Source: Anaeromyces robustus | Lineage: Eukaryota; Neocallimastigomycota; Neocallimastigomycetes; Neocallimastigales; Neocallimastigaceae | DNA length: 64,000 nt | Reading direction: 5' to 3' | NCBI GenBank assembly: GCA_002104895.1 | Contig: MCFG01000299.1 | Span: 1 to 64,000, forward strand | Part shown: one piece after another, positions 1 to 64,000 of the stretch | Layout: each line of letters opens with the position of its first letter | How positions within the stretch are numbered: position 1 is the stretch's first letter | Notes under the pieces: model-generated | The model's input: the letters and a program-made list of their open reading frames with translations, nothing else | Told to the model about the DNA's origin: nothing | Database searches by the model: none | Made by a program: the position numbers and the translations under genes

Positions 1-35
1 GTAATTTCAGTAGCTATCCTACGTTCTTCCCAGAC

Positions 36-3000
36 ATGAAGAAAGAAGTACGATATATGATAAACAATATGGGTGGACCTGCCTATGAATGGGCTGCTAA
101 ACTATGTGAACGTTATCCTGCCTTTCTAAGCAACTCGACAGAATTTATTAAAAGACTTCGTAACACTTTTGGAGACCCTGACTTAGATTACCACCATCAA
201 AGTCAATTCAGAAGACTCCGTCAACATGGTATTGGAAACGCGATCGATTACGTAAACGAATTCCGCCGTCTAGCTGTTTTCGTCGAATCAGATGAATCCT
301 TACTTATGGACACTTTCTACCATGGTTTAGACTCAAGAGTGCAAGACCGTTTGGATAGTATCTTTCCGCTACCAGATAACTTAGATGATCTTGCCCGTTT
401 AGCCATTCGTTTGGACAGACATTTAGCTGCACGTACTAGCCGAAATTCCCGTACATTTTCCAATCAAGCCACATCTAATACGAGTTCTAATAATAATAAA
501 TTTCGTAACAATACACGCAACAAGAATAATAATAACAATAACCCGCCAACTAGATGTGCTTATTGTAGACGCCTTGGACACACTGAAGATAACTGCTTTC
601 GCCGTCAAAAGGACATAAGAAATCAACAACAAAATTCTTCTAATAATGTTAGCACAATTTTTTGTAAGGACCCAAAAAATAAACAACCTGGTCTGACACT
701 TAAAGACTCTTCCAATATGGTTAATTCAATTCCTTGTATGTACCCACAAAATGAACAATCTGGTCCAATTCTTAATTTCAATATACACCATGATAATAAA
801 ATTATTGATGCGCCACTTTTATTCGATACTGGTGCTTGTAAGTCCTTTTTAAGTAAAAATTTTGTAGAAGAAAATAATATCAAAATAATTAAAGATAAAA
901 ACTTAAAACAAGTTAATGGTATTAATGGATCTTCCGTTGTTTTTGGAAAAACAGAACCACTAAAACTTAGCTATGAAAATCATTCTAGTGACACTACCTT
1001 TTATATTATTCAATTAGAAAACTATGTAGGAATCATAGGTTACGATTACATATTAAATAATAAGCCACACATTTACTACATTGACAATACATTACGATTA
1101 CAATTTGCTGATGAATTATCCGAACATAATAATGTTAATTTAATTAAAGATTTTATTTCTACAGATGAATTGTATGATTCAGACGAAGAAGAATTAAATC
1201 CTAAAGAAGAAACACAATCCAAAATTCCTGAAGAACTTATGGAAATTAAAGAAGTTTTTGATGAACGTAAACCAAAGGAGCTTCCGCCACATCGCATTTA
1301 CGACTGCGCCATAGATTTAAAACCTAATACTATACCCTTCTATAGTAAAATTTATTCATTAACTGTTGAAGAAGAAGAATGTTTAAAGATTTATCTTGAA
1401 GAAAATCTTAGATATGGTTTTATTCGACGTTCTAAATCACCTTTTGGAGCCGCAACCTTTTTTGTCCCCAAGAAAGATGGATCTCAACGTTTGGTAATTG
1501 ACTACAGAAATCTAAATGACGCCACAATCAAGAATGCCTATCCTTTGCCTCTGATTAGAGACTTATTAGATAGAGTTCAAGGTTGTACCGTCTTCTCTAA
1601 ATTAGACCTACCAGGAGATTATAATTTGGTTCGCATTCGTGAAGGGGATCAATACAAAACTGCCTTTCGTACCAGATACGGACACTTTGAGTACGAAGTT
1701 ATGCCTTTCGGTCTTACCAACGCCCCAGCCACATTCCAACACTTTCTTAACGATATACTCTCGGAAGTCTTAGATAAATTCGCCTTTTCTTATATTGATG
1801 ACATATTAATATTTTCTAAGACTATGGACGAACACATTACTCATGTTAAGACTGTCTTAAATATTTTATTAAAAAATGGATTATACTGTAAGTTAAAAAA
1901 ATGCGAATTTTTTAAGAATCAAATCGAATTTTTAGGATATATTATTTCTAACAATGGAATTTCTATGTGCAAGGACAAGGTCGACGCTGTTTGTAAATGG
2001 CCCATACCTAGGAACGTCAAAGAAGTGCAACAATTCTTAGGATTAGCCAATTTTTACCGCCGCTTTATTAAGGACTTTTCTAAGATTGCTCAGCCACTTC
2101 ATAAACTAATACGTAAAAACGTTCCTTTCAATTGGACTAAAGAACAAGACCAAGCCTTCGCCCTCATTAAGGAGAAATTCACGTTCGAGCCTATTCTTAG
2201 AATTCCTGACCACTCTAGACCATTTATTTTAGAAACCGATGCCAGTAATTTCGCAATTGGTGCGGTACTCTCACAGTACGACAATAATAACGTTTTACAT
2301 CCCTGCGCCTTTATGTCCAAAGGGTTAAAAAATTCCGAAACAAGATATGACGTATATGATAAGGAACTTCTCGCCATTATTGCCGCCCTTAAAGAATGGA
2401 GAAATCATTTACAAGGTGCAAAATTCCCTTTTAAGATTTATTGCGACCACCGTAATCTCAAGTTTCCTAAAAGAGCCGATTTATTATCCGATCGTCAAAT
2501 TCGTTGGTACGAATTCTTATCAAAATTTAATTACGAAATTGTATACAGAAATGGAGCCTCAAATAAAAAGGCAGATATTTTATCGAGACGCCCAGATTTT
2601 TTTGTTGGACTTATTACTTCCTCTGTTAATAACTGTGATTTTTTCGATAATATTAAAAATCTTTACTCAAGCAATCCGGAAATATTAAAGATTATTGATT
2701 TAATTAAAGGTAATAACAATAATAATAAAAATTTTGAATTAATTAACGATATTTTATATTATAACTATAGGATTTATTTGCCTAAGGAACTCCGCCATGA
2801 CATTATTAATCAATATCATTCCAATCCAGTAGCTGGACATTTTAGCAACAAGAAGACAGAAGAATTACTCGCAAGATATTATTATTGGCCAAATTTAAAT
2901 GAAGATGTCGATACCTTTGTAAAAAATTGTATTCGCTGCGCCACAACTAAAGATAAAAATCATGCGCCATACGGACTTGTTCAATTATCCGATACTCCTT

Positions 3001-3827
3001 CCAAACCATGGACTCATGTTAATGTCGATTTTCTTACTGATCTTCCACCATCCTCTGGTTTCGACTCTATTATGACTGTTTCCGACCAATTTAGTAAAAT
3101 GGTTCACTTTATTCCTGTTTCTGGTACTCCATCCGCCGAAGATATTGCCAATTTATTCATGAAACATATTTTCTCTTTACATGGATTACCTGCTTCTATT
3201 ACATCAGATCGAGGAAGCCAATTTACCTCCCGATTTTGGAAAAAGCTTTTAGAATCATTAAATGTTAATTGCCTTTACTCGACTGCTCATCATCATCAAA
3301 GTAATGGCCAAGCGGAACGTATGAATGGTATTGTTTCCCAAGTTTTACGCTGTATTACATTTGAAAAACCAGCACTTTGGACTTATTATTTACCACTTGT
3401 TGAATTTGCAATTAATAATTCAATTAACTCTACTACTTCTCAATCACCATTTGAAATTGTTTATGGCTATAAACTTAATTTTGATCCTTTTGTTTCCTCC
3501 CAACATGCTTCTAATGTTGCAGAATATACTACATTAGATTGGTCAAGCCACTTTAATAAAATTTACAATATTATTAATAAAAATAAATTAATTTACAAAC
3601 AACAAGCTGATAAAAAACGCGCCACAGGCCCTGATTTTAAGGTTAATGACTATGTATGGCTGAATCTTGTTCCCTCCTCAAGAAGATCTAAAAAATTCGA
3701 CTTAAGACGTTTTGGCCCCTACAAAATTATTGAAATGTTATCACCGGTCACAGCTAAACTAGAACTCCCTTCCAGTTCAAGATTCTCACCAATCGTTCAC
3801 ATTGAACGATTAGAAAAATTTCATTAG
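36..3827 (+). CDS. Gag-pol polyprotein of gypsy element E1
   Basis: One continuous reading frame of 1263 codons. A retrotransposon gag domain comes first, then an asparagine-rich linker, a CCHC zinc knuckle (CAYCRRLGHTEDNC, about residues 173-186) and a retropepsin with LLFDTGA near residue 262. Reverse transcriptase follows, with YIDD at about residue 586, then RNase H, an integrase with an HHCC zinc-binding region and a DDE core (DFLTDLPP, TSDRGSQF, QSNGQAERM), and a short integrase C-terminus. The frame is open back to base 3 with no stop, so the methionine at 36 is probably internal and the true start is upstream of the window. Gag and pol in a single frame is a common arrangement in Ty3/gypsy elements. 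This is a retroelement fossil or a still-young copy; the visible part looks whole. Confidence 0.93.
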   Translation: MKKEVRYMINNMGGPAYEWAAKLCERYPAFLSNSTEFIKRLRNTFGDPDLDYHHQSQFRRLRQHGIGNAIDYVNEFRRLAVFVESDESLLMDTFYHGLDSRVQDRLDSIFPLPDNLDDLARLAIRLDRHLAARTSRNSRTFSNQATSNTSSNNNKFRNNTRNKNNNNNNPPTRCAYCRRLGHTEDNCFRRQKDIRNQQQNSSNNVSTIFCKDPKNKQPGLTLKDSSNMVNSIPCMYPQNEQSGPILNFNIHHDNKIIDAPLLFDTGACKSFLSKNFVEENNIKIIKDKNLKQVNGINGSSVVFGKTEPLKLSYENHSSDTTFYIIQLENYVGIIGYDYILNNKPHIYYIDNTLRLQFADELSEHNNVNLIKDFISTDELYDSDEEELNPKEETQSKIPEELMEIKEVFDERKPKELPPHRIYDCAIDLKPNTIPFYSKIYSLTVEEEECLKIYLEENLRYGFIRRSKSPFGAATFFVPKKDGSQRLVIDYRNLNDATIKNAYPLPLIRDLLDRVQGCTVFSKLDLPGDYNLVRIREGDQYKTAFRTRYGHFEYEVMPFGLTNAPATFQHFLNDILSEVLDKFAFSYIDDILIFSKTMDEHITHVKTVLNILLKNGLYCKLKKCEFFKNQIEFLGYIISNNGISMCKDKVDAVCKWPIPRNVKEVQQFLGLANFYRRFIKDFSKIAQPLHKLIRKNVPFNWTKEQDQAFALIKEKFTFEPILRIPDHSRPFILETDASNFAIGAVLSQYDNNNVLHPCAFMSKGLKNSETRYDVYDKELLAIIAALKEWRNHLQGAKFPFKIYCDHRNLKFPKRADLLSDRQIRWYEFLSKFNYEIVYRNGASNKKADILSRRPDFFVGLITSSVNNCDFFDNIKNLYSSNPEILKIIDLIKGNNNNNKNFELINDILYYNYRIYLPKELRHDIINQYHSNPVAGHFSNKKTEELLARYYYWPNLNEDVDTFVKNCIRCATTKDKNHAPYGLVQLSDTPSKPWTHVNVDFLTDLPPSSGFDSIMTVSDQFSKMVHFIPVSGTPSAEDIANLFMKHIFSLHGLPASITSDRGSQFTSRFWKKLLESLNVNCLYSTAHHHQSNGQAERMNGIVSQVLRCITFEKPALWTYYLPLVEFAINNSINSTTSQSPFEIVYGYKLNFDPFVSSQHASNVAEYTTLDWSSHFNKIYNIINKNKLIYKQQADKKRATGPDFKVNDYVWLNLVPSSRRSKKFDLRRFGPYKIIEMLSPVTAKLELPSSSRFSPIVHIERLEKFH

Positions 3828-3858
3828 TCGTCTGGAATCCGACTTTGGAAGAGGACCG

Positions 3859-4417
3859 TGTCAATAATATATTAATAAATATAATAAAATTATTTTTTAT
3901 TAATAATAATTAATAATTAAGATTTATTTCAAGCCTTAAACAATAATATATTAATAAATATAATAAAATTAATTTTTATTTAATAATAATTAATAATTAA
4001 AATTTAATTCAAGCCTCAAAAATAGTTTAAGAATAATTTAAATATTTTATCAATTTTATTATTAATAATTAGAATATTTTAGAAATTATTTTATTTCTGT
4101 AAAAATAATAATTATTAATGTATTAATAATATTTTTATGCTTTTAGTAATTAATCATTTTCCATTACTAATAACTCATTTTCTATTAGTAATATTAGTTA
4201 GTTTATTTATATAGTTTAAATTTAGAAAAAAAAATATAAATATGAAGAAAAATCACTTTTACATTTTTTTCTTCATAAAAGAGATTATCGTCTGAATAAT
4301 CCAAATTGAAGATTTAACCATAATCTTTATTAATTAATTTTTTATATCGATAGTTAGAAACAATTTATAAATTTAATTACTATTTAACTTTAATAAATAA
4401 TAATATTCTTAAACTAA

Positions 4418-4450
<33 letters not shown>

Positions 4451-4514
4451 AAAAATTTATTACAAGCCACATTTAATAACTTTCAGCCTATTTCGTTTGT
4501 TTAACCTTTTGATA
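3859..4514 (+). repeat. 3' LTR of E1 (family starts TGTCAATAAT, ends TTTGATA)
   Basis: The LTR starts directly after a purine-rich stretch. It is 656 bp against 557 bp for the solo copy at 4721-5277. The difference is mostly a tandem duplication of about 90 bp at its start: two runs of CAATAATATATTAATAAAT, each followed by TTCAAGCC. Its ends, TGTCAA and TTGATA, form the usual short inverted terminus with one mismatch. An A run of about 28 lies at 4421-4448. Confidence 0.85.
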
Positions 4515-5889
4515 CTCATGTAATAATAATTTTTAATAATTCATGTATAACTTCTGATTGTATGTGCTTAGCATTATTTTCTTTAGTATATATAGGTTTA
4601 TTATTTATTTATTATTATATTATTTATCTCAATTTATTAAAAAATTTTTACTGTGTTTTCTCAGAGTTACACAACAAGAATTTTGATATTATTATCATTT
4701 TATTTTATTGTGCAACCCTTTGTCAATAATATATTAATAAATATAATAAAATTTTTTTTTATTTAATAATAATTAATAATTAAAATTTAATTCAAGCCTC
4801 AAAAATAGTTTAAGAATAATTTAAATATTTTATCAATTTTATTATTAATAATTAGAATATTTTAGAAATTATTTTATTTCTGTAAAAATAATAATTATTA
4901 ATGTATTAATAATATTTTTATGCTTTTAGTAATTAATCATTTTCTATTACTAATAACTCATTTTCTATTAGTAATATTAGTTAGTTTATTTATATAGTTT
5001 AAATTTAGAAAAAAAATATAAATATGAAGAAAAATCACTTTTATATTTTTTCTTCATAAAAGAGATTATCGTCTGAATAATCTAAATTGAAGATTTAACC
5101 ATAATCTTTATTAATTAAATTTTATATCGATAATTAGAAACAATTTATAAATTTAATTACTATTTAATCTTAATAAATAATAATATTCTTAAACTAAATC
5201 TTAAATAAAAAGACAAAATTTATTACAAGCCACATTTAATAACTTTCAGCCTATTTCGTTTGTTTAACCCTTTGATACCCTTTTATGAGTTCACTATAAT
5301 TTATTTTGATTATTTTATCATTAATTTTTGTTGTACTACTCTCAAGATTGTTTCACAAAAATTTTTCTGATTCATACTTATATATATATCTAGTATATAT
5401 ATACTTTGTTTTTCATAAATTTTTTCTATATATATAATTTTATATATATAGTTTTTTTTACTCTATTTTCATCTTTTTCTCTTTTATTTTATTTTTAACG
5501 CATACAATTCCAAATTATTAATAAAATGATCATTAAAATCCTAACCCTAGTTACCTTTCTCAGAGTATCACAATGAAAAATTTTGATATTATTATCATTT
5601 TATTTTATTGTGCAACATTTTCAGTTCTCCATAAAATTTTTGATTATTTTATCATAAATTTTTATTGTACTACTCTTAAGATTGTTTCACAAGAAAAATT
5701 TTTCTGATTCATACTTATATATATATCTTTATTGATATACTTTGTTTTTCATATATTTTTTCTATATATATAGTTTTATATATATAGTTTTTTTTACTCT
5801 ATTTTCATCTTTTTTCTCTTTTACTTTATTAACTCATACAATTCCAAATAATTAATAAATTTATCATTAAAAACTTAACCCTAATTTCT
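4515..5889 (+). repeat. Repeat family R4, two units ending in CCTAACCCTA
   Basis: Two adjacent copies of a roughly 340-bp-plus AT-rich repeat. Unit 1 spans 4515-4720 and 5278-5550, split by a solo LTR. Unit 2 spans 5551-5889. Shared landmarks are TTCTCAGAGT, a stretch ending TATTGTGCAAC, GATTGTTTCACAAG, ACTCTATTTTCATC and a terminal CCTAACCCTA or TTAACCCTAA. A third copy is at 12779-13236. No coding capacity is seen. The terminal hexamer looks telomere-like but is present only once per unit. Confidence 0.75.
4721..5277 (+). mobile_element. Solo LTR of the E1 family
   Basis: TGTCAATAAT...TTTGATA, 557 bp, inserted in R4 unit 1. The five bases on each side are CCCTT (4716-4720 and 5278-5282), a typical integrase target duplication. 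The uninterrupted R4 copy at 12779-13236 reads straight through this point. It most likely arose by LTR-LTR recombination of a full element. Confidence 0.88.
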
Positions 5890-6078
5890 ATATTTTCATT
5901 AATTGTATTATTTTCATTAATTTCATTATTTTCATTATTTTCTATATGTTTATTTAAGTTATATTTGATATTTAGGTATTTCATTATTAAATTTAAATTT
6001 TTAGAATTTTCATAAACTTGCCTAGTTAAGGCAATTCTATTTAATTTATTGTTTACTAAATTTAATTTATTATTATAT

Positions 6079-6600
6079 TTAAAATCTTATATTTTTATAG
6101 AATTTACTAAATTTATTTTCCATAATCTTTTTATTTTCTTCTTTAATTTCCTTAATTTCATATTTTAAAATATTAATTCTTTCGTTTGTGATACGAATTT
6201 CTAGTTGAGAAATATCCATGTCTTTGTTATCTATAATACTTATTAATTCTTCTATTTCCATATTCTTATCATTCATTTCTATCAACATGTCTTGATAATT
6301 TTTTTTAACTTCTAGAAAAGCCTTGAACCCAACAGCCGATACATATCCTTTACACTTATTACACCGGATAGTGTAATAAGTTTTAACCTTGGTCCCATTT
6401 TGGATGATCCGATTTGAATGGAGCGGGACCAACAATTGTTTCCGTTTTTAGGTTTTCTATAGCCATTACATGGTCCCATTTTAATTTAATTTTTTTATTA
6501 TTTACGTCATTTTTTATAATAGATGGTTTTATATTAAAAAGATGATAATTAGCACAATTGGCTAATATATCATATTTTTTTTTATCTTTATTTTCAGATA
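6079..6600 (-). pseudogene. Decayed zinc-ribbon/coiled-coil reading frame, LINE-like neighbourhood
   Basis: The best open stretch (6079-6435) encodes 118 residues: a TIRCNKCKGYVSAVGF zinc-ribbon-like segment near residues 22-38, then a charged, probably coiled-coil helix rich in E, K, I and D. Coding-like sequence continues upstream in another frame to about 6600 (KYDILANCANYHLFNIKPS, KWDHVMAIENLKTETIVG), so at least one frameshift separates the halves. A histidine/asparagine-rich low-complexity frame lies just beyond (6594-6791). I do not recognise the family. Strand and spacing suggest it belongs to the same decayed element as 7002-8961. Confidence 0.4.
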
Positions 6601-7001
6601 TATAATTTCCATATTTTTATATAGATCATCCTGTTGCTTATTTTGATTTTTTTTCTTTTGTCATTATTAGGATGATTAGGATTATGATGATGATAATTAT
6701 TATAATGATGATGAGGATAATTAATATTAATAAAATTAATAATTTTATTAATATTACTGTCGTTATTTTTATTACTATTATTAATACTCATTGTTTCCTA
6801 TTAAAGTTTTGTCTTATTTTTTCACTAATATTATTTTCTACAGAAGGGTTGTGTTCTATTGGTTTTGATTTATTTTTTTTAATTTTTTATCTAAATTTTT
6901 ACGGATATTTTTCTTTTATATATATTAAATTGATTTTAGAATCCTCATTACCATTATCACTATCAAGAATCATAATATCTGGTTTATTATGATTATAATT
7001 A

Positions 7002-8166
7002 CTAATAATTATCAACATCAATAATCTCACAGTCATTATTATTATTATTAGAACTATCATTTTTATTTTTCATATTAAAAATTGTAGTAGAAGTTGAAGA
7101 CTCATTACCTGACAAAACTTCTACTTCTTTTTCTTTTCCTTTATTGATTTTTCTTTCCAATAAAGGTTCACCAGTCTTATTATCAATATATTTAAATTGA
7201 TAAGTCTTAATAATATTCTCGAAATAGGTTTTTACATTATCAGGAAGATCTTTACGATGTAGAGTTTTATTTATTCTTTTAAAAAATCCTTGCTCTACAC
7301 GTATTAAATCGCTTTTTGAAATTTCTTGATTTTCCTGATTTTTATATTCTGCGGGATTGTAGTTTTCTAAAATATTAATATTATCACTTGGATGATAATA
7401 AACTGTTTTTTTTATTATATCTACATGTCCTTTTATAAACAATTAATTCACAAATGTTACTATTAAAGGACATATCAACGATATATTTTTTTTCAATCCC
7501 TATACCTTTTAAGTAATTTTTTGCTTCACGAATGACTTGCCTATTAATTCCTTCAATATAGATTTCCCGTAGGTCTTCTGGTCTAATATTTCTTCTGGAT
7601 CTGGTAGTAAGACCTACGGTACTTTCAAGATAAATAGCAAAGCCATTTTCTTAACTTAAAAAATTGACAGAGAAAAAAATTAAAGCGGGAGAATTAGAAA
7701 AATTGAAAAAATATTTTTCAAAGTATGGTTTTGATACTCTTCCTCCCAATTTAAAAAAGCTTTTAACTAAATTTTTCCGTTTAGTAATGACAGGATTTTC
7801 TTTAATCTCTAGATTATTCTCAATTTCTTTACTGGGATTATTCTTTATAATTTTACTGTATCATTAAGTTTTTCATAATTTAGTTTTGATACACTAAAAT
7901 ATTTATTATCTCAAATATTTTTTAATTTTTTTTCAAATTCAAATGTTTTTTTATAAATAAAAGCATTCTCATTTTTATCATTAGAAGGAAAATCTTCATA
8001 ATTGGAATTTTCATTTCCTTCTAATGAATTTAATAAACATTTGACACTTAAAGATTTGGAGGCTGTTTTCTTTTTTTTTCTTTGAATTTTCTAATAAATT
8101 ATCCATAAAATACAGCTCCTTTATTGTTTTTTGTAAAGATGATTTTTCTTCATCCGAGCAGTCCAT
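7002..8166 (-). pseudogene. Decayed LINE-like ORF (degenerate)
   Basis: Several frames on the minus strand carry coding-like sequence. One segment (about 7460-7650) reads RNIRPEDLREIYIEGINRQ followed by a VIREAKNYL...GIGI...DMSF pattern. This resembles a segment found upstream of the catalytic domains in some fungal non-LTR elements, a similarity recalled rather than searched. It passes by frameshift into a 146-residue frame at 7002-7442 (starting MFIKGHVDIIKKTVYYHP) with an asparagine-rich tail. Upstream frames toward 8163 hold SKSLSVKCLLNSLEGNEN-type sequence with internal stops. No RT or endonuclease catalytic motif is visible, so the LINE assignment is inference. Confidence 0.4.
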
Positions 8167-8961
8167 TTAAAAATCATCTTTATTTTTTCTGATGAAATCA
8201 TATTTACACCAGAAATAATCCCTAAGACTGGCCGAGGTAGTTTTTAATGTAGAAGAAGATCTTGATGGAAATATTGGATAAAAAGTTTCAAAATTTATTG
8301 TAAAATTTCCACCATTTCTTTCTACATTTTCTTTTTCGATTTCTAAATCCTTATTAATATCAATTACAGCATCACCGATTTTAAATATTAGCTTATAATC
8401 TTTAAATCGGTAGTAATATTCATTTCTTATGATATTATATAAGGATTTTTCATTTAAATTTTCGTTATTGATAACGGAACAATCTTCCATTTCAATATCC
8501 ATGGAAGAAGAAGAAACAATTGCTTTTTTCGTGGTTTTACTTCTTAATTTAATATGTGGATATTTGAGTATATCCATTTCTTTTTTATCAATTTCTTTAA
8601 TTATTTCAGCAATTGTTTCTCCAGTTATTTCCTTTCCTTCATTATCACTGGAAATAACTTTTAATATTCCATTATCATATAAGTTTATTAAAAAAGCTTT
8701 ACCCATAACAGCGGTACAGCTATTTGAACATTTATTTTGGTGATGTTTACCAGTACATATAATCCGATAATCTCCATCACCATTTTTGGTTCTAGTAAAG
8801 GAATTACCGCAATTTCTGCAGGTAATCGGAAATATATTTCTTCCTTCACTATTTCTCATTTTATTTAAAATTGCCATTATATGATGTACTCCAATAAATG
8901 AAAGAATATGAACCCTTGGTTCATACGGAATTGATGTTCTTCCAATTTTTTTGGAGACCAT
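8167..8961 (-). CDS. Hypothetical zinc-ribbon protein of a repeated element
   Basis: A 264-residue frame starting MVSKKIGRTSIPYEPRVH. Residues about 48-81 hold a four-cysteine pattern, TCRNCGNSF then ICTGKHHQNKCSNSC, consistent with a zinc ribbon or nucleic-acid binding finger. The middle is lysine/isoleucine-rich and the C-terminus ends in an aromatic basic stretch (LRDYFWCKYDFIRKNKDDF). The first 54 codons recur almost unchanged at 22552-22714, so the gene belongs to a repeat family rather than to a unique host locus. It lies head of the decayed minus-strand region 6079-8166 and may be that element's first ORF. Function is not known. Confidence 0.5.
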   Translation of the reverse strand: MVSKKIGRTSIPYEPRVHILSFIGVHHIMAILNKMRNSEGRNIFPITCRNCGNSFTRTKNGDGDYRIICTGKHHQNKCSNSCTAVMGKAFLINLYDNGILKVISSDNEGKEITGETIAEIIKEIDKKEMDILKYPHIKLRSKTTKKAIVSSSSMDIEMEDCSVINNENLNEKSLYNIIRNEYYYRFKDYKLIFKIGDAVIDINKDLEIEKENVERNGGNFTINFETFYPIFPSRSSSTLKTTSASLRDYFWCKYDFIRKNKDDF

Positions 8962-9110
8962 TTTTTTTTTATTAATATGAATAAAAGAAACTTTTTTTTT
9001 TTAATTATTATAAATAAAAGGATTTTTTAATTTTTTTTTTTAATTACTGTAAATAAAAAAAAATTTTAATATTTTTTATATATACATATTATTATTTTAA
9101 AAAAATAAGA

Positions 9111-9507
9111 GGGTTAGGCTTTAAATGTTATATCTTTATTCATTTCTTTTTTGTGAATATGTAGGAGTTACATGAGTTATAAAAATTACATGAGTTAAAT
9201 GATAGTATAGGATAGTTAGTGCACCGAAATGCAAAAATATAATAAATATATAAAATTTTCATACATTAAATTAAGGTTTTTAAAGTTACGTATAACGTAC
9301 CAATCCCTTACATTAATGTATTCCACTTTTACTCTCTCTATACTATAGAATATATATATAAAAAAGTTTTTCGAAAAATAGTCTAAGTTAATTACGTGAT
9401 CGGCATTACAAAACGTAATATTTCACGTAATTTAATATATAATGTACTACTCTTCCCATAAAAGGAAACTCTCTTTCGAAAAAGGAATCTCTATATATGA
9501 AAATCGT
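9111..9507 (+). repeat. Repeat family R3, copy 1 (starts GGGTTAGGCTTTA)
   Basis: About 400 bp, clearly homologous to 10053-10428. Shared landmarks are GGGTTAGGCTTTA, ATGTAGGAGTTACATGAG, CATACATTAAATTAAGG, CACTCTCTCTATACTATAG, ATCGGCATTACAAAACGTA and AAAAGGAAACTC. No coding capacity. Its GGGTTAGG start is the mirror image of the R4 end. Confidence 0.75.
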
Positions 9508-10052
9508 ATTAGTAGACGTAATACTTATATATATATTACGTACTTACATTAAAACATTATATATATAGTAAAAAATTTCTTAAATTAATAAAGTATCTAA
9601 TAAAGCTATTTTAATAAAGTATAAAATTTATCTATATGTGTGTAGTACAATAAAAATTTTTAATATATTGAATATTCAAATTTTTTATCATTTGAATAGT
9701 ATTGAGAATATAAATTATAAACTATATCTATGAATAGTAAAAAAATAATTAAATTTTTTAATATACATCTTGAAATTATTCTATATAGTAAGTATTCAAA
9801 TTTTTGCATCTTAATACATCTCGAGAAAAAAAATTAAATTATTATATAAAAAATTTTTTATATATTAATAAAATAAATAAATTTTTTTTTTGTGTACTTC
9901 ATATATATATATAATAAAATAAATTTTTTTTTTGTTTACTTTATATATATATAATAAATTTTTTTGTTTACTTATTATATATATATAAAATTTTTTTGTT
10001 TACTTTATATATACATAAGAAAATATTTTTTTTTGTTTATATATATATAATA
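9508..10052. other. AT-rich intergenic stretch
   Basis: No gene or recognised repeat, apart from low-complexity TATA runs and several short direct repeats of a TTTTTTTGTTTACTT motif between 9885 and 10040. Confidence 0.5.
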
Positions 10053-10428
10053 GGGTTAGGCTTTAGTTTTATGTTATGACTATATTCATTTCTTATTTGT
10101 ATAATATAAAATTTACATGAGAATGTAGGAGTTACATGAGATATGTGATAGTATATAAAAGTTTAATACCGAAATACTAAATATTATAAAAATTTCATAC
10201 ATTAAATTAAGGTTTTTAAACATTCGTACAACCTTATGTTAATGTATTCCACTTTCACTCTCTCTATACTATAGCATATATATATATAAAAAGTTTTGCG
10301 AAAAAAGTTAATTACGTAATCGGCATTACAAAACGTAAAACTACACGTAATTTAATATATATAATGTACTACTTTTCCTATAAAAGGAAACTCACTTCCG
10401 AAAAAGGAATTTCTTATATATAAGAATC
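10053..10428 (+). repeat. Repeat family R3, copy 2
   Basis: Second copy of R3. It ends exactly where the MULE A left terminus begins (GGGAGAAGTGCATTTCGG), which suggests that MULE A jumped into this copy; the equivalent point in copy 1 continues into TATTAGTAGACG. Confidence 0.75.
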
Positions 10429-10504
10429 GGGAGAAGTGCATTTCGGAATCGTACATTATTGTATGTGGCTTGATGATAAAATATTTTATAGCCACATTTA
10501 TCAA

Positions 10505-10858
10505 AAATAAATAAATACATAAATAACTAAATAAAATCAAAATAAAATAAAATCAAAATAATATTTTATTAATAATCTTTTAAATAATATTTTGTTAAAA
10601 ATATTATTTAAAAAAAGACTTGTTCTGTTATCATTAAATAAATAAAACTATTATAATTATTAAATAAATAATTATTGTAATAAAGAATAAATAAATAAAT
10701 AAATAAATACATAAATAATTAAATAAAATTAAATATTATTTTATTAATAATCTTTTAAATAATATTTTGTTAAAAATTGTATATAAAAAAGGACTTGTTC
10801 TGTTATCATTAAATAAATAAAACTATTATAATTATTAAATAAATAAATATTGTAATAA
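10505..10858 (+). repeat. Tandem duplication, period 175 bp, in MULE A leader
   Basis: Two nearly identical units, marked by CTTGTTCTGTTATCATTAAA at about 10619 and 10794, embedded in AAATAAAT low-complexity DNA that continues to 11260. Noncoding. Confidence 0.8.
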
Positions 10859-11273
10859 ATAATAAATAAATAAATAAATAATTAATTAATTAATTAATTA
10901 TTAAATAATTATAATTATTAAATAAATAAATAATAAATATATAAATATTTAATAAATAAATAAATAAATACTAAATAATTAATTAATAAATAAATAAATA
11001 ATAATTATTTATTATTTATTTTTCAATTATTTAAAAAAAAACATATAAATATATGATAAATAAATAAATATATAAATAAATACTAAATAATTAATTTATA
11101 AATAAATAAATAAATAATAATTATTTAATATTTATTTAGCAATTATTTAAAAAAATATATAAATATATGATAAATTAATAATTAATTAAATAATAATTAA
11201 TAAATAATTTTTTTAATATTTTTTTAAACGGTTATTAATAAAAAAATAATTAGTTACTATATTATAATTATAA

Positions 11274-12752
11274 ATGGAGGAAATTGAAAAAATTGAATTT
11301 AGTGAAACCAATCGAGGCAAAAAACAACTCATTATTAATAAAAAATATAAATTTAATTTTTCACTTAAAAAAAAAGATAATTCAAAAGTATACAGATGCA
11401 CAGAATACAAAACAGCAAATAAATGTAAATCTTTCATTATTTTAAATGATAAAAATGAAATTTTAAAATATGAAAGTTTCCATAATCATCTTGAAAAAGA
11501 ATTTGATGCATCTCTATCACTAATAAAACATAAAATTAAAGAGGAAATCAGAAAAAGCATAATTCCAATGGATTTAAAACCAAGGCGTATATATAACGAA
11601 GTTTCTCAAAACATGGGATTCATATGTCCAGAGTATGATACAATTAGATCCCAAATACTTAGAAATATAAATAAGCAAATACATACAGATATTACAACAT
11701 TTGATGAAATTCCAAATGAATTAATATATTATAAAACAGAAAGAGGAGAGGATTTTATGATATTCAAAAATCCTAATATAATAATTTTTCAATCACCATT
11801 TCAAGCAAAACTATTTTCGAAATATTATGAAGATATATTTGCTGATGGTACTTTTTATGTAGCGCCTAAGTTTAGCTACCAAGTATTTATAACAAGAACT
11901 TACGTTTCGGAATTAAATAAATTTTATACTACTTCAATTTCTATATTAAAAAATAAAAAAGAGGCCACATATGAAACATTATTTAAAGAAATAATAAAAA
12001 ATGTAAATAAATTTAGGGAAAATAGTATAACTACCCAAATTAATTTACACTGTGATTTTGAAATAGCTATATCCAATGCCGCAAGAAAAATTATTCCTAA
12101 TTTAAATATCAAATATTGTGTTTGGCATTACAAAAAATCTTTAGAGAAACAAAAAAATATATTATGTTTTAATGAAGTAGATAATAATAATGATGTATAT
12201 GTATATTATAAAGCTATTTCAAATTTGCCTTTTATAAATCCTGAATATATATTTGATATTTATTTCAAAATCAAAAGTGCATGCAAAAAAAATAACTATA
12301 GCAATTTTTTGGAGTAGTTATTTTTTGGAATTTTTAGAATATTTTAAAAATAATTATTTACATAAATATAATACTAATAATTGGAATTATTATAAGAATA
12401 TAGAGCATATAACAAATAATGCTTCAGAATCTTTTAATAATTACTTAATTTATTTCCAAAAAAACCTTCATTTTTTAAATTAATTTATATATTAAAAAAA
12501 GAAGAATCCTTATCCTACAATGATTACGAAAGGAGAATTAATGGAATCTGGAGAAAAAAACAAAAAATAATTAGAAAGACTGATGAAATAAAAAATATAA
12601 TTGAAAATTATAAATATATGGAAAAAGATTATATTTATAATGGATATGATAGAAAAGATATTGTTGAATTATGGTATAATTGCTTAATTGATTTAAATAA
12701 TAAAAAATGTTTTAGTACGTTTTACGTAACTTTAAAAACCTTATTTTATTAA
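11274..12752 (+). pseudogene. MULE A transposase with N-terminal FLYWCH zinc finger, frameshifted
   Basis: The first frame (11274-12317, 347 codons) starts with a FLYWCH-type finger (YRCTEYKTANKCKSF...FHNH, about residues 40-70). A MULE transposase core follows: ADGTFYVAPKFSYQVF holds the first catalytic D (about residue 190), CDFEIAISNAARK holds the second D (about residue 261), and IKYCVWHYKKSL gives the conserved C and H. Coding then shifts frame near 12305-12330 into NNASESFNNYL, which carries the catalytic E, and shifts again near 12460 into EESLSYNDYERR, ending at 12752. Alignment by eye with copy B supports both frameshifts. The enzyme would cut and paste the element, but this copy cannot make it. 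Its relation to Mutator-type host-domesticated factors is unlikely given the decay. Confidence 0.82.
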
Positions 12753-12778
12753 CGTATATTAGTTTAATTTTTATTTAT

Positions 12779-13230
12779 CTCATGTAATAATAGTATCTAA
12801 TAATTCATATATAACTTTTGATTGTATGTTAGCATTTTCTTTAGTATATATAGGTTTATTATTTATTTATTATTATATTATTTATCTCAATTTATTAAAA
12901 ATTTTTATTGTGTTACCTTTCTCAGAGTTACACAACAAGAATTTTGATATTATTATCATTTTATTTTATTGTGCAACCCTTTTATGAGTAGACTCTAAAT
13001 TATTTTGATTACTTTATCACAAATTTTTGTTGTACTACTCAAGATTGTTTCACAAGAAAAAATTTTCTGATTTCATATTTATATATATATACACTTTGTT
13101 TTAATAAATTTTTTTCTATAGATGTAGTTTTATATAATTTTTTTACTCTATTTTCATCTTTTTTTCTTTTTTACTTTATTTTTAACTCATACAATTCCAA
13201 ATAATTAATAAAATAATCGTTAAAAAGCCT
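12779..13230 (+). repeat. Repeat family R4, third copy
   Basis: Begins CTCATGTAATAATAG and ends TTAAAAAGCCTAAC. It shares all landmarks with 4515-5889 and is uninterrupted at the site where the solo LTR sits in unit 1. It is preceded by about 50 bp of inverted R3 sequence. Confidence 0.75.
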
Positions 13231-13990
13231 AACTTTAATATTAATAAAAATAATGATATTAATGTGGCTATAAGATTATTTAAAGAAAATTTAAAAACAA
13301 TTAGTAAATCATCAGAAGATTACATTGAGCCAAATAAACCTGATGGAAATCCATTGGATGATGCTTATTTTTATTATAAAAGTTTTTACAAAAATAAATA
13401 ATTATAATAATCAAAATATTAAAAATAATAATTATTTAAGAGAAAGATATTTAGGAGTGGGTGAAGAAAAATTTTTTAAATATATAACTGTTGAAAAAAT
13501 AAAATATAAAATTAGTAAATTATCATCTAATAAAGCTAGTGGTTTAGATGGTATTCATACCCATTATATTACAGGAAATTAATGAAAGTAAATTTCCTGA
13601 AGTTCTCCATCTTTTTAAATTGTGTATTTCTTTAGGCATAACATCAAAAAGATGGAATGAAGCATTTTATTTTTCCTATACCAAAAAAGGAAAAAACTAA
13701 TTATATTCAAGATTTTAGACCCATTTCTATTACAAATATTTTTAGAAAAATATTTGAAATATTATTGTTAACCTATATTTATAAAAAATTAAATAATAAA
13801 TTCAAATTATGTTGTAAACAAGCAGGGTTTAGAAGAGGTTATTCTACTATAACTCATGCTATTGTTTCTTATGCAACATGTTATGAAAACAATTTTAATA
13901 TTTTCTTAGATATAAAAAAAGCCTACGATTCTGTTCCAATTGGAAAGTTAATTGAAAAATTAAATAATAGAAATCTACCTATACTATAGA
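13231..13990 (+). pseudogene. LINE (non-LTR) reverse transcriptase fragment
   Basis: Three frames carry consecutive pieces of a non-LTR RT: a lead-in (IEPNKPDGNPLDDAYFYYKS), KISKLSSNKASGLDGIHTHY (residues just before RT motif 1), and FIFPIPKKEKTNYIQDFRPIS through AGFRRGYSTITHAI to FLDIKKAYDSV. The last is RT motif A with its catalytic D. Frameshifts lie near 13400 and 13580-13650. It stops before the YADD motif. It lies exactly between two inverted copies of the CCTAAC/GGGTTAGG repeat end (13230 and 14077). Confidence 0.8.
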
Positions 13991-14076
13991 CATAGTTTAA
14001 TTTTAATTCTCAATATGTATTTAAATGATAAAAATTTAAATACTTTATATACTATTAATTAGATTAAAAATATATA

Positions 14077-14185
14077 GGGTTAGGTTTTTAACGATTAATT
14101 TATTAATTATTTGGAATTTTATGCGTTAATTACGTGATCTGCAATACAAAACATATTTCAGTACGTAATTATATATCTATATATG
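14077..14185 (+). repeat. Inverted R4/R3 terminus
   Basis: AGGGTTAGGTTTTTAACGAT onward is the reverse complement of the R4 end at about 13170-13230. It then continues with the R3 landmark TTAATTACGTGATC...GCAATACAAAAC. The LINE fragment lies between the two inverted ends. Confidence 0.7.
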
Positions 14186-15888
14186 TAAAGAATTATATTT
14201 AATTTTTTTTTAATATTTAATATGACAATTAAATAGTAATAGAAATAAATATAAAAATAAAACTAATAATATTATACAAAATAAATAAATAATTGAATAA
14301 GTTTCTTAAATATTTTTATTATAATTTTTTTTTATTAATTACAAAATTTTTTTATCATTTATTTTTTAAAATTTCATTTATAAATTGTACTGATATTTAC
14401 TATTAAAAATGTTGTCAAGTAAAGCATTACTTAATTATGATATTAAATTTTATGAATATATTAATTTATTAAATTTTTTAAATATTCATAATATAATAAT
14501 GTTAATTCAAATAAATTTTTAAATTTTAATAGTAGTTCAGAAAATAATTTTTATAATTCCAAATATATTAAATAAAAAAAATATCATTAAATAATTTTTT
14601 ATATTATATTTTTATTTATTTAATTATTTATATAATTATGTGATGACATAAAATTTAATCCTACTTTAACAAAAATAAATATAAATGGATTTAACTCTGA
14701 ATTAAAAAATGATAAGAATAAAAATGAATTTGTAAATGTCTCTTCTAATGATGATAAAAGTAATATAACTAAAAATGAAAATAATAAGGAAATATTAAAT
14801 ATGGATTATCCAAATAATAAAGTAAAAGGAAAACAATTGAAGAAAAATAAAAGAGTAAATTCAAATATGAATATAAAAAATAATAAATTGGATTGCTTTT
14901 GTATAATATGTAATAAAGTATTTAATAGAAAATATGATTTAGAAAGACAAAAGAAAACATTTAGATATAAAGCCTTATAAATGTATAATTTGTAAAAAAT
15001 CATTTACAAGAAGTGATTATTTAAAGGGGAAGTGTGCATTTCGGCAATTTATTTCGTAAATGTACTGCGCATTAAAATAACGTATTATTTAAATGTATTA
15101 TATTGGCTTATAAATTAAATTAATAAAAATTTAGGTTAAATAATAAAATATTATATTATTAAAATCAATATTTTATTTATTATTGATTCAAAGAGTCAAA
15201 TTTATATTATATTTCATTAACATTAAAGTAAAAGTGTTGCTAAACATGATCCAATTTATTAGTGACATCTTCTTTTTATTAATATTTTTTTTTTATTTAA
15301 ATTATGAAATAAATAAAATATTAATTTAAGTGAAATTTAAAATTTATATTTATAATTCAAGTATTAAACATATATTTCAATATTTTTAAAAGAATATTAT
15401 TTATTCAAAGAAAAATTTATATAAATGAACGTTTTATTTTTAAAAAATATAAAGGTTAATTTTTTTATATAATTTTTAATACGCCATTTTATATTTACTT
15501 ATTTATTATTTATTCATTCATATATATATTACTTGTCATTGGAACAATTTTTATATGCCACTTTAACGACACTTTAACGCCACTTGGTGAAATGGAACTT
15601 GGTGAAATGGGCCATTCCCAAAAAATATATATATTTAAATATAAGGGTTATATAAATAATATTGAAATTATAATCAGTTATATATATATAAAGATATTTA
15701 ATTTTATTTTTCAAGGGTTTATTTTTTATTTATTTTATTTTTTTTTTATTGAATTTTATTTTATTTAACATTTCAAAATAATATTAATAAAATAAAATAA
15801 AATAAAATAAAAAATTAAATAAGTAAAAATTGGATTAAAAAAATAAATTGATCAATTTAAAATATTTAGTTAAAAGTTCTTATTATAA

Positions 15889-17316
15889 ATGATGGAAAAT
15901 TTAAATATAGAATTTAGTGAAACCAATAAAGGAAAAGAACAAGTAGTTATAAATAGGAAATATAAATTTAATTTACGGTACATAAAGAAGGATAATTTAA
16001 AAGTATATTATTTTACCGAATATAAAACAGTAAATAAATGTAAATCTTTCATTATTTTAAATAAAAAAAATGAAATAATAGAATATGAAAATTTACATAA
16101 TCATTCAGAGAAAGAATTTGATGTATCAATTTCATTAGTAAAACATAATATTAAAGATGATATTAGAAAAAGTTCAATCCCTTTTGAAATAAATCCAAAG
16201 CGTATTTTTGACGAAATATCAGAAGAAATAGGTTTTATATGTCCTGAATATAATACAGTTAGATCCCAAACAACAAGATATATAAATAAAAAATTACCTT
16301 ATAATATAATAACAAATTTTGATGAAATCCCGGATGAATCTGAATAATATAAAACAAAAATTTATGATATTCAAAAATTCTAATATCTTAATTTTTTAAT
16401 CATCATTTCAAGCAGAAATATTTATTAAATACAATGAAAATGATGGAACTTTTTATATCGCATCAATATTTAGTAATTAAGCGTTTATAACAAGAGCATA
16501 TGTTCCAGAAGTAAATAGTTTTTACACTACATCATTTTCGATATTAAATAATAAAAAACAAACGACATATGAAACATTATTTGAAGAAATAAATAAATAT
16601 TTGAAAAAATATAAAAATAATATTATTATTACTCCAAAGTATTTCCATTGTGATTTTGAAAAAGCAATATCTAATGCAATTAAGAAAACCTTTCCTAATT
16701 TAAACATTAGATATTGTGTATGGCATTATAAAAGATCATTAAAATTAATAAAAATAAATTATGTTATAAAGAAATAGAAGATAATAAATATATATACATG
16801 TATTATAAAGCTATTTTAAACTTTCCATTTATAAATCCGGATTATATATTTGATATATACAATAAAATTAAAAGGGAATGTCAAAAAAACAATTATAATC
16901 AATTCTTAGATTTTTTAGAATATTTTAATGATACTTATTTACAGAGACATGATATAAAATATTGGAATTATTATAATGGTATAGAGCATATAACAAATAA
17001 TGCTTCAGAATCATTTAGTAAATATTTAAAATTATTATTTCAAAATAAACCAACTTTTTATAAATTAATTCATAAATTAAAAAAAGAAGAATCATTATCT
17101 TTTAATGATTACCAAAGAAGAAATGAAGGAATTTTGAGTAAAAAAAGAAAAATAGTTAGAAGAACTGATCAAATAAATATATTAATTGGAATGTACAAAG
17201 AAGCAGAGTCTAATTTAATTAATAATAATGAATGTAATAGAAATGAAATCATTGAATTATGGTTTGAATGCTTAAATATTTTAAATTCAAATTTCATTAA
17301 TCTTATATCAATATAA
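15889..17316 (+). pseudogene. MULE B transposase, broken
   Basis: Related to copy A along its whole length. A 152-codon FLYWCH/N-terminal frame (15889-16347; FTEYKTVNKCKSF and LHNHSEKEFD) ends at a stop. The central region 16348-16797 carries the DGTFYIAS and CDFEKAISNAI core but has stops and frame changes. A 172-codon C-terminal frame (16798-17316) holds EHITNNASESFSKYL with the catalytic E. A 587-bp part (16145-16731) has been copied in inverse to 21526-22112, stops included, so the decay predates that copy. Confidence 0.85.
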
Positions 17317-17346
17317 GATATAGATATAAAATTATTATTAATATCA

Positions 17347-17392
17347 TAACAATAACAATAACAATAACAATAACAATAACAATAACAATATC
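17347..17392 (+). repeat. Hexanucleotide microsatellite (AACAAT)n
   Basis: About seven perfect units just after the MULE B transposase stop. Confidence 0.9.
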
Positions 17393-17746
17393 AATATAAT
17401 AATGTAATATCAATATTACATTATTATAAAAATATATAATTTACATTCTTATTTTATTTTAACATTTCAAAATAATACTAATGAAATAAAATAAAATAAA
17501 ATAAAATAAAATAAAATAAACGAGAAATGTAATAATATACAAGTACTAGTATATAAACTCTCTTAAAAATTTTTTATATAACTGTGGCTTAAAAAATTTA
17601 TATACATTTACAATATGAAATATGGCGTAAAGGGCCTGTCAATGCAAAAAATTTCATGTACATTGCCGAAATTCCCTATACCCTATTTAAAGAATCATTT
17701 ACGTAGAAATACTTGTACAAAAGATAATTGGAATAATTTTAAGTGA

Positions 17747-17895
17747 AATCAATTTTAATAATTAAAATTAAATTAAATAAATAAAGTCAATTAATATAAA
17801 CATTAATGCTGCTGTATTGGATTTTGAACTTTTCAATGATCATAATGATAATGGAATAGAATTACCTTATATTTTATTATAATTTTGGAAAATAA

Positions 17896-17939
<44 letters not shown>

Positions 17940-18688
17940 ATTCATTGATGAAAAATTTGATTCTACACCACAAGAGACAATGTTTTCAATGAGGATAAGC
18001 AGGTGCCTTTATCAATATTTGTGGTTTTTTTCGGATATCAAAGTGTGAAACCAAATGTGTAGAACAAACTTTAAAAAACATTGGTTACAATTGTTAAAAT
18101 TTTAGTTTAAATATTTTAATTGGTATTATTTTTTGTACAACATTTTTTTTGGATACATTGCTTTCTGCTATATACTTGAAATGTATAATTAAATGCTAAG
18201 CCATTTTATTTTACTTTTTTTAATAATAATAAATTAGTGCTTAAATTTATTTATAAAATATACATATTTATATTAATTTTACATAAAATATTTTATATAT
18301 AAATTTACTTGTTATAAATTGGAATAAACTTCATATGCATAAAAATATTACAATATATTATATATGTTAATTTATAGTGTTTTAAGATATAATAATTTTT
18401 GAAATTATTCCATATTTTATATGTAGATGTTTTTATACAATAAGCAAAATAAAAAAAAAATATATAAAATAAAATATTATTTAATTGTTATAATAATGTG
18501 TTTATTTAGAAATAGAATATATCTACTTGCTTTTGGTTTTTTTAACATATAATATTATATAAAATTTTATTTTAAAAATATATTTTATGTATAATTTTAA
18601 TTTCAAATTTTAAATTAAAAATATATTTTAAGTATAATTTTTTCTTTAAAAATAAAATTTTTTTATTAGATAAAATTAATTTATTATG
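17747..18688. other. Intergenic stretch with an (AAT)n microsatellite and weak coding remnants
   Basis: (AAT)n runs from about 17899 to 17936. Short coding-like pieces flank it (INAAVLDFELFNDHNDNG before; EFIDEKFDSTPQETMFSM after), but stops follow and no family is recognised. The rest is plain AT-rich DNA. Confidence 0.4.
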
Positions 18689-18929
18689 TATCAAAAGGTT
18701 AAACAAACGAAATAGGCTGAAAGTTATTAAATGTGGCTTGTAATAAATTTTGTCTTTTTTTATTTAAAATTTAGTTTAAGAATATTATTATTTATTAAAG
18801 TTAAATAGTAATTAAATTTATAAATGTTTCTAACTATTGATATAAAAAATTAATAAAGATTATGGTTAAATCTTCAATTTGGATTATTCAGACGATAATC
18901 TCTTTTATGAAGAAAAATAAATAAATACA

Positions 18930-19922
18930 TTACACAATAGAGGCCTTTCTTAAACCACGGAATGAACAAACAATATCTGCTTCGACATTAAAAGACATTC
19001 TAGGAATTAATTGTTCGTTATTAATACTAATTGGATCATTGTAAATACCGACTAATAATGTTGGTTTAAATGGTACTTCTGGGGTTTCAACTATAAATGC
19101 AGGATTTTTAGTTATAGCTTTAGATTCAATCAATTCTAATGGATATTGAGGAACAGTAACAATATCTGAACCATCAGAAACTGTAGCTCCATTACCATTA
19201 ACTGCTCTAGGATTTGGAATACCATAATATCTATCAGTTAATGGGTCAAAAGAACCATACCATGAATCAAGATCTGCTGTATTCACATAATATCCTTTTT
19301 CTGCTATAGTAGATGGATATATACTTCTAGTTATAGTAGTGTTACTATTAGGATTAACTGATCTATAAGTACCTGCTGTTGGACCATCAATAGTAACATA
19401 TAACCCATCTGAATTATCATTAGATCCAATAAGAGTAGCTCTACCACTAGTTGCAGTATTTCTGACATAAATTTGTTCCTCAGATAAACCAGTACGATCC
19501 CAAGCAGTAACAACTGTATAACCATTATAATATTGACCAATACCAACAGTATTTGTATAAATGGGATAATGATATGGAGTTAATTTTACTGTCACTTTTT
19601 CAATTTTAACTTGATCATACATATTAGAATAACTTTGGTAAAATTCTGATTTACGTAACAAATCCCATATATTTAATGCAAATACACCAGTTTCAAATGT
19701 TGTTGGTGCAACATTTTCTCCGTTATTTAATGTTATCAACCCATTAAAAACCTCGAATCTAGATGGAACAGATATATTTATTTCTGCTTTGTCTCTTTGT
19801 TGTCTAGCAGCTGTTTGATTTCTTGAAGTACGACGTTGAGATCTTGAATAATATCCGTAACGTCTGCTATAAGTTCGGTAAGGGTAACGTCTTCTATATC
19901 TTCTATAGTATCTTGCGGGCAT
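18930..19922 (-). CDS. cap: CRESS-virus capsid protein
   Basis: A 330-residue frame. The N-terminus is strongly arginine/tyrosine-rich (MPARYYRRYRRRYPYRTYSR), the typical DNA-binding and nuclear-targeting arm of circovirus-type capsids. About 290 residues with alternating beta-like segments follow, as expected of a single jelly-roll fold (PSRFEVFNGLITLNNGENV, DQVKIEKVTVKLTPYHYP, ADIVCSFRGLRKASIV). It is transcribed away from rep across the origin region. The stop lies about 11 bp from the join to host LTR DNA. Assignment rests on the basic arm, length and rep neighbour; sequence family was not searched. Treated as part of a virus fossil. Confidence 0.85.
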   Translation of the reverse strand: MPARYYRRYRRRYPYRTYSRRYGYYSRSQRRTSRNQTAARQQRDKAEINISVPSRFEVFNGLITLNNGENVAPTTFETGVFALNIWDLLRKSEFYQSYSNMYDQVKIEKVTVKLTPYHYPIYTNTVGIGQYYNGYTVVTAWDRTGLSEEQIYVRNTATSGRATLIGSNDNSDGLYVTIDGPTAGTYRSVNPNSNTTITRSIYPSTIAEKGYYVNTADLDSWYGSFDPLTDRYYGIPNPRAVNGNGATVSDGSDIVTVPQYPLELIESKAITKNPAFIVETPEVPFKPTLLVGIYNDPISINNEQLIPRMSFNVEADIVCSFRGLRKASIV

Positions 19923-20617
19923 GTCATAACTTATTATTATTAATTAACTTTTATATAATTATATAAAATATTTTAAAAAAATATTTATTTAACAAGAAAA
20001 TTTCAATGCCTTTTACTTCTTTATATACTTTTTCGAAAATTACTATTTTAGGAATTTAATTTATATACTATACAATTACAATATATTACAATACATTGTA
20101 TTTCAATTAAAATATATTACAAATTATTTTATCACATATATTACAATACTTTTCAATACATTACTACTAATTCAATGAATGAATGCTAACTTTTTAAATA
20201 AATCTTTATTTTAATATAAGTGTATGTTGTAGCAAAACAAATAAATTAATTATTACTCTATATAGAAATGGGGTGCTAAAAAATTTAATAGGGTCCTTTT
20301 AATTAATTAAAGAGGATGCCGTAGCACACCAAAATAATTTCATAAATGAAATAAACTTTATTTAATAATAAAGTTGTGATATGGGGTTCCCGTAATACTA
20401 AGTTTGGGAACCCCATATATTATATCGTAATATTATTGGTCGATGAATACAATCAATTTAAATTTTTCGTCTCAAAAGGCAGTGAAAAAATCTCAAATCT
20501 CAAAAACAGTCTCAAAAAAAATCTCAACTTAACCACCAACACTAAAAATATAAATACAAATTATTTTTTCTTAAATTTTAAAATCATTGTACATTAAAAA
20601 TAAATATTATTTACAAA
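19923..20617. other. Intergenic region of the CRESS fossil
   Basis: Holds the 5' sides of cap and rep and the origin stem-loop. Near the stem-loop, GGGTGCTAAA (20271), GTAGCACACC (20321) and TTGTAGCAAAAC (about 20227) share a GTAGCA/TGCTA core. They could be Rep-binding iterons, but they are not regular enough to be sure. Confidence 0.6.
20379..20418 (-). promoter_or_regulatory. CRESS rolling-circle origin stem-loop with nonanucleotide TAGTATTAC
   Basis: A perfect 13-bp stem (ATATGGGGTTCCC / GGGAACCCCATAT) encloses a 14-nt loop. On the minus strand the loop reads AAACTTAGTATTAC and contains TAGTATTAC, a match to the circovirus consensus NANTATTAC where Rep nicks. The nonanucleotide is on the cap-coding strand, the orientation known from cycloviruses; in genus Circovirus it is on the rep strand. 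Confidence 0.92.
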
Positions 20618-21550
20618 ATGAGTCAAACTTACTATTATGCTTTTACTCTTAACAATTACACTCCTTTACAAGAAAAAATCATTCAAGAATTTGCTAAAAC
20701 TTATTGTGCAAGACTTATGTACGGTAGAGAAGAAGCTCCTACCACTGGCACAAAACATTTGCAAGGCTGTTTTCAATTAAATTCAAGAAAAAGACCCGAA
20801 AACGTTAAATCATTATTAGGAATAGATGAAATCCATTTAGAATTTCAAAAAAAGGTATACACAGCTAATGCCAGTTATTGTGAAAAATCAAATGATTGCT
20901 GGTATTTCCCAAACAAACAAGAAAACTTCGATAGACACGGTAGACCTTTAACCAAGAAAGGCGCTAAGTTTCAAGAAGCATTAGATTTAGCCAGACAAGG
21001 CCGTTTTGATGAAATTAGTGCCGAAATGATTATAAAACACGAACCCAGATTAATCAAACAATATATCGAACATTTACCAATGGAAAATATGTTATTAGAT
21101 AATGAAAACGGTAACTTTTTTAAAGATTTCTTTATTTTACTACATGGACCAACTGGTGTTGGAAAATCGTATTCTGTCGGGATGTTTGTTGCTTACTTAA
21201 AAATGTTTTGGAAGGACTACTGCAAGAAGAACAAATTAGCTTATCAAGAATTGGATGTATATTATAAGAAATGCAACAAATGGTGGGACGGCTATAAAGG
21301 ACAAAAAATTGTTGTAATTGAAGAACTTGAACCAAATTGGTTTAGGCTAAGTGGAAATATGTTAAAACAATTATTAGACCAATATCCTTTCCCTGTCGAA
21401 TGTAAAGGTGCTACCATTAATAAAATCCGTCCTTTGTTTATTCTTATGACAAGTAATTATAGCTTAAGGCAATTATGTAGTAAAGAGGATGGATCTACAA
21501 TCGAAGAAAACTTTAAACCATTAAGTTATAATGCCATACACAATATCTAA
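20618..21550 (+). CDS. rep: CRESS-virus replication-associated protein (HUH endonuclease plus SF3 helicase)
   Basis: A 310-residue frame with all hallmark motifs. HUH endonuclease: motif I FTLNNYT (about 9-15), motif II HLQG (47-50), motif III YCEK with the presumed nicking tyrosine (87-90). SF3 helicase: Walker A GPTGVGKS (177-184), Walker B IVVIEE (231-236), motif C ILMTSN (275-280). The protein would nick the stem-loop nonanucleotide and drive rolling-circle replication. It diverges from cap with the origin between them. The virus-derived DNA ends at about 21525 and the frame's stop lies in the adjoining transposon-derived DNA. Base composition (less AT-rich than the flanks) agrees with a foreign origin. 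Treated as part of a virus fossil. Confidence 0.93.
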   Translation: MSQTYYYAFTLNNYTPLQEKIIQEFAKTYCARLMYGREEAPTTGTKHLQGCFQLNSRKRPENVKSLLGIDEIHLEFQKKVYTANASYCEKSNDCWYFPNKQENFDRHGRPLTKKGAKFQEALDLARQGRFDEISAEMIIKHEPRLIKQYIEHLPMENMLLDNENGNFFKDFFILLHGPTGVGKSYSVGMFVAYLKMFWKDYCKKNKLAYQELDVYYKKCNKWWDGYKGQKIVVIEELEPNWFRLSGNMLKQLLDQYPFPVECKGATINKIRPLFILMTSNYSLRQLCSKEDGSTIEENFKPLSYNAIHNI

Positions 21551-22112
21551 TGTTTAAATTAGGAAAGGTTTTCTTAATTGCATTAGATATTGCTTTTTCA
21601 AAATCACAATGGAAATACTTTGGAGTAATAATAATATTATTTTTATATTTTTTCAAATATTTATTTATTTCTTCAAATAATGTTTCATATGTCGTTTGTT
21701 TTTTATTATTTAATATCGAAAATGATGTAGTGTAAAAACTATTTACTTCTGGAACATATGCTCTTGTTATAAACGCTTAATTACTAAATATTGATGCGAT
21801 ATAAAAAGTTCCATCATTTTCATTGTATTTAATAAATATTTCTGCTTGAAATGATGATTAAAAAATTAAGATATTAGAATTTTTGAATATCATAAATTTT
21901 TGTTTTATATTATTCAGATTCATCCGGGATTTCATCAAAATTTGTTATTATATTATAAGGTAATTTTTTATTTATATATCTTGTTGTTTGGGATCTAACT
22001 GTATTATATTCAGGACATATAAAACCTATTTCTTCTGATATTTCGTCAAAAATACGCTTTGGATTTATTTCAAAAGGGATTGAACTTTTTCTAATATCAT
22101 CTTTAATATTAT
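21526..22112 (-). repeat. Filler: inverted copy of MULE B (16145-16731)
   Basis: Read on the minus strand, this segment follows MULE B base by base with no difference seen by eye, including its stop codons. It carries no MULE terminus and no target duplication of its own, so it did not arrive by transposition. It links the CRESS DNA to a short inverted LTR piece. Confidence 0.9.
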
Positions 22113-22153
22113 ATTTTTTCTTCATAAAAGAGATTATCGTCTGAATAATCCAA
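22113..22153 (+). repeat. Short inverted LTR snippet at the insertion junction
   Basis: TTCTTCATAAAAGAGATTAT and the bases that follow are the reverse complement of the LTR sequence at about 18882-18918 on the other side of the insertion. The switch back to the LTR strand occurs across an AAA shared by both strands (about 22152-22154). Confidence 0.85.
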
Positions 22154-22504
22154 AGTGATTTTTCTTCATATTTATATTTTTTTCTAAACTATATAATAAA
22201 CTAACTAATATTACTAATAGAAAATGAGTTATTAGTAATAGAAAATGATTAATTACTAAAAGCATAAAAATATTATTAATACATTAATAATTATTATTTT
22301 TACAGAAATAAAATAATTTCTAAAATATTCTAATTATTAATAATAAAATTGATAAAATATTTAAATTATTCTTAAACTATTTTTGAGGCTTGAATTAAAT
22401 TTTAATTATTAATTATTATTAATAAAAAATAATTTTATTATATTTATTAATATATTATTGACATTATGTTACACTAATTTATTATGTAACACTAATTTTA
22501 TAAT

Positions 22505-22714
22505 AATTAAAAAAAAAATTAAAAATTTCTTTTATTTATATTAATAAAAAAATGGTCTCCAAAAAAATTGGAAGAACATCAATTCAATATGAACCAAGGG
22601 TTCATATTCTTTTATTTATTGGAGTACATCATATAATGGCAATTTTAAATAAAATGAGAAATACTGAAGGAAGAAATATATTTCCAATTATCTGCAGAAA
22701 TTGCGGTAATTCCT
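22505..22714 (+). pseudogene. 5' fragment of the zinc-ribbon gene family (see 8167-8961)
   Basis: About 45 bp of leader and the first 54 codons (MVSKKIGRTSIQYEPRVH to CRNCGNSF) match the minus-strand gene at 8961-8800 with only a few changes. The match then stops abruptly at a junction with a gag-like fragment. It is a truncated repeat copy, not a gene. Confidence 0.8.
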
Positions 22715-22724
22715 TTAGTTTTAT

Positions 22725-22935
22725 AATCATCTGGTTCATCTTTATTAAGAGAATTTATAACAATTGTTCAAGCTACTCCTTCAGTTGTAGAAATTAAACA
22801 TTCAAGTTTTTCATCTTCACCAATATTATTAGATTTACACCAACGTTCGTAAGAAAATATCCAATCTTCAAATTCAACTTTAGATTTACCTAAAATAGGT
22901 AATCTATTAAAAGTAATAGCTTTTGTATCACTCAT
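22725..22935 (-). pseudogene. LTR-retrotransposon gag-like N-terminal fragment
   Basis: The minus strand encodes MSDTKAITFNRLPILGKSKV, then a WIFSYERWCKSN stretch and LECLISTTEG, followed by VINSLNKDEPDDYKT. The pattern (short leader, P-x-x-x-G-K...W, aromatic-rich helix) is that of retrotransposon gag N-termini. Only a short, broken fragment remains; the family is not resolved. Confidence 0.5.
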
Positions 22936-23172
22936 TTTAAATTTAATATTATTATTACTATTTATAATTAATAAAATTTTTACAATTAAAAACTTTTTAA
23001 TTTTTACTTTACTTTTTATAAAATTTATGTAAAATTTTATTAAAAAGATATAGTATTTATTTAATTAAAATTAGTATAATTGTTTTAAAAAGAAAGAAAA
23101 TTCTTTTCAATATTATATTAAATTTTAATAATTTATTCAATTTATAAGTTATATATTTATTTATTTATTTCT

Positions 23173-23214
23173 TAAAAGAAAAGGAATTATTTAAATAAAT
23201 AATTCCTTTTCTTT
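23173..23214. repeat. Perfect hairpin, about 20-bp arms
   Basis: AAAAGAAAAGGAATTATTTA and its reverse complement are separated by two bases. It could be the core of a small palindromic element; no gene is nearby for it to terminate. Confidence 0.7.
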
Positions 23215-23475
23215 TATAATTTTATAATTTAAATTCAATTTTTTTCAATAGTACTTAATAATTATATTAAAAAATTAGAAAATGTTAGATAGGCTTAATA
23301 AATTTTAGTTTCCTAAAAAAATATAAATACATATAACTTTCGAAATAATTTTTAAATTATCTTTTAAATCTTTACTCAATCTTTATTCAAATCTTTATTT
23401 AATTATTTAATACATAAAAATTAAAATAAAATAAAACAATTTTAAATAAATAAATTAAAATTTAAACCATATATA

Positions 23476-23625
23476 TTACTAATGTATTTCGGCATCGACC
23501 TTCCAGATTAACAAAAAGAAAAGTGTTAGAATATTATAAAGTATTGTTTATTTTAATTTTATTTTGTTTTTGTGTTATTTTCTGTTCTGGTATACTTGTA
23601 ATATTGGAACCACCATTCCGTTACA
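23476..23625 (-). mobile_element. Family T, diverged end fragment
   Basis: On the minus strand TGTAACGGAATGGTGGTTCC leads into the family landmarks (CAGAACAGAAAAT, a diverged AAGGTCGATGCCGAAATAC). Only about 150 bp remain. Confidence 0.75.
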
Positions 23626-26600
23626 GTGAAACGAAATTATAAAATTTCCGTATAATAAATTTAATTAAATATAAAAATAAAATGTAATAACAATATAAAT
23701 TATATAAAAAATATAGAATATAATTATTATATATGTAATTTACTAACTATTATATTTTAAAATAATTATTTTAGAAAATAAATAATACGAAAATTTTGTT
23801 GACTCATTTATCATTGTTTAATTAGTCATAGAATAATACTTAATTTCTTAACATTATGAATATTAAAAATAATAGTTCAAATAAATATTCTAAATTATTT
23901 TAAAATCATTCTAACTATTACTTTTAATATTCATAAAGTTTTAATATTATTTTATTTTATTAAATAAAAGAACATGAAAATATTTACAAGTTATTTATAT
24001 TTTTTTTAAAATTAAACTAATTATTCTTTACACTTAAAAAATAAATTTAATAGTAAAGAATAATTAGTTAATTTTTATTAACATTTCTAAATAAGAAATA
24101 GCAATTAATTTTATATATTTTTATAAAGAAAATAAAATTGTTATTTCTTAATTAGAAATGTTAAGGTATAAAGAATAATTTTAGAATCTTTTGTTATTAT
24201 TTAAATAATTAATAATGTTAATAAAAATATTGTATAATTTTATAATTTTATTTTTTTATTTAATATTGTCATAAATCAAATCAATTCTCAAAAATATTAT
24301 AAAAATAATTCGATATAATACTAAAATATTTTAATTATTTGAAATTTAGAAAATAATAAACTATTATTTTAGAATAGTTTAATCAATTCAAAAATATAAA
24401 CTACTATTTTAGAATAAATAGTTTTTCAATTCAAAATTTATAAACAATATAAAATATAAATATTTGTATATAAAATAATTAAAATTAAATAGTAAAAAAT
24501 TAATCGTAAATAATAAATAATATAATATAAATTATTTATTATTTACTAAACTTCAAATAATTAATATATTTTAATATTATATCGAATTAATATTTAAAGT
24601 GAATTAATAATAAATTTTAGAGGTTAATTATAAATAAAAATTATAAAAATTTTTAAAAGTTAATATTATAATTAAAATATTAAAAAATTCATTATTTATC
24701 AATTTGATAAATGGCTATTATTATCTTAATTTGAAAATTTTTTTCAAAAATGTTAAAAGTCTTATCAAGAATTTTCTAGTTTTAAATAAGTATATCAACT
24801 TTTATTTAGACTTCTTATCAATAATTGTTATTTAATATTTATTAGTTATTATTATTATAATTAACGATTTTATCTTTATTTATTATTATTAAATATTTCC
24901 AAATTTATTAATTTTTATATTAATTCTTTATAATTATTTTTTTAATTATTAATATTATTTATTAGATTTTTAATTATAAATTATGTTTAGTTATACTAAA
25001 AATTTGTATAATGAGAATTATTATTTTATTAATTTATAATTTCATTTTAAGTTTTATATTAAGCTAGTTGTATTTTATTAATACTAATTATTTATTATAG
25101 AATAGAAAATTTAAACTATAAATGAATAGAAAGAACAATATTTATTATGTAAAAGAGAATAAAGAATAAAAATGATAATAAAATCAATTTTTATTATTTA
25201 ATGATTTAAAGAATAAAGAAATAGAAATTATTTATAATTAATTTTATATTATAATCATTTAATGATTATCATCTAAATTAATGATTTTTATTATTATTTT
25301 TGTTAATTACAACTTTTTAACTATTTACATTTATTATTTACAATTTTTATTTTATTTTTGTGTATTTATTTAATTGTTTTAAAAATCATTTTTTTTAAAA
25401 TTTTATAATTAATATTTTTATTAATATTTATTGTATTCTAAAAATTATTATTTTTAATTTATAAATGTAATATTTATAATTTTTTTCTTTATTTATTTTT
25501 TCTAGAAAATTTAATTATTTTTACATACCGATTAATTAAATTTTAGGTGTAATTTACAATTTTGCTTGATTTTATTTTAATTAAAATTTATGGTAAAATT
25601 TTTAATATTAAATTTATTTTACGGTGTAGATTAAAATTAAAACACATTTTTAATATTTAGTTTTAAATATAGAATTTATTTATTAAAATTTATTAATTGT
25701 ATTATTAACTAAGCTATATTTATTATTAATAGTAGTTATATTGTAAATATTTTCATGTAAATTAACTATTTATTCTGAAATAATAAAGAACTTAGTAAAA
25801 ATTTAAAAGTATTTATATTTTTCTTTAAAATTAAACTATTTATAATAACAAAATAATGCAAGTATTTGTAAATAATAAATAATATAATTGAAAATTATTA
25901 AATAAACAAGGTAAAAATATATAAAAATACTAATAAAATAATTAATATTATTAATAAAATTATAAAAATAATCAGTTAATTTATTTATAAAGTAAATAAC
26001 ATTATTGTTATTTCTAATTTAGATATATTCAAATGTAAGGAATAATTAAATAGTAATTAGAAAGTATTTTAAAAATGTTTTTAGAAATCATTTTTGAGTC
26101 ATATTACTCAATTAATATATTTTAGAATCTTTTGTTATTTTTATTATATTAATTATAAATTGTTAATAATTTATATAAGTTTAATAGTATTTTTAAGAAT
26201 TGATTTGGTTTATGATATTATTAATAAAGATTTAATTTAATATAATTTTAAAATTTTATTATTTTTTTAATATTATTAATTATTTAAATGATTAATTCCA
26301 TATAATATTAAAATATATTAATTATTTGATGTTTAGAAAAAAATTATAATTTTTATTTATTTTTAATTTCTAAAATTTATTAATTTAATTCTAAGAATTT
26401 TAAAAGTTAATAATTAAAATATAAAAATTTAATTATGATATCAATTGGTACATTACAACGGATTTTGTAAAATTTCTTAATATTCCTTATATATAAATAA
26501 TAATACTAAACACTAATTTAAATACTAAATTGTTAAATTAATTTGAAATTTACCTTTATTTATTTTATTTTAAAATATTATCCTAAATTTTGTATAAATT

Positions 26601-26640
26601 TCTTATACAATTACATTAAGTTTTAATTTTTTGTTCTTAC
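23626..26640. other. Decayed AT-rich repeat region
   Basis: No coding sequence. 23626-23900 is inverted-homologous to about 57100-57345 (shared landmarks TTTCCGTATAATAAATTTAA and TTAATTAGTCAT). Within the region TTAGAATCTTTTGTTAT occurs at about 24181 and 26110, and AAATCAAATCAATTCT (about 24277) faces AGAATTGATTTGGTTT (about 26195). This suggests an old, partly palindromic element about 2.5 kb long. Confidence 0.45.
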
Positions 26641-27008
26641 ATTATAATTTTACATTATGTAAATTTAAATTCCTTTTTTGGTCTTGTATTACAATTCCTA
26701 GTAGGATTCTCCAACTGACGAAGTCTTTCATTGAGTTTAATCCCGGGTATTGCCCTCAGTTGTGGATCAAAATATAACTAATAAATAGTTATTTTGATCC
26801 ATTACTCTACTCTTTTTCTTCATAAACCATGAATTCAACCAATCGTTATAAATAAAGTTCATTCATAAAGTATTGCCTATGTATATTTCGAATTTATAAA
26901 TATATAAAAATATATATTCTTGTAATTTCAAGTAAAATTAATTTTTATAATTGATATAAAGATTAAAATAAATTTTAATAATAAATAAATTTGTTATTAA
27001 TACTAATT
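26641..27008. other. Less AT-rich patch with an 18-bp hairpin
   Basis: GGATCAAAATATAACTAATA at 26764 pairs with the sequence ending at 26800. Minus-strand 26640-26760 reads coding-like (PQLRAIPGIKLNERLRQLEN) but is short and I do not recognise it. Confidence 0.35.
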
Positions 27009-27070
27009 AATCTTATAACATATACATTGTAATTAGTATTGTATTAACCTAAGTTTTTAGCGTTATTACT
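27009..27070 (+). repeat. Single arm of an AACGCTAAA-type MITE
   Basis: ATCTTATAACATATA...TAATTAGTATTGTATTAACC...TTTTTAGCGTTATT matches the arms of the inverted-repeat element at 59893-60061. Just after it, ATCTTTGTGTAAATAATTTT (about 27081) matches the inverted pair at 55963 and 56598. Confidence 0.6.
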
Positions 27071-27736
27071 TAATTAAATATCTTTGTGTAAATAATTTTA
27101 CAGGCTATTTTAATTATTTAAGATCTTAAAGTAATTTTTATTCTTAGAATTCTAAAATTTGTAAAGATTAAAAATTACTTTAAGAAATTCTTTGGAATAA
27201 TATAATCTACTATTCTAATAAATATTGTAATAATTTATCTAAAACAATTATTAATTTTAAAATTATTTAAAATATTTAAAAATATATTATTTATAAATAT
27301 AATGGTGTAATTCTGGAAATTCGAAATTATAGTATATTATTGATTTAAAGATTCTATCTATATAAATTTTAATCTTCTATTTAGGTACCCTTCTAATTAA
27401 TTAAATTATATTTTGTATATTTAAATTTCTTAAAAATCCAATATCTAGCGAATTAGTGGTCCAAATGAGCTGAAATTTAGATACATGGTAGTTCTCGAGC
27501 AGAACTTCTCAATGTAAATAAAATAAAAGTAAAGCGGGGGAAATCTTTAATATTTGGAGGATTATCGCTATTTTTCTTCAGATTATTTTTGCTAATTTAT
27601 TAAGGGTTAAATTAATTTTATTTATATTTATTTAAATTGACCAAACCCCTTACTTTAGTCAATATAACCAACTAAGATGATACAGGAAACAGTATATTCA
27701 AAAACAATAAATATATAATTTTATAACAAAATGATT
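27071..27736. other. AT-rich intergenic stretch
   Basis: No gene. A GC-richer patch at 27440-27550 (AGTGGTCCAAATGAGCTGAA, GTTCTCGAGCAGAACTTC) is not recognised. Confidence 0.4.
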
Positions 27737-28176
27737 ATTACCTATCATAGTTAGGCGCTATATAATTATTAATTTTAATAGAATTACAGTGGTAGATTTC
27801 ATTAATAATTTGTTTTAATTAATTACAAATCAATATAAATAAAACTCTTATTAATTAATAAACAATTAATATTTTACATTAAATGTATATTCTATATAAT
27901 TTTGTATTTTCAACGGAATTGTAATAATCAATTTCATTAATAATTTTGTATTATAGAACAAAATTAATAAAATTTCTTAGATGAACAATTACTTATAATT
28001 AATAAATTGAAAAATAAATATTAAATCACAAAAAAAAATGAAATAATAAAAATAATTAATTAATATAATATCATGGCTGATTTATTAATATATTTATATT
28101 TATTTATTATAATAATTATTAATATTATACATAAAAATATGAAAAATCATATTGATTTATTGATTTATTTATTTTT
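27737..28176 (+). repeat. Long direct repeat, copy 1
   Basis: Starts ATTACCTATCATAGTTAGGC. Further landmarks shared with 30624-31028 are TTTTCAACGGAA, CTTAGATGAACAAT, ATATCATGGCTGATTTATTA and AAATCATATTGATTTATTGA. Noncoding. Confidence 0.8.
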
Positions 28177-30623
28177 TTTATTTATTTATTTGACTTTTCT
28201 TTATTTCATTATAATATAAAATATTAAAATATGGCAAAAAGTTCATAAACTTAAAATATTCATATTACTTAATAATAATATTATATTAAACAGAATAAAC
28301 TGAAGAATAAAAATTAAAATAAAAAAAAAAAGAAAAAAATTGTTTCATAGTGATTTTAGTATTCATAATTAGAAAAAAATATATATATTCTAACCCACAT
28401 ATTATATACATCACCAAATAATGAATTATAAATAATTTTAGTTAAAATATTGTATCATAAATCTTTATAGTATTATATATTTTTATTTAATATTTGTAAT
28501 TATTTATTACTCTCTTAAAAATAAAAATTAAAATAACTTAAAATAATAATAATTATAATAATAATAAAAATAATAATATTATTATTATTTTTATTATTAT
28601 AAAATAAAAAATTAAAAATAATAAAATAATTTATTCGTCACCTACGTTAATAACATCGCAAAATTGAACAATTAAATGGAAGAATACCATTTTACGAAAA
28701 AATAACGGATTTTCTATTCTATATTAATATTATAATTATATTATTATTAATATTTCAAATAATATTTAAAAGTTGGTTTATAATTAAAAATATTGTCATA
28801 AATTTAACTTATATTAGCATTAAGAGAATTTTTAAAATGCTTTTCTATGTTCAAATTCATCATAATTTTTCAAAAATATATCAATTAACTTTGTTATTAT
28901 GATATAACTGAAACACTACTCCATACCTTTTTATAATAGTAATGAAAAAAATCCATTAAAAAATAGGTTTAAATTGTTCAAAAAACTTATTTTTTTCTAA
29001 ATTTATTGCTTATAAAATGATTAAAGGTTTAAAAACCATTGGCATAAATATTAATTATATTTCCTTTTTATTCCGAATAAAATATTTAGCAGTCTTCTCA
29101 TAATTTGATTTATTATAAATCAAATATTCATTTCTATTGAATCTATATATAATTTTATTAAGCTTTATTACTTTAAGTTACAGACAAATTATAACTACAC
29201 CGAAGTGTGTAAAATTTTCATTACTTCATCTCCGAAAATGAAAATGTTTTCATTGCAAAAATATTAGATATTATGAATTATTTATGGTTAAAATATTTTT
29301 GTAAATTTTACTTTCGTATTTTCAAAAAATATAATTACATTTTTTCAAAAGAATAGGATCTTATTTATAATAAAAAATTAGAAAATCTTACATTAAAATC
29401 AGGAAAATAAACTTTCATATGTTTTTTTATTGTTTAAACTATTAACAAAATTAAAATTATAAAATAAAAATAGAAATTATAAAAATAAAATAATAATAAT
29501 AATAAGATAATTTATAATAAATATTAAACAAATATACATAAATGAAATATTTTTTAATAATAAATATATATTGCTTAAATATTAATATTATATTTATTAC
29601 ATAGTTATAATTTTTCTATTATTTAAACATAAATAATTCATTCATATATCAATAATATTAAAATAATACTATTTTTAATATATATATAAAAGAATAAAGT
29701 AAAATAAATAAATAAATAAATAAATAATAAAAATATAAAAATAATTAATAAAAAGTTATCTAAAACAATAATTTAATATGTTTAGTAAAAGAAATAAAAA
29801 TAATTTATGGCCTGAATTAACTGTTTTAACTATAAATTGTGATAATAATGAAGAAAAAATTGATGAAGTTAATAAATAATATAAAGAGTAAATATTTTAG
29901 AAAAAATAGTAAATGGAATATTTTATATCAACTTCGTAATATCAACAATTACTATCTGAATTTAAATTACAAAATTTATTTTTCATATAATATTCAGTAT
30001 TACTTGTTATTATAAATCTCGTAGATATAATTCAAGAAGATAGCAGAAAATGAGCGCAGAAAACCTTTTTTAAAAAAAAAATAATTCAAATTAAATATTA
30101 TAAAACGTGTGACTTTTAAATACAACAATGAAGAAAAGAATTCTGTGAAAAAATGGGGATTGTTTCTAAAATTTTTTTTTAACAAAATATATTACAAAAA
30201 AAATAATAATAACAGAAAGCTTAAAAAGTCTTTATTATCGTCCTATATATATAATTCTTTTAATTCAAGTTAAAGATTTAGAATTGTAAATACTCATTAC
30301 CGTATTTTCTTTAGGGTATTTATTTAAATATATCAAATATGTAAATTTTGTAGTTCAAATTTCTTGAATTTATGTAAAAATGTTTGATGAGTTTATCAGC
30401 AATACTAGAATAGATGAAAAGACAATAATTGGTTAAAACTTTAGATGCTACAATGGAAAATGAATATTTGAAATTTTATTAAAAAATTTCTCTTTCTTCA
30501 AGAATATATAAGAAACAAGTATATTTTGTATTAAAAATTAAATAAAGAATGGGATCAATCATTAAAACATTTTACATGTATCAAAGGAACCATAAGTAAT
30601 ATTATATATTAAAAATTTCAAAT
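28177..30623. other. AT-rich DNA between the two long direct repeats
   Basis: No convincing gene. Coding-like scraps are very short, for example the 33-residue frame at about 29778 (MFSKRNKNNLWPELTVLTIN...). The direct repeats could be the long terminal repeats of a decayed 3.3-kb element, but no retroelement motif is visible between them. Confidence 0.4.
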
Positions 30624-31028
30624 ATTACCTATCATAGTTAGGCGCTATATAATTACTAATTTATAATATTTTTTAATCACAAAACAATAACTATTTAACA
30701 TTAAATTTATATTCTATATAATTTGGTATTTTCAACGGAAATGTAATAATCAATTTTATTAATAATTTTGTATTATAAAACAAAATTAATAAAACTTCTT
30801 AGATGAACAATCACTTAAATTGAAAAATAAATACTAAATAACACAAAAATAATAAATAATAAAAAATAACAATAAATAATAATTAATATAATATCATGGC
30901 TGATTTATTAATATATTTATATTTATTTAATATTAATTTTCCATAATTATTTTATTATTAATATCATTAAGATATACATAAAAATATAGAAAATCATATT
31001 GATTTATTGATTTATTTATTTATTTATT
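30624..31028 (+). repeat. Long direct repeat, copy 2
   Basis: Same orientation and order of landmarks as 27737-28176, with small insertions and deletions. Confidence 0.8.
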
Positions 31029-31129
31029 AATTATACTGTTAGTATGATTCTGGTAATGGTGAACATCTGCTAATTAAATACAAAGAAGAAAAAACTATAT
31101 TAAAATATGCAAATGATACTTTCCATGCG

Positions 31130-31680
31130 GATGTGACTTATTTCACCAAATTGATTTAATATAGCGTATTAAAAATAATTTAATTCACCAGATATGATTT
31201 TCACATGGTTTATTTATACCACCATCAATTATTTTAATGAATAAATATAAATTAATAAATAAAAAATTAATTTATAATTTAAATAATTAAATGTTAAAAG
31301 AAAAATAATTATAAAGAATATTTTTCATATATAAATATCTATATAAATAATAAATAATAATAATAATAATAATAATAAATATATAAATAAAAATAAAAAA
31401 ATTATAATAAAGATAATTATAAAATAAGAATTTTAATCTTGAATATTAAATATAAAAGAATTAAATCAATATTAATTAAATAAATAAATATAATTAATTA
31501 TGTATATTAAAATTGATAATATTAAAATTTTTAACTATATATATGAGATAAGCGAAACTAATAGAACAAATTATTATAAATAGAAAATATAAATTTAATT
31601 TTTCATCAAAGAAATGACAATTCAAAATTATATAAATGTATAGAATATAGAACAATGAAAATGTTACGAACCTATTGTGT
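31130..31680 (+). mobile_element. MULE copy C, 5' remnant
   Basis: The left end GATGTGACTTATTTCACCAA, with TTTTCACATGGTTTATTTAT and TTAATGAATAAATA further in, matches the inverted end at 50150-50395. After about 300 bp, ATAAGCGAAACTAATAGA followed by a shifted ATTATAAATAGAAAATATAA stretch matches the first about 40 codons of the MULE A/B transposase (SETNR, INRKYKFNF). It then stops. Confidence 0.65.
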
Positions 31681-31740
31681 AATAAAATAAATTAATACTG
31701 TTTCATTATGATTGTTATAGTTATTTTAATTATATTATGT

Positions 31741-31935
31741 TAAAGAACTGTAACAATAAAAATTATAAATAAATAATTAATATCTAACAAAATATAATTT
31801 TATTTATTTATAATTTTTATTGTTACAGTTCTTTTAGTTATATTGAATAAAAATTATTAATAAATAATTAATATCTAACTATGTATATACTTAGATATTA
31901 ATTATTTATTAATAATTTTTATAAATAATTAATAA
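31741..31935. repeat. Two adjacent hairpins
   Basis: Arms of about 33 bp at 31743-31776 and 31801-31834 (AAGAACTGTAACAATAAAAA and its complement). A second inverted pair follows at 31849-31920 (TTATTAATAAATAATTAATA around TATGTATATAC). Nested palindromes; noncoding. Confidence 0.8.
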
Positions 31936-32770
31936 TTTTTATTTAATATAAAGTATATACATTTATATACAGTACAATATATTTATTTATTCAACTTTTC
32001 TAATTTAAAAATTATTCATTAAATTTTACTATACAATTAGTTTAATTTATTAATTTATATTTAATGTTTATTTTTTATATTTAATGTTTATTCACTTAAC
32101 TTTGGTTTTAAATCAGCAAGATTTAATTAACTAATTAATTATTCTTTTATTTAGTTTTAATTAAAAATTGTTTTATTAATTTATTAAAATACTAAAATAA
32201 TTATTTATTAATAATTAGTGTTTTATTAATTTATTAAAATACTAAAATATTAAAATAAATTAATAAAAGTAATATTTTGAATTACTTATAAATTAACTAA
32301 TTAATAAAAGTGCAATTTTAAAAAATATTTAGTAAATTTTACACTAATTTATAGTTTTTAAGGAAAAATAATTTTATAAAATAAAAATTATAAAAAGTTC
32401 AAGAAAATTTTTTTATGAGATTCATTTTTTGATTGAAAATGAATCTCATAAAAAAAGGAAAGTTTCTTTTTCTTATTTTATTCCATGTAATTTTATGAAG
32501 AAATACAGAAACAAATATTGAACAAAATACAGAAATTTTTAATAAATAAATTTTAAAATATTTTTTTAAAAAATTTGGTTCAACCTACAGGTTAAACCTT
32601 ATTAGTATATCAATAACCAATTATATTATAACAAATATTTAAAAGGATTTTAGTATAAAGAATTAATTTTGAATCGATTAAAACACTATCGTTTTAACAA
32701 TTTAAATCGTGTTTTTAAAGTTAATCTTCATGTAATAAATATTAAAACAAAATAAATAAAAGTTATTATT
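31936..32770. other. AT-rich stretch with a probable decayed family-T copy
   Basis: 32330-32620 echoes the family-T interior (TTTTACACTAATTTATAG, AAATACAGAAACAAATA, ATACAGAAATTTTTAAT, then a degraded GGTTCAACC box), on the minus orientation. Ends are not recognisable. Nothing else is seen. Confidence 0.45.
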
Positions 32771-33436
32771 TGTAACGGAACGGTTGTTCCAATATTACAA
32801 TTGACACCAAAATTTGAAGTAAACACAAACAAAATAAAATTTAAAATAAAAGATACTTATTGCAATATCAGAACACCTTTCCTTTGTTAACCTGAAAGGT
32901 CGGTGTCGAGATATATATATTAGTAAGATTTAGTTTTAAGTTTTATTTTATTTTTATTTAAAATATGTTTTATTAGAATTTAGTTTTATTAATTATTAAA
33001 AATTAATAATAACTAATCTTTGTAGTATTTCAAACTACTTATGAATTAATTATTACTAATATATATAAAGTTATAAAAGAATAAAAGCACAAAGAAAAAT
33101 ATTTTAACTAAAGATTTTACACCTATTAATACTTTTTGCGGAAAAATAGTTTTAAAATTAAAAGTTCATAAAAAATAATAAAAATTGCTAGAAACTAAGA
33201 TATTTTGATATAAAATGAATCTCATAGAAAAATAAAGAAATATTATATAATTTTTTCTTAAAGTTTCTAATTTTATTCCATGTAATTCTATAAAGAAATA
33301 CAGAAATAAAATACAGAAACAAATACAGAATAAAATACAGAAATTTATAATAAATAAATTTAAAATAAAATTTTTATAAAATTTGGAACAAGGTGTGAGT
33401 CGAACCCAGAGTGTTCGCCCAGATGGTCATAGTTAC

Positions 33437-34130
33437 TGTTAAGTTTCCAACTGGATTATTTTCTAATTTAAATAAGTCTACTAGGTCGAATGACTAATTA
33501 TATAGTTTTTATAATTAAATAGTTTTTATAATTAAATAATATTTAAATAATAACTAAATTAATTGTAATGCAAATAACACAATATTTATTTAATAATAAT
33601 AATAACACTTTAAGATTAACTTTTTAATAGTAAATTTTATTTAAAAATAAGATATTGATAATATTAATATAACTATATAATTCAGGTGTTAATAACCTTA
33701 CAAAGAACATTAAATATAACTTTATGTTATGTTCTTTTATACTTTGTAAGTTTGATAATAATAATATAAAATATAATATAAAATATTAATACATTAATTT
33801 AATACATTAATTTAAAGTGATACGTTAACGTATAATATAATTAATAATTTGTAATATAATAAGTTATTAATATCGATATTAAATAGTAATAAAATTAATA
33901 TATTATTCAATATAATTGAATATATATAAATAATATATATATTAAAATATATTATTAGATTATTTAAATAATCTTAAATTATAATATTTAAAATAAAATA
34001 TTATAATAATAATTATTATATATAATTATTATAAAAAATTATTAATAATTATTATAATAAATAATAATATTATATATCAAAATAATTGAAATTATAAATT
34101 CTAATTTCAATTGCACTTGATGTCTTGACA
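33437..34130 (-). repeat. E2 3' LTR
   Basis: On the minus strand TGTCAAGACATCAAGTGC...GGAAACTTAACA, 694 bp. It appears identical to 40231-40924. Confidence 0.93.
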
Positions 34131-34461
34131 ACGCCCTCTCCTAAAAAATCGGATTCCAGACGATTGTCTAATAATAAATAATATATAAAATTGATATATA
34201 TAATTTTTTGAAATTTTTTGAAATTTAGATTTCAAAATTTTTAAGTGTCAATTTAACAATCTTAGAAACTTTCGAGTGGCCATTTCGAAAATTTCAAAAT
34301 TGTTATTTTGTGACCAAAATAAAATTTTAATATAAAAAATATATGTAAAAACAATGTTTATAATATTTTTAAGAATTTTTGTGTTTTAAAATGTTGAAAA
34401 TTGAAATTTTGAAATTTTTTGAAATTTCAATTTCGAAATTAAATTGTTAATTTTGTGAAAT

Positions 34462-34775
34462 TTAAAAAATAAATTTTTTAATAATTGTTGTAGGATGTAT
34501 AAAAATAAATTTTTAATTAAAAATAGTTAAAATTATTGAATTTAAAAATTTTTTAATAATTGTTGTAGGATGTATAAAAATAAATTTTTAATTAAAAATA
34601 GTTAAAATTATTGAATTTAAAAATTTTTTAATAATTGTTGTAGGATGTATAAAAATAAATTTTTAATTAAAAATAGTTAAAATTATTGAATTTAAAAATT
34701 TTTTAATAATTGTTGTAGGATGTATAAAAATAAATTTTTAATTAAAAATAGTTAAAATTATTGAATTTAAAAATT
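34462..34775 (-). repeat. Minisatellite, four copies of a 75-bp unit, in E2 3' region
   Basis: TGTTGTAGGATGTATAAAAA recurs at 34486, 34561, 34636 and 34711, exactly 75 bp apart, with no change seen between units. Noncoding. Confidence 0.95.
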
Positions 34776-34802
34776 TTTTAAATTTTGAAATTTCAATTGT
34801 GA

Positions 34803-35097
34803 TGGAAAATGGTCAATTGAAATTTTGAAAAAATTTTTTGAAATATACTATAAGTAAAAAATATAATAAAATAAAAATTTAATAAAAATAATTTTTTTTT
34901 TTTTTTTGGAAAATGGTCAATTGAAATTTTGAAAAAATTTTTTGAAATATACTATAAGTAAAAAATATAATAAAATAAAAATTTAATAAAAATAATTTTT
35001 TTTTTTTTTTTGGAAAATGGTCAATTGAAATTTTGAAAAAATTTTTTGAAATATACTATAAGTAAAAAATATAATAAAATAAAAATTTAATAAAAAT

Positions 35098-35148
<51 letters not shown>
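34803..35148 (-). repeat. Second minisatellite, three copies of a 104-bp unit ending in T runs
   Basis: TGGAAAATGGTCAATTGAAA recurs at 34803, 34907 and 35011. Each unit ends in a T run, the last one 48 long; the run lies just before the pol stop. Poly-A on the element's own strand could be a relic of reverse transcription or slippage. Confidence 0.95.
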
Positions 35149-35151
<3 letters not shown>

Positions 35152-35154
35152 TTT

Positions 35155-38100
35155 TTAATTATAACTGATACTAGTATATGTTCTTCCATTTTTTAAATAT
35201 TCTAAATATATTCTTTGATTTCTTGGGTTATCTTCAACTTCACTAGAAGGAACCCAATTAGACGCAGTTCTATATTTATATCTTACTCTATATTCATAAC
35301 ATTTCTTCTTATAATTGGTTCTAAAATCAGATATTTCTATAATATCTTTAATTGATTCTTCGTGAGAATTTCTTTTAATAAATTCAGGAGGAGTTGGAAT
35401 AAAAGGCTCTAACTGTGAAACATGGAAAATTGGATAATGTTTTGGAAAAGGGGACTTTCTAATATCTATTTTATAATTATTATTCTTTAAAACTTCAGTT
35501 ACTTTATAAGGTCCATATTTACAAGGAGCTAATTTTGAACTATCTTCTATATTCAGAGAAGGTGGCGTCTGAATCCAAACTCTATTTCCAACTTCAAAGA
35601 CAGGAGGTTCCATTCTTTTCTTATCTGCGTGTCTTTTATATAGTTCTTTAGATCTTAATAACACTTCTTTAATATGATTAAAGTTAACAATTAAGTCTTT
35701 AATAATTTTTCTATTTGTATCTATATCTGGAAGTAAATAATATTCATCCATAGAAGGGTGGAAGCCATAATTTATAAAGAAAGGTGTTTCTTTTGTTGAT
35801 TCATTAACAGAGTTGTTATACGCAAACTCAGCGAGGTGTATCCAATCAATCCAATCATCATGATAATAAGCTCTAGAATACGCTCTAAGATATTGTTCTA
35901 TAAAAGAATTGGACCTTTCAACTTGTCCAACAGTTTCATGATGGTCGGTTGTAGCTATTTTAGTAGTTATACTTAAGAATTCCATAATATCTTGCCAAAG
36001 TGCACTTGTAAATTGTGATCCACGGTCTGTATAGATGTCACTTGGAAGGCCGTGTAGTTTAAAAATATTTTCTATGAACGCTTTTGCAGTTTGTTTTGCG
36101 TCTGGTATTTGCTTAAATGGAATAAGGTGGATCATTTTTGAAAACCTATCAACAACCACCATTAACACTGTATATCCTTTAGAAGGAGGAAGGCCACATA
36201 GAAAGTCAATTTCTATAGACTTCCAAGGTCTCTCTGGAGTTTCTAAAGGTTGTAAGAAGCCATATTTTCTATGTCTATTGTGCTTATTTCTTGCACAACT
36301 TTCACAAGAATTTACAAATTTGGTAACGTCATCTTTAATTTTGGGCCACCAGAAGTTACGTAGAATAAGTTCAAGTGTCCTCCTGATTCCAAGATGACCA
36401 GCGGCAGGCTTCTCGTGATATTTGGTTAAAATCTCCAAACGCATCTTTTCAGGAATATAAATTAAATTATTATATAAAATTAAATCATCTTTCATTACAA
36501 ACTTATTCATTTTTCTAAAAGGTCTATAGTTATAATCATTTTTTGCATTATTAGGGCTGAAGTAAAGTCTAATATCATCGGCGGTAGCATCTGTTTTAGT
36601 TTCTTCTTTGATTCTTTCTAAAAGGTCGCTTACCACACCAATATAACTTGGAACTTCTTTAACATTTTTTATATCTAAAATGTATTCTTCTTTCTCTTCT
36701 TTATTATCTTTTATATAATCAGGTCTACGAGAAAGGCTATCTGGCTTTCCATTCTTGTTTCCTTGGCGGTAGATTAATTCAAAGTCATACTCTTGGAAAA
36801 AGAGATGCCATCTATGTTGCCTTTGATTACCGATTTTTCCACCTAAAGTATAAATTAAATTACGGTGGTCGGTATAAACTACAACTTTATGTTTTGCACC
36901 TAATAATAGGTGTCTCCATGTGGCAAAAGCATCTCTAATTGAAAGAAGTTCTTTATCTGTAATTGTATAATTCAACTCTGCATCATGTAAACTTCTTGAA
37001 TAATATGCAACTGGATGTAATATTCCTTCACTATCTTTTTGTGATAAGATAGCTCCAATTGCAAAATTACTAGCATCACATTCAACAATAAATTGTTTGC
37101 TAGTATCTGGATGCATGAGTATTGGCGCAGAAGTCAACTTCTTTTTTAATTCTTGGAATGATTTTTCACATTTATCATTCCATTTAAATTTAACATTCTT
37201 TTTTGTTAAGTTATGTAAGGGTTTTGCAATATTTGCAAAACTTTTAACGAATCTTCTATAATAATTACAAAGACCAAGGAATCTTTGTACATCTTTAATA
37301 CATTTTGGTTGTGGCCAATCTTGCACAGATTTTATTTTCTTTGGATCTGTAGCCACACCATCACCAGATAAGATATGTCCTAAAAACTCTACTTTAGGAA
37401 GATCAAATTCACACTTTTCTAATTTAGCATATAAATTATTTTTTAATAACGTTTCCAAAATAGTGTGAACTTGTTTATGATGTTCTTCCAAATTATTAGA
37501 ATATATTAAGATATCGTCTAGATAAAGGATTACTGATTTCTCTAGGAATGGTCTTAAAATAGAATTAATAAATGATTGAAAAGTTGCAGGAGCATTTTTT
37601 AATCCAAAAGGCATTACTAAATATTCATAATGCCCATAATTTGTAATGAAGGCGGTTTTATATTCATCACCTTCTTTAATTCTAATTAGATTATACGCAG
37701 AACGTAAATCTAATTTTGTAAAATATTTGGCTCCTTTAACTTTATCAATAATATCAGTAATTAATGGAAGAGGGTAGGAATTTCTAATGGTCACCGCATT
37801 TAATTTTTTGTAATCCACACATAACCGAAGAGAACCATCTTTCTTCCTTTGGAAAAGCACAGGGTACCCAGCTGGAGATTCTGAAGGGCGAATGAATCCT
37901 TTCTTCAAATTTTCTTCTATATATTTCTTCAAAGCTTCATTTTCTTCTTCAGTTAATTTGTAAATTGGGCCATAGTGTAGAGAAGCGTCCTTCTCCAGCA
38001 CTATTTTACAGTCAGTTAAGCGGTGTGGTGGTAGTTTATCAGCTTCTTTCTTGCTGAAAACAGTAGCTATATCTCGATATTGAATAGGAACTTTTTCAAT

Positions 38101-38358
38101 ATCGAAATCTTCCTCTTCTTCATCTTCTTCAAGATTTTCAGAAAAGAATGAAAGAACTAATAAATTATAATTATTCTTATTTTTCTTTTTCTTTTTATTA
38201 TTTTTTAAATGATCTTTTAATGAAAGAACATTATATTTAACAATTAATTTATTATTGGAATTATTTTTATTATTTGAAAAATTTTTATTATTATTAAAAT
38301 TATTAAAATTTTTATTATTTGAATTAAATTTATTATATAAATTATTATTATATTGCAA
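35155..38358 (-). CDS. Pol of chromovirus E2 (RT, RNase H, integrase, chromodomain)
   Basis: A frame of 1067 codons. The Asn/Lys-rich start leads to reverse transcriptase (LRLCVDYKKLNAVT; YLDDILIYS about residue 290), then RNase H (DASNFAIGAILSQ; YTDHRNLIYTL). Integrase follows, with its HHCC region (HLGIRRTLELIL; CESCARNK) and a DDE core (IEIDFLCGLPPS; IYTDRGSQFTS; ETVGQVERSNSF), and a GPY-type segment (KYGPYKVTEVL). The C-terminal YRVRYKYRTASNWVPSSEVE is chromodomain-like, which places E2 among chromoviruses, whose chromodomain guides insertion to particular chromatin. Part of a retroelement; looks open throughout. Confidence 0.92.
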   Translation of the reverse strand: MQYNNNLYNKFNSNNKNFNNFNNNKNFSNNKNNSNNKLIVKYNVLSLKDHLKNNKKKKKNKNNYNLLVLSFFSENLEEDEEEEDFDIEKVPIQYRDIATVFSKKEADKLPPHRLTDCKIVLEKDASLHYGPIYKLTEEENEALKKYIEENLKKGFIRPSESPAGYPVLFQRKKDGSLRLCVDYKKLNAVTIRNSYPLPLITDIIDKVKGAKYFTKLDLRSAYNLIRIKEGDEYKTAFITNYGHYEYLVMPFGLKNAPATFQSFINSILRPFLEKSVILYLDDILIYSNNLEEHHKQVHTILETLLKNNLYAKLEKCEFDLPKVEFLGHILSGDGVATDPKKIKSVQDWPQPKCIKDVQRFLGLCNYYRRFVKSFANIAKPLHNLTKKNVKFKWNDKCEKSFQELKKKLTSAPILMHPDTSKQFIVECDASNFAIGAILSQKDSEGILHPVAYYSRSLHDAELNYTITDKELLSIRDAFATWRHLLLGAKHKVVVYTDHRNLIYTLGGKIGNQRQHRWHLFFQEYDFELIYRQGNKNGKPDSLSRRPDYIKDNKEEKEEYILDIKNVKEVPSYIGVVSDLLERIKEETKTDATADDIRLYFSPNNAKNDYNYRPFRKMNKFVMKDDLILYNNLIYIPEKMRLEILTKYHEKPAAGHLGIRRTLELILRNFWWPKIKDDVTKFVNSCESCARNKHNRHRKYGFLQPLETPERPWKSIEIDFLCGLPPSKGYTVLMVVVDRFSKMIHLIPFKQIPDAKQTAKAFIENIFKLHGLPSDIYTDRGSQFTSALWQDIMEFLSITTKIATTDHHETVGQVERSNSFIEQYLRAYSRAYYHDDWIDWIHLAEFAYNNSVNESTKETPFFINYGFHPSMDEYYLLPDIDTNRKIIKDLIVNFNHIKEVLLRSKELYKRHADKKRMEPPVFEVGNRVWIQTPPSLNIEDSSKLAPCKYGPYKVTEVLKNNNYKIDIRKSPFPKHYPIFHVSQLEPFIPTPPEFIKRNSHEESIKDIIEISDFRTNYKKKCYEYRVRYKYRTASNWVPSSEVEDNPRNQRIYLEYLKNGRTYTSISYN

Positions 38359-39065
38359 TATATTATGATTATTATAAAATTTTTATTATTATTTTTATTA
38401 TTATAATTTGATGAATTCTTATTGGTTGAATTTTTATAAAATTTTTTTGTAAAATTTTTTGTTAAATTTTTATTAATAAAATTTTTTTTCACTTTTTTAT
38501 TATAAAAATAATTTTTTGAAATTTTTTGATTTAAAATACTTTTTGAAAAACTTTTGTTTTTATTTAAAAAATATGAATAATTTAAGTTAGAATATAAATA
38601 ATTATTATTATAATTATAATGAATTTTGTATTTTTGCATAAATTTATTTCCTATTAATAATTCAATAGGAATATTATCGGTTATTAAAAACTTTTCTTCA
38701 AAATAAACAAAATGAAAATTATTATTTAATTTTAATTTTAATTGAAATTTTAAATTTATATATTGATTTATTGTTGTTGTAGCTCCAGAAATACCTTTAA
38801 TTATAATTTTTTTTGATAAAGGTTTTGGAGTTACATTTAATTTTTTGATAAGCTTATTGTTTATAAAATTACATAATGAACCACAGTCTAACATAGATTC
38901 ACATGTAATTTTATTATTTTGGTTTTTGTTTACATCATTTTTATTTTTACTTTTTGTGGGAAAATATGTGGTAAAAATAAAAAATGATGTGGGTAATTTC
39001 CCGCTTGATATTACATCAAAATTTGGGAAATTATAATTGATTATTTTTGAATTTTGGGACTCCAA
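38244..39065 (-). CDS. Protease-type frame of E2
   Basis: A 273-residue frame between gag and pol. MLDCGSLCNFINNKLI (about residues 58-73) fits the retropepsin active-site region D-x-G followed by a hydrophobic stretch, and PIELLIGNKFMQKYKI fits the ILG-type motif of retropepsins. The rest is Asn/Lys-rich low complexity. It overlaps the start of pol in another frame. Chromoviruses may express such frames by read-through or frameshifting; the sequence alone does not show which applies. Confidence 0.75.
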   Translation of the reverse strand: MESQNSKIINYNFPNFDVISSGKLPTSFFIFTTYFPTKSKNKNDVNKNQNNKITCESMLDCGSLCNFINNKLIKKLNVTPKPLSKKIIIKGISGATTTINQYINLKFQLKLKLNNNFHFVYFEEKFLITDNIPIELLIGNKFMQKYKIHYNYNNNYLYSNLNYSYFLNKNKSFSKSILNQKISKNYFYNKKVKKNFINKNLTKNFTKKFYKNSTNKNSSNYNNKNNNKNFIIIIIYCNIIIIYIINLIQIIKILIILIIIKIFQIIKIIPIIN

Positions 39066-39079
39066 AGGAAGTCCATAAC

Positions 39080-40198
39080 TTAGTTTTTTGTTTTATTTTG
39101 ATTTTTATTGTTGTTATTATAATTATTATAATTATTTTTATTATTATTATTATAATTATTATTATTATTATTATTATAATTATTATTATAATTATTGTTA
39201 TAATTATTATTATTATTATTATTTCTACTATTAAAATTATAATTTGAATTCTTCTTTTTTATATTCTTGCTACCACTACTATTTAATTTAATTCTACCTT
39301 TAATAGTAAGAGAATTTTCTAACAAAATACACTTAGTAAATATTGATTCTAAGGTAGAAGGGAATTCTTCCATTTGTTCAATTTCTTCTTGATATCTAGG
39401 ATGAAGCCCATTATAAAAGAACATAGCAAGAGCTTCTTCACTCAAAGAAAGACCACGAGAATGAGATCTAAACTCTTCTATATAATTGTTTATCTTTCCG
39501 TAAGTATGTTTAATTTTAGTAAGCTGAATTTTTGCTAATTTTTTGCTGGCAACATCTGAAAAGCTTTTTCTAATTTCATTAATTAATTCAGCCATGGAAG
39601 AAGGATCATTAGCGTTATACTTAGCCAAGTACCAATTTCTTGCGCCATCCCTTAAGCGAGATTTTATAAAGTTTATCTTCACTTCTTCTTGAACTGTATT
39701 ATTAGGATAAGTTTTAAAAGTATCTTCACACAACTGACAAAATAGATCAGTGTCAGTTGATTTACCAGTAAAGAATCCAGGTTCTGGCACTTGATTCAAA
39801 TAAGTGGTCATGGGGTTTCTCATAATAACATCGTTGTCAACATCACGTTGAGTAATGTTTGATCTTGTTTCGATGTTATTATTAGGTCTTGGTGTTTCGG
39901 CACGTTCGGTAGGAATATCTACAAACACATCAGGCTCTTGAGCAGGAGTTTGACTATTGATAAACGAACTAATTTTCCCTATTTCTTGTAAAATAACATC
40001 GTTGTTATTCTGGAGAGTAGCAATGTGACTTTCTAACTGAGTTTTAAAATTATAAAATTGATCTGCAGAAATATAACTTTCAGTTACAGTTTTAATTATA
40101 TGTTCTGCAGTATTTTTTGCTTCTTCTCTTATTGTTAAGACATCTTGAACGGTAGCAAGATTACTAGTATTATCTTCACGAGCAGAAAACATTGTCAT
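39080..40198 (-). CDS. Gag of chromovirus E2
   Basis: A 372-residue frame starting only about 30 bp inside the 5' LTR. A coiled-coil-like N-terminus (residues 1-90) is followed by a Ty3-type gag domain (PEPGFFTGKSTDTDLFCQL, GARNWYLAKYN, YGKINNYIEEFRSHSRGLS, about residues 135-270). It ends in a long asparagine tract encoded by an (AAT/AAC)n-like microsatellite at about 39105-39240. No CCHC knuckle is visible. Downstream lies the protease frame. Confidence 0.85.
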   Translation of the reverse strand: MTMFSAREDNTSNLATVQDVLTIREEAKNTAEHIIKTVTESYISADQFYNFKTQLESHIATLQNNNDVILQEIGKISSFINSQTPAQEPDVFVDIPTERAETPRPNNNIETRSNITQRDVDNDVIMRNPMTTYLNQVPEPGFFTGKSTDTDLFCQLCEDTFKTYPNNTVQEEVKINFIKSRLRDGARNWYLAKYNANDPSSMAELINEIRKSFSDVASKKLAKIQLTKIKHTYGKINNYIEEFRSHSRGLSLSEEALAMFFYNGLHPRYQEEIEQMEEFPSTLESIFTKCILLENSLTIKGRIKLNSSGSKNIKKKNSNYNFNSRNNNNNNNYNNNYNNNYNNNNNNNYNNNNKNNYNNYNNNNKNQNKTKN

Positions 40199-40230
40199 TC
40201 AAGGTAGTAACCAAACTAGGGTAAGGTTAT

Positions 40231-40924
40231 TGTTAAGTTTCCAACTGGATTATTTTCTAATTTAAATAAGTCTACTAGGTCGAATGACTAATTATATAGT
40301 TTTTATAATTAAATAGTTTTTATAATTAAATAATATTTAAATAATAACTAAATTAATTGTAATGCAAATAACACAATATTTATTTAATAATAATAATAAC
40401 ACTTTAAGATTAACTTTTTAATAGTAAATTTTATTTAAAAATAAGATATTGATAATATTAATATAACTATATAATTCAGGTGTTAATAACCTTACAAAGA
40501 ACATTAAATATAACTTTATGTTATGTTCTTTTATACTTTGTAAGTTTGATAATAATAATATAAAATATAATATAAAATATTAATACATTAATTTAATACA
40601 TTAATTTAAAGTGATACGTTAACGTATAATATAATTAATAATTTGTAATATAATAAGTTATTAATATCGATATTAAATAGTAATAAAATTAATATATTAT
40701 TCAATATAATTGAATATATATAAATAATATATATATTAAAATATATTATTAGATTATTTAAATAATCTTAAATTATAATATTTAAAATAAAATATTATAA
40801 TAATAATTATTATATATAATTATTATAAAAAATTATTAATAATTATTATAATAAATAATAATATTATATATCAAAATAATTGAAATTATAAATTCTAATT
40901 TCAATTGCACTTGATGTCTTGACA
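40231..40924 (-). repeat. E2 5' LTR
   Basis: 694 bp, the pair of 33437-34130. No standard TGG primer-binding site follows its inner end; the 30 bp to gag read ATAACCTTACCCTAGTTTGG on the element's strand, so the priming mode is unclear. Confidence 0.93.
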
Positions 40925-40978
40925 GTTACTAACCACTAGACCATGGTTACTATTTTACTAATTGAGAGATTCGTTACA

Positions 40979-41435
40979 TTATTAAAACCAATAACAAATA
41001 ATAAAATTCTATTTAAGTGTACAAAATCGTTTAGGAGAAGATAGAAATTCTCATACACGTAGTGTTGTCGAACAGATCGAAGTTCGCTTAAAAGTTGAAT
41101 TTTAAATTAAAACACTAGCTAGAAGCCATTGTGCAAAACCCTTTTGGGTATACAGCTTAAGTGATCCACAACTCATAATTGAGCGAGGATTTAAAATTCA
41201 AACACTGCGGTTAATGCGCTTATCGGGACATCTATAAGATTCACCTTATTTATATAGCTTTATAATTTTATTTAAAGGTTTTAACGATCCTTTCATATTA
41301 ATACTACGCCGGTTTATTTAAAAGTTGTAAGGCAAAGTAGTATTGTAAATATTGTAATTAATTTGTTAATAATAATAATAATATAATAAAATTTCATTAA
41401 TAACTTTAATTAATTTTCTATAATCCCTGGTGTAA
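40979..41435. other. Less AT-rich noncoding stretch
   Basis: No long frame. Contains AGATCGAAGTTCGCTTAAAA, CCCTTTTGGGTATACAGCTT and CGGTTAATGCGCTTATCGGG. It resembles LTR or leader sequence of a gypsy-type element in composition but no partner copy is seen in the window. Confidence 0.35.
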
Positions 41436-41650
41436 AAGAGGAAATTGCAAGCAAAAGGCGGTGGCAATTTCATAACTCTAAGCTCTAAAGAATTACACTT
41501 TATAGAAGCTGTCCCAACCAAAATGACAAACCAGAAATTCGCTGACATTAATCCTAAAGAACCTGAACGAATAAGGCGGTTAACTACTGGTCCGGCCTTT
41601 GAGGTTACCATATTAAGAAAAGCCGATTCGGAGATTAAGTATCAAACGCC
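41436..41650 (+). CDS. Unassigned short coding-like frame
   Basis: An open frame of about 70 codons with codon-like composition (EAVPTKMTNQKFADINPKEP, RLTTGPAFEVTILRKADSEI) and no ATG at its start. The match to coding sequence is only by composition; the opposite strand also has an open frame over much of it. It abuts the minus-strand gag fragment at about 41650. It may be part of an unrecognised element. Confidence 0.25.
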
Positions 41651-41655
41651 AATCT

Positions 41656-42121
41656 TCAAAGAATTTTCTTTAAATGGATGTTAAAGTCTTTAACTTTTTC
41701 GTTTCTTCTGATTTTTAATGTACGAATTTCCCTAAGTAAAACATTTTGATCTTTAATTCCATAAAAGATTTCAAGTTCGTTGACTATTTCGGATAGAGAT
41801 GGATAATGGTTATGTTCTTCTTCAAGGTCATCTTCATCTTCATCATCACTATCGTTATCCTTATTTTGCATATTTTGGATAACTTCCCTAGGTTCACCGG
41901 TAGAAGTAAGTATACAGGCCACAAAGATTGTTTGAGGATCTAATGTCCAAAGTTTCCTTCTTGAGTTTTTCAATACCCTTAAATTTCTTCTTAAGTTCCC
42001 TAAAGTTAAGTCTTGACTGGTTGGTGTTGTTTAATGGACTTGGTAATGAAGTAGTTGGAGTTGATTCTTGAGTGTCTGAATCCATGTTGATAGTTCTGAT
42101 TAATTTAAATATATATAACAT
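41656..42121 (-). pseudogene. Gag fragment of LTR retrotransposon E3
   Basis: Minus-strand frames contain TIFVACILTSTGEPREVIQN, an acidic run and LEIFYGIKDQNVLLREIRTL. The opening MDSDTQESTPTTSLPSPLNN leads to FRELKKKFKGIEKL. The same arrangement (FKDMKKELKDIEPLSKENLD, IFTACVLTTKGEPRKIIQEL) occurs in E5 at 55685. The fragment is broken and most of the element is missing. Confidence 0.75.
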
Positions 42122-42295
42122 AAAAATATAAAACTGAGAATTGATAATAAGATTTTAGAGGTTATTTCAAATTAGCTTAGATTATAAAAAAAAATTGTAT
42201 TTATTTATTGTATTATAATATTGATTTATATAGTATCTTATTTATCTTTGAAATATTTTTCTAAACTAACTTATAACTAATATTCTAACTTATTA

Positions 42296-42450
42296 AATTT
42301 TTTTATTTTATACATATATTAAAATTTATTTAAATTAAATTTTTTTATTTTATACATATATTAAAATTTATTTAAATTAAATTTTTTTATTTTATACATA
42401 TATTAAAATTTATTTAATTAAATTTTTTTATTTTATACTTATATTAATAT
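42296..42450 (+). repeat. Tandem repeat, period 42 bp, about four units
   Basis: TTTTATTTTATACATATATT recurs at about 42302, 42344, 42386 and (diverged) 42428. Noncoding. Confidence 0.85.
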
Positions 42451-42479
42451 ATATTTAAAATTAATTTTATTTATTTAAT

Positions 42480-43080
42480 TTTTATAATTATATTATGTAA
42501 ATATAGTCCAATATATAGAATGCTAAACCATCAAGTCTATATACTGTTTTAATCTATATTGATAAGTTCTTTTAGCTCTCCTACAATAACACAAAAATTT
42601 TCGATTGTTAATATTAATAATAAATTATTAATAAAAGGAAGGAATATTATTTAATTCTTTATAATCACTAACTTAATTAGCGGAAAGAAGTAAACAAATT
42701 CTTTTCCCCAGTATCAAAAATAATTGAATGCAAGAGTATTATGTGTGACAGTTTAACTTGTCCGCGTTAGAAGTCAATATAAACTAATATCTATATTAAA
42801 TATTCTTATAAAAATTATCTAAATATAATTAATTTTAATTAACTATCTACAAAAGAATTATATATTAATTACTATTTAATTTAATTAGTATCAATAAATA
42901 TAAAATATTAATAATTTATACTATTCAATTGATAGTACACACTGTCTGACGTGCAGCTTGCCTCTTCAATGGCGTCATGCCACGCGTGTGCCACGGTTAC
43001 TATATACACTATAATATATAGCAGTTCAGAGCCTACTAGCCAAATTACTATGTAGGATAAACTAAATCCGGAAATCGTTG
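42480..43080 (-). repeat. LTR or leader remnant of the E3/E4/E5 family
   Basis: On the minus strand it shares blocks with the E4 region. GAGAGCTAAAAGAACTTATC corresponds to GAAGAGCTAAAGGAACCCGT near 52308, and CTTGATGGTTTAGCATTCTA to TTTGATGGTTTGACACTATA near 52354. TAACCGTGGCACACGCGTGG and AAGCTGCACGTCAGACAGTG match the sequence split by the solo LTR at 54420-55170. Boundaries are not clear. Confidence 0.55.
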
Positions 43081-43445
43081 AATAATATAAGTTTTAAAAA
43101 TAATTTATAAATATTGATGTACTAATATTAATTAGTAACCAATATAAAAAAATATGTTTTACTTAGTAATTATATTTAAGATTAGTTAGAAAATGTTAGA
43201 TAGGCTTAACAAATTTTAACTTTGTAAAAAAATATAAATACGTGTAATTTTTAAAATAATTTTTAAATTTATCTTTTATCTTTATTAATCTTTATTCTAA
43301 TTTTAATAATTATTCATTTAAAAAAACTTTTATAAATAAAATAAACTTAAACCAAATAAAAATTATGATTAACAATTCTTGAAGTGTTAAAAATTAATTT
43401 TGTTATAATCCATTAATTAATGTTATGAACCGTAACATGAAAATT

Positions 43446-43462
43446 TGGTGGAGATATCGGGG
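43446..43462 (+). promoter_or_regulatory. Probable retroelement primer-binding site
   Basis: TGGTGGAGATATCGGGG, 8 bp after ...CGTAACA, is complementary to a tRNA 3' end (CCCCGATATCTCCACCA, including the CCA tail). This is the layout just inside a 5' LTR. Confidence 0.7.
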
Positions 43463-43591
43463 ATTATAACAAATAAGTACACAGGATAGATTGTTAATTC
43501 ATAATTTTTATAATTGTTCTAATAAAACATATTTTTTTATATTGGTTACTAATATTAATTAGTAACCAATATAAATATTATTTGTTATAAT

Positions 43592-43608
43592 CCCCGATAT
43601 CTCCACCA
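43592..43608 (-). promoter_or_regulatory. Probable primer-binding site, inverted copy
   Basis: The same 17-mer on the minus strand, in the other arm of the inverted repeat. Confidence 0.7.
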
Positions 43609-43899
43609 AATTTTCATGTTACGGTTCATAACATTAATTAATGGATTATAACAAAATTAATTTTTAACACTTCAAGAATTGTTAATCATAATTTTTATTT
43701 GGTTTAAGTTTATTTTATTTATAAAAGTTTTTTTAAATGAATAATTATTAAAATTAGAATAAAGATTAATAAAGATAAAAGATAAAGATTAATTCAAAAA
43801 TTATTTTAAAAATTACACGTATTTATATTTTTTTACAAAGTTAAAATTTGTTAAGCCTATCTAACATTTTCTAACTAATCTTAAATATAATTACTAAGA

Positions 43900-44934
43900 A
43901 AAACTAAAATAAATTGAATTTAAATTGTTAATAAAATTATAAGTTAATTATTATAAATTTTATTATATAATAGTTAATTACTATCTATTTATTATTTTAT
44001 AATTATTAATATATTTGAAAGAATATTTTAGAATTATAACAGAAATTTTACTAAACTATTACTAAGAGAATTATAAAAAAAATGGTTTTAAATTGAATTT
44101 GAATTGTTAATATAATTATTATTTTATTATTATAAATAATAATTATATATTATTTAATTATTTATTATTTATTATTATTATAAAAATAATATAAGTAACT
44201 GAAAATTAATGAAAATTATTTTTAATTCAATTGATTATAAAAATTTATATTAACAATACAAAACTACTTTTACAGAAAATTATTAATAATACTTAACTAA
44301 ACCACCACAAAAATATTTTATAAATATATAATAGTATAAAATAATTGTAATTATAATATATTTTAGTGCATAATTTTATTGAATTTTGGGGTGTAATTTG
44401 GTAGGGACTATTACTAATTATTATATGGCAAGGAATTTGGTTATACTTAAAAGTATTTTTTAATTAGTAATTTTGGCTGATTTTTAGTAGTAATTTGAAA
44501 TAAGAATTGTTATATTTTATAATTAATATTCATTATATATTGATTAAATAATAATATAATTGATTTAATTATTTATTATAATTGACTTTAATAAATATTT
44601 TGATATTGATATAAAATTTATATTAATAATTTTATAAGTGATATTAATAAAAAGTGGCTGATTAATAATAATTTTATAATTTTTAATAATTTTTATATTG
44701 ATATTAATAATTTATGTTTTGATATTAATAATAAAATATTTTGTATTAATAATAATATATATATTTAAATTGATATTAATAATTTTTGTATTGATTTTTA
44801 ATAATAATATATTGAATTTTTATATTAATAATATAATTTAATATTAAATTTATATTGGTAATATATATTGGAAATTTCAATTTAATATAGAATGTAGGAA
44901 AGTTCTACAAGCCACAAAGAATCTAGTAATCTTA
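43900..44934. other. AT-rich intergenic stretch
   Basis: No gene. Loosely repeated TTGATATTAATAATTTT-type units between about 44590 and 44880 look like slippage-derived low complexity. Confidence 0.45.
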
Positions 44935-45318
44935 ATGAAATTAAGATTAATTGTTCATTCTTTATCACCAATAACAGATACGACTATATTTAAACCTAAG
45001 AAACCGGAATACAATAGAATTATTAATGCACTTATTAATAAAAAATTACTAACTAATAAAGGTAAGAAAAAAATTAAAGAATTATTATTGGAAATATTTC
45101 AGCATTTGATTCGGAAACATCCTTCATAGGAAGCTCCACTATAAATCTCAGATTGAATGAAAAGGAAGAAAAAATTAATTCAAAATTAAAATCTGAAACA
45201 GGAATGCAAGAAAATTCATTGGAAGTGGGAAGATCAGTTATGAAGTCCATTGATATACAAGTCCAAGGGCGTCGGGAATTTCCAGAGGTTTTAAAAATCC
45301 ATAAAGTTTGTGTTTAGT
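44935..45318 (+). pseudogene. Unassigned coding-like sequence in two frames
   Basis: A 64-codon frame (44935-45129; VHSLSPITDTTIFKPKKPEY, then a Lys/Leu-rich helix) overlaps a second frame that runs on to about 45318 (GNISAFDSETSFIGSSTINL, EVGRSVMKSIDIQVQGRREF). The change of frame near 45090 suggests decay of one longer gene. The last 80 bp overlap an integrase fragment on the other strand, so only the first part is likely to be coding on this strand. Family unknown. Confidence 0.3.
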
Positions 45319-45383
45319 ATCTTTTGAGCGGGAACAAATTTCGCAAGAACGCACATAGTCTTTAATATCTTCTTGGGAGAGTT
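45240..45383 (-). pseudogene. Gypsy integrase fragment (zinc-binding end)
   Basis: The minus strand reads LSQEDIKDYVRSCEICSRSK followed by a YGFLKPLEIP pattern, the second half of the HHCC region of gypsy integrases. A short fragment only, cut on its 5' side by a MULE-like end (GTTACATTTCGCAATATTGA, from about 45381). Confidence 0.75.
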
Positions 45384-45748
45384 ACATTTCGCAATATTGA
45401 ATTTTGAAATGGGGCACATAATTATAAATAATTAAATAAATAAAAATATAATATATAAATAAATAAAATAACAAAACTATTTATTTTTTTTTTTATTTTT
45501 TTAATTAATAATATTTAATATTCTTTTTTTATAATATTTTAATAATATTGAATTTTTTTGAATATTTTTTTTATTTAATATTTTTATTTAATAATATTGG
45601 ATTTTTTGAATATTTTTGAATATCTTTTTATTTAATATTTTTTATTTAAAATAATAATATTATTATTTATTAATAAATATATTAATATTTTTCAAACTAG
45701 CCTAATTCAATGATAATTAAAGAATTTTAATTATCATTATTGAGTTAT
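45384..45748. other. AT-rich stretch after a MULE-like end
   Basis: TTTCGCAATATTGAATTTTG and GGGGCACATAATTATAAATA resemble the MULE termini at 46990 and 50370. The rest is low-complexity TTTTATTTAATA repeats. No gene. Confidence 0.4.
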
Positions 45749-46463
45749 TGTAACGGAACGGTTGTTCCAATATTACAATTGACACCAAAATTTGAAGTAA
45801 ACACAAACAAAATAAAATTTAAAATAAAAGATACTTATTGCAATATCAGAACACCTTTCCTTTGTTAACCTGAAAGGTCGGTGTCGAGATATATATATTA
45901 GTAAGATTTAGTTTTAAGTTTTATTTTATTTTTATTTAAAATATGTTTTATTAGAATTTAGTTTTATTAATTATTAAAAATTAATAATAACTAATCTTTG
46001 TAGTATTTCAAACTACTTATGAATTAATTATTACTAATATATATAAAGTTATAAAAGAATAAAAGCACAAAGAAAAATATTTTAACTAAAGATTTTACAC
46101 CTATTAATACTTTTTGCGGAAAAATAGTTTTAAAATTAAAAGTTCATAAAAAATAATAAAAATTGCTAGAAACTAAGATATTTTGATATAAAATGAATCT
46201 CATAGAAAAATAAAGAAATATTATATAATTTTTTCTTAAAGTTTCTAATTTTATTCCATGTAATTCTATAAAGAAATACAGAAATAAAATACAGAAACAA
46301 ATACAGAATAAAATACAGAAATTTATAATAAATAAATTTAAAATAAAATTTTTATAAAATTTAGAACAAGATGTGAGTCGAACCTAGAATGTTCGCCCAG
46401 ATGGTCATAGTTACTAACCACTAGACCATGGTTACTATTTTACTGATTGAGAGATTCGTTACA
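45749..46463 (-). mobile_element. Family T, intact 715-bp copy
   Basis: TGTAACGGAACGG...ATTCGTTACA with GTTAT duplicated on both sides (45744-45748, 46464-46468). It has no open reading frame. Near one end, on the minus strand, it carries a tRNA-like A/B box pair. TG...CA ends and a 5-bp duplication are what retroviral-type integrases make, so it is either a solo LTR of an unseen gypsy element or a small LTR-like element in its own right. Confidence 0.9.
46372..46434 (-). promoter_or_regulatory. tRNA-like Pol III promoter inside family T
   Basis: On the minus strand TGGTCTAGTGG (46418-46428) fits the A-box consensus TRGYNNARNGG fully. GGTTCGACTCA (46374-46384) fits the B box GGTTCGANTCC at all but the last base. 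Spacing of 33 nt is normal. The flanks do not fold into a proper acceptor stem, so it is not a tRNA gene. Confidence 0.8.
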
Positions 46464-47028
46464 GTTATATTTATATTTTTAGAATAATTATAACAATCAA
46501 TTAATTATAATTTATAATTTTTGTGATCATCTTCATTTGGTATGATTTATATTTATTTAAATCAAATAAACAATTAAACCATAATTCAAGAATATCATTT
46601 TTATTATAACAATTTTTAATAAGGCTCGAATTCAAGTTTTTAAATTTTCTTCCATTTTATATTAAAAATTTTTCAAATTAAAAAAATTTTATAAATATTT
46701 TTAATTTTTAAGTGATTATTTATTTATTATTTATTATCATTTTTTTAATAAAATATTTACATATATTGTTATATTATTTACTATCTATTATTTTATTTAT
46801 TATTAAAAAATAAATATATTTAATTTTATTTTGAATTTTTATTATTTTTAATTTTTTTTAGTAATTAATAAAAAAAGAAATATTTATTTATTTGTTTATT
46901 TTCTATTCATTTATTTATATATATATTTTTAGTTTATTTTTTTAAATTATATATTATTTTATTTCTTAACGTGGCTTTCTATATTTGTGTTGAATGTGTT
47001 GCATTTCGCAATATGATATGGCGCGCAT
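46464..47028. other. AT-rich stretch ending in a MULE-like end
   Basis: No gene. At 46995-47028 GTTGCATTTCGCAATATGAT and GGCGCGCAT resemble MULE termini; the pattern resumes after the next element as CGCATATTAAATTTTTGC. Confidence 0.4.
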
Positions 47029-47595
47029 TGTAACAAAACTCAAAATTAGTAATAATATAACCATGGTCTAGTGGTTAGTCACTGACCATCAGGCCGAGCA
47101 CCTTAGATTTGACTCATACTCTCACCACTTTTAAAATAAATCTTTATTTAAATATTTTTATTATAAATTTCTGTATTTTATTTCTGTATTTTTATTTCTG
47201 TATTTTACTTAGAAATTAATAGAATTCAATCAAAAAATTTTAGACAACTTTTATATTAAATTTTTCTAATTTTTTCTATAAGATTTTTAATCAAAGTTTC
47301 TAGAAATTTTAAATGACTTTTTACAAAGAAAACTATTTTTCCGTAAAAAGTATAAATAGGTGTAAAATTTTTAAATGATTAATTCTTCGCGATTTTATTA
47401 ATTAATTATAAGTAATTCAGAATATTACAAAATTAATTAATAAATAAATAATTTTTAAATTTAATAAATTTAATAAAACAGTTCATTATAAAACAAATTT
47501 TCTTATTTCTGATTTACTTTCTGTGTTGACCTATTGGGTCAAATAAGAATAATTGTGTAAAAATAATTAAATTATTTTTTTAGCAATTCATTACA
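47029..47595 (+). mobile_element. Family T, diverged 567-bp copy
   Basis: TGTAACAAAACTC...CAATTCATTACA with CGCAT on both sides (47024-47028, 47596-47600). The A box TGGTCTAGTGG (47064-47074) is intact; the B box is degraded (AGATTTGACTC, 47105-47115). The interior shares TTTCTGTATTTTATTTCTGT and TTTTTCCGTAAAAAGTATAA with the 715-bp copies in inverse. Orientation is opposite to the copy at 45749. Confidence 0.85.
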
Positions 47596-48949
47596 CGCAT
47601 ATTAAATTTTTGCAATGAGGCGCACAAAAAATAAATTAAAAAATGAAATTTTTTTAACACAAATATTTAAAATTTATTATTACTTTATAATAAATATTCT
47701 TATAATAAATATTATTAATATTCTTTTAATATATATCCATATAATAAATAAATTTTATTAATATCTTATATAAATTCAATATTAAATAAATCTTATTAAT
47801 ATCCTACAATAAATTCTATATCTTTATTAATATTTTAAATAAATCTTATTAATATTTTATAATAAACTTTATATATATAATAAATAATATTTTAAATAAT
47901 ATTTTATTAATATTTTTAAGGTTTTTAAAGCTACGTAAAACATACTAAAATCCTTACATTAATAAATTTATATATTCTAAACTAAAGTTTTGTAAAATTT
48001 TTCTACGTTAATTACGTGTGTAAAGATATTATGCGCCACATTATAATATCTTTAATTGTAAATTCAGCCACTTTACAAGTAACTGAATTACATAAAATAT
48101 TTCTGTAAAATTATTGTGAAACAATAATTTAAATCAATTAAATAAAGTTCAAAACAAAATAAATTATTAATTTATTTTGTGAAAAATTAATTTTTTTTAT
48201 TTTAATTTATGAAATTTTCCATTGTTTTTAAATTCAAAATATATAATAAATATAGTATTAATATTAAAATAATAAATAAATAATAAAAAGAATTAATTCA
48301 AATAAAATGGTATTTAGTTTAAATTAGTAATTTTAGTTTACTAAATTTAGTTATGGTTTATATTTTATTAATAAATAAAATTTATTAGGACAGTTTTATA
48401 TAGAAATATATTATAAATAAATAGGAAAAATATATTATATTATAATTAATAAAAAATATAAATAGTCAAAAAATTTTATGTAATTTGAAAAAATGTAATT
48501 GTTATTAATTTATATTTTTTTAATTCTTAAAATAATTAATAAAATTTATATTTTAATAAAACAAATTTTTATTAACGTATTTTTTTAATTTTTGTGTTAG
48601 TGTTTTTTTATTTATTGTTGTAATCTATTTAAATAAACCCTTTACAACGTGGTCTTCAATACAAAACATATTACAATATGTAATTATAGAAATTATATAT
48701 GTAAATTCTTATAAAAACAATTATATATATAAATAACTAAACAAGTAGATATATATATATATATTATAAATAAGAAGTTGCATAAAAGAATTTTATTAAT
48801 AATATATATAATATGTATAAAGTTAGGATTATAATTGTTATTAATTTTCTATTATTATTAAAAAATTAATAACAATTATAATCCTAAGATCACAATATAA
48901 ATATTAATTAACACTATTAATAAAAAATAAAATTTTCATTATATCTAAT
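47596..48949. other. AT-rich stretch with an R3 fragment and a hairpin
   Basis: 47925-48020 matches part of R3 (AAGGTTTTTAAAGCTACGTA, TTAATTACGTG). ATTATGCGCCACATTATAAT near 48030 looks like a MULE end. AGGATTATAATTGTTATTAA at 48827 pairs with the sequence ending near 48884. No gene. Confidence 0.45.
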
Positions 48950-49175
48950 TGTAACGAAGCGGTAGTTACAGTATTACAAATTGACACCAGAACACAAAAT
49001 AAACACGAAAACAAAATAAAAATTAAAGAAAATACAGTTTGTAATATTCGAACTCCTTTGTTAGTTTGGAAGGTCGGTGCCGAAATATATTAGTAATATT
49101 TGTTTTGAATTTTATTTTATTTATTTAAAATGTTTTATTAAAAATAGTTTTATTAATTATTAAAAATTAATAGTA
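48950..49175 (-). mobile_element. Family T, truncated copy
   Basis: TGTAACGAAGCGG, TTACAAATTGACACCAGAAC, GTTTGGAAGGTCGGTGCCGA and TTTTATTAATTATTAAAAAT follow the family order, then the match ends in (TTA)n microsatellite DNA at about 49195-49230. Confidence 0.8.
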
Positions 49176-49389
49176 TAATTTTTTTATTATTATTTATATA
49201 TTAATTATTATTATTATTATTATTATTATTTATTATTTTTATTATCATTATAATAATATTATAATTATAATTATTGATAGTATTTTTGTAACACTGCAAA
49301 AATTTATATTATCAAATTTAATTTTTATTTATTTATTTAAATAATTTAATTTAATAGCTATGTATCACCAAATGTAATGATATGGATCC

Positions 49390-49480
49390 ATTATGGCTAC
49401 TAATTTGGCTCAGTTCTACCTGCTTCTATTATTATGTTGGTTGTCTCTGGTTCGAACCTTACTCTTTACCTCTCGGAATA
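49390..49480 (+). repeat. tRNA-derived SINE-like head
   Basis: TGGCTCAGTTC resembles an A box (9 of 11 positions), and 32 nt later GGTTCGAACCT fits a B box (the final CC is not kept). The patch is GC-richer than its surroundings. No second copy is seen in the window, so the SINE call is tentative. Confidence 0.4.
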
Positions 49481-50149
49481 ATATTATTTATTTAATTAAT
49501 AATAAATATATTCACTCAATTATTAAATAATAATTTACTTAAATTAATAATATGTATTCATTGAAATAAATTTATTTAAATATTAATTTATTATTCACTT
49601 AATTAATATAATAATTTATCTAGTTCATAATATTATATTTATTTAATTAAAATAATAATTAAATAATTATATAATTCTTATTTTAAATAATTTGCCCAAT
49701 CATGTAATAATTTAGAATAGATTTTTGAATATATAAATTCATGTATTTTATTTTATTTGACTCTTTGAGTCGATATTAACAATCAATTAATAATAAATAA
49801 AATATAAATATCAACCATAAATAAATGAACGAATATATATATATAAATAAATGTATTAATTAATTAAGTGAATATTCAATAGTGTTCTAAATAATTTAAT
49901 ATATTATATTATTATTTATTATTAATTTCCTACAATAACCTAGTGGTCACTCCAAATCTTTACACCAAATCCCATTTCACCAAGTGGCATATTTATTATT
50001 TATAATTTATTATTTTATTATTATTTATTATTTATTTCTATTATTTATTATTTATTATTTATTCTATTATTTATTATTTATTTCTATTATTTATTATTTA
50101 TTTCTATTATTTATTATTGATATAGATATCTATATATGAAAAAATTCTT
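49481..50149. other. AT-rich repeats
   Basis: TTAATTTCCTACAATAACCT (about 49922) is shared in inverse with about 58385-58430. CCCATTTCACCAAGTGGCAT (about 49975) resembles GCCACTTGGTGAAATGG at 15576. Then come TTATTATTTATTTCTA tandem units (50020-50120). No gene. Confidence 0.5.
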
Positions 50150-50395
50150 TATAATTATATTTATTTTAACATTTATTTATTATTTATTTATTCATTAAAA
50201 TAATTTATGGTAGTATAAACCATGTGAAAATTATATCTGGTTACATTCAAAAAAAATTAATTATAAAAAATAAAAATAAAAAGTTGAATGTGGCTTATTG
50301 ATTAAAATAAAATAATTACATTTTTAATATGGCGTATTTATTAAGAAATGTAAATTTTTGTATTTTAATTTGGCGAAATGGGTCACATTCATATT
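50150..50395 (-). mobile_element. MULE-type terminus (right end remnant)
   Basis: On the minus strand GAATGTGACCCATTTCGCCA begins a terminus with TACGCCATATTAAAAATGTA and AATAAGCCACATTC. TTTTCACATGGTTTATACTA follows, in the same order as the MULE C left end (31130-31250). No transposase is attached. Confidence 0.6.
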
Positions 50396-51749
50396 TATTT
50401 AATTTGTCCGAACCCTTTACAATCATAATTTAAATACTTTTTAATATTTATTTATTTTATTGAAAATCAAATTTTAAGTGATTAAGTCAATAACGAAATT
50501 TAATTGCAATTTATTTATTAATGAATTTCAATTTTAAATCCACTAATAATCGCGACATTTAAAATTCAGCTAATATTAATTATATGTTTATAAATTTATT
50601 CTTTATCAAAATGATACAACTTTTTCAAATAGTATCATTTTTTTATATATTTAAGGAAACTACAAGTCTGTATATATAAAATAATATATTCTAGTATAAA
50701 GATTTATGAAAATAAATTTAAACACTTTATTATTTTATAATAAATAACCAAAAGTTAACTTATGTTTTAACTGTCGTAATGTTTATTTATTTTATTTAGT
50801 TATTAGTCTTTCCAACTAATAATAATTATCTTTTATAATGTTTACAATATTATAATGAATTTAATACTATGTCCTAATTATTATTATTATTAAAGTAATT
50901 CTCTAAGTTAAATATTCTTTCTTAATATATTCCTAATATTTAGCTTAATTACCTTACTAATATATATATAATTATATATTATTATTCACTATATGTTAAA
51001 CTATTTAAATAATTATTTCTAAACTTCTCTTATTATTTCTCTCTATGTTATTTTATTTATTAAAATTCATTCTTTTATAGCCTTATTCTATAATTCTGAT
51101 TGGTTAAATTTTGGTCATTAAAAATTTTTTGTATAAATACGAGTGAATTTTTCTTAAAAAATTTTTAATCATTCGAAATTTTATTAATAAAATATAATTA
51201 TTATTTAACACTAATTTATTAACATATGTGTTTTAATAATAAATTTTATAATTAATAAAATTTTCAAATTATTTCTTTATTTTTTATTTTTAAAAAGTAT
51301 TAAGAAATTTGTATTAATATTTTTTATTGTTAAAGACACAATTCTTTACAATAAAATCTCCTTTAAAATAAAAAACTTAATACCTTAGTGTTATAATTTT
51401 TTTTTATTAAAGATAAGTCAGTAACAAAAAACTTTTTTGTGAATAAAGACGTCTTTTAATACTAAAAAATAATAATACGTATTTTTTTCTTTCTTTCTAA
51501 ATTTATTAAGTTTAAAAAATTAATAATTAAATTTTATTTATTAAGAAAATATAAGTGTAAAGCCAGTAACAAAAATTGTTTTTAGGAGGAGGCGCTCTGA
51601 TCTATTTTCTTAAAAGAAATAAAAATAAATTTGATAATTTTTATATTAATAAATAATAATTCTAATAAAACGATTTTCATATTTTCTTAAAAAAACAAAT
51701 TTTAAGTATTTAGTTATTAAAAAAATTTTTAATTATTTAGTATAGTCTT
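50396..51749. other. AT-rich intergenic stretch
   Basis: Nothing recognised on either strand. A few purine-rich patches near 51580-51600 (TTTTTAGGAGGAGGCGCTCT) have no coding context. Confidence 0.4.
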
Positions 51750-54130
51750 AGAAGCAAGCTATACTATAAATTAAATAAAGAATTTCCGGGATAAATTTAT
51801 CTTAGGAAATAATACTAGGGGAGTATTATTCCTAAACTCTGAATTATTCTATTCGTTTGTGAGTAGAATATCCGTGGTATACGTGAGACATGACGCCTAA
51901 AAGGCAAGCTGTCCTATAAATTAAGTATATACTATTCTTTTAATTTATAGTATAATTGGAAATTTTCTATATTAAATAATTATATATATTAATAACTAAA
52001 TAATAATAATTTAAAGATATATATATATTTTTCCCAATTTTTATTTTATTTTTGATTATTTTATCTGACTTTATATACAAGTTAGTTAAATCAATTTCTA
52101 AATAAATAATAAAAATAATAATCATAGTATAGGCGACTGGAGTCAAACCCGGTTACCATAATACTTCACACAGTGGGATTGTCAATACTTTGGGGTAGAT
52201 AATCTGTTGAGTTCTTTAGTGCTAACACTAAGGCATAAAAAAAATTTAACAACGTTACTTTTTATCTTTTTCAGATATTAACTATTGACTTTACCATAGT
52301 TCAGTGAAGAGCTAAAGGAACCCGTTAATATACTGGGTTATAACAGGTTATATTTGATGGTTTGACACTATATAATCCGGCTTTTATTTTTCGAAATTTT
52401 ACTTAATCAATAAATATATTAAAGATTAAAATTAAATATTAAATATTAAAAAAAATAAAAAAAAATTTTATATATATATAACTTTTATTAAAGAAAAAAA
52501 TTGTTTAATTTAATCGAAATATCCTTTTCTTATCATTCTTAAGTTAATAACCCCTGTTTATTGTTGGAGTATAACTGTTTAACTTCTCAACAGGGGTATA
52601 GTAAGGGTAGTAATAAGATCCTGTTTCACGTGACGGAACTTAGATCTTATTTCACGATTATACGGTAATGCTATGAATTGGGCTGCCACTTTAATAGAAA
52701 ACCAAGACCCATGCTTAGCCAATTATGAAGCTTTCGTAGGAAAACTTAAAGCTTTCTACGGAAGCAATGACGAGTCCTATATAGCGAATCAAATGCTACG
52801 AAGAATCAAACAAAGAAATATTGGAGGAGTTAGCGGATACATTCTAGAATTCAATAAATATATAGATATATCCACATGGAACGAAGAAACTAAGATGGAT
52901 GGTTTTATGGCCAGATTAAATGATCAAGTAGCCACTCGAATATTAGAAATGTTTCCTAGACCTCGAATCCTATAATGCAAACGATAGCCTCCAGGATAGA
53001 TTCACATCTCTATGTAAGAAAACAATTCTCTAATAATGGCAACCATAGTAACAATCAACGAAAAACGAACAAAGTATCCTAATGGTAGAAATAACAATAA
53101 AAACAACTACCACGGCCCACTATCAAAAGAAGAAAAAGAAAGAAGAAAAAATAATTTATGCCTTTATTGTGGTTCTCCTGAACATTCTCTAAATGACTGT
53201 CCAAATAGAAAAGATAAAAGAAACTCGCCAAAGTCAACTTTCACGTCAATCCCAACGGGTCACACTCAAACACTTAGAATAAGAAAACCAACAAATAACT
53301 CTGACCTTTTAGTAAATTTCAATATCTATCCTGATGATGAAATCCCCGTACTTATTGATTCTGGTTCCGAACTCAATCTTATTGATGAGAAATTCTGCAA
53401 AGATTACAAACTCCCTTATATGATGATGGTAGACTTCCAAAAAATGTAGGAATAGGTGGAAAACAAGCAATTGTCGGTGTCAATCCACCTCTAAATCTTA
53501 AATATAAAGACCATGTTTGTAAAACTATATTCTACGTTACTGATCTTCCGAAGTATAATTGTATCCTTGGTTCAAATTGGTTGAGATTTCATGACCCTAA
53601 TATTAATTTCTCTAATAAAGAACTTTCTTTCAATTCTGATTATCGTCATTCATACTATGTTTCTATTCCCATATCTTACAACTCTGCTAGAACTCCTATT
53701 TCAATAGATTTAAAAAATTCTGCTTTTCCTATCTTTACTTCTTAATACAACACCCAGCACCTCCTGATTCTAATACTCATTCCGCACTTCCTATTCTTAT
53801 TAATGATGAACCTAATAACTCTAATACTTCTTCAACATTCCCTATTTCCGTCAGTAATAAATTTAACAAACACCTCTCTCTTAGTTTTTACTCTTATACG
53901 AAAGACAACCCAACACCTCTAAAAGTAGCATCAAATTTTGATGAATTTATAAACTCCGATGATGATTTTGTTTTTCTTCCAAAAGAACTTATACCTTATA
54001 AAGACGTTTTTAGCGAAACTGCTGCAGACAAGCTTCCTCCCCATCGTCCCTATGAGTATGAAATCAAACTAAAAGAAAATTCAAAGTTATTTTATGGGCC
54101 AATCTATCCTCTAACAGATATTAATAAATA
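51750..54130 (+). mobile_element. LTR retrotransposon E4 remnant
   Basis: Leader or LTR-like sequence (51750-52670) is followed by gag, protease and the start of reverse transcriptase of a Ty3/gypsy element. The rest of pol and the 3' LTR are absent. The leader shares blocks with 42480-43080. It is broken in several places and is older than E2. Confidence 0.75.
52673..54130 (+). pseudogene. Gag-protease-RT fragment of E4
   Basis: Parts in order: a gag segment like that of E1 (MNWAATLIENQDPCLANYEA; DQVATRILEMFPRP), a CCHC knuckle (CLYCGSPEHSLNDCPNRK), and a retropepsin active site (VLIDSGSELNLID; YNCILGSNWLRFHDP). The lead-in to reverse transcriptase (ETAADKLPPHRPYEYEIKL; FYGPIYPLTD) comes last. 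It ends abruptly there. Several breaks; a fossil. Confidence 0.82.
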
Positions 54131-54441
54131 AGAGAACATAAACATAAATTGGTATAATCTTTTAGTTTAGATTTAGTGTTGTGCTAATATTTTCTCCTTA
54201 TTACGAACCTTAACAAAATTTATGGTGGAGATATCGGGGAAAATATTGACACTATATATGAAAAAAAAATATTAATTTTAATTGTAATATAATTAAAAAA
54301 ATTTTTTTTGGTAATTAACTGAATAAAAATTTTTTTATTAAGATTTCTGGGTTAAGTTTAATTTACATAGTAATTGGGCTAGCAAGCTCTGTACTGCTAT
54401 ATTTAAATTCGAATACAGTAACCGTGGCGCAAGTGTGGAAT
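54131..54441 (+). repeat. LTR-like sequence with primer site, left of a solo LTR
   Basis: GAACATAAACATAAATTGG starts right at the break in E4. After TTACGAACCTTAACAAAATTTA comes the primer-site motif (54223). AATACAGTAACCGTGGCGCA continues past the solo LTR as AACATCATATAAAAGATAAG and GCTGCACGTCAGACA (55139 onward), a unit shared in inverse with about 42940-43010. Confidence 0.6.
54223..54239 (+). promoter_or_regulatory. Probable retroelement primer-binding site
   Basis: TGGTGGAGATATCGGGG, identical to the site in the inverted repeat at 43446 and complementary to a tRNA 3' end with CCA. Confidence 0.7.
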
Positions 54442-55133
54442 TGTCAAGACATCAACTGCAATTGAAATTGGAATTTATAATTTCAATTACTTTGATATAT
54501 AATATTATTATTTATTATAATAATTATTAATAATTTTTATAATAATTATATATAATAATTATTATTATAATATTTTATTTTAAATATTATAATTTAAGAT
54601 TATTTAAATAATCTAATAATATATTTTAATATATATATTATTTATATATATTCAATTATATTGAATAATATATTAATTTTATTACTATTTAATATCGATA
54701 TTAATAACTTATTATATTACAAATTATTAATTATATTATACGTTAACGTATCACATTAAATTAATGTATTAAATTAATGTATTAATATTTTATATTTATT
54801 TTATATTATTATTATCAATCTTACAAAGTATAAAAGAACATAACATAAAGTTATATTTAATGTTCTTTGTAAGGTTATTAACACCTGAATTATATAGTTA
54901 TATTAATATTATCAATATCTTATTTTTAAATAAAATTTATTATTAAAAAGTTAATCTTAAAAGTGTTATTATTATTATTAAATAAATATTGTGTTATTTG
55001 CATTGCAATTAATTTAGTTATTATTAAAATATTATTTAATTATAAAACTATTTAATTATAAAAACTATATAATTAGTCATTCGGCCTAGTAGACTTATTT
55101 AAATTAGAAATTAATCCATTTGGATACTTAACA
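54442..55133 (+). mobile_element. Solo LTR of the E2 family
   Basis: TGTCAAGACATCAACTGC...GGATACTTAACA, 692 bp, in the opposite orientation to E2. GGAAT is duplicated on both sides (54437-54441, 55134-55138). It differs from the E2 LTRs at a number of positions, so it is older than E2. Confidence 0.92.
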
Positions 55134-55684
55134 GGAATAACATCATATAAAAGATAAGCTGCACGTCAGACATTGCGTATTATCTTAATAAAGAATTTTT
55201 TTTTTTGTTTTTAATACTATTAATATATTTTTTTATATACTATTAAACAATATTTTTTTGGTGTATGTATCAATTATAAATAAATAAATCAATAATTAGT
55301 TATATAAGTGAATAGATAAATAGATAATTAAATAAATAATAAATTTTCCATAAGTAAATATACAAGTAAATATAAATTTAAAGAAATCTACTAGTATCTT
55401 ATTAGAATATAAGTGAATTAACATATAAAGTTAAACCCTAAAAATTTATTATTGATTAAAAAGGTATAATTGTTAATTCAGAGTAAATTAAATTAAACAA
55501 TCAAGAAGTTAAGTGGTTGATAAAGGAAATTGAGTTTTTACATAATAGAATAATAGATTGTCGAAAGGAATTTTCGAGTCTATTTTAATCTGATATTAAT
55601 CAATAAAAACTATAAAAAGTATTTAGACAAAATCAACGTGATTCAATCTATCCTGTACTTCCCTATATCTTATAAAAAAAACTA
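55134..55684 (+). repeat. Leader of E5 (LTR-like)
   Basis: Continues the unit interrupted by the solo LTR and runs to the E5 gag start. Low complexity (TAAATAAATAAT) at 55270-55380. No frame. Confidence 0.45.
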
Positions 55685-56520
55685 GTGATGGACAACAATA
55701 TAAATTTTAAAGACATGAAGAAAGAATTGAAGGATATCGAGCCCTTGTCAAAGGAAAACTTAGATATTAAAACTTGGGCCTCTAATATCCAGTTATGGAT
55801 AAATCTCCAGCAAGTAGATAATCCACGAAAAATATTTACTGCTTGCGTTCTCACTACTAAGGGAGAACCAAGAAAAATTATTCAAGAATTAGAGAATGAT
55901 ACAAGTGACGAAGGTGAAGATGAAGACGATAATACTGAAGAAAATCAATCTTTTACTTAATTATTTATCTTTGTGTAAATAATTTTACAAAGAGATTTTG
56001 GAATTTCACATAAATTGGAAAAAAATGAGGGTGTAGAAGAATTAGAAAACAAAATGAAAAATCTCAACATCAAAGCTTGCTTCTTCTGTAGTGAAAAGGG
56101 ACATTATCAAAATAATTGACCTAAATTACGTGCAATAATTGAAGAAAATTAAACCGTCTAAACAAGAATCTTTAAATCGCTAAGAGTGAGAGGAAGCACT
56201 CACGTTGTCAATATAATAGCTTCTATCTTATAACTCAAACGAAGGTTCAACTCGAGTTCCCTTCTTATACATTTGATTCTGATCCTATTGTTTGCACTAA
56301 TAAAAGAAAGGTTGATAAAGTACAAGAAAGTATAGAATCTATTCACAATAAGAAAGTCAATAGAAGTTTAAAGGATAATCCAAGACCAATTATTACTCCA
56401 GCCTTGAGAAAAAGAAAGGAAAAAAAGCTGGAATTTCTTCTGTAAGTGCCAATTCAAACCAAATACAACCTTCTATCTTGTCACAACCAAATATTTGAAA
56501 GGAGAAAGAAATTGAAAAAG
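55685..56520 (+). pseudogene. Gag fragment of LTR retrotransposon E5
   Basis: A 91-residue frame (FKDMKKELKDIEPLSKENLD; KIFTACVLTTKGEPRKIIQE; acidic tail) is followed by scattered gag-like coding, including a CCHC-type knuckle (ACFFCSEKGHYQNN) near 56077. Same family as E3 (41656-42121). Strongly broken; no pol remains next to it. Confidence 0.72.
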
Positions 56521-56626
56521 AATTACGGGACGAAAAAAGAAGGAAGTCCAATATTGAATGAATAATATTCCAGAAGTTGAAATCATTGACACTACATGTA
56601 AAATTATTTACACAAAGATAAATAAT
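55963..56626. repeat. Segment bounded by 29-bp inverted repeats
   Basis: TTATTTATCTTTGTGTAAAT (and nine more bases) at 55962-55990 is mirrored at 56598-56626. The same motif occurs singly near 27081. The segment inside is E5 gag remains, so the motif may mark a small inserted element pair or a rearrangement. Confidence 0.7.
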
Positions 56627-57664
56627 TAATTAAAAGATTAGGGTTTAACCAAGTCAGAAAATAAATTAATGATAGTTAGAATTTTTAATATAAAAATTAA
56701 TCAAATTAGGCTGTGAATTAAATAATAATTATTAATTAATAATATTTAATTTTAAAAAAAATTTTTATTAGAAAAATCAACACAAAATTATATAATATAT
56801 TTCTAATAATAATTTCTGTTTAATAAAAGTTTTTATTTAAATATTTTTGATAATAATATTTATAAAATAAATGTTTAATTTAGCTAAACTATAATAAAAA
56901 CTAATATTAATTTAAGTTAATTAAGGATTATTTAGTTAATAATCTTTATGAAGAATTATAAGAATCGATTCTAAATAAAAGTATTTATACTTTTTTTATC
57001 AAAGTATAATTATAATAAAATATTACATGATTTTTATATTTAAAACATATGATTTTTATTTCAAACAATTATTTTAAACTATTCTAATATTATTCTAACT
57101 ATTATCTTTAATATTTATAATATTAAGAAATTAAATATTATTCCATGACTAATTAAATAATGATATATGAGTTAATAGGATTTTCGTATAGTTTATTTTC
57201 TAAAATAATTATAAAATAGAATAGTTAGTAATTAAATATTTTAATAATTATATTTTATATTTTTTATATTATTAATATTTATAATTTTAATATTTAATTA
57301 AATTTATTATACGGAAAATTTATAATTTTGTTTCACTGAAAAATTTTCTCTAAAATTATTTTATAGTGTGCAACTTTAAATGCAAATATCTCCTGATCTA
57401 GTATCGAAATAATTCTTGCACGACTAAATTTTTCGGAGCGTATTTTCAGCCAAAAATCGCAATTGGTTAAAGAGAAGTGACAATTTAAAGTCAACTCATT
57501 TTTGAGAATTTATATTTAATTAATACTTATTTTTATTTATTCACGCGAAGCTTGAAAATTTAATTTTTAAAATAGTATTGTTTTATAAAAATTATTAATT
57601 ATTGTTGAATTATGTTGAAATATGAAAAGTAATTTTGAAATTTTTATCACGTTATTTTTACACT
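56627..57664. other. AT-rich repeat region
   Basis: 57100-57345 is inverted-homologous to 23626-23900. 57370-57480 is less AT-rich (ATCTCCTGATCTAGTATCGA, TTTTTCGGAGCGTATTTTCA) and resembles retroelement leader DNA, but no partner is seen. No gene. Confidence 0.45.
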
Positions 57665-57860
57665 AATGATTTCTTATCTTCTCTCTTTATTCTAGATAAG
57701 GCATCAACTAAGACATTTTTCTTTCCTGGTTCATAACAAATATCCACCTTTAGCATACTAGCCTTAAGGCACCGTCTTGTTTGTCGAGCATTGTTAGGCT
57801 CCTCGTTATTAAAAAGTCCAAGCAAGGGTTTATGATTGGTGTAAACAATAGTTATTAAAA
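57665..57860 (-). pseudogene. Gypsy RNase H fragment
   Basis: The minus strand reads TIVYTNHKPLLGLFNNEEPN, then RQTRRCLKASML and YEPGKKNVLVDALSRIKRED. This is the end of the RNase H domain and the connection of Ty3/gypsy pol (compare YTDHRNLIY...PDSLSRRP in E2). Only about 65 codons remain. Confidence 0.85.
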
Positions 57861-58512
57861 TAACGTGATCACAATATATATATTATTCAATACTATTAAG
57901 AAAAAATATAAAATTTTCATCATACCCCTATTATATATATTAGTAAAAATTAAAAATTTAAAAAATTATATATCTAAATAATAATAAATAAAATTTTTAT
58001 ATATCTAAATAAATAAATATATACCTAAATTAACTTATTATTACTTAATATATATAATGAATTAAAAAAAAATTGATAAATATATATATAGGAATTATTA
58101 TAAATAAATTTTCCATTATTCATAAAAATTTATTATTTATATATTTAAGTAAAAGATAAAAAATTATATAAAGTTATTTTATATTTATTCATTTAAAAAA
58201 TAGTATTATATAATAAAAATACATAATAATTTATAAAGCTTGTTGAAAATATATAATATATAAATATAAATAAAAAATATTACTTAACAATATTTTTAAA
58301 TATTATTAAGATAATAAAAAAATTTACATTGTATATATATAGATAAAAAATTATTAAATTATATAGATGTAAAGATTTGTATTGACCACTAGGTTATTGT
58401 AGGAAATTAATAATAAATAATAATATAATATAATATAAGAAATTACTTAGAACACCAATCACTATAATTTTTGTTTTAGTTTTTATTATTAACTTTATTA
58501 TCTTTATTAAAA
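57861..58512. other. AT-rich stretch
   Basis: Low complexity except 58370-58440, which is the inverse of about 49890-49960 (GACCACTAGGTTATTGTAGG). That shared end adjoins the E6 fragment directly. Confidence 0.45.
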
Positions 58513-59801
58513 TCATGTTGTACTACATTTACTACATCGTTTAAAATACAAATTTTCACAGTCAAAATCAATGACAGCTCTGTTTGATTTGAGCCAAGGA
58601 GTACCAATAATAGGGGGAAGAGATTCGTCATCTGTTATGATAAATTGTATAGAGAACGAGTCATCCTTGTAAAGAATCTGAAGAGGTTTAGTAAAACCTG
58701 TGATATTGGAAGTTTTTCCGCCACAATCAACAGTTCCAGAAACTTCAGAATTAGACAGAGGGATAAAATATTTTTTAACAAAGGAATTAGAAATAGTATT
58801 TTCTATAGCCCCTGAGTCGACCAAAATGGATGTGGAAACTAAGTGATTATTGTCAAAAGAAAGAGTGAAAGGAAAAACTAGGTAATTACTATTTGGATAG
58901 AAGGGATTGTTTACAAAGGATTTAGGACTATTATTAGTAGAAGTGTATACTAGAGTGAGATTTAGGCTCAGAATCTACTCTAGAAGTTAGTTTTTTGGAA
59001 CTTTTGGGCAGGTAGCAACCATATGGCCTTCAGCACCACAATACATGCAAAGTCCTATAGCACGTCTTTGTTGTTTTTCTTCTGGAGTTAAAGGTCCACG
59101 CTTTTTGCGTTCGTTCGGGTCTTGCGGGAAAAAGGATTGGTATCTTATTCTCTCATCTTACGTACAAATGGATTATATATGGAAGCACCCTAATAACCTT
59201 TGGAAACTTGATACTTTTGAAGTAAACTTGAATCAATTATCATAGCCCTATGAAAAGCAGAGAGAAGAGTAGGAATTTTATCCCCACGCATTAGTAGTTC
59301 ACATTTGACTTCTTCGTGGAGCCCATCTATAAACTTAGCTACTAATGCAGATTGATTCCATCCAAGGTGTACGGCGGCTTGTTCAAAGTCCTTGATATAT
59401 TGGCTGACTTCACCGATACGTTCTTGCTTGAGGGCTATAATGATTTGAGTATTATTGAAAACGATGTCTATGATTCCAAATATTCTCCTCATTAACGAAA
59501 CAAAGGCATCGTAGTTCTTTAGAACAGGATTACCGGCTTGAATCAGGTGTGCTACAAAGAGTTTAGCATCACCTTCCATGAAGGAGAACATATAGGCAAC
59601 CTTGTACGAGTCGTTTCGGAATAACAGGTTTTTCATGTGAAAATTGATTTCGCAATGCTGGATAAAACCTTTGAGGTCTGGACTGTTTTCAGAAAATTTA
59701 GGCGGCTTTCCAAGAGGGAACATGAAATCTAACATGGCAGGATCGGCGGCAGATTGCTGAGAGGAGGCGGCGGCGGCAGCGTGGAAAGGGTTGTATGACA
59801 T
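58513..59801 (-). pseudogene. Gag-protease fragment of gypsy element E6
   Basis: The gag frame (59190-59801, 203 codons) holds an alanine-rich start and a Ty3 gag domain (FPLGKPPKFSENSPDLKGFI; YKVAYMFSFMEGDAKLFVAH; ALKQERIGEVSQYIKDFEQA). A knuckle-like segment lies near 59020-59060. The protease frame (58513-58824) has the retropepsin site MVDSGAIENTISNSFVKKYF and LPPIIGTPWLKSNRAVIDFD. The alanine run and higher GC set it apart from the other elements. Broken, without RT or integrase next to it. Confidence 0.85.
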
Positions 59802-59892
59802 AATAAAAAATGTTTTATTAGAAAATAGTTTTATTAATCAGGAAATATAAAAAAATTGTGTTAAGGTAAGTCTATTTTTCAATGAGAATTAG

Positions 59893-60061
59893 TATTTTAA
59901 CAACGCTAAAGACTTAGGTTAACACAATACTAATTAGTCTTTATATGTTATAATATTAATTAGTTTTAATAACAATTTTATTTATTATTAATATTTATTT
60001 TAATCTTATAACATATAAAGTCTAATTAGTATTGTGTTGACCTAAGTCTTTAGCGTTGTTA
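59893..60061. repeat. MITE-like inverted repeat, about 57-bp arms
   Basis: AACAACGCTAAAGACTTAGG...TAATTAGTCTTTATATGTTATAA (59893-59952) is mirrored at about 60005-60061, with a loop of about 52 bp. A single diverged arm is at 27009-27070. Confidence 0.85.
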
Positions 60062-60329
60062 TAATAAAATATAAAAAATAAATAAATAAATAAATGTTTA
60101 TAGTTCATAATTAATAAGAAATTTTAAATAATAATAATATATGAAATATTTAAAAGAAATAATTAACGTAATAAAAATTAATTCTTATCTATAAATAATT
60201 CATATATATAAGAACTTTATAATAAAATTTAAAAAAGATAATAATAATAATATATTATATATATTTATAAATATATATATATATAGTTATTATTATTATT
60301 ATTATACATAAAGAAATAAAATCAAAATC
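60062..60329. other. AT-rich stretch
   Basis: Low-complexity TATA and AATAAT runs; nothing recognised. Confidence 0.5.
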
Positions 60330-61010
60330 TTTTATAAATTTTCTATAATATCCAATTGCTCCAAGAAAAGATCTTAATTGTGTGATATTTTTAGGAGATT
60401 TTTATTTAGAAATAGCATCTACCTTTTTAGGTATTGGTTTTACTCCTTCGGTAGATAATATGTGTTCTAGAACTTGCTTAATAAAATGGCATTTTGTTAA
60501 GTTAGCCTTTAATCCATTTTCTTTAATTATATTAAACACATTTTGTAAATCTATAATGTGTTGTTCTAAGTTTATAGAGAATACAATTAAGTCGTCAATG
60601 TAAATAAACACATTTACTTATTAATGGTAAAAATATTTTGTTATTTCACGTTAGAAAGTTGAAGAAGCATTACATAGTCCAAATAGCATGACTTTATAAT
60701 TGTAATTTCCAAACATAGTTGTAAAGCAAGTTTTGTCTCTATCTTCTTCTTCATTGGAATTTGATGGAATCCAGAAAATAAATCAATCGTAGACAAATAC
60801 TTAACTTTATTACCAATTGAAAATAATATTTCTTCTATATATGGTAATGGATAAGAATCTTTAATAACAATATCATTTAATTTTTTATAATCCACTACCA
60901 TTCTCCACTTTCCATTCTCTTTAGGAATTAGTATAACTGAGAATGACCATGAGGATTTAGATGGTTCAATTATTTTTATAATTTACTTATTTCTTCTCTT
61001 AGAATATGTA
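60330..61010 (-). pseudogene. Gypsy reverse transcriptase fragment (E7)
   Basis: Minus-strand frames hold MVVDYKKLNDIVIKDSYPLP, IDLFSGFHQIPM, FIYIDDLIVFS with the catalytic pair, and GLKANLTKCHFIKQVLEHIL. These cover RT motifs in the usual order. It lies upstream of the E6 gag on the same strand, which is the wrong order for one element, so it is a separate fragment. Broken. Confidence 0.85.
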
Positions 61011-61089
61011 TTTGCTTTTTATTTGCAACTTGATACATTCTTTGTTTAATAGGAGTTCTACCGTTTATTATTTTTATTTTATGACTTAA

Positions 61090-61155
61090 AAATTTTATTA
61101 TTCTAAATACTTTTAATAATTTTATTAATAAAAGAAGTATTTAGAATAATAAAAT
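61090..61155. repeat. Hairpin with about 28-bp arms
   Basis: ATTTTATTATTCTAAATACT is mirrored by AGTATTTAGAATAATAAAAT, around an AATTTTATTAATAAAAG core. Confidence 0.75.
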
Positions 61156-61273
61156 AAACAAGTTTGTTTAATAATTTTAATAAAATTAACTATTATTTTT
61201 AATTTAGAATTATTATTATATTATATAATTAAAGTATTAATAATAATATTTATTTTGTTTTAATAAAAGTATT

Positions 61274-61703
61274 TGTAACGGAACGATTGTTCCAATATTA
61301 CAATTGACACCAGAACTGAAAATGAACACGAAAATAAAATAAAAGAAAGTGATTATACTTTGTAATATCAGAACACCTTTCCTTTGTTAACCTGAAAGGT
61401 CGGTGTCGAGATATATATTAGTATAATTTTAATTCATAAGTAGTTCGAAATACTACAAAGGTTAGTTATTATTAATTTTTAATAATTAATAAAACTATAA
61501 CTCTAATAAAACATATTTTTAAATAAAAAATAAAATAAATTTAAAATTAAAATTATACTAATATATCTCGACACCGACCTTTCAGATTAACAAAGGAAAG
61601 GTGTTCTGATATTACAAAATATAATCACTTTCTTTTCTTTTATTTTCGTGTTCATTTTCAGTTCTGGTGTCAATTGTAATATTGGAACAACCGTTCCGTT
61701 ACA
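61274..61703. mobile_element. Family T foldback derivative
   Basis: A 430-bp palindrome. Both ends are the TGTAACGGAACG end of family T, with arms of about 165 bp almost identical to each other (TGTTCCAATATTACAATTGA; CCTTTCCTTTGTTAA; AGGTCGGTGTCGAGATATAT). The middle is a piece of the family-T interior (GTAGTATTTCGAACTACTTA in inverse). The tRNA-like end is absent. No 5-bp target duplication is evident. Confidence 0.9.
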
Positions 61704-62345
61704 ATAAAAGCACCCAAACAAAGAAACATCGCCTGGAACCTTAGTGTCGAGGATTCGGAATCTGCTACCAATTTTTAGTTTCTACTTTTTTTTGGATTCT
61801 ACCGCCTTTTAGGTCTACTTTTGGATACTACTTCTTTAGTCTTGATCGTAAAATACTACTTTTTCTTAGTTTCTGGATACTACCTTTTCTAGCAATAATC
61901 TTTTAGTCTTAGTTTTTGGATATTTCTACCTTAGTCTTTGATTCCTAGTTATCTACCTTGTATAATTCTTAGTTTATAGTCTTGTCTTAGTTCTTGTTTA
62001 CCTTTGTTTACCTTCCTTGAAAAATTCTAGTATCCATCCTGTCAAGTATCCTTCTTGAATAGAAATTTTTCTCATTAAGTAAAAATAAAGCACCCAGATT
62101 CCACCCGTCCTTAGTTTAACCAAGTTCTTAGAACCACCGCCTAGTTTCACTCCTTAGTCCTAGCTACTTTACCTTGAATTGCCTTTGAATTACTTAGAAA
62201 CCTTAGCTGTAGAAAATTTTGTACCACCCTAGAATTAGTTGAAAAAATTTCCTTGTGTAACATTTTGAAACATTTCCTTGTACTACCAGAAGATAAAAAT
62301 AGTGTACCCCATATTATTTAAAAAAGATTTTGTACTACCTTGCCA
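61704..62345 (+). other. C/T-rich, less AT-rich island without a long frame
   Basis: The plus strand is pyrimidine-rich with loosely repeated words: TTAGTCTTAGTTTTTGGATA, GGATACTACTT, CTACCTTAGTCTT, CCTTGTACTACC. AATAAAGCACCCA-type words occur at about 61705 and 62087. No coding frame, tRNA or rRNA is recognised. Confidence 0.5.
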
Positions 62346-62589
62346 GTGATATTTTCGGAAAATTAATAAAATTAAATTAAAAAATTAAATAAATTAAATT
62401 AAGTGAATGAATATTAATAAATTAAATAAATTAATATAAAAAATTAAGTGAATAAATAAATTATAGAATAGATAAATTAAATTATTTTTCAAAAAAATTT
62501 TTTTAGTCAAAAAAAAAAAAAAAAAAAAAATTATTTTAGTTATATAGTTTAAAAAAAAAAATATTTTTAAATAATTAATACAAATTTAA
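62346..62589. other. AT-rich stretch with an A run
   Basis: AATTAAATTAAATAAATTAA low complexity and an A run of about 22 at 62509-62530. Nothing recognised. Confidence 0.5.
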
Positions 62590-62782
62590 TAAAATCTTAA
62601 TAAGGAGAATCATTCTGAGGATCCTTATTTTTATACTGTCTTTTTTCTTTTATAATTAAATTTCGAGTTTCACATTGGTCCTCGCTGGTAGGCTCAGACG
62701 TAAGTCCTACATTCAGCTCGAGTAAGTTGATAAACTGAAAGAACAGTAGTATGAAATAGAAAAAATTATTATAATAAAACAA
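62590..62782 (-). other. Short coding-like frame, unassigned
   Basis: A 61-residue frame: a hydrophobic N-terminus (FYFILLFFQFINLLELNVGL, possibly a membrane segment or simply T-rich DNA) and a polar tail (TSEPTSEDQCETRNLIIKEK). The tail has codon-like composition and may be the last exon or end of a pol gene. No clear family. Confidence 0.3.
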
Positions 62783-62924
62783 ATTTTTATTTCGTTATTT
62801 TATTTTTTTTATTTTAGTGTTTGTGTTATTGTAATATATTTCTTATCAATCTTTTACAGCTGTTCTAAACTTTCCTCCTGTAGATCTAGTCCATACAAGA
62901 TAATCAATATCCTCTATAATAATA

Positions 62925-63064
62925 ATTATAAAATTGACTTAAAAAAAATATCACCATTCTCTAAAAACTATAATGTTTTTCATGTTTCAGAATTAGAACC
63001 TTTTTGTAAAAATTCTGTCTTTAACAATAAAAATTTAAATAAATCCTTAACACTTAAAAAATAA
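62925..63064 (+). pseudogene. C-terminal fragment of gypsy pol
   Basis: KIDLKKISPFSKNYNVFHVS followed by ELEPF matches the end of E2 pol (YKIDIRKSPFPKHYPIFHVS, QLEPF), the segment just before the chromodomain. A lysine/asparagine tail and stop follow at 63062-63064. A short fragment only. Confidence 0.75.
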
Positions 63065-64000
63065 AAGAAATTTTAAATTGTATATTAATTATGTTACAAA
63101 TATAAAACTTATTGTAATTGACTAATTTCAAGTAAAGTAGAAAACAGTTCTCTTAATCAAAAAATATATTGATTTTATTTAAAATATATATATAATAAAC
63201 CAGTGAATATTAATTATGATTAAATTATTTAAAATACTTATTACAAATTTTACAAATTATCTAATTTGTTAAATTTATTTTCTAATATTATATTAAGAAC
63301 AATTTATTAAAAATCAACACTATAATTATTAGAAAATCGACACTCAAATGTCAAAAATTTTTTACTCTACCAAAAATAAGTTTAAAAATTTTTTGTTTTT
63401 ATATTATTAAGATTCAAACTCGAGTATATTTTATTTAAATTTTTTCAGATTTTTTAGAAATTTTTTAGACTTCGAATTTTGAAATTTTAACTAAACTAAT
63501 GTAATTTACATTAAATTGGGAAATTGAAATTTAAAAGATTTTTTCAAACACTTATTAATTAAATATCAAATCAAATATAAATCAGTCTTCTTATAAATTT
63601 TATATTTAAAAAATTCATTAGTTTTATATAAAATTTAATAATTACCATTTTTAATATTTTAATTAAAAAATAAAACACATATTTACATGTAAAATTATTA
63701 TTTTTTTTAATTCTTCACTTGTGATTTTCATAAAAAATTTTAATTTCAAACCAATTTGATTATTTTTAAATTTTTGAAATTATCACAAAAAGTGCACTTG
63801 TAAAATAAAAAAAAAATTTTTTTTTTAATTCTACTCATTTTTAACAAAAACTAATAATTAAAAAATGTTTTTATTTTATTTTATTTTTTAAAATTAGTTT
63901 ATTATAATAATTTCATTTTTTTATTTTATTTTTTTTTAAATTTGGTTTATTGTTAATTTTATTTTTCTTATTTCTAATTTTTACTTTGTCTTTAATAATT
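63065..64000. other. AT-rich stretch to the window end
   Basis: No gene or recognised repeat. Homopolymer A and T runs become frequent after 63680. Confidence 0.5.

What the first reader, a model, noticed from the sequence alone, without database searches (positions are those of the whole stretch)
18919..21525. Near-complete CRESS-DNA virus fossil with cap, origin and rep in an AT-rich eukaryotic genome
Most endogenous CRESS sequences are lone rep fragments. Here rep with every hallmark motif, an arginine-armed capsid gene of full length and an origin stem-loop with a canonical nonanucleotide are kept together in the order of a real genome. Both sides are host transposon DNA, so it is not simply a contaminating contig. 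It implies that a circovirus-like virus entered this lineage, and it is a young fossil.
Basis: partly seen in the sequence, partly recalled or inferred. Interest (0 to 1): 0.88.

Follow-up and report, generated by a model that had tools for sequence, protein, structure and literature searches.

The report
Fossil ssDNA virus in gut fungus
Part of a circular single-stranded DNA virus, with its coat gene, its replication origin and about half of its replication gene, was captured recently into a transposon-rich stretch of an anaerobic gut fungus genome, and other copies in the same genome suggest that the virus carried more genes than its circovirus-like relatives do.

Summary
In detail: cap (18930-19922, minus), an origin hairpin with TAGTATTAC (20379-20418) and rep (from 20618, plus) lie in viral order between host DNA. 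The integration looks genuine. The flanks are two halves of one dispersed host repeat; in 18 of 20 fetched uninterrupted copies they lie only 5-6 nt apart. The right end carries filler copied from host DNA: 592 nt identical to a MULE piece about 5 kb away, plus about 45 nt of the repeat itself. So the capture is recent and went through break repair.

"Near-complete" does not hold. Rep is cut at residue 302, before a conserved basic motif and a C-terminal extension; its 97%-identical relative on contig C625 keeps both (the extension in another frame). The same genome, an anaerobic gut fungus, holds 9 rep copies and 6 cap loci. Several adjoin a fibre-like repeat gene and a 314-aa gene. Overlapping copies suggest an ambisense circle of about 6.5 kb, of which the window holds roughly 40%. 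The rep pair C222/C625 has dN/dS 0.036: they diverged as replicating viruses, so they probably entered separately.

Likely a new lineage of circovirus-like CRESS viruses of gut fungi; its family could not be placed here.

The parts
18818..18917 (+). left host flank: first half of the interrupted dispersed repeat
   Evidence: 100 nt align at 98-99 of 100 to all 20 fetched repeat copies
18918..21525 (.). viral insert (cap 3' end to rep codon 302)
   Evidence: bounded by host repeat at 18917 and by the MULE filler at 21526; similarity to C625 ends at 21525
18930..19922 (-). cap, 330 aa, arginine-rich N terminus, unbroken
   Evidence: Circo_capsid E 1e-4, below cut-off; 6 cap loci in this genome
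20286..20326 (+). 41-nt element left of the origin, 40 of 41 identical in C388; possible cis signal
   Evidence: 1 mismatch in L021, 9 in L022
20379..20418 (-). origin hairpin, 13-bp stem, loop with TAGTATTAC
20470..20516 (+). four TCTCAAA words between origin and rep, iteron-like; role not tested
   Evidence: count of 4; positions read
20618..21525 (+). rep, first 302 residues (HUH and most of the SF3 domain); the ORF runs on to 21550 in filler
21526..22117 (-). templated filler 1: inverted copy of a piece of the MULE gene
   Evidence: 592 nt, 100%
22109..22154 (-). templated filler 2: about 45 nt of the host repeat, inverted, including the nucleotides lost at the break; overlaps filler 1 and the right flank by a few nt of microhomology
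   Evidence: read; a 44-nt inverted pair is listed
22152..22251 (+). right host flank: second half of the interrupted repeat
   Evidence: 99-100 of 100 in 18 of 20 copies; in the other 2 a T run cuts the alignment to 66 of 66
16140..16731 (+). source of filler 1, inside a decayed FLYWCH/MULE transposase gene

Best explanation
A recent, partial endogenous viral element. A circovirus-like CRESS virus of this anaerobic gut fungus left a 2.6-kb fragment (cap 3' end, through the origin, to rep codon 302) in a dispersed host repeat. Shown: the repeat is interrupted with 5-6 nt lost; the right junction carries two inverted templated fillers; rep lacks its conserved basic motif and its extension; the genome holds at least eight other rep copies and five other cap loci; the closest pair of rep copies diverged under strong purifying selection. 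Inferred: a broken viral DNA was joined to one end of a chromosome break, while the other side was extended by template switching (microhomology about ATAA and AAA) from an unbroken copy of the repeat and from the nearby MULE gene before closure. Inferred: the parent virus was an ambisense circle of about 6.5 kb, rep with extension on one side of the origin and cap, fibre-like gene and 314-aa gene on the other. Inferred: the copy in the window is a fossil, since a Rep cut before that motif should not work as a helicase.
For: Empty site: both flanks meet in 18 of 20 copies, repeat found 33 times with up to 2 mismatches, two of these being the insert's own borders. Filler: 592 of 592 identical, second filler contains the nucleotides missing at the break. 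Truncation: the 9 other rep matches all end at or before residue 303, five of them at 303, while C625 A, C388 and C249 continue into an extension. Other genes: fibre and 314-aa ORFs beside cap or rep in C130, C249, C459. Selection: 37 synonymous against 7 nonsynonymous differences between the C222 and C625 rep.
Against: No single copy carries the whole proposed gene order; it is pieced together as a map from different, diverged viruses. C130 locus 1 has both gene groups on one strand and two hairpins, which one ambisense circle does not predict. In the window neither viral end lies at the origin nick, so nothing there shows Rep-driven integration. The cap pair C222/C233 (dN/dS 0.47 over 101 aligned columns) and p314 pairs (0.28, 0.49) show weaker constraint. 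No free virus was found: IMG/VR gave one distant rep (26%).
Confidence: 0.82

Rival explanations
1. Near-complete small genome: a circle of about 2.6 kb with only rep and cap, opened between the two 3' ends and integrated whole.
For: Gene order, single origin and 2.6 kb fit a circovirus-like genome; cap keeps its stop codon.
Against: Rep has no viral stop and ends before the conserved basic motif; the 97%-identical C625 A copy goes on with that motif and a 284-aa extension ORF.
Confidence: 0.1
2. Two-segment virus: one circle with origin, rep and extension, another with origin, cap, fibre and p314; the window would be a recombinant or joined copy.
For: C130 locus 1 has two different hairpins, one before rep and one before cap; C388 and C625 A have rep and extension without cap.
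Against: The window has cap and rep on the two sides of one hairpin; p314 lies next to the rep extension in C459 and in C130 locus 2.
Confidence: 0.15
3. Assembly chimera: viral and host reads wrongly joined at a repeat.
For: The insert lies in a dispersed repeat and beside a 592-nt perfect inverted repeat, both hazards for assembly; no reads were available.
Against: The two flanks are matching halves of one repeat copy with 5-6 nt missing, with ordered fillers between; a separate copy in C625 has a 176-nt direct duplication around it.
Confidence: 0.04
4. Rep and cap kept by the host as working genes (domestication).
For: Open frames; dN/dS 0.036 between two rep copies.
Against: The two copies differ in ends and context, the window rep is cut before a conserved motif, the 94% identity runs on through the noncoding origin side, and other copies are broken.
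Confidence: 0.04

Closest known systems
Circoviridae (Rep of PDB 7lar; that it is porcine circovirus 2 is recalled)
   Same: HUH plus SF3 Rep with PF02407 Viral_Rep; PDB profile match E 5.6e-21; ambisense cap and rep on either side of a hairpin with TAGTATTAC
   Different: Related copies have a Rep of at least 540 aa and further genes; cap matches Circo_capsid only below cut-off
Endogenous CRESS viruses of Entamoeba and Giardia (PMC7493932, passages seen)
   Same: Integrations that hold both rep and cap in a gut eukaryote
   Different: Those are described as whole genomes matching free viruses; here a fragment with repair filler, in a fungus, with no close free relative found. Family membership (Naryaviridae, Nenyaviridae, Vilyaviridae) was not tested
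BdDV-1 of the chytrid Batrachochytrium dendrobatidis (PMC11115238, passages seen; that it is a CRESS virus is recalled)
   Same: Endogenous DNA virus in an early-diverging zoosporic fungus
Gemycircularvirus signal in Pecoramyces and Gigaspora circovirus A (PMC9501391, passages seen; PMC10224137, section 13 and passages)
   Same: ssDNA virus signals in fungi, one of them a gut fungus
   Different: Here the Rep matches PF02407 and only PF00910 besides, with a capsid gene; the Gigaspora virus is described as rep only

Membership tests
Cressdnaviricota (CRESS DNA viruses) | Rep with HUH endonuclease motifs I-III | tested here: met
   FTLN, HLQGCF, YCEK in the window rep; Viral_Rep above cut-off
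Cressdnaviricota (CRESS DNA viruses) | complete SF3 helicase domain (Walker A, Walker B, motif C, and the basic motif, by recall the arginine-finger region) | tested here: not met
   Walker A, B and motif C present, KPL(K)RR stretch cut off in the window copy; present in C625 A and both C388 copies. This bears on the copy being intact, not on its origin
Cressdnaviricota (CRESS DNA viruses) | origin hairpin with nonanucleotide | tested here: met
Cressdnaviricota (CRESS DNA viruses) | circular ssDNA genome | not testable with these tools
   integrated copies only; no free relative found
Circoviridae | single jelly-roll capsid of circovirus type | tested here: inconclusive
   Circo_capsid 23.1 bits, cut-off 36.2; no PDB match for the cap profile; model pLDDT 37.0, unusable
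Circoviridae | small genome (about 2 kb, recalled) with rep and cap only and Rep of about 300 aa | tested here: not met
   the close relatives in this genome have a longer Rep; extra genes at viral loci
Circoviridae | Rep falls in the family clade of a tree | not tested
   protein database switched off; no labelled reference Reps on hand
Naryaviridae, Nenyaviridae, Vilyaviridae | Rep falls in the family clade of a tree | not tested
   same reason

The most novel reading that the evidence does not exclude
Anaerobic gut fungi are hosts of an undescribed CRESS virus family with genomes of about 6.5 kb, Reps of up to about 590 aa and two further genes (a fibre-like repeat protein and a 314-aa protein), which has entered this genome repeatedly and recently.
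Probability: 0.55. Interest if true: 0.75.

Novelty: new variant of a known kind. Interest (0 to 1): 0.62.

Why it matters
DNA viruses of anaerobic gut fungi, important fibre degraders of herbivore guts, are almost unknown: my paper searches turned up one transcriptome signal. This locus indicates that such a fungus was infected by capsid-bearing CRESS viruses, repeatedly and recently, and gives sequence handles (rep, extension, cap, fibre, p314) for finding the living viruses in rumen samples. The clean empty site and the templated filler also make it an unusually readable record of how viral DNA enters a fungal chromosome.

Tried and rejected
Protein-database searches with cap and rep could not be made because the database is switched off. 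Six IMG/VR scans (rep profile, cap, cap profile, C388 rep, the 28-nt form of the 41-nt element, C114 cap) gave one weak rep relative, L029 at 26%, and otherwise nothing. Phage records gave nothing for rep, fibre or p314. PHROGs and NCBIfam gave no relevant family for cap or rep. Single-sequence structure models were too poor to use (pLDDT 37.0 and 39.8), so no fold search was run.

A transposon that carries the virus was considered, because MULE genes lie near viral genes in C222, C625, C388 and C114. Set aside: MULE-like genes are common (222 candidates, 95 scored), and the 44-nt inverted pair around the insert is explained as filler from the interrupted repeat. A special link to the Ty3/gypsy elements beside several copies was set aside likewise: 364 candidates, 79 scored. 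Enrichment was not tested statistically in either case.

The ORFs p320 and p174 beside cap in C114, and p243 divergent from it, are not claimed as viral: p243 has no other copy, p320 has one good further match on C178 and one 21-residue match on C179, p174 was not searched. Pfam matches of fibre and p314 are below cut-off or absent. In one search the query cut from the C249 extension was out of frame; no result rests on it.

Full report
What is there. The window is bases 1-64000 of contig C222 (87 kb) of an assembly of 70.2 Mb in 769 contigs. The genome is AT-rich and full of fungal dockerin modules (PF02013: 150 matches scored of 683 candidates; none in 14 control genomes). I take it for an anaerobic gut fungus, Neocallimastigomycota; the tie between these modules and that group is recalled, and the species is not known to me. 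Around the insert the window is a transposon island: Ty3/gypsy polyproteins and gags and MULE transposases, with no tRNA (bacterial-code ARAGORN) and no Rfam match.

Between 18918 and 21525 lie cap (330 aa, minus), a 695-nt intergenic region and rep (plus). Rep has Viral_Rep (36.0 bits, cut-off 26) and RNA_helicase (41.7 bits, cut-off 21.5); cap matches Circo_capsid weakly (E 1e-4, 23.1 bits against 36.2). A profile of eight rep copies finds the PDB Rep 7lar at 5.6e-21. The origin is a perfect 13-bp hairpin with TAGTATTAC at the 3' side of its loop on the cap strand. Hairpins in C388 and in C130 (two, one with the variant CAGTATTAC) share this design; all four fold better than 200 of 200 shuffles. 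Open frames of 337 and 314 codons compare with a maximum of 165 in 1000 shuffles.

How it got there. A 22-nt word of the flank recurs 33 times in the genome with up to 2 mismatches, 27 exactly; two of the 33 are the borders of this insert. Twenty other copies were fetched and two more lie in the window. The left flank ends, and the right flank resumes, inside this repeat. Left flanks match the 20 copies at 98-99 of 100. In 18 of 20 the right flank matches at 99-100 of 100 and the two lie 5 nt apart (6 in one); in the other two a long T run cuts the right alignment. The two window copies give gaps of 5 and 6. Between rep and the right flank sit 592 nt identical to an inverted piece of the MULE gene at 16140-16731 and about 45 nt of the same repeat, inverted. 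That second filler includes nucleotides that are missing at the break, so it was copied from an unbroken copy (read). Short overlaps (about ATAA and AAA) mark the switches. This is the picture of break repair with template switching. The MULE gene has many stops (22), so it had decayed before it was copied, and the copy has not changed since: the event is recent, but no absolute date is possible.

What is missing. Apart from the window itself, the 9 rep matches in the genome end at or before residue 303 of the window ORF, five of them at 303. The last 8 residues of the window ORF are filler. C625 copy A (44 of 906 nt differ) goes on with RRLY and then a 284-aa ORF in another frame. In C388 rep and extension are one 540-aa frame; C249 keeps part of the extension in frame. 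The extension has 6 matches in the genome, on C625, C130 (two), C388, C249 and C459, all contigs with rep. So the window Rep is about half of the inferred natural protein of about 590 aa.

On the cap side, C130 locus 1 has, after a frame-broken cap (L022 6263-7126), a 480-aa ORF with four NG......YDG repeats, here called fibre-like on that ground alone, and a 314-aa ORF. Fibre matches: 5 of 7 on C130, one each on C249 and C625. 314-aa matches: 4 of 6 on C130, one each on C459 and C364. Only the C364 match is on a contig where I found no rep or cap. In C459 the 314-aa ORF (stop at L020 4006) faces the rep extension (L020 4314-4607). In C130 locus 2 it is followed by a rep-end and extension fragment that is inverted, between 82-nt inverted repeats. 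With cap-origin-rep in the window these overlaps give one ambisense circle: origin, rep with extension, then on the other strand p314, fibre, cap, origin. Adding up the lengths gives about 6.5 kb. The estimate mixes different viruses and no sequence was put together. C130 locus 1, with two hairpins and both gene groups on one strand, speaks for a two-segment rival and is kept as such.

How often. After merging neighbouring matches, the 10 rep matches are 9 copies on 7 contigs and the 7 cap matches are 6 loci on 5 contigs; a 20-residue rep trace in C130 locus 2 comes on top. C625 copy A sits between parts of a Ty3/gypsy-like element (protease and reverse transcriptase, both below Pfam cut-offs), flanked by a 176-nt direct duplication with 2 mismatches. 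Its viral end lies in the origin loop, within about 6 nt of the expected nick, at a TAAG overlap (the nick position is recalled). This is one end among many looked at, so it is a hint of Rep action and no proof. A second viral fragment (a fibre piece, then rep copy B) interrupts the same element. C388 has two different rep genes in tandem.

Pairwise NG86 values for rep: C222/C625 A dS 0.265, dN 0.010, ratio 0.036, with differences at codon positions 4, 3, 37; C459/C625 B 0.13; C130/C388 0.10 and 0.13; C222/C459 0.18, these four with dS above 1 and hence rough; C388 a/b dS saturated, dN 0.085. The rep values mean divergence while functional, hence probably separate entries of related viruses. 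For p314 the ratios are 0.28 and 0.49 and for cap C222/C233 0.47 over 101 aligned columns: weaker constraint, which may include decay after insertion or changing surface residues.

Literature seen. Whole CRESS genomes are reported in Entamoeba and Giardia (PMC7493932, passages). An endogenous DNA virus of a chytrid is cited in PMC11115238 (passages). A survey of early-diverging fungi reports RNA viruses, some from Neocallimastigomycota (PMC7482067, passages). A transcriptome survey names a gemycircularvirus in Pecoramyces (PMC9501391, passages), tabulated in a review (PMC10224137, passages and section 13). I saw no report of this element, or of capsid-bearing CRESS insertions in gut fungi, in the listings. 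Several of these listings were capped well below the number of papers found, and the library lacks most subscription journals.

Verdict. A real, young, partial endogenous CRESS virus; 'near-complete' should be dropped. The wider finding is a repeatedly integrating lineage with a longer Rep and probably extra genes. Its family rank is open.

Noticed in passing
L021 3557-6266 (C388): Two different rep genes in tandem, 79% identical in DNA, the first fused to the extension in one 540-aa frame.
   Followed up: partly
L019 and L018 (C625): Two viral fragments inserted in one Ty3/gypsy-like element, one flanked by a 176-nt direct duplication with its end in the origin loop.
   Followed up: partly
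L022, L023 and C130:81809-84101: Three loci with viral genes within about 54 kb of one contig, sharing flanking repeats; one holds two origin hairpins.
   Followed up: partly
window 20286-20326: A 41-nt element left of the origin differs by 1 nt in C388 although the Reps are about 46% identical; it holds the palindrome-like TTAATTAATTAA and may be a replication or packaging signal.
   Followed up: partly
window 4281-4302, 5062-5083, 18881-18902, 22130-22151: Dispersed host repeat with a small palindrome (GATTAT...ATAATC), 33 matches in the genome; its own nature was not worked out.
   Followed up: partly
L025 2554-6762 (C114): An unbroken cap of 339 aa followed at once by a 320-aa ORF and then a 174-aa ORF, with a 243-aa ORF facing away; these may be other genes of a related virus.
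   Followed up: partly
L029 (IMG/VR contig, 7348 nt): Odd contig with a primase/helicase-like ORF (by eye) beside a CRESS-like rep and two similar long arginine-rich ORFs; possibly chimeric.
   Followed up: no
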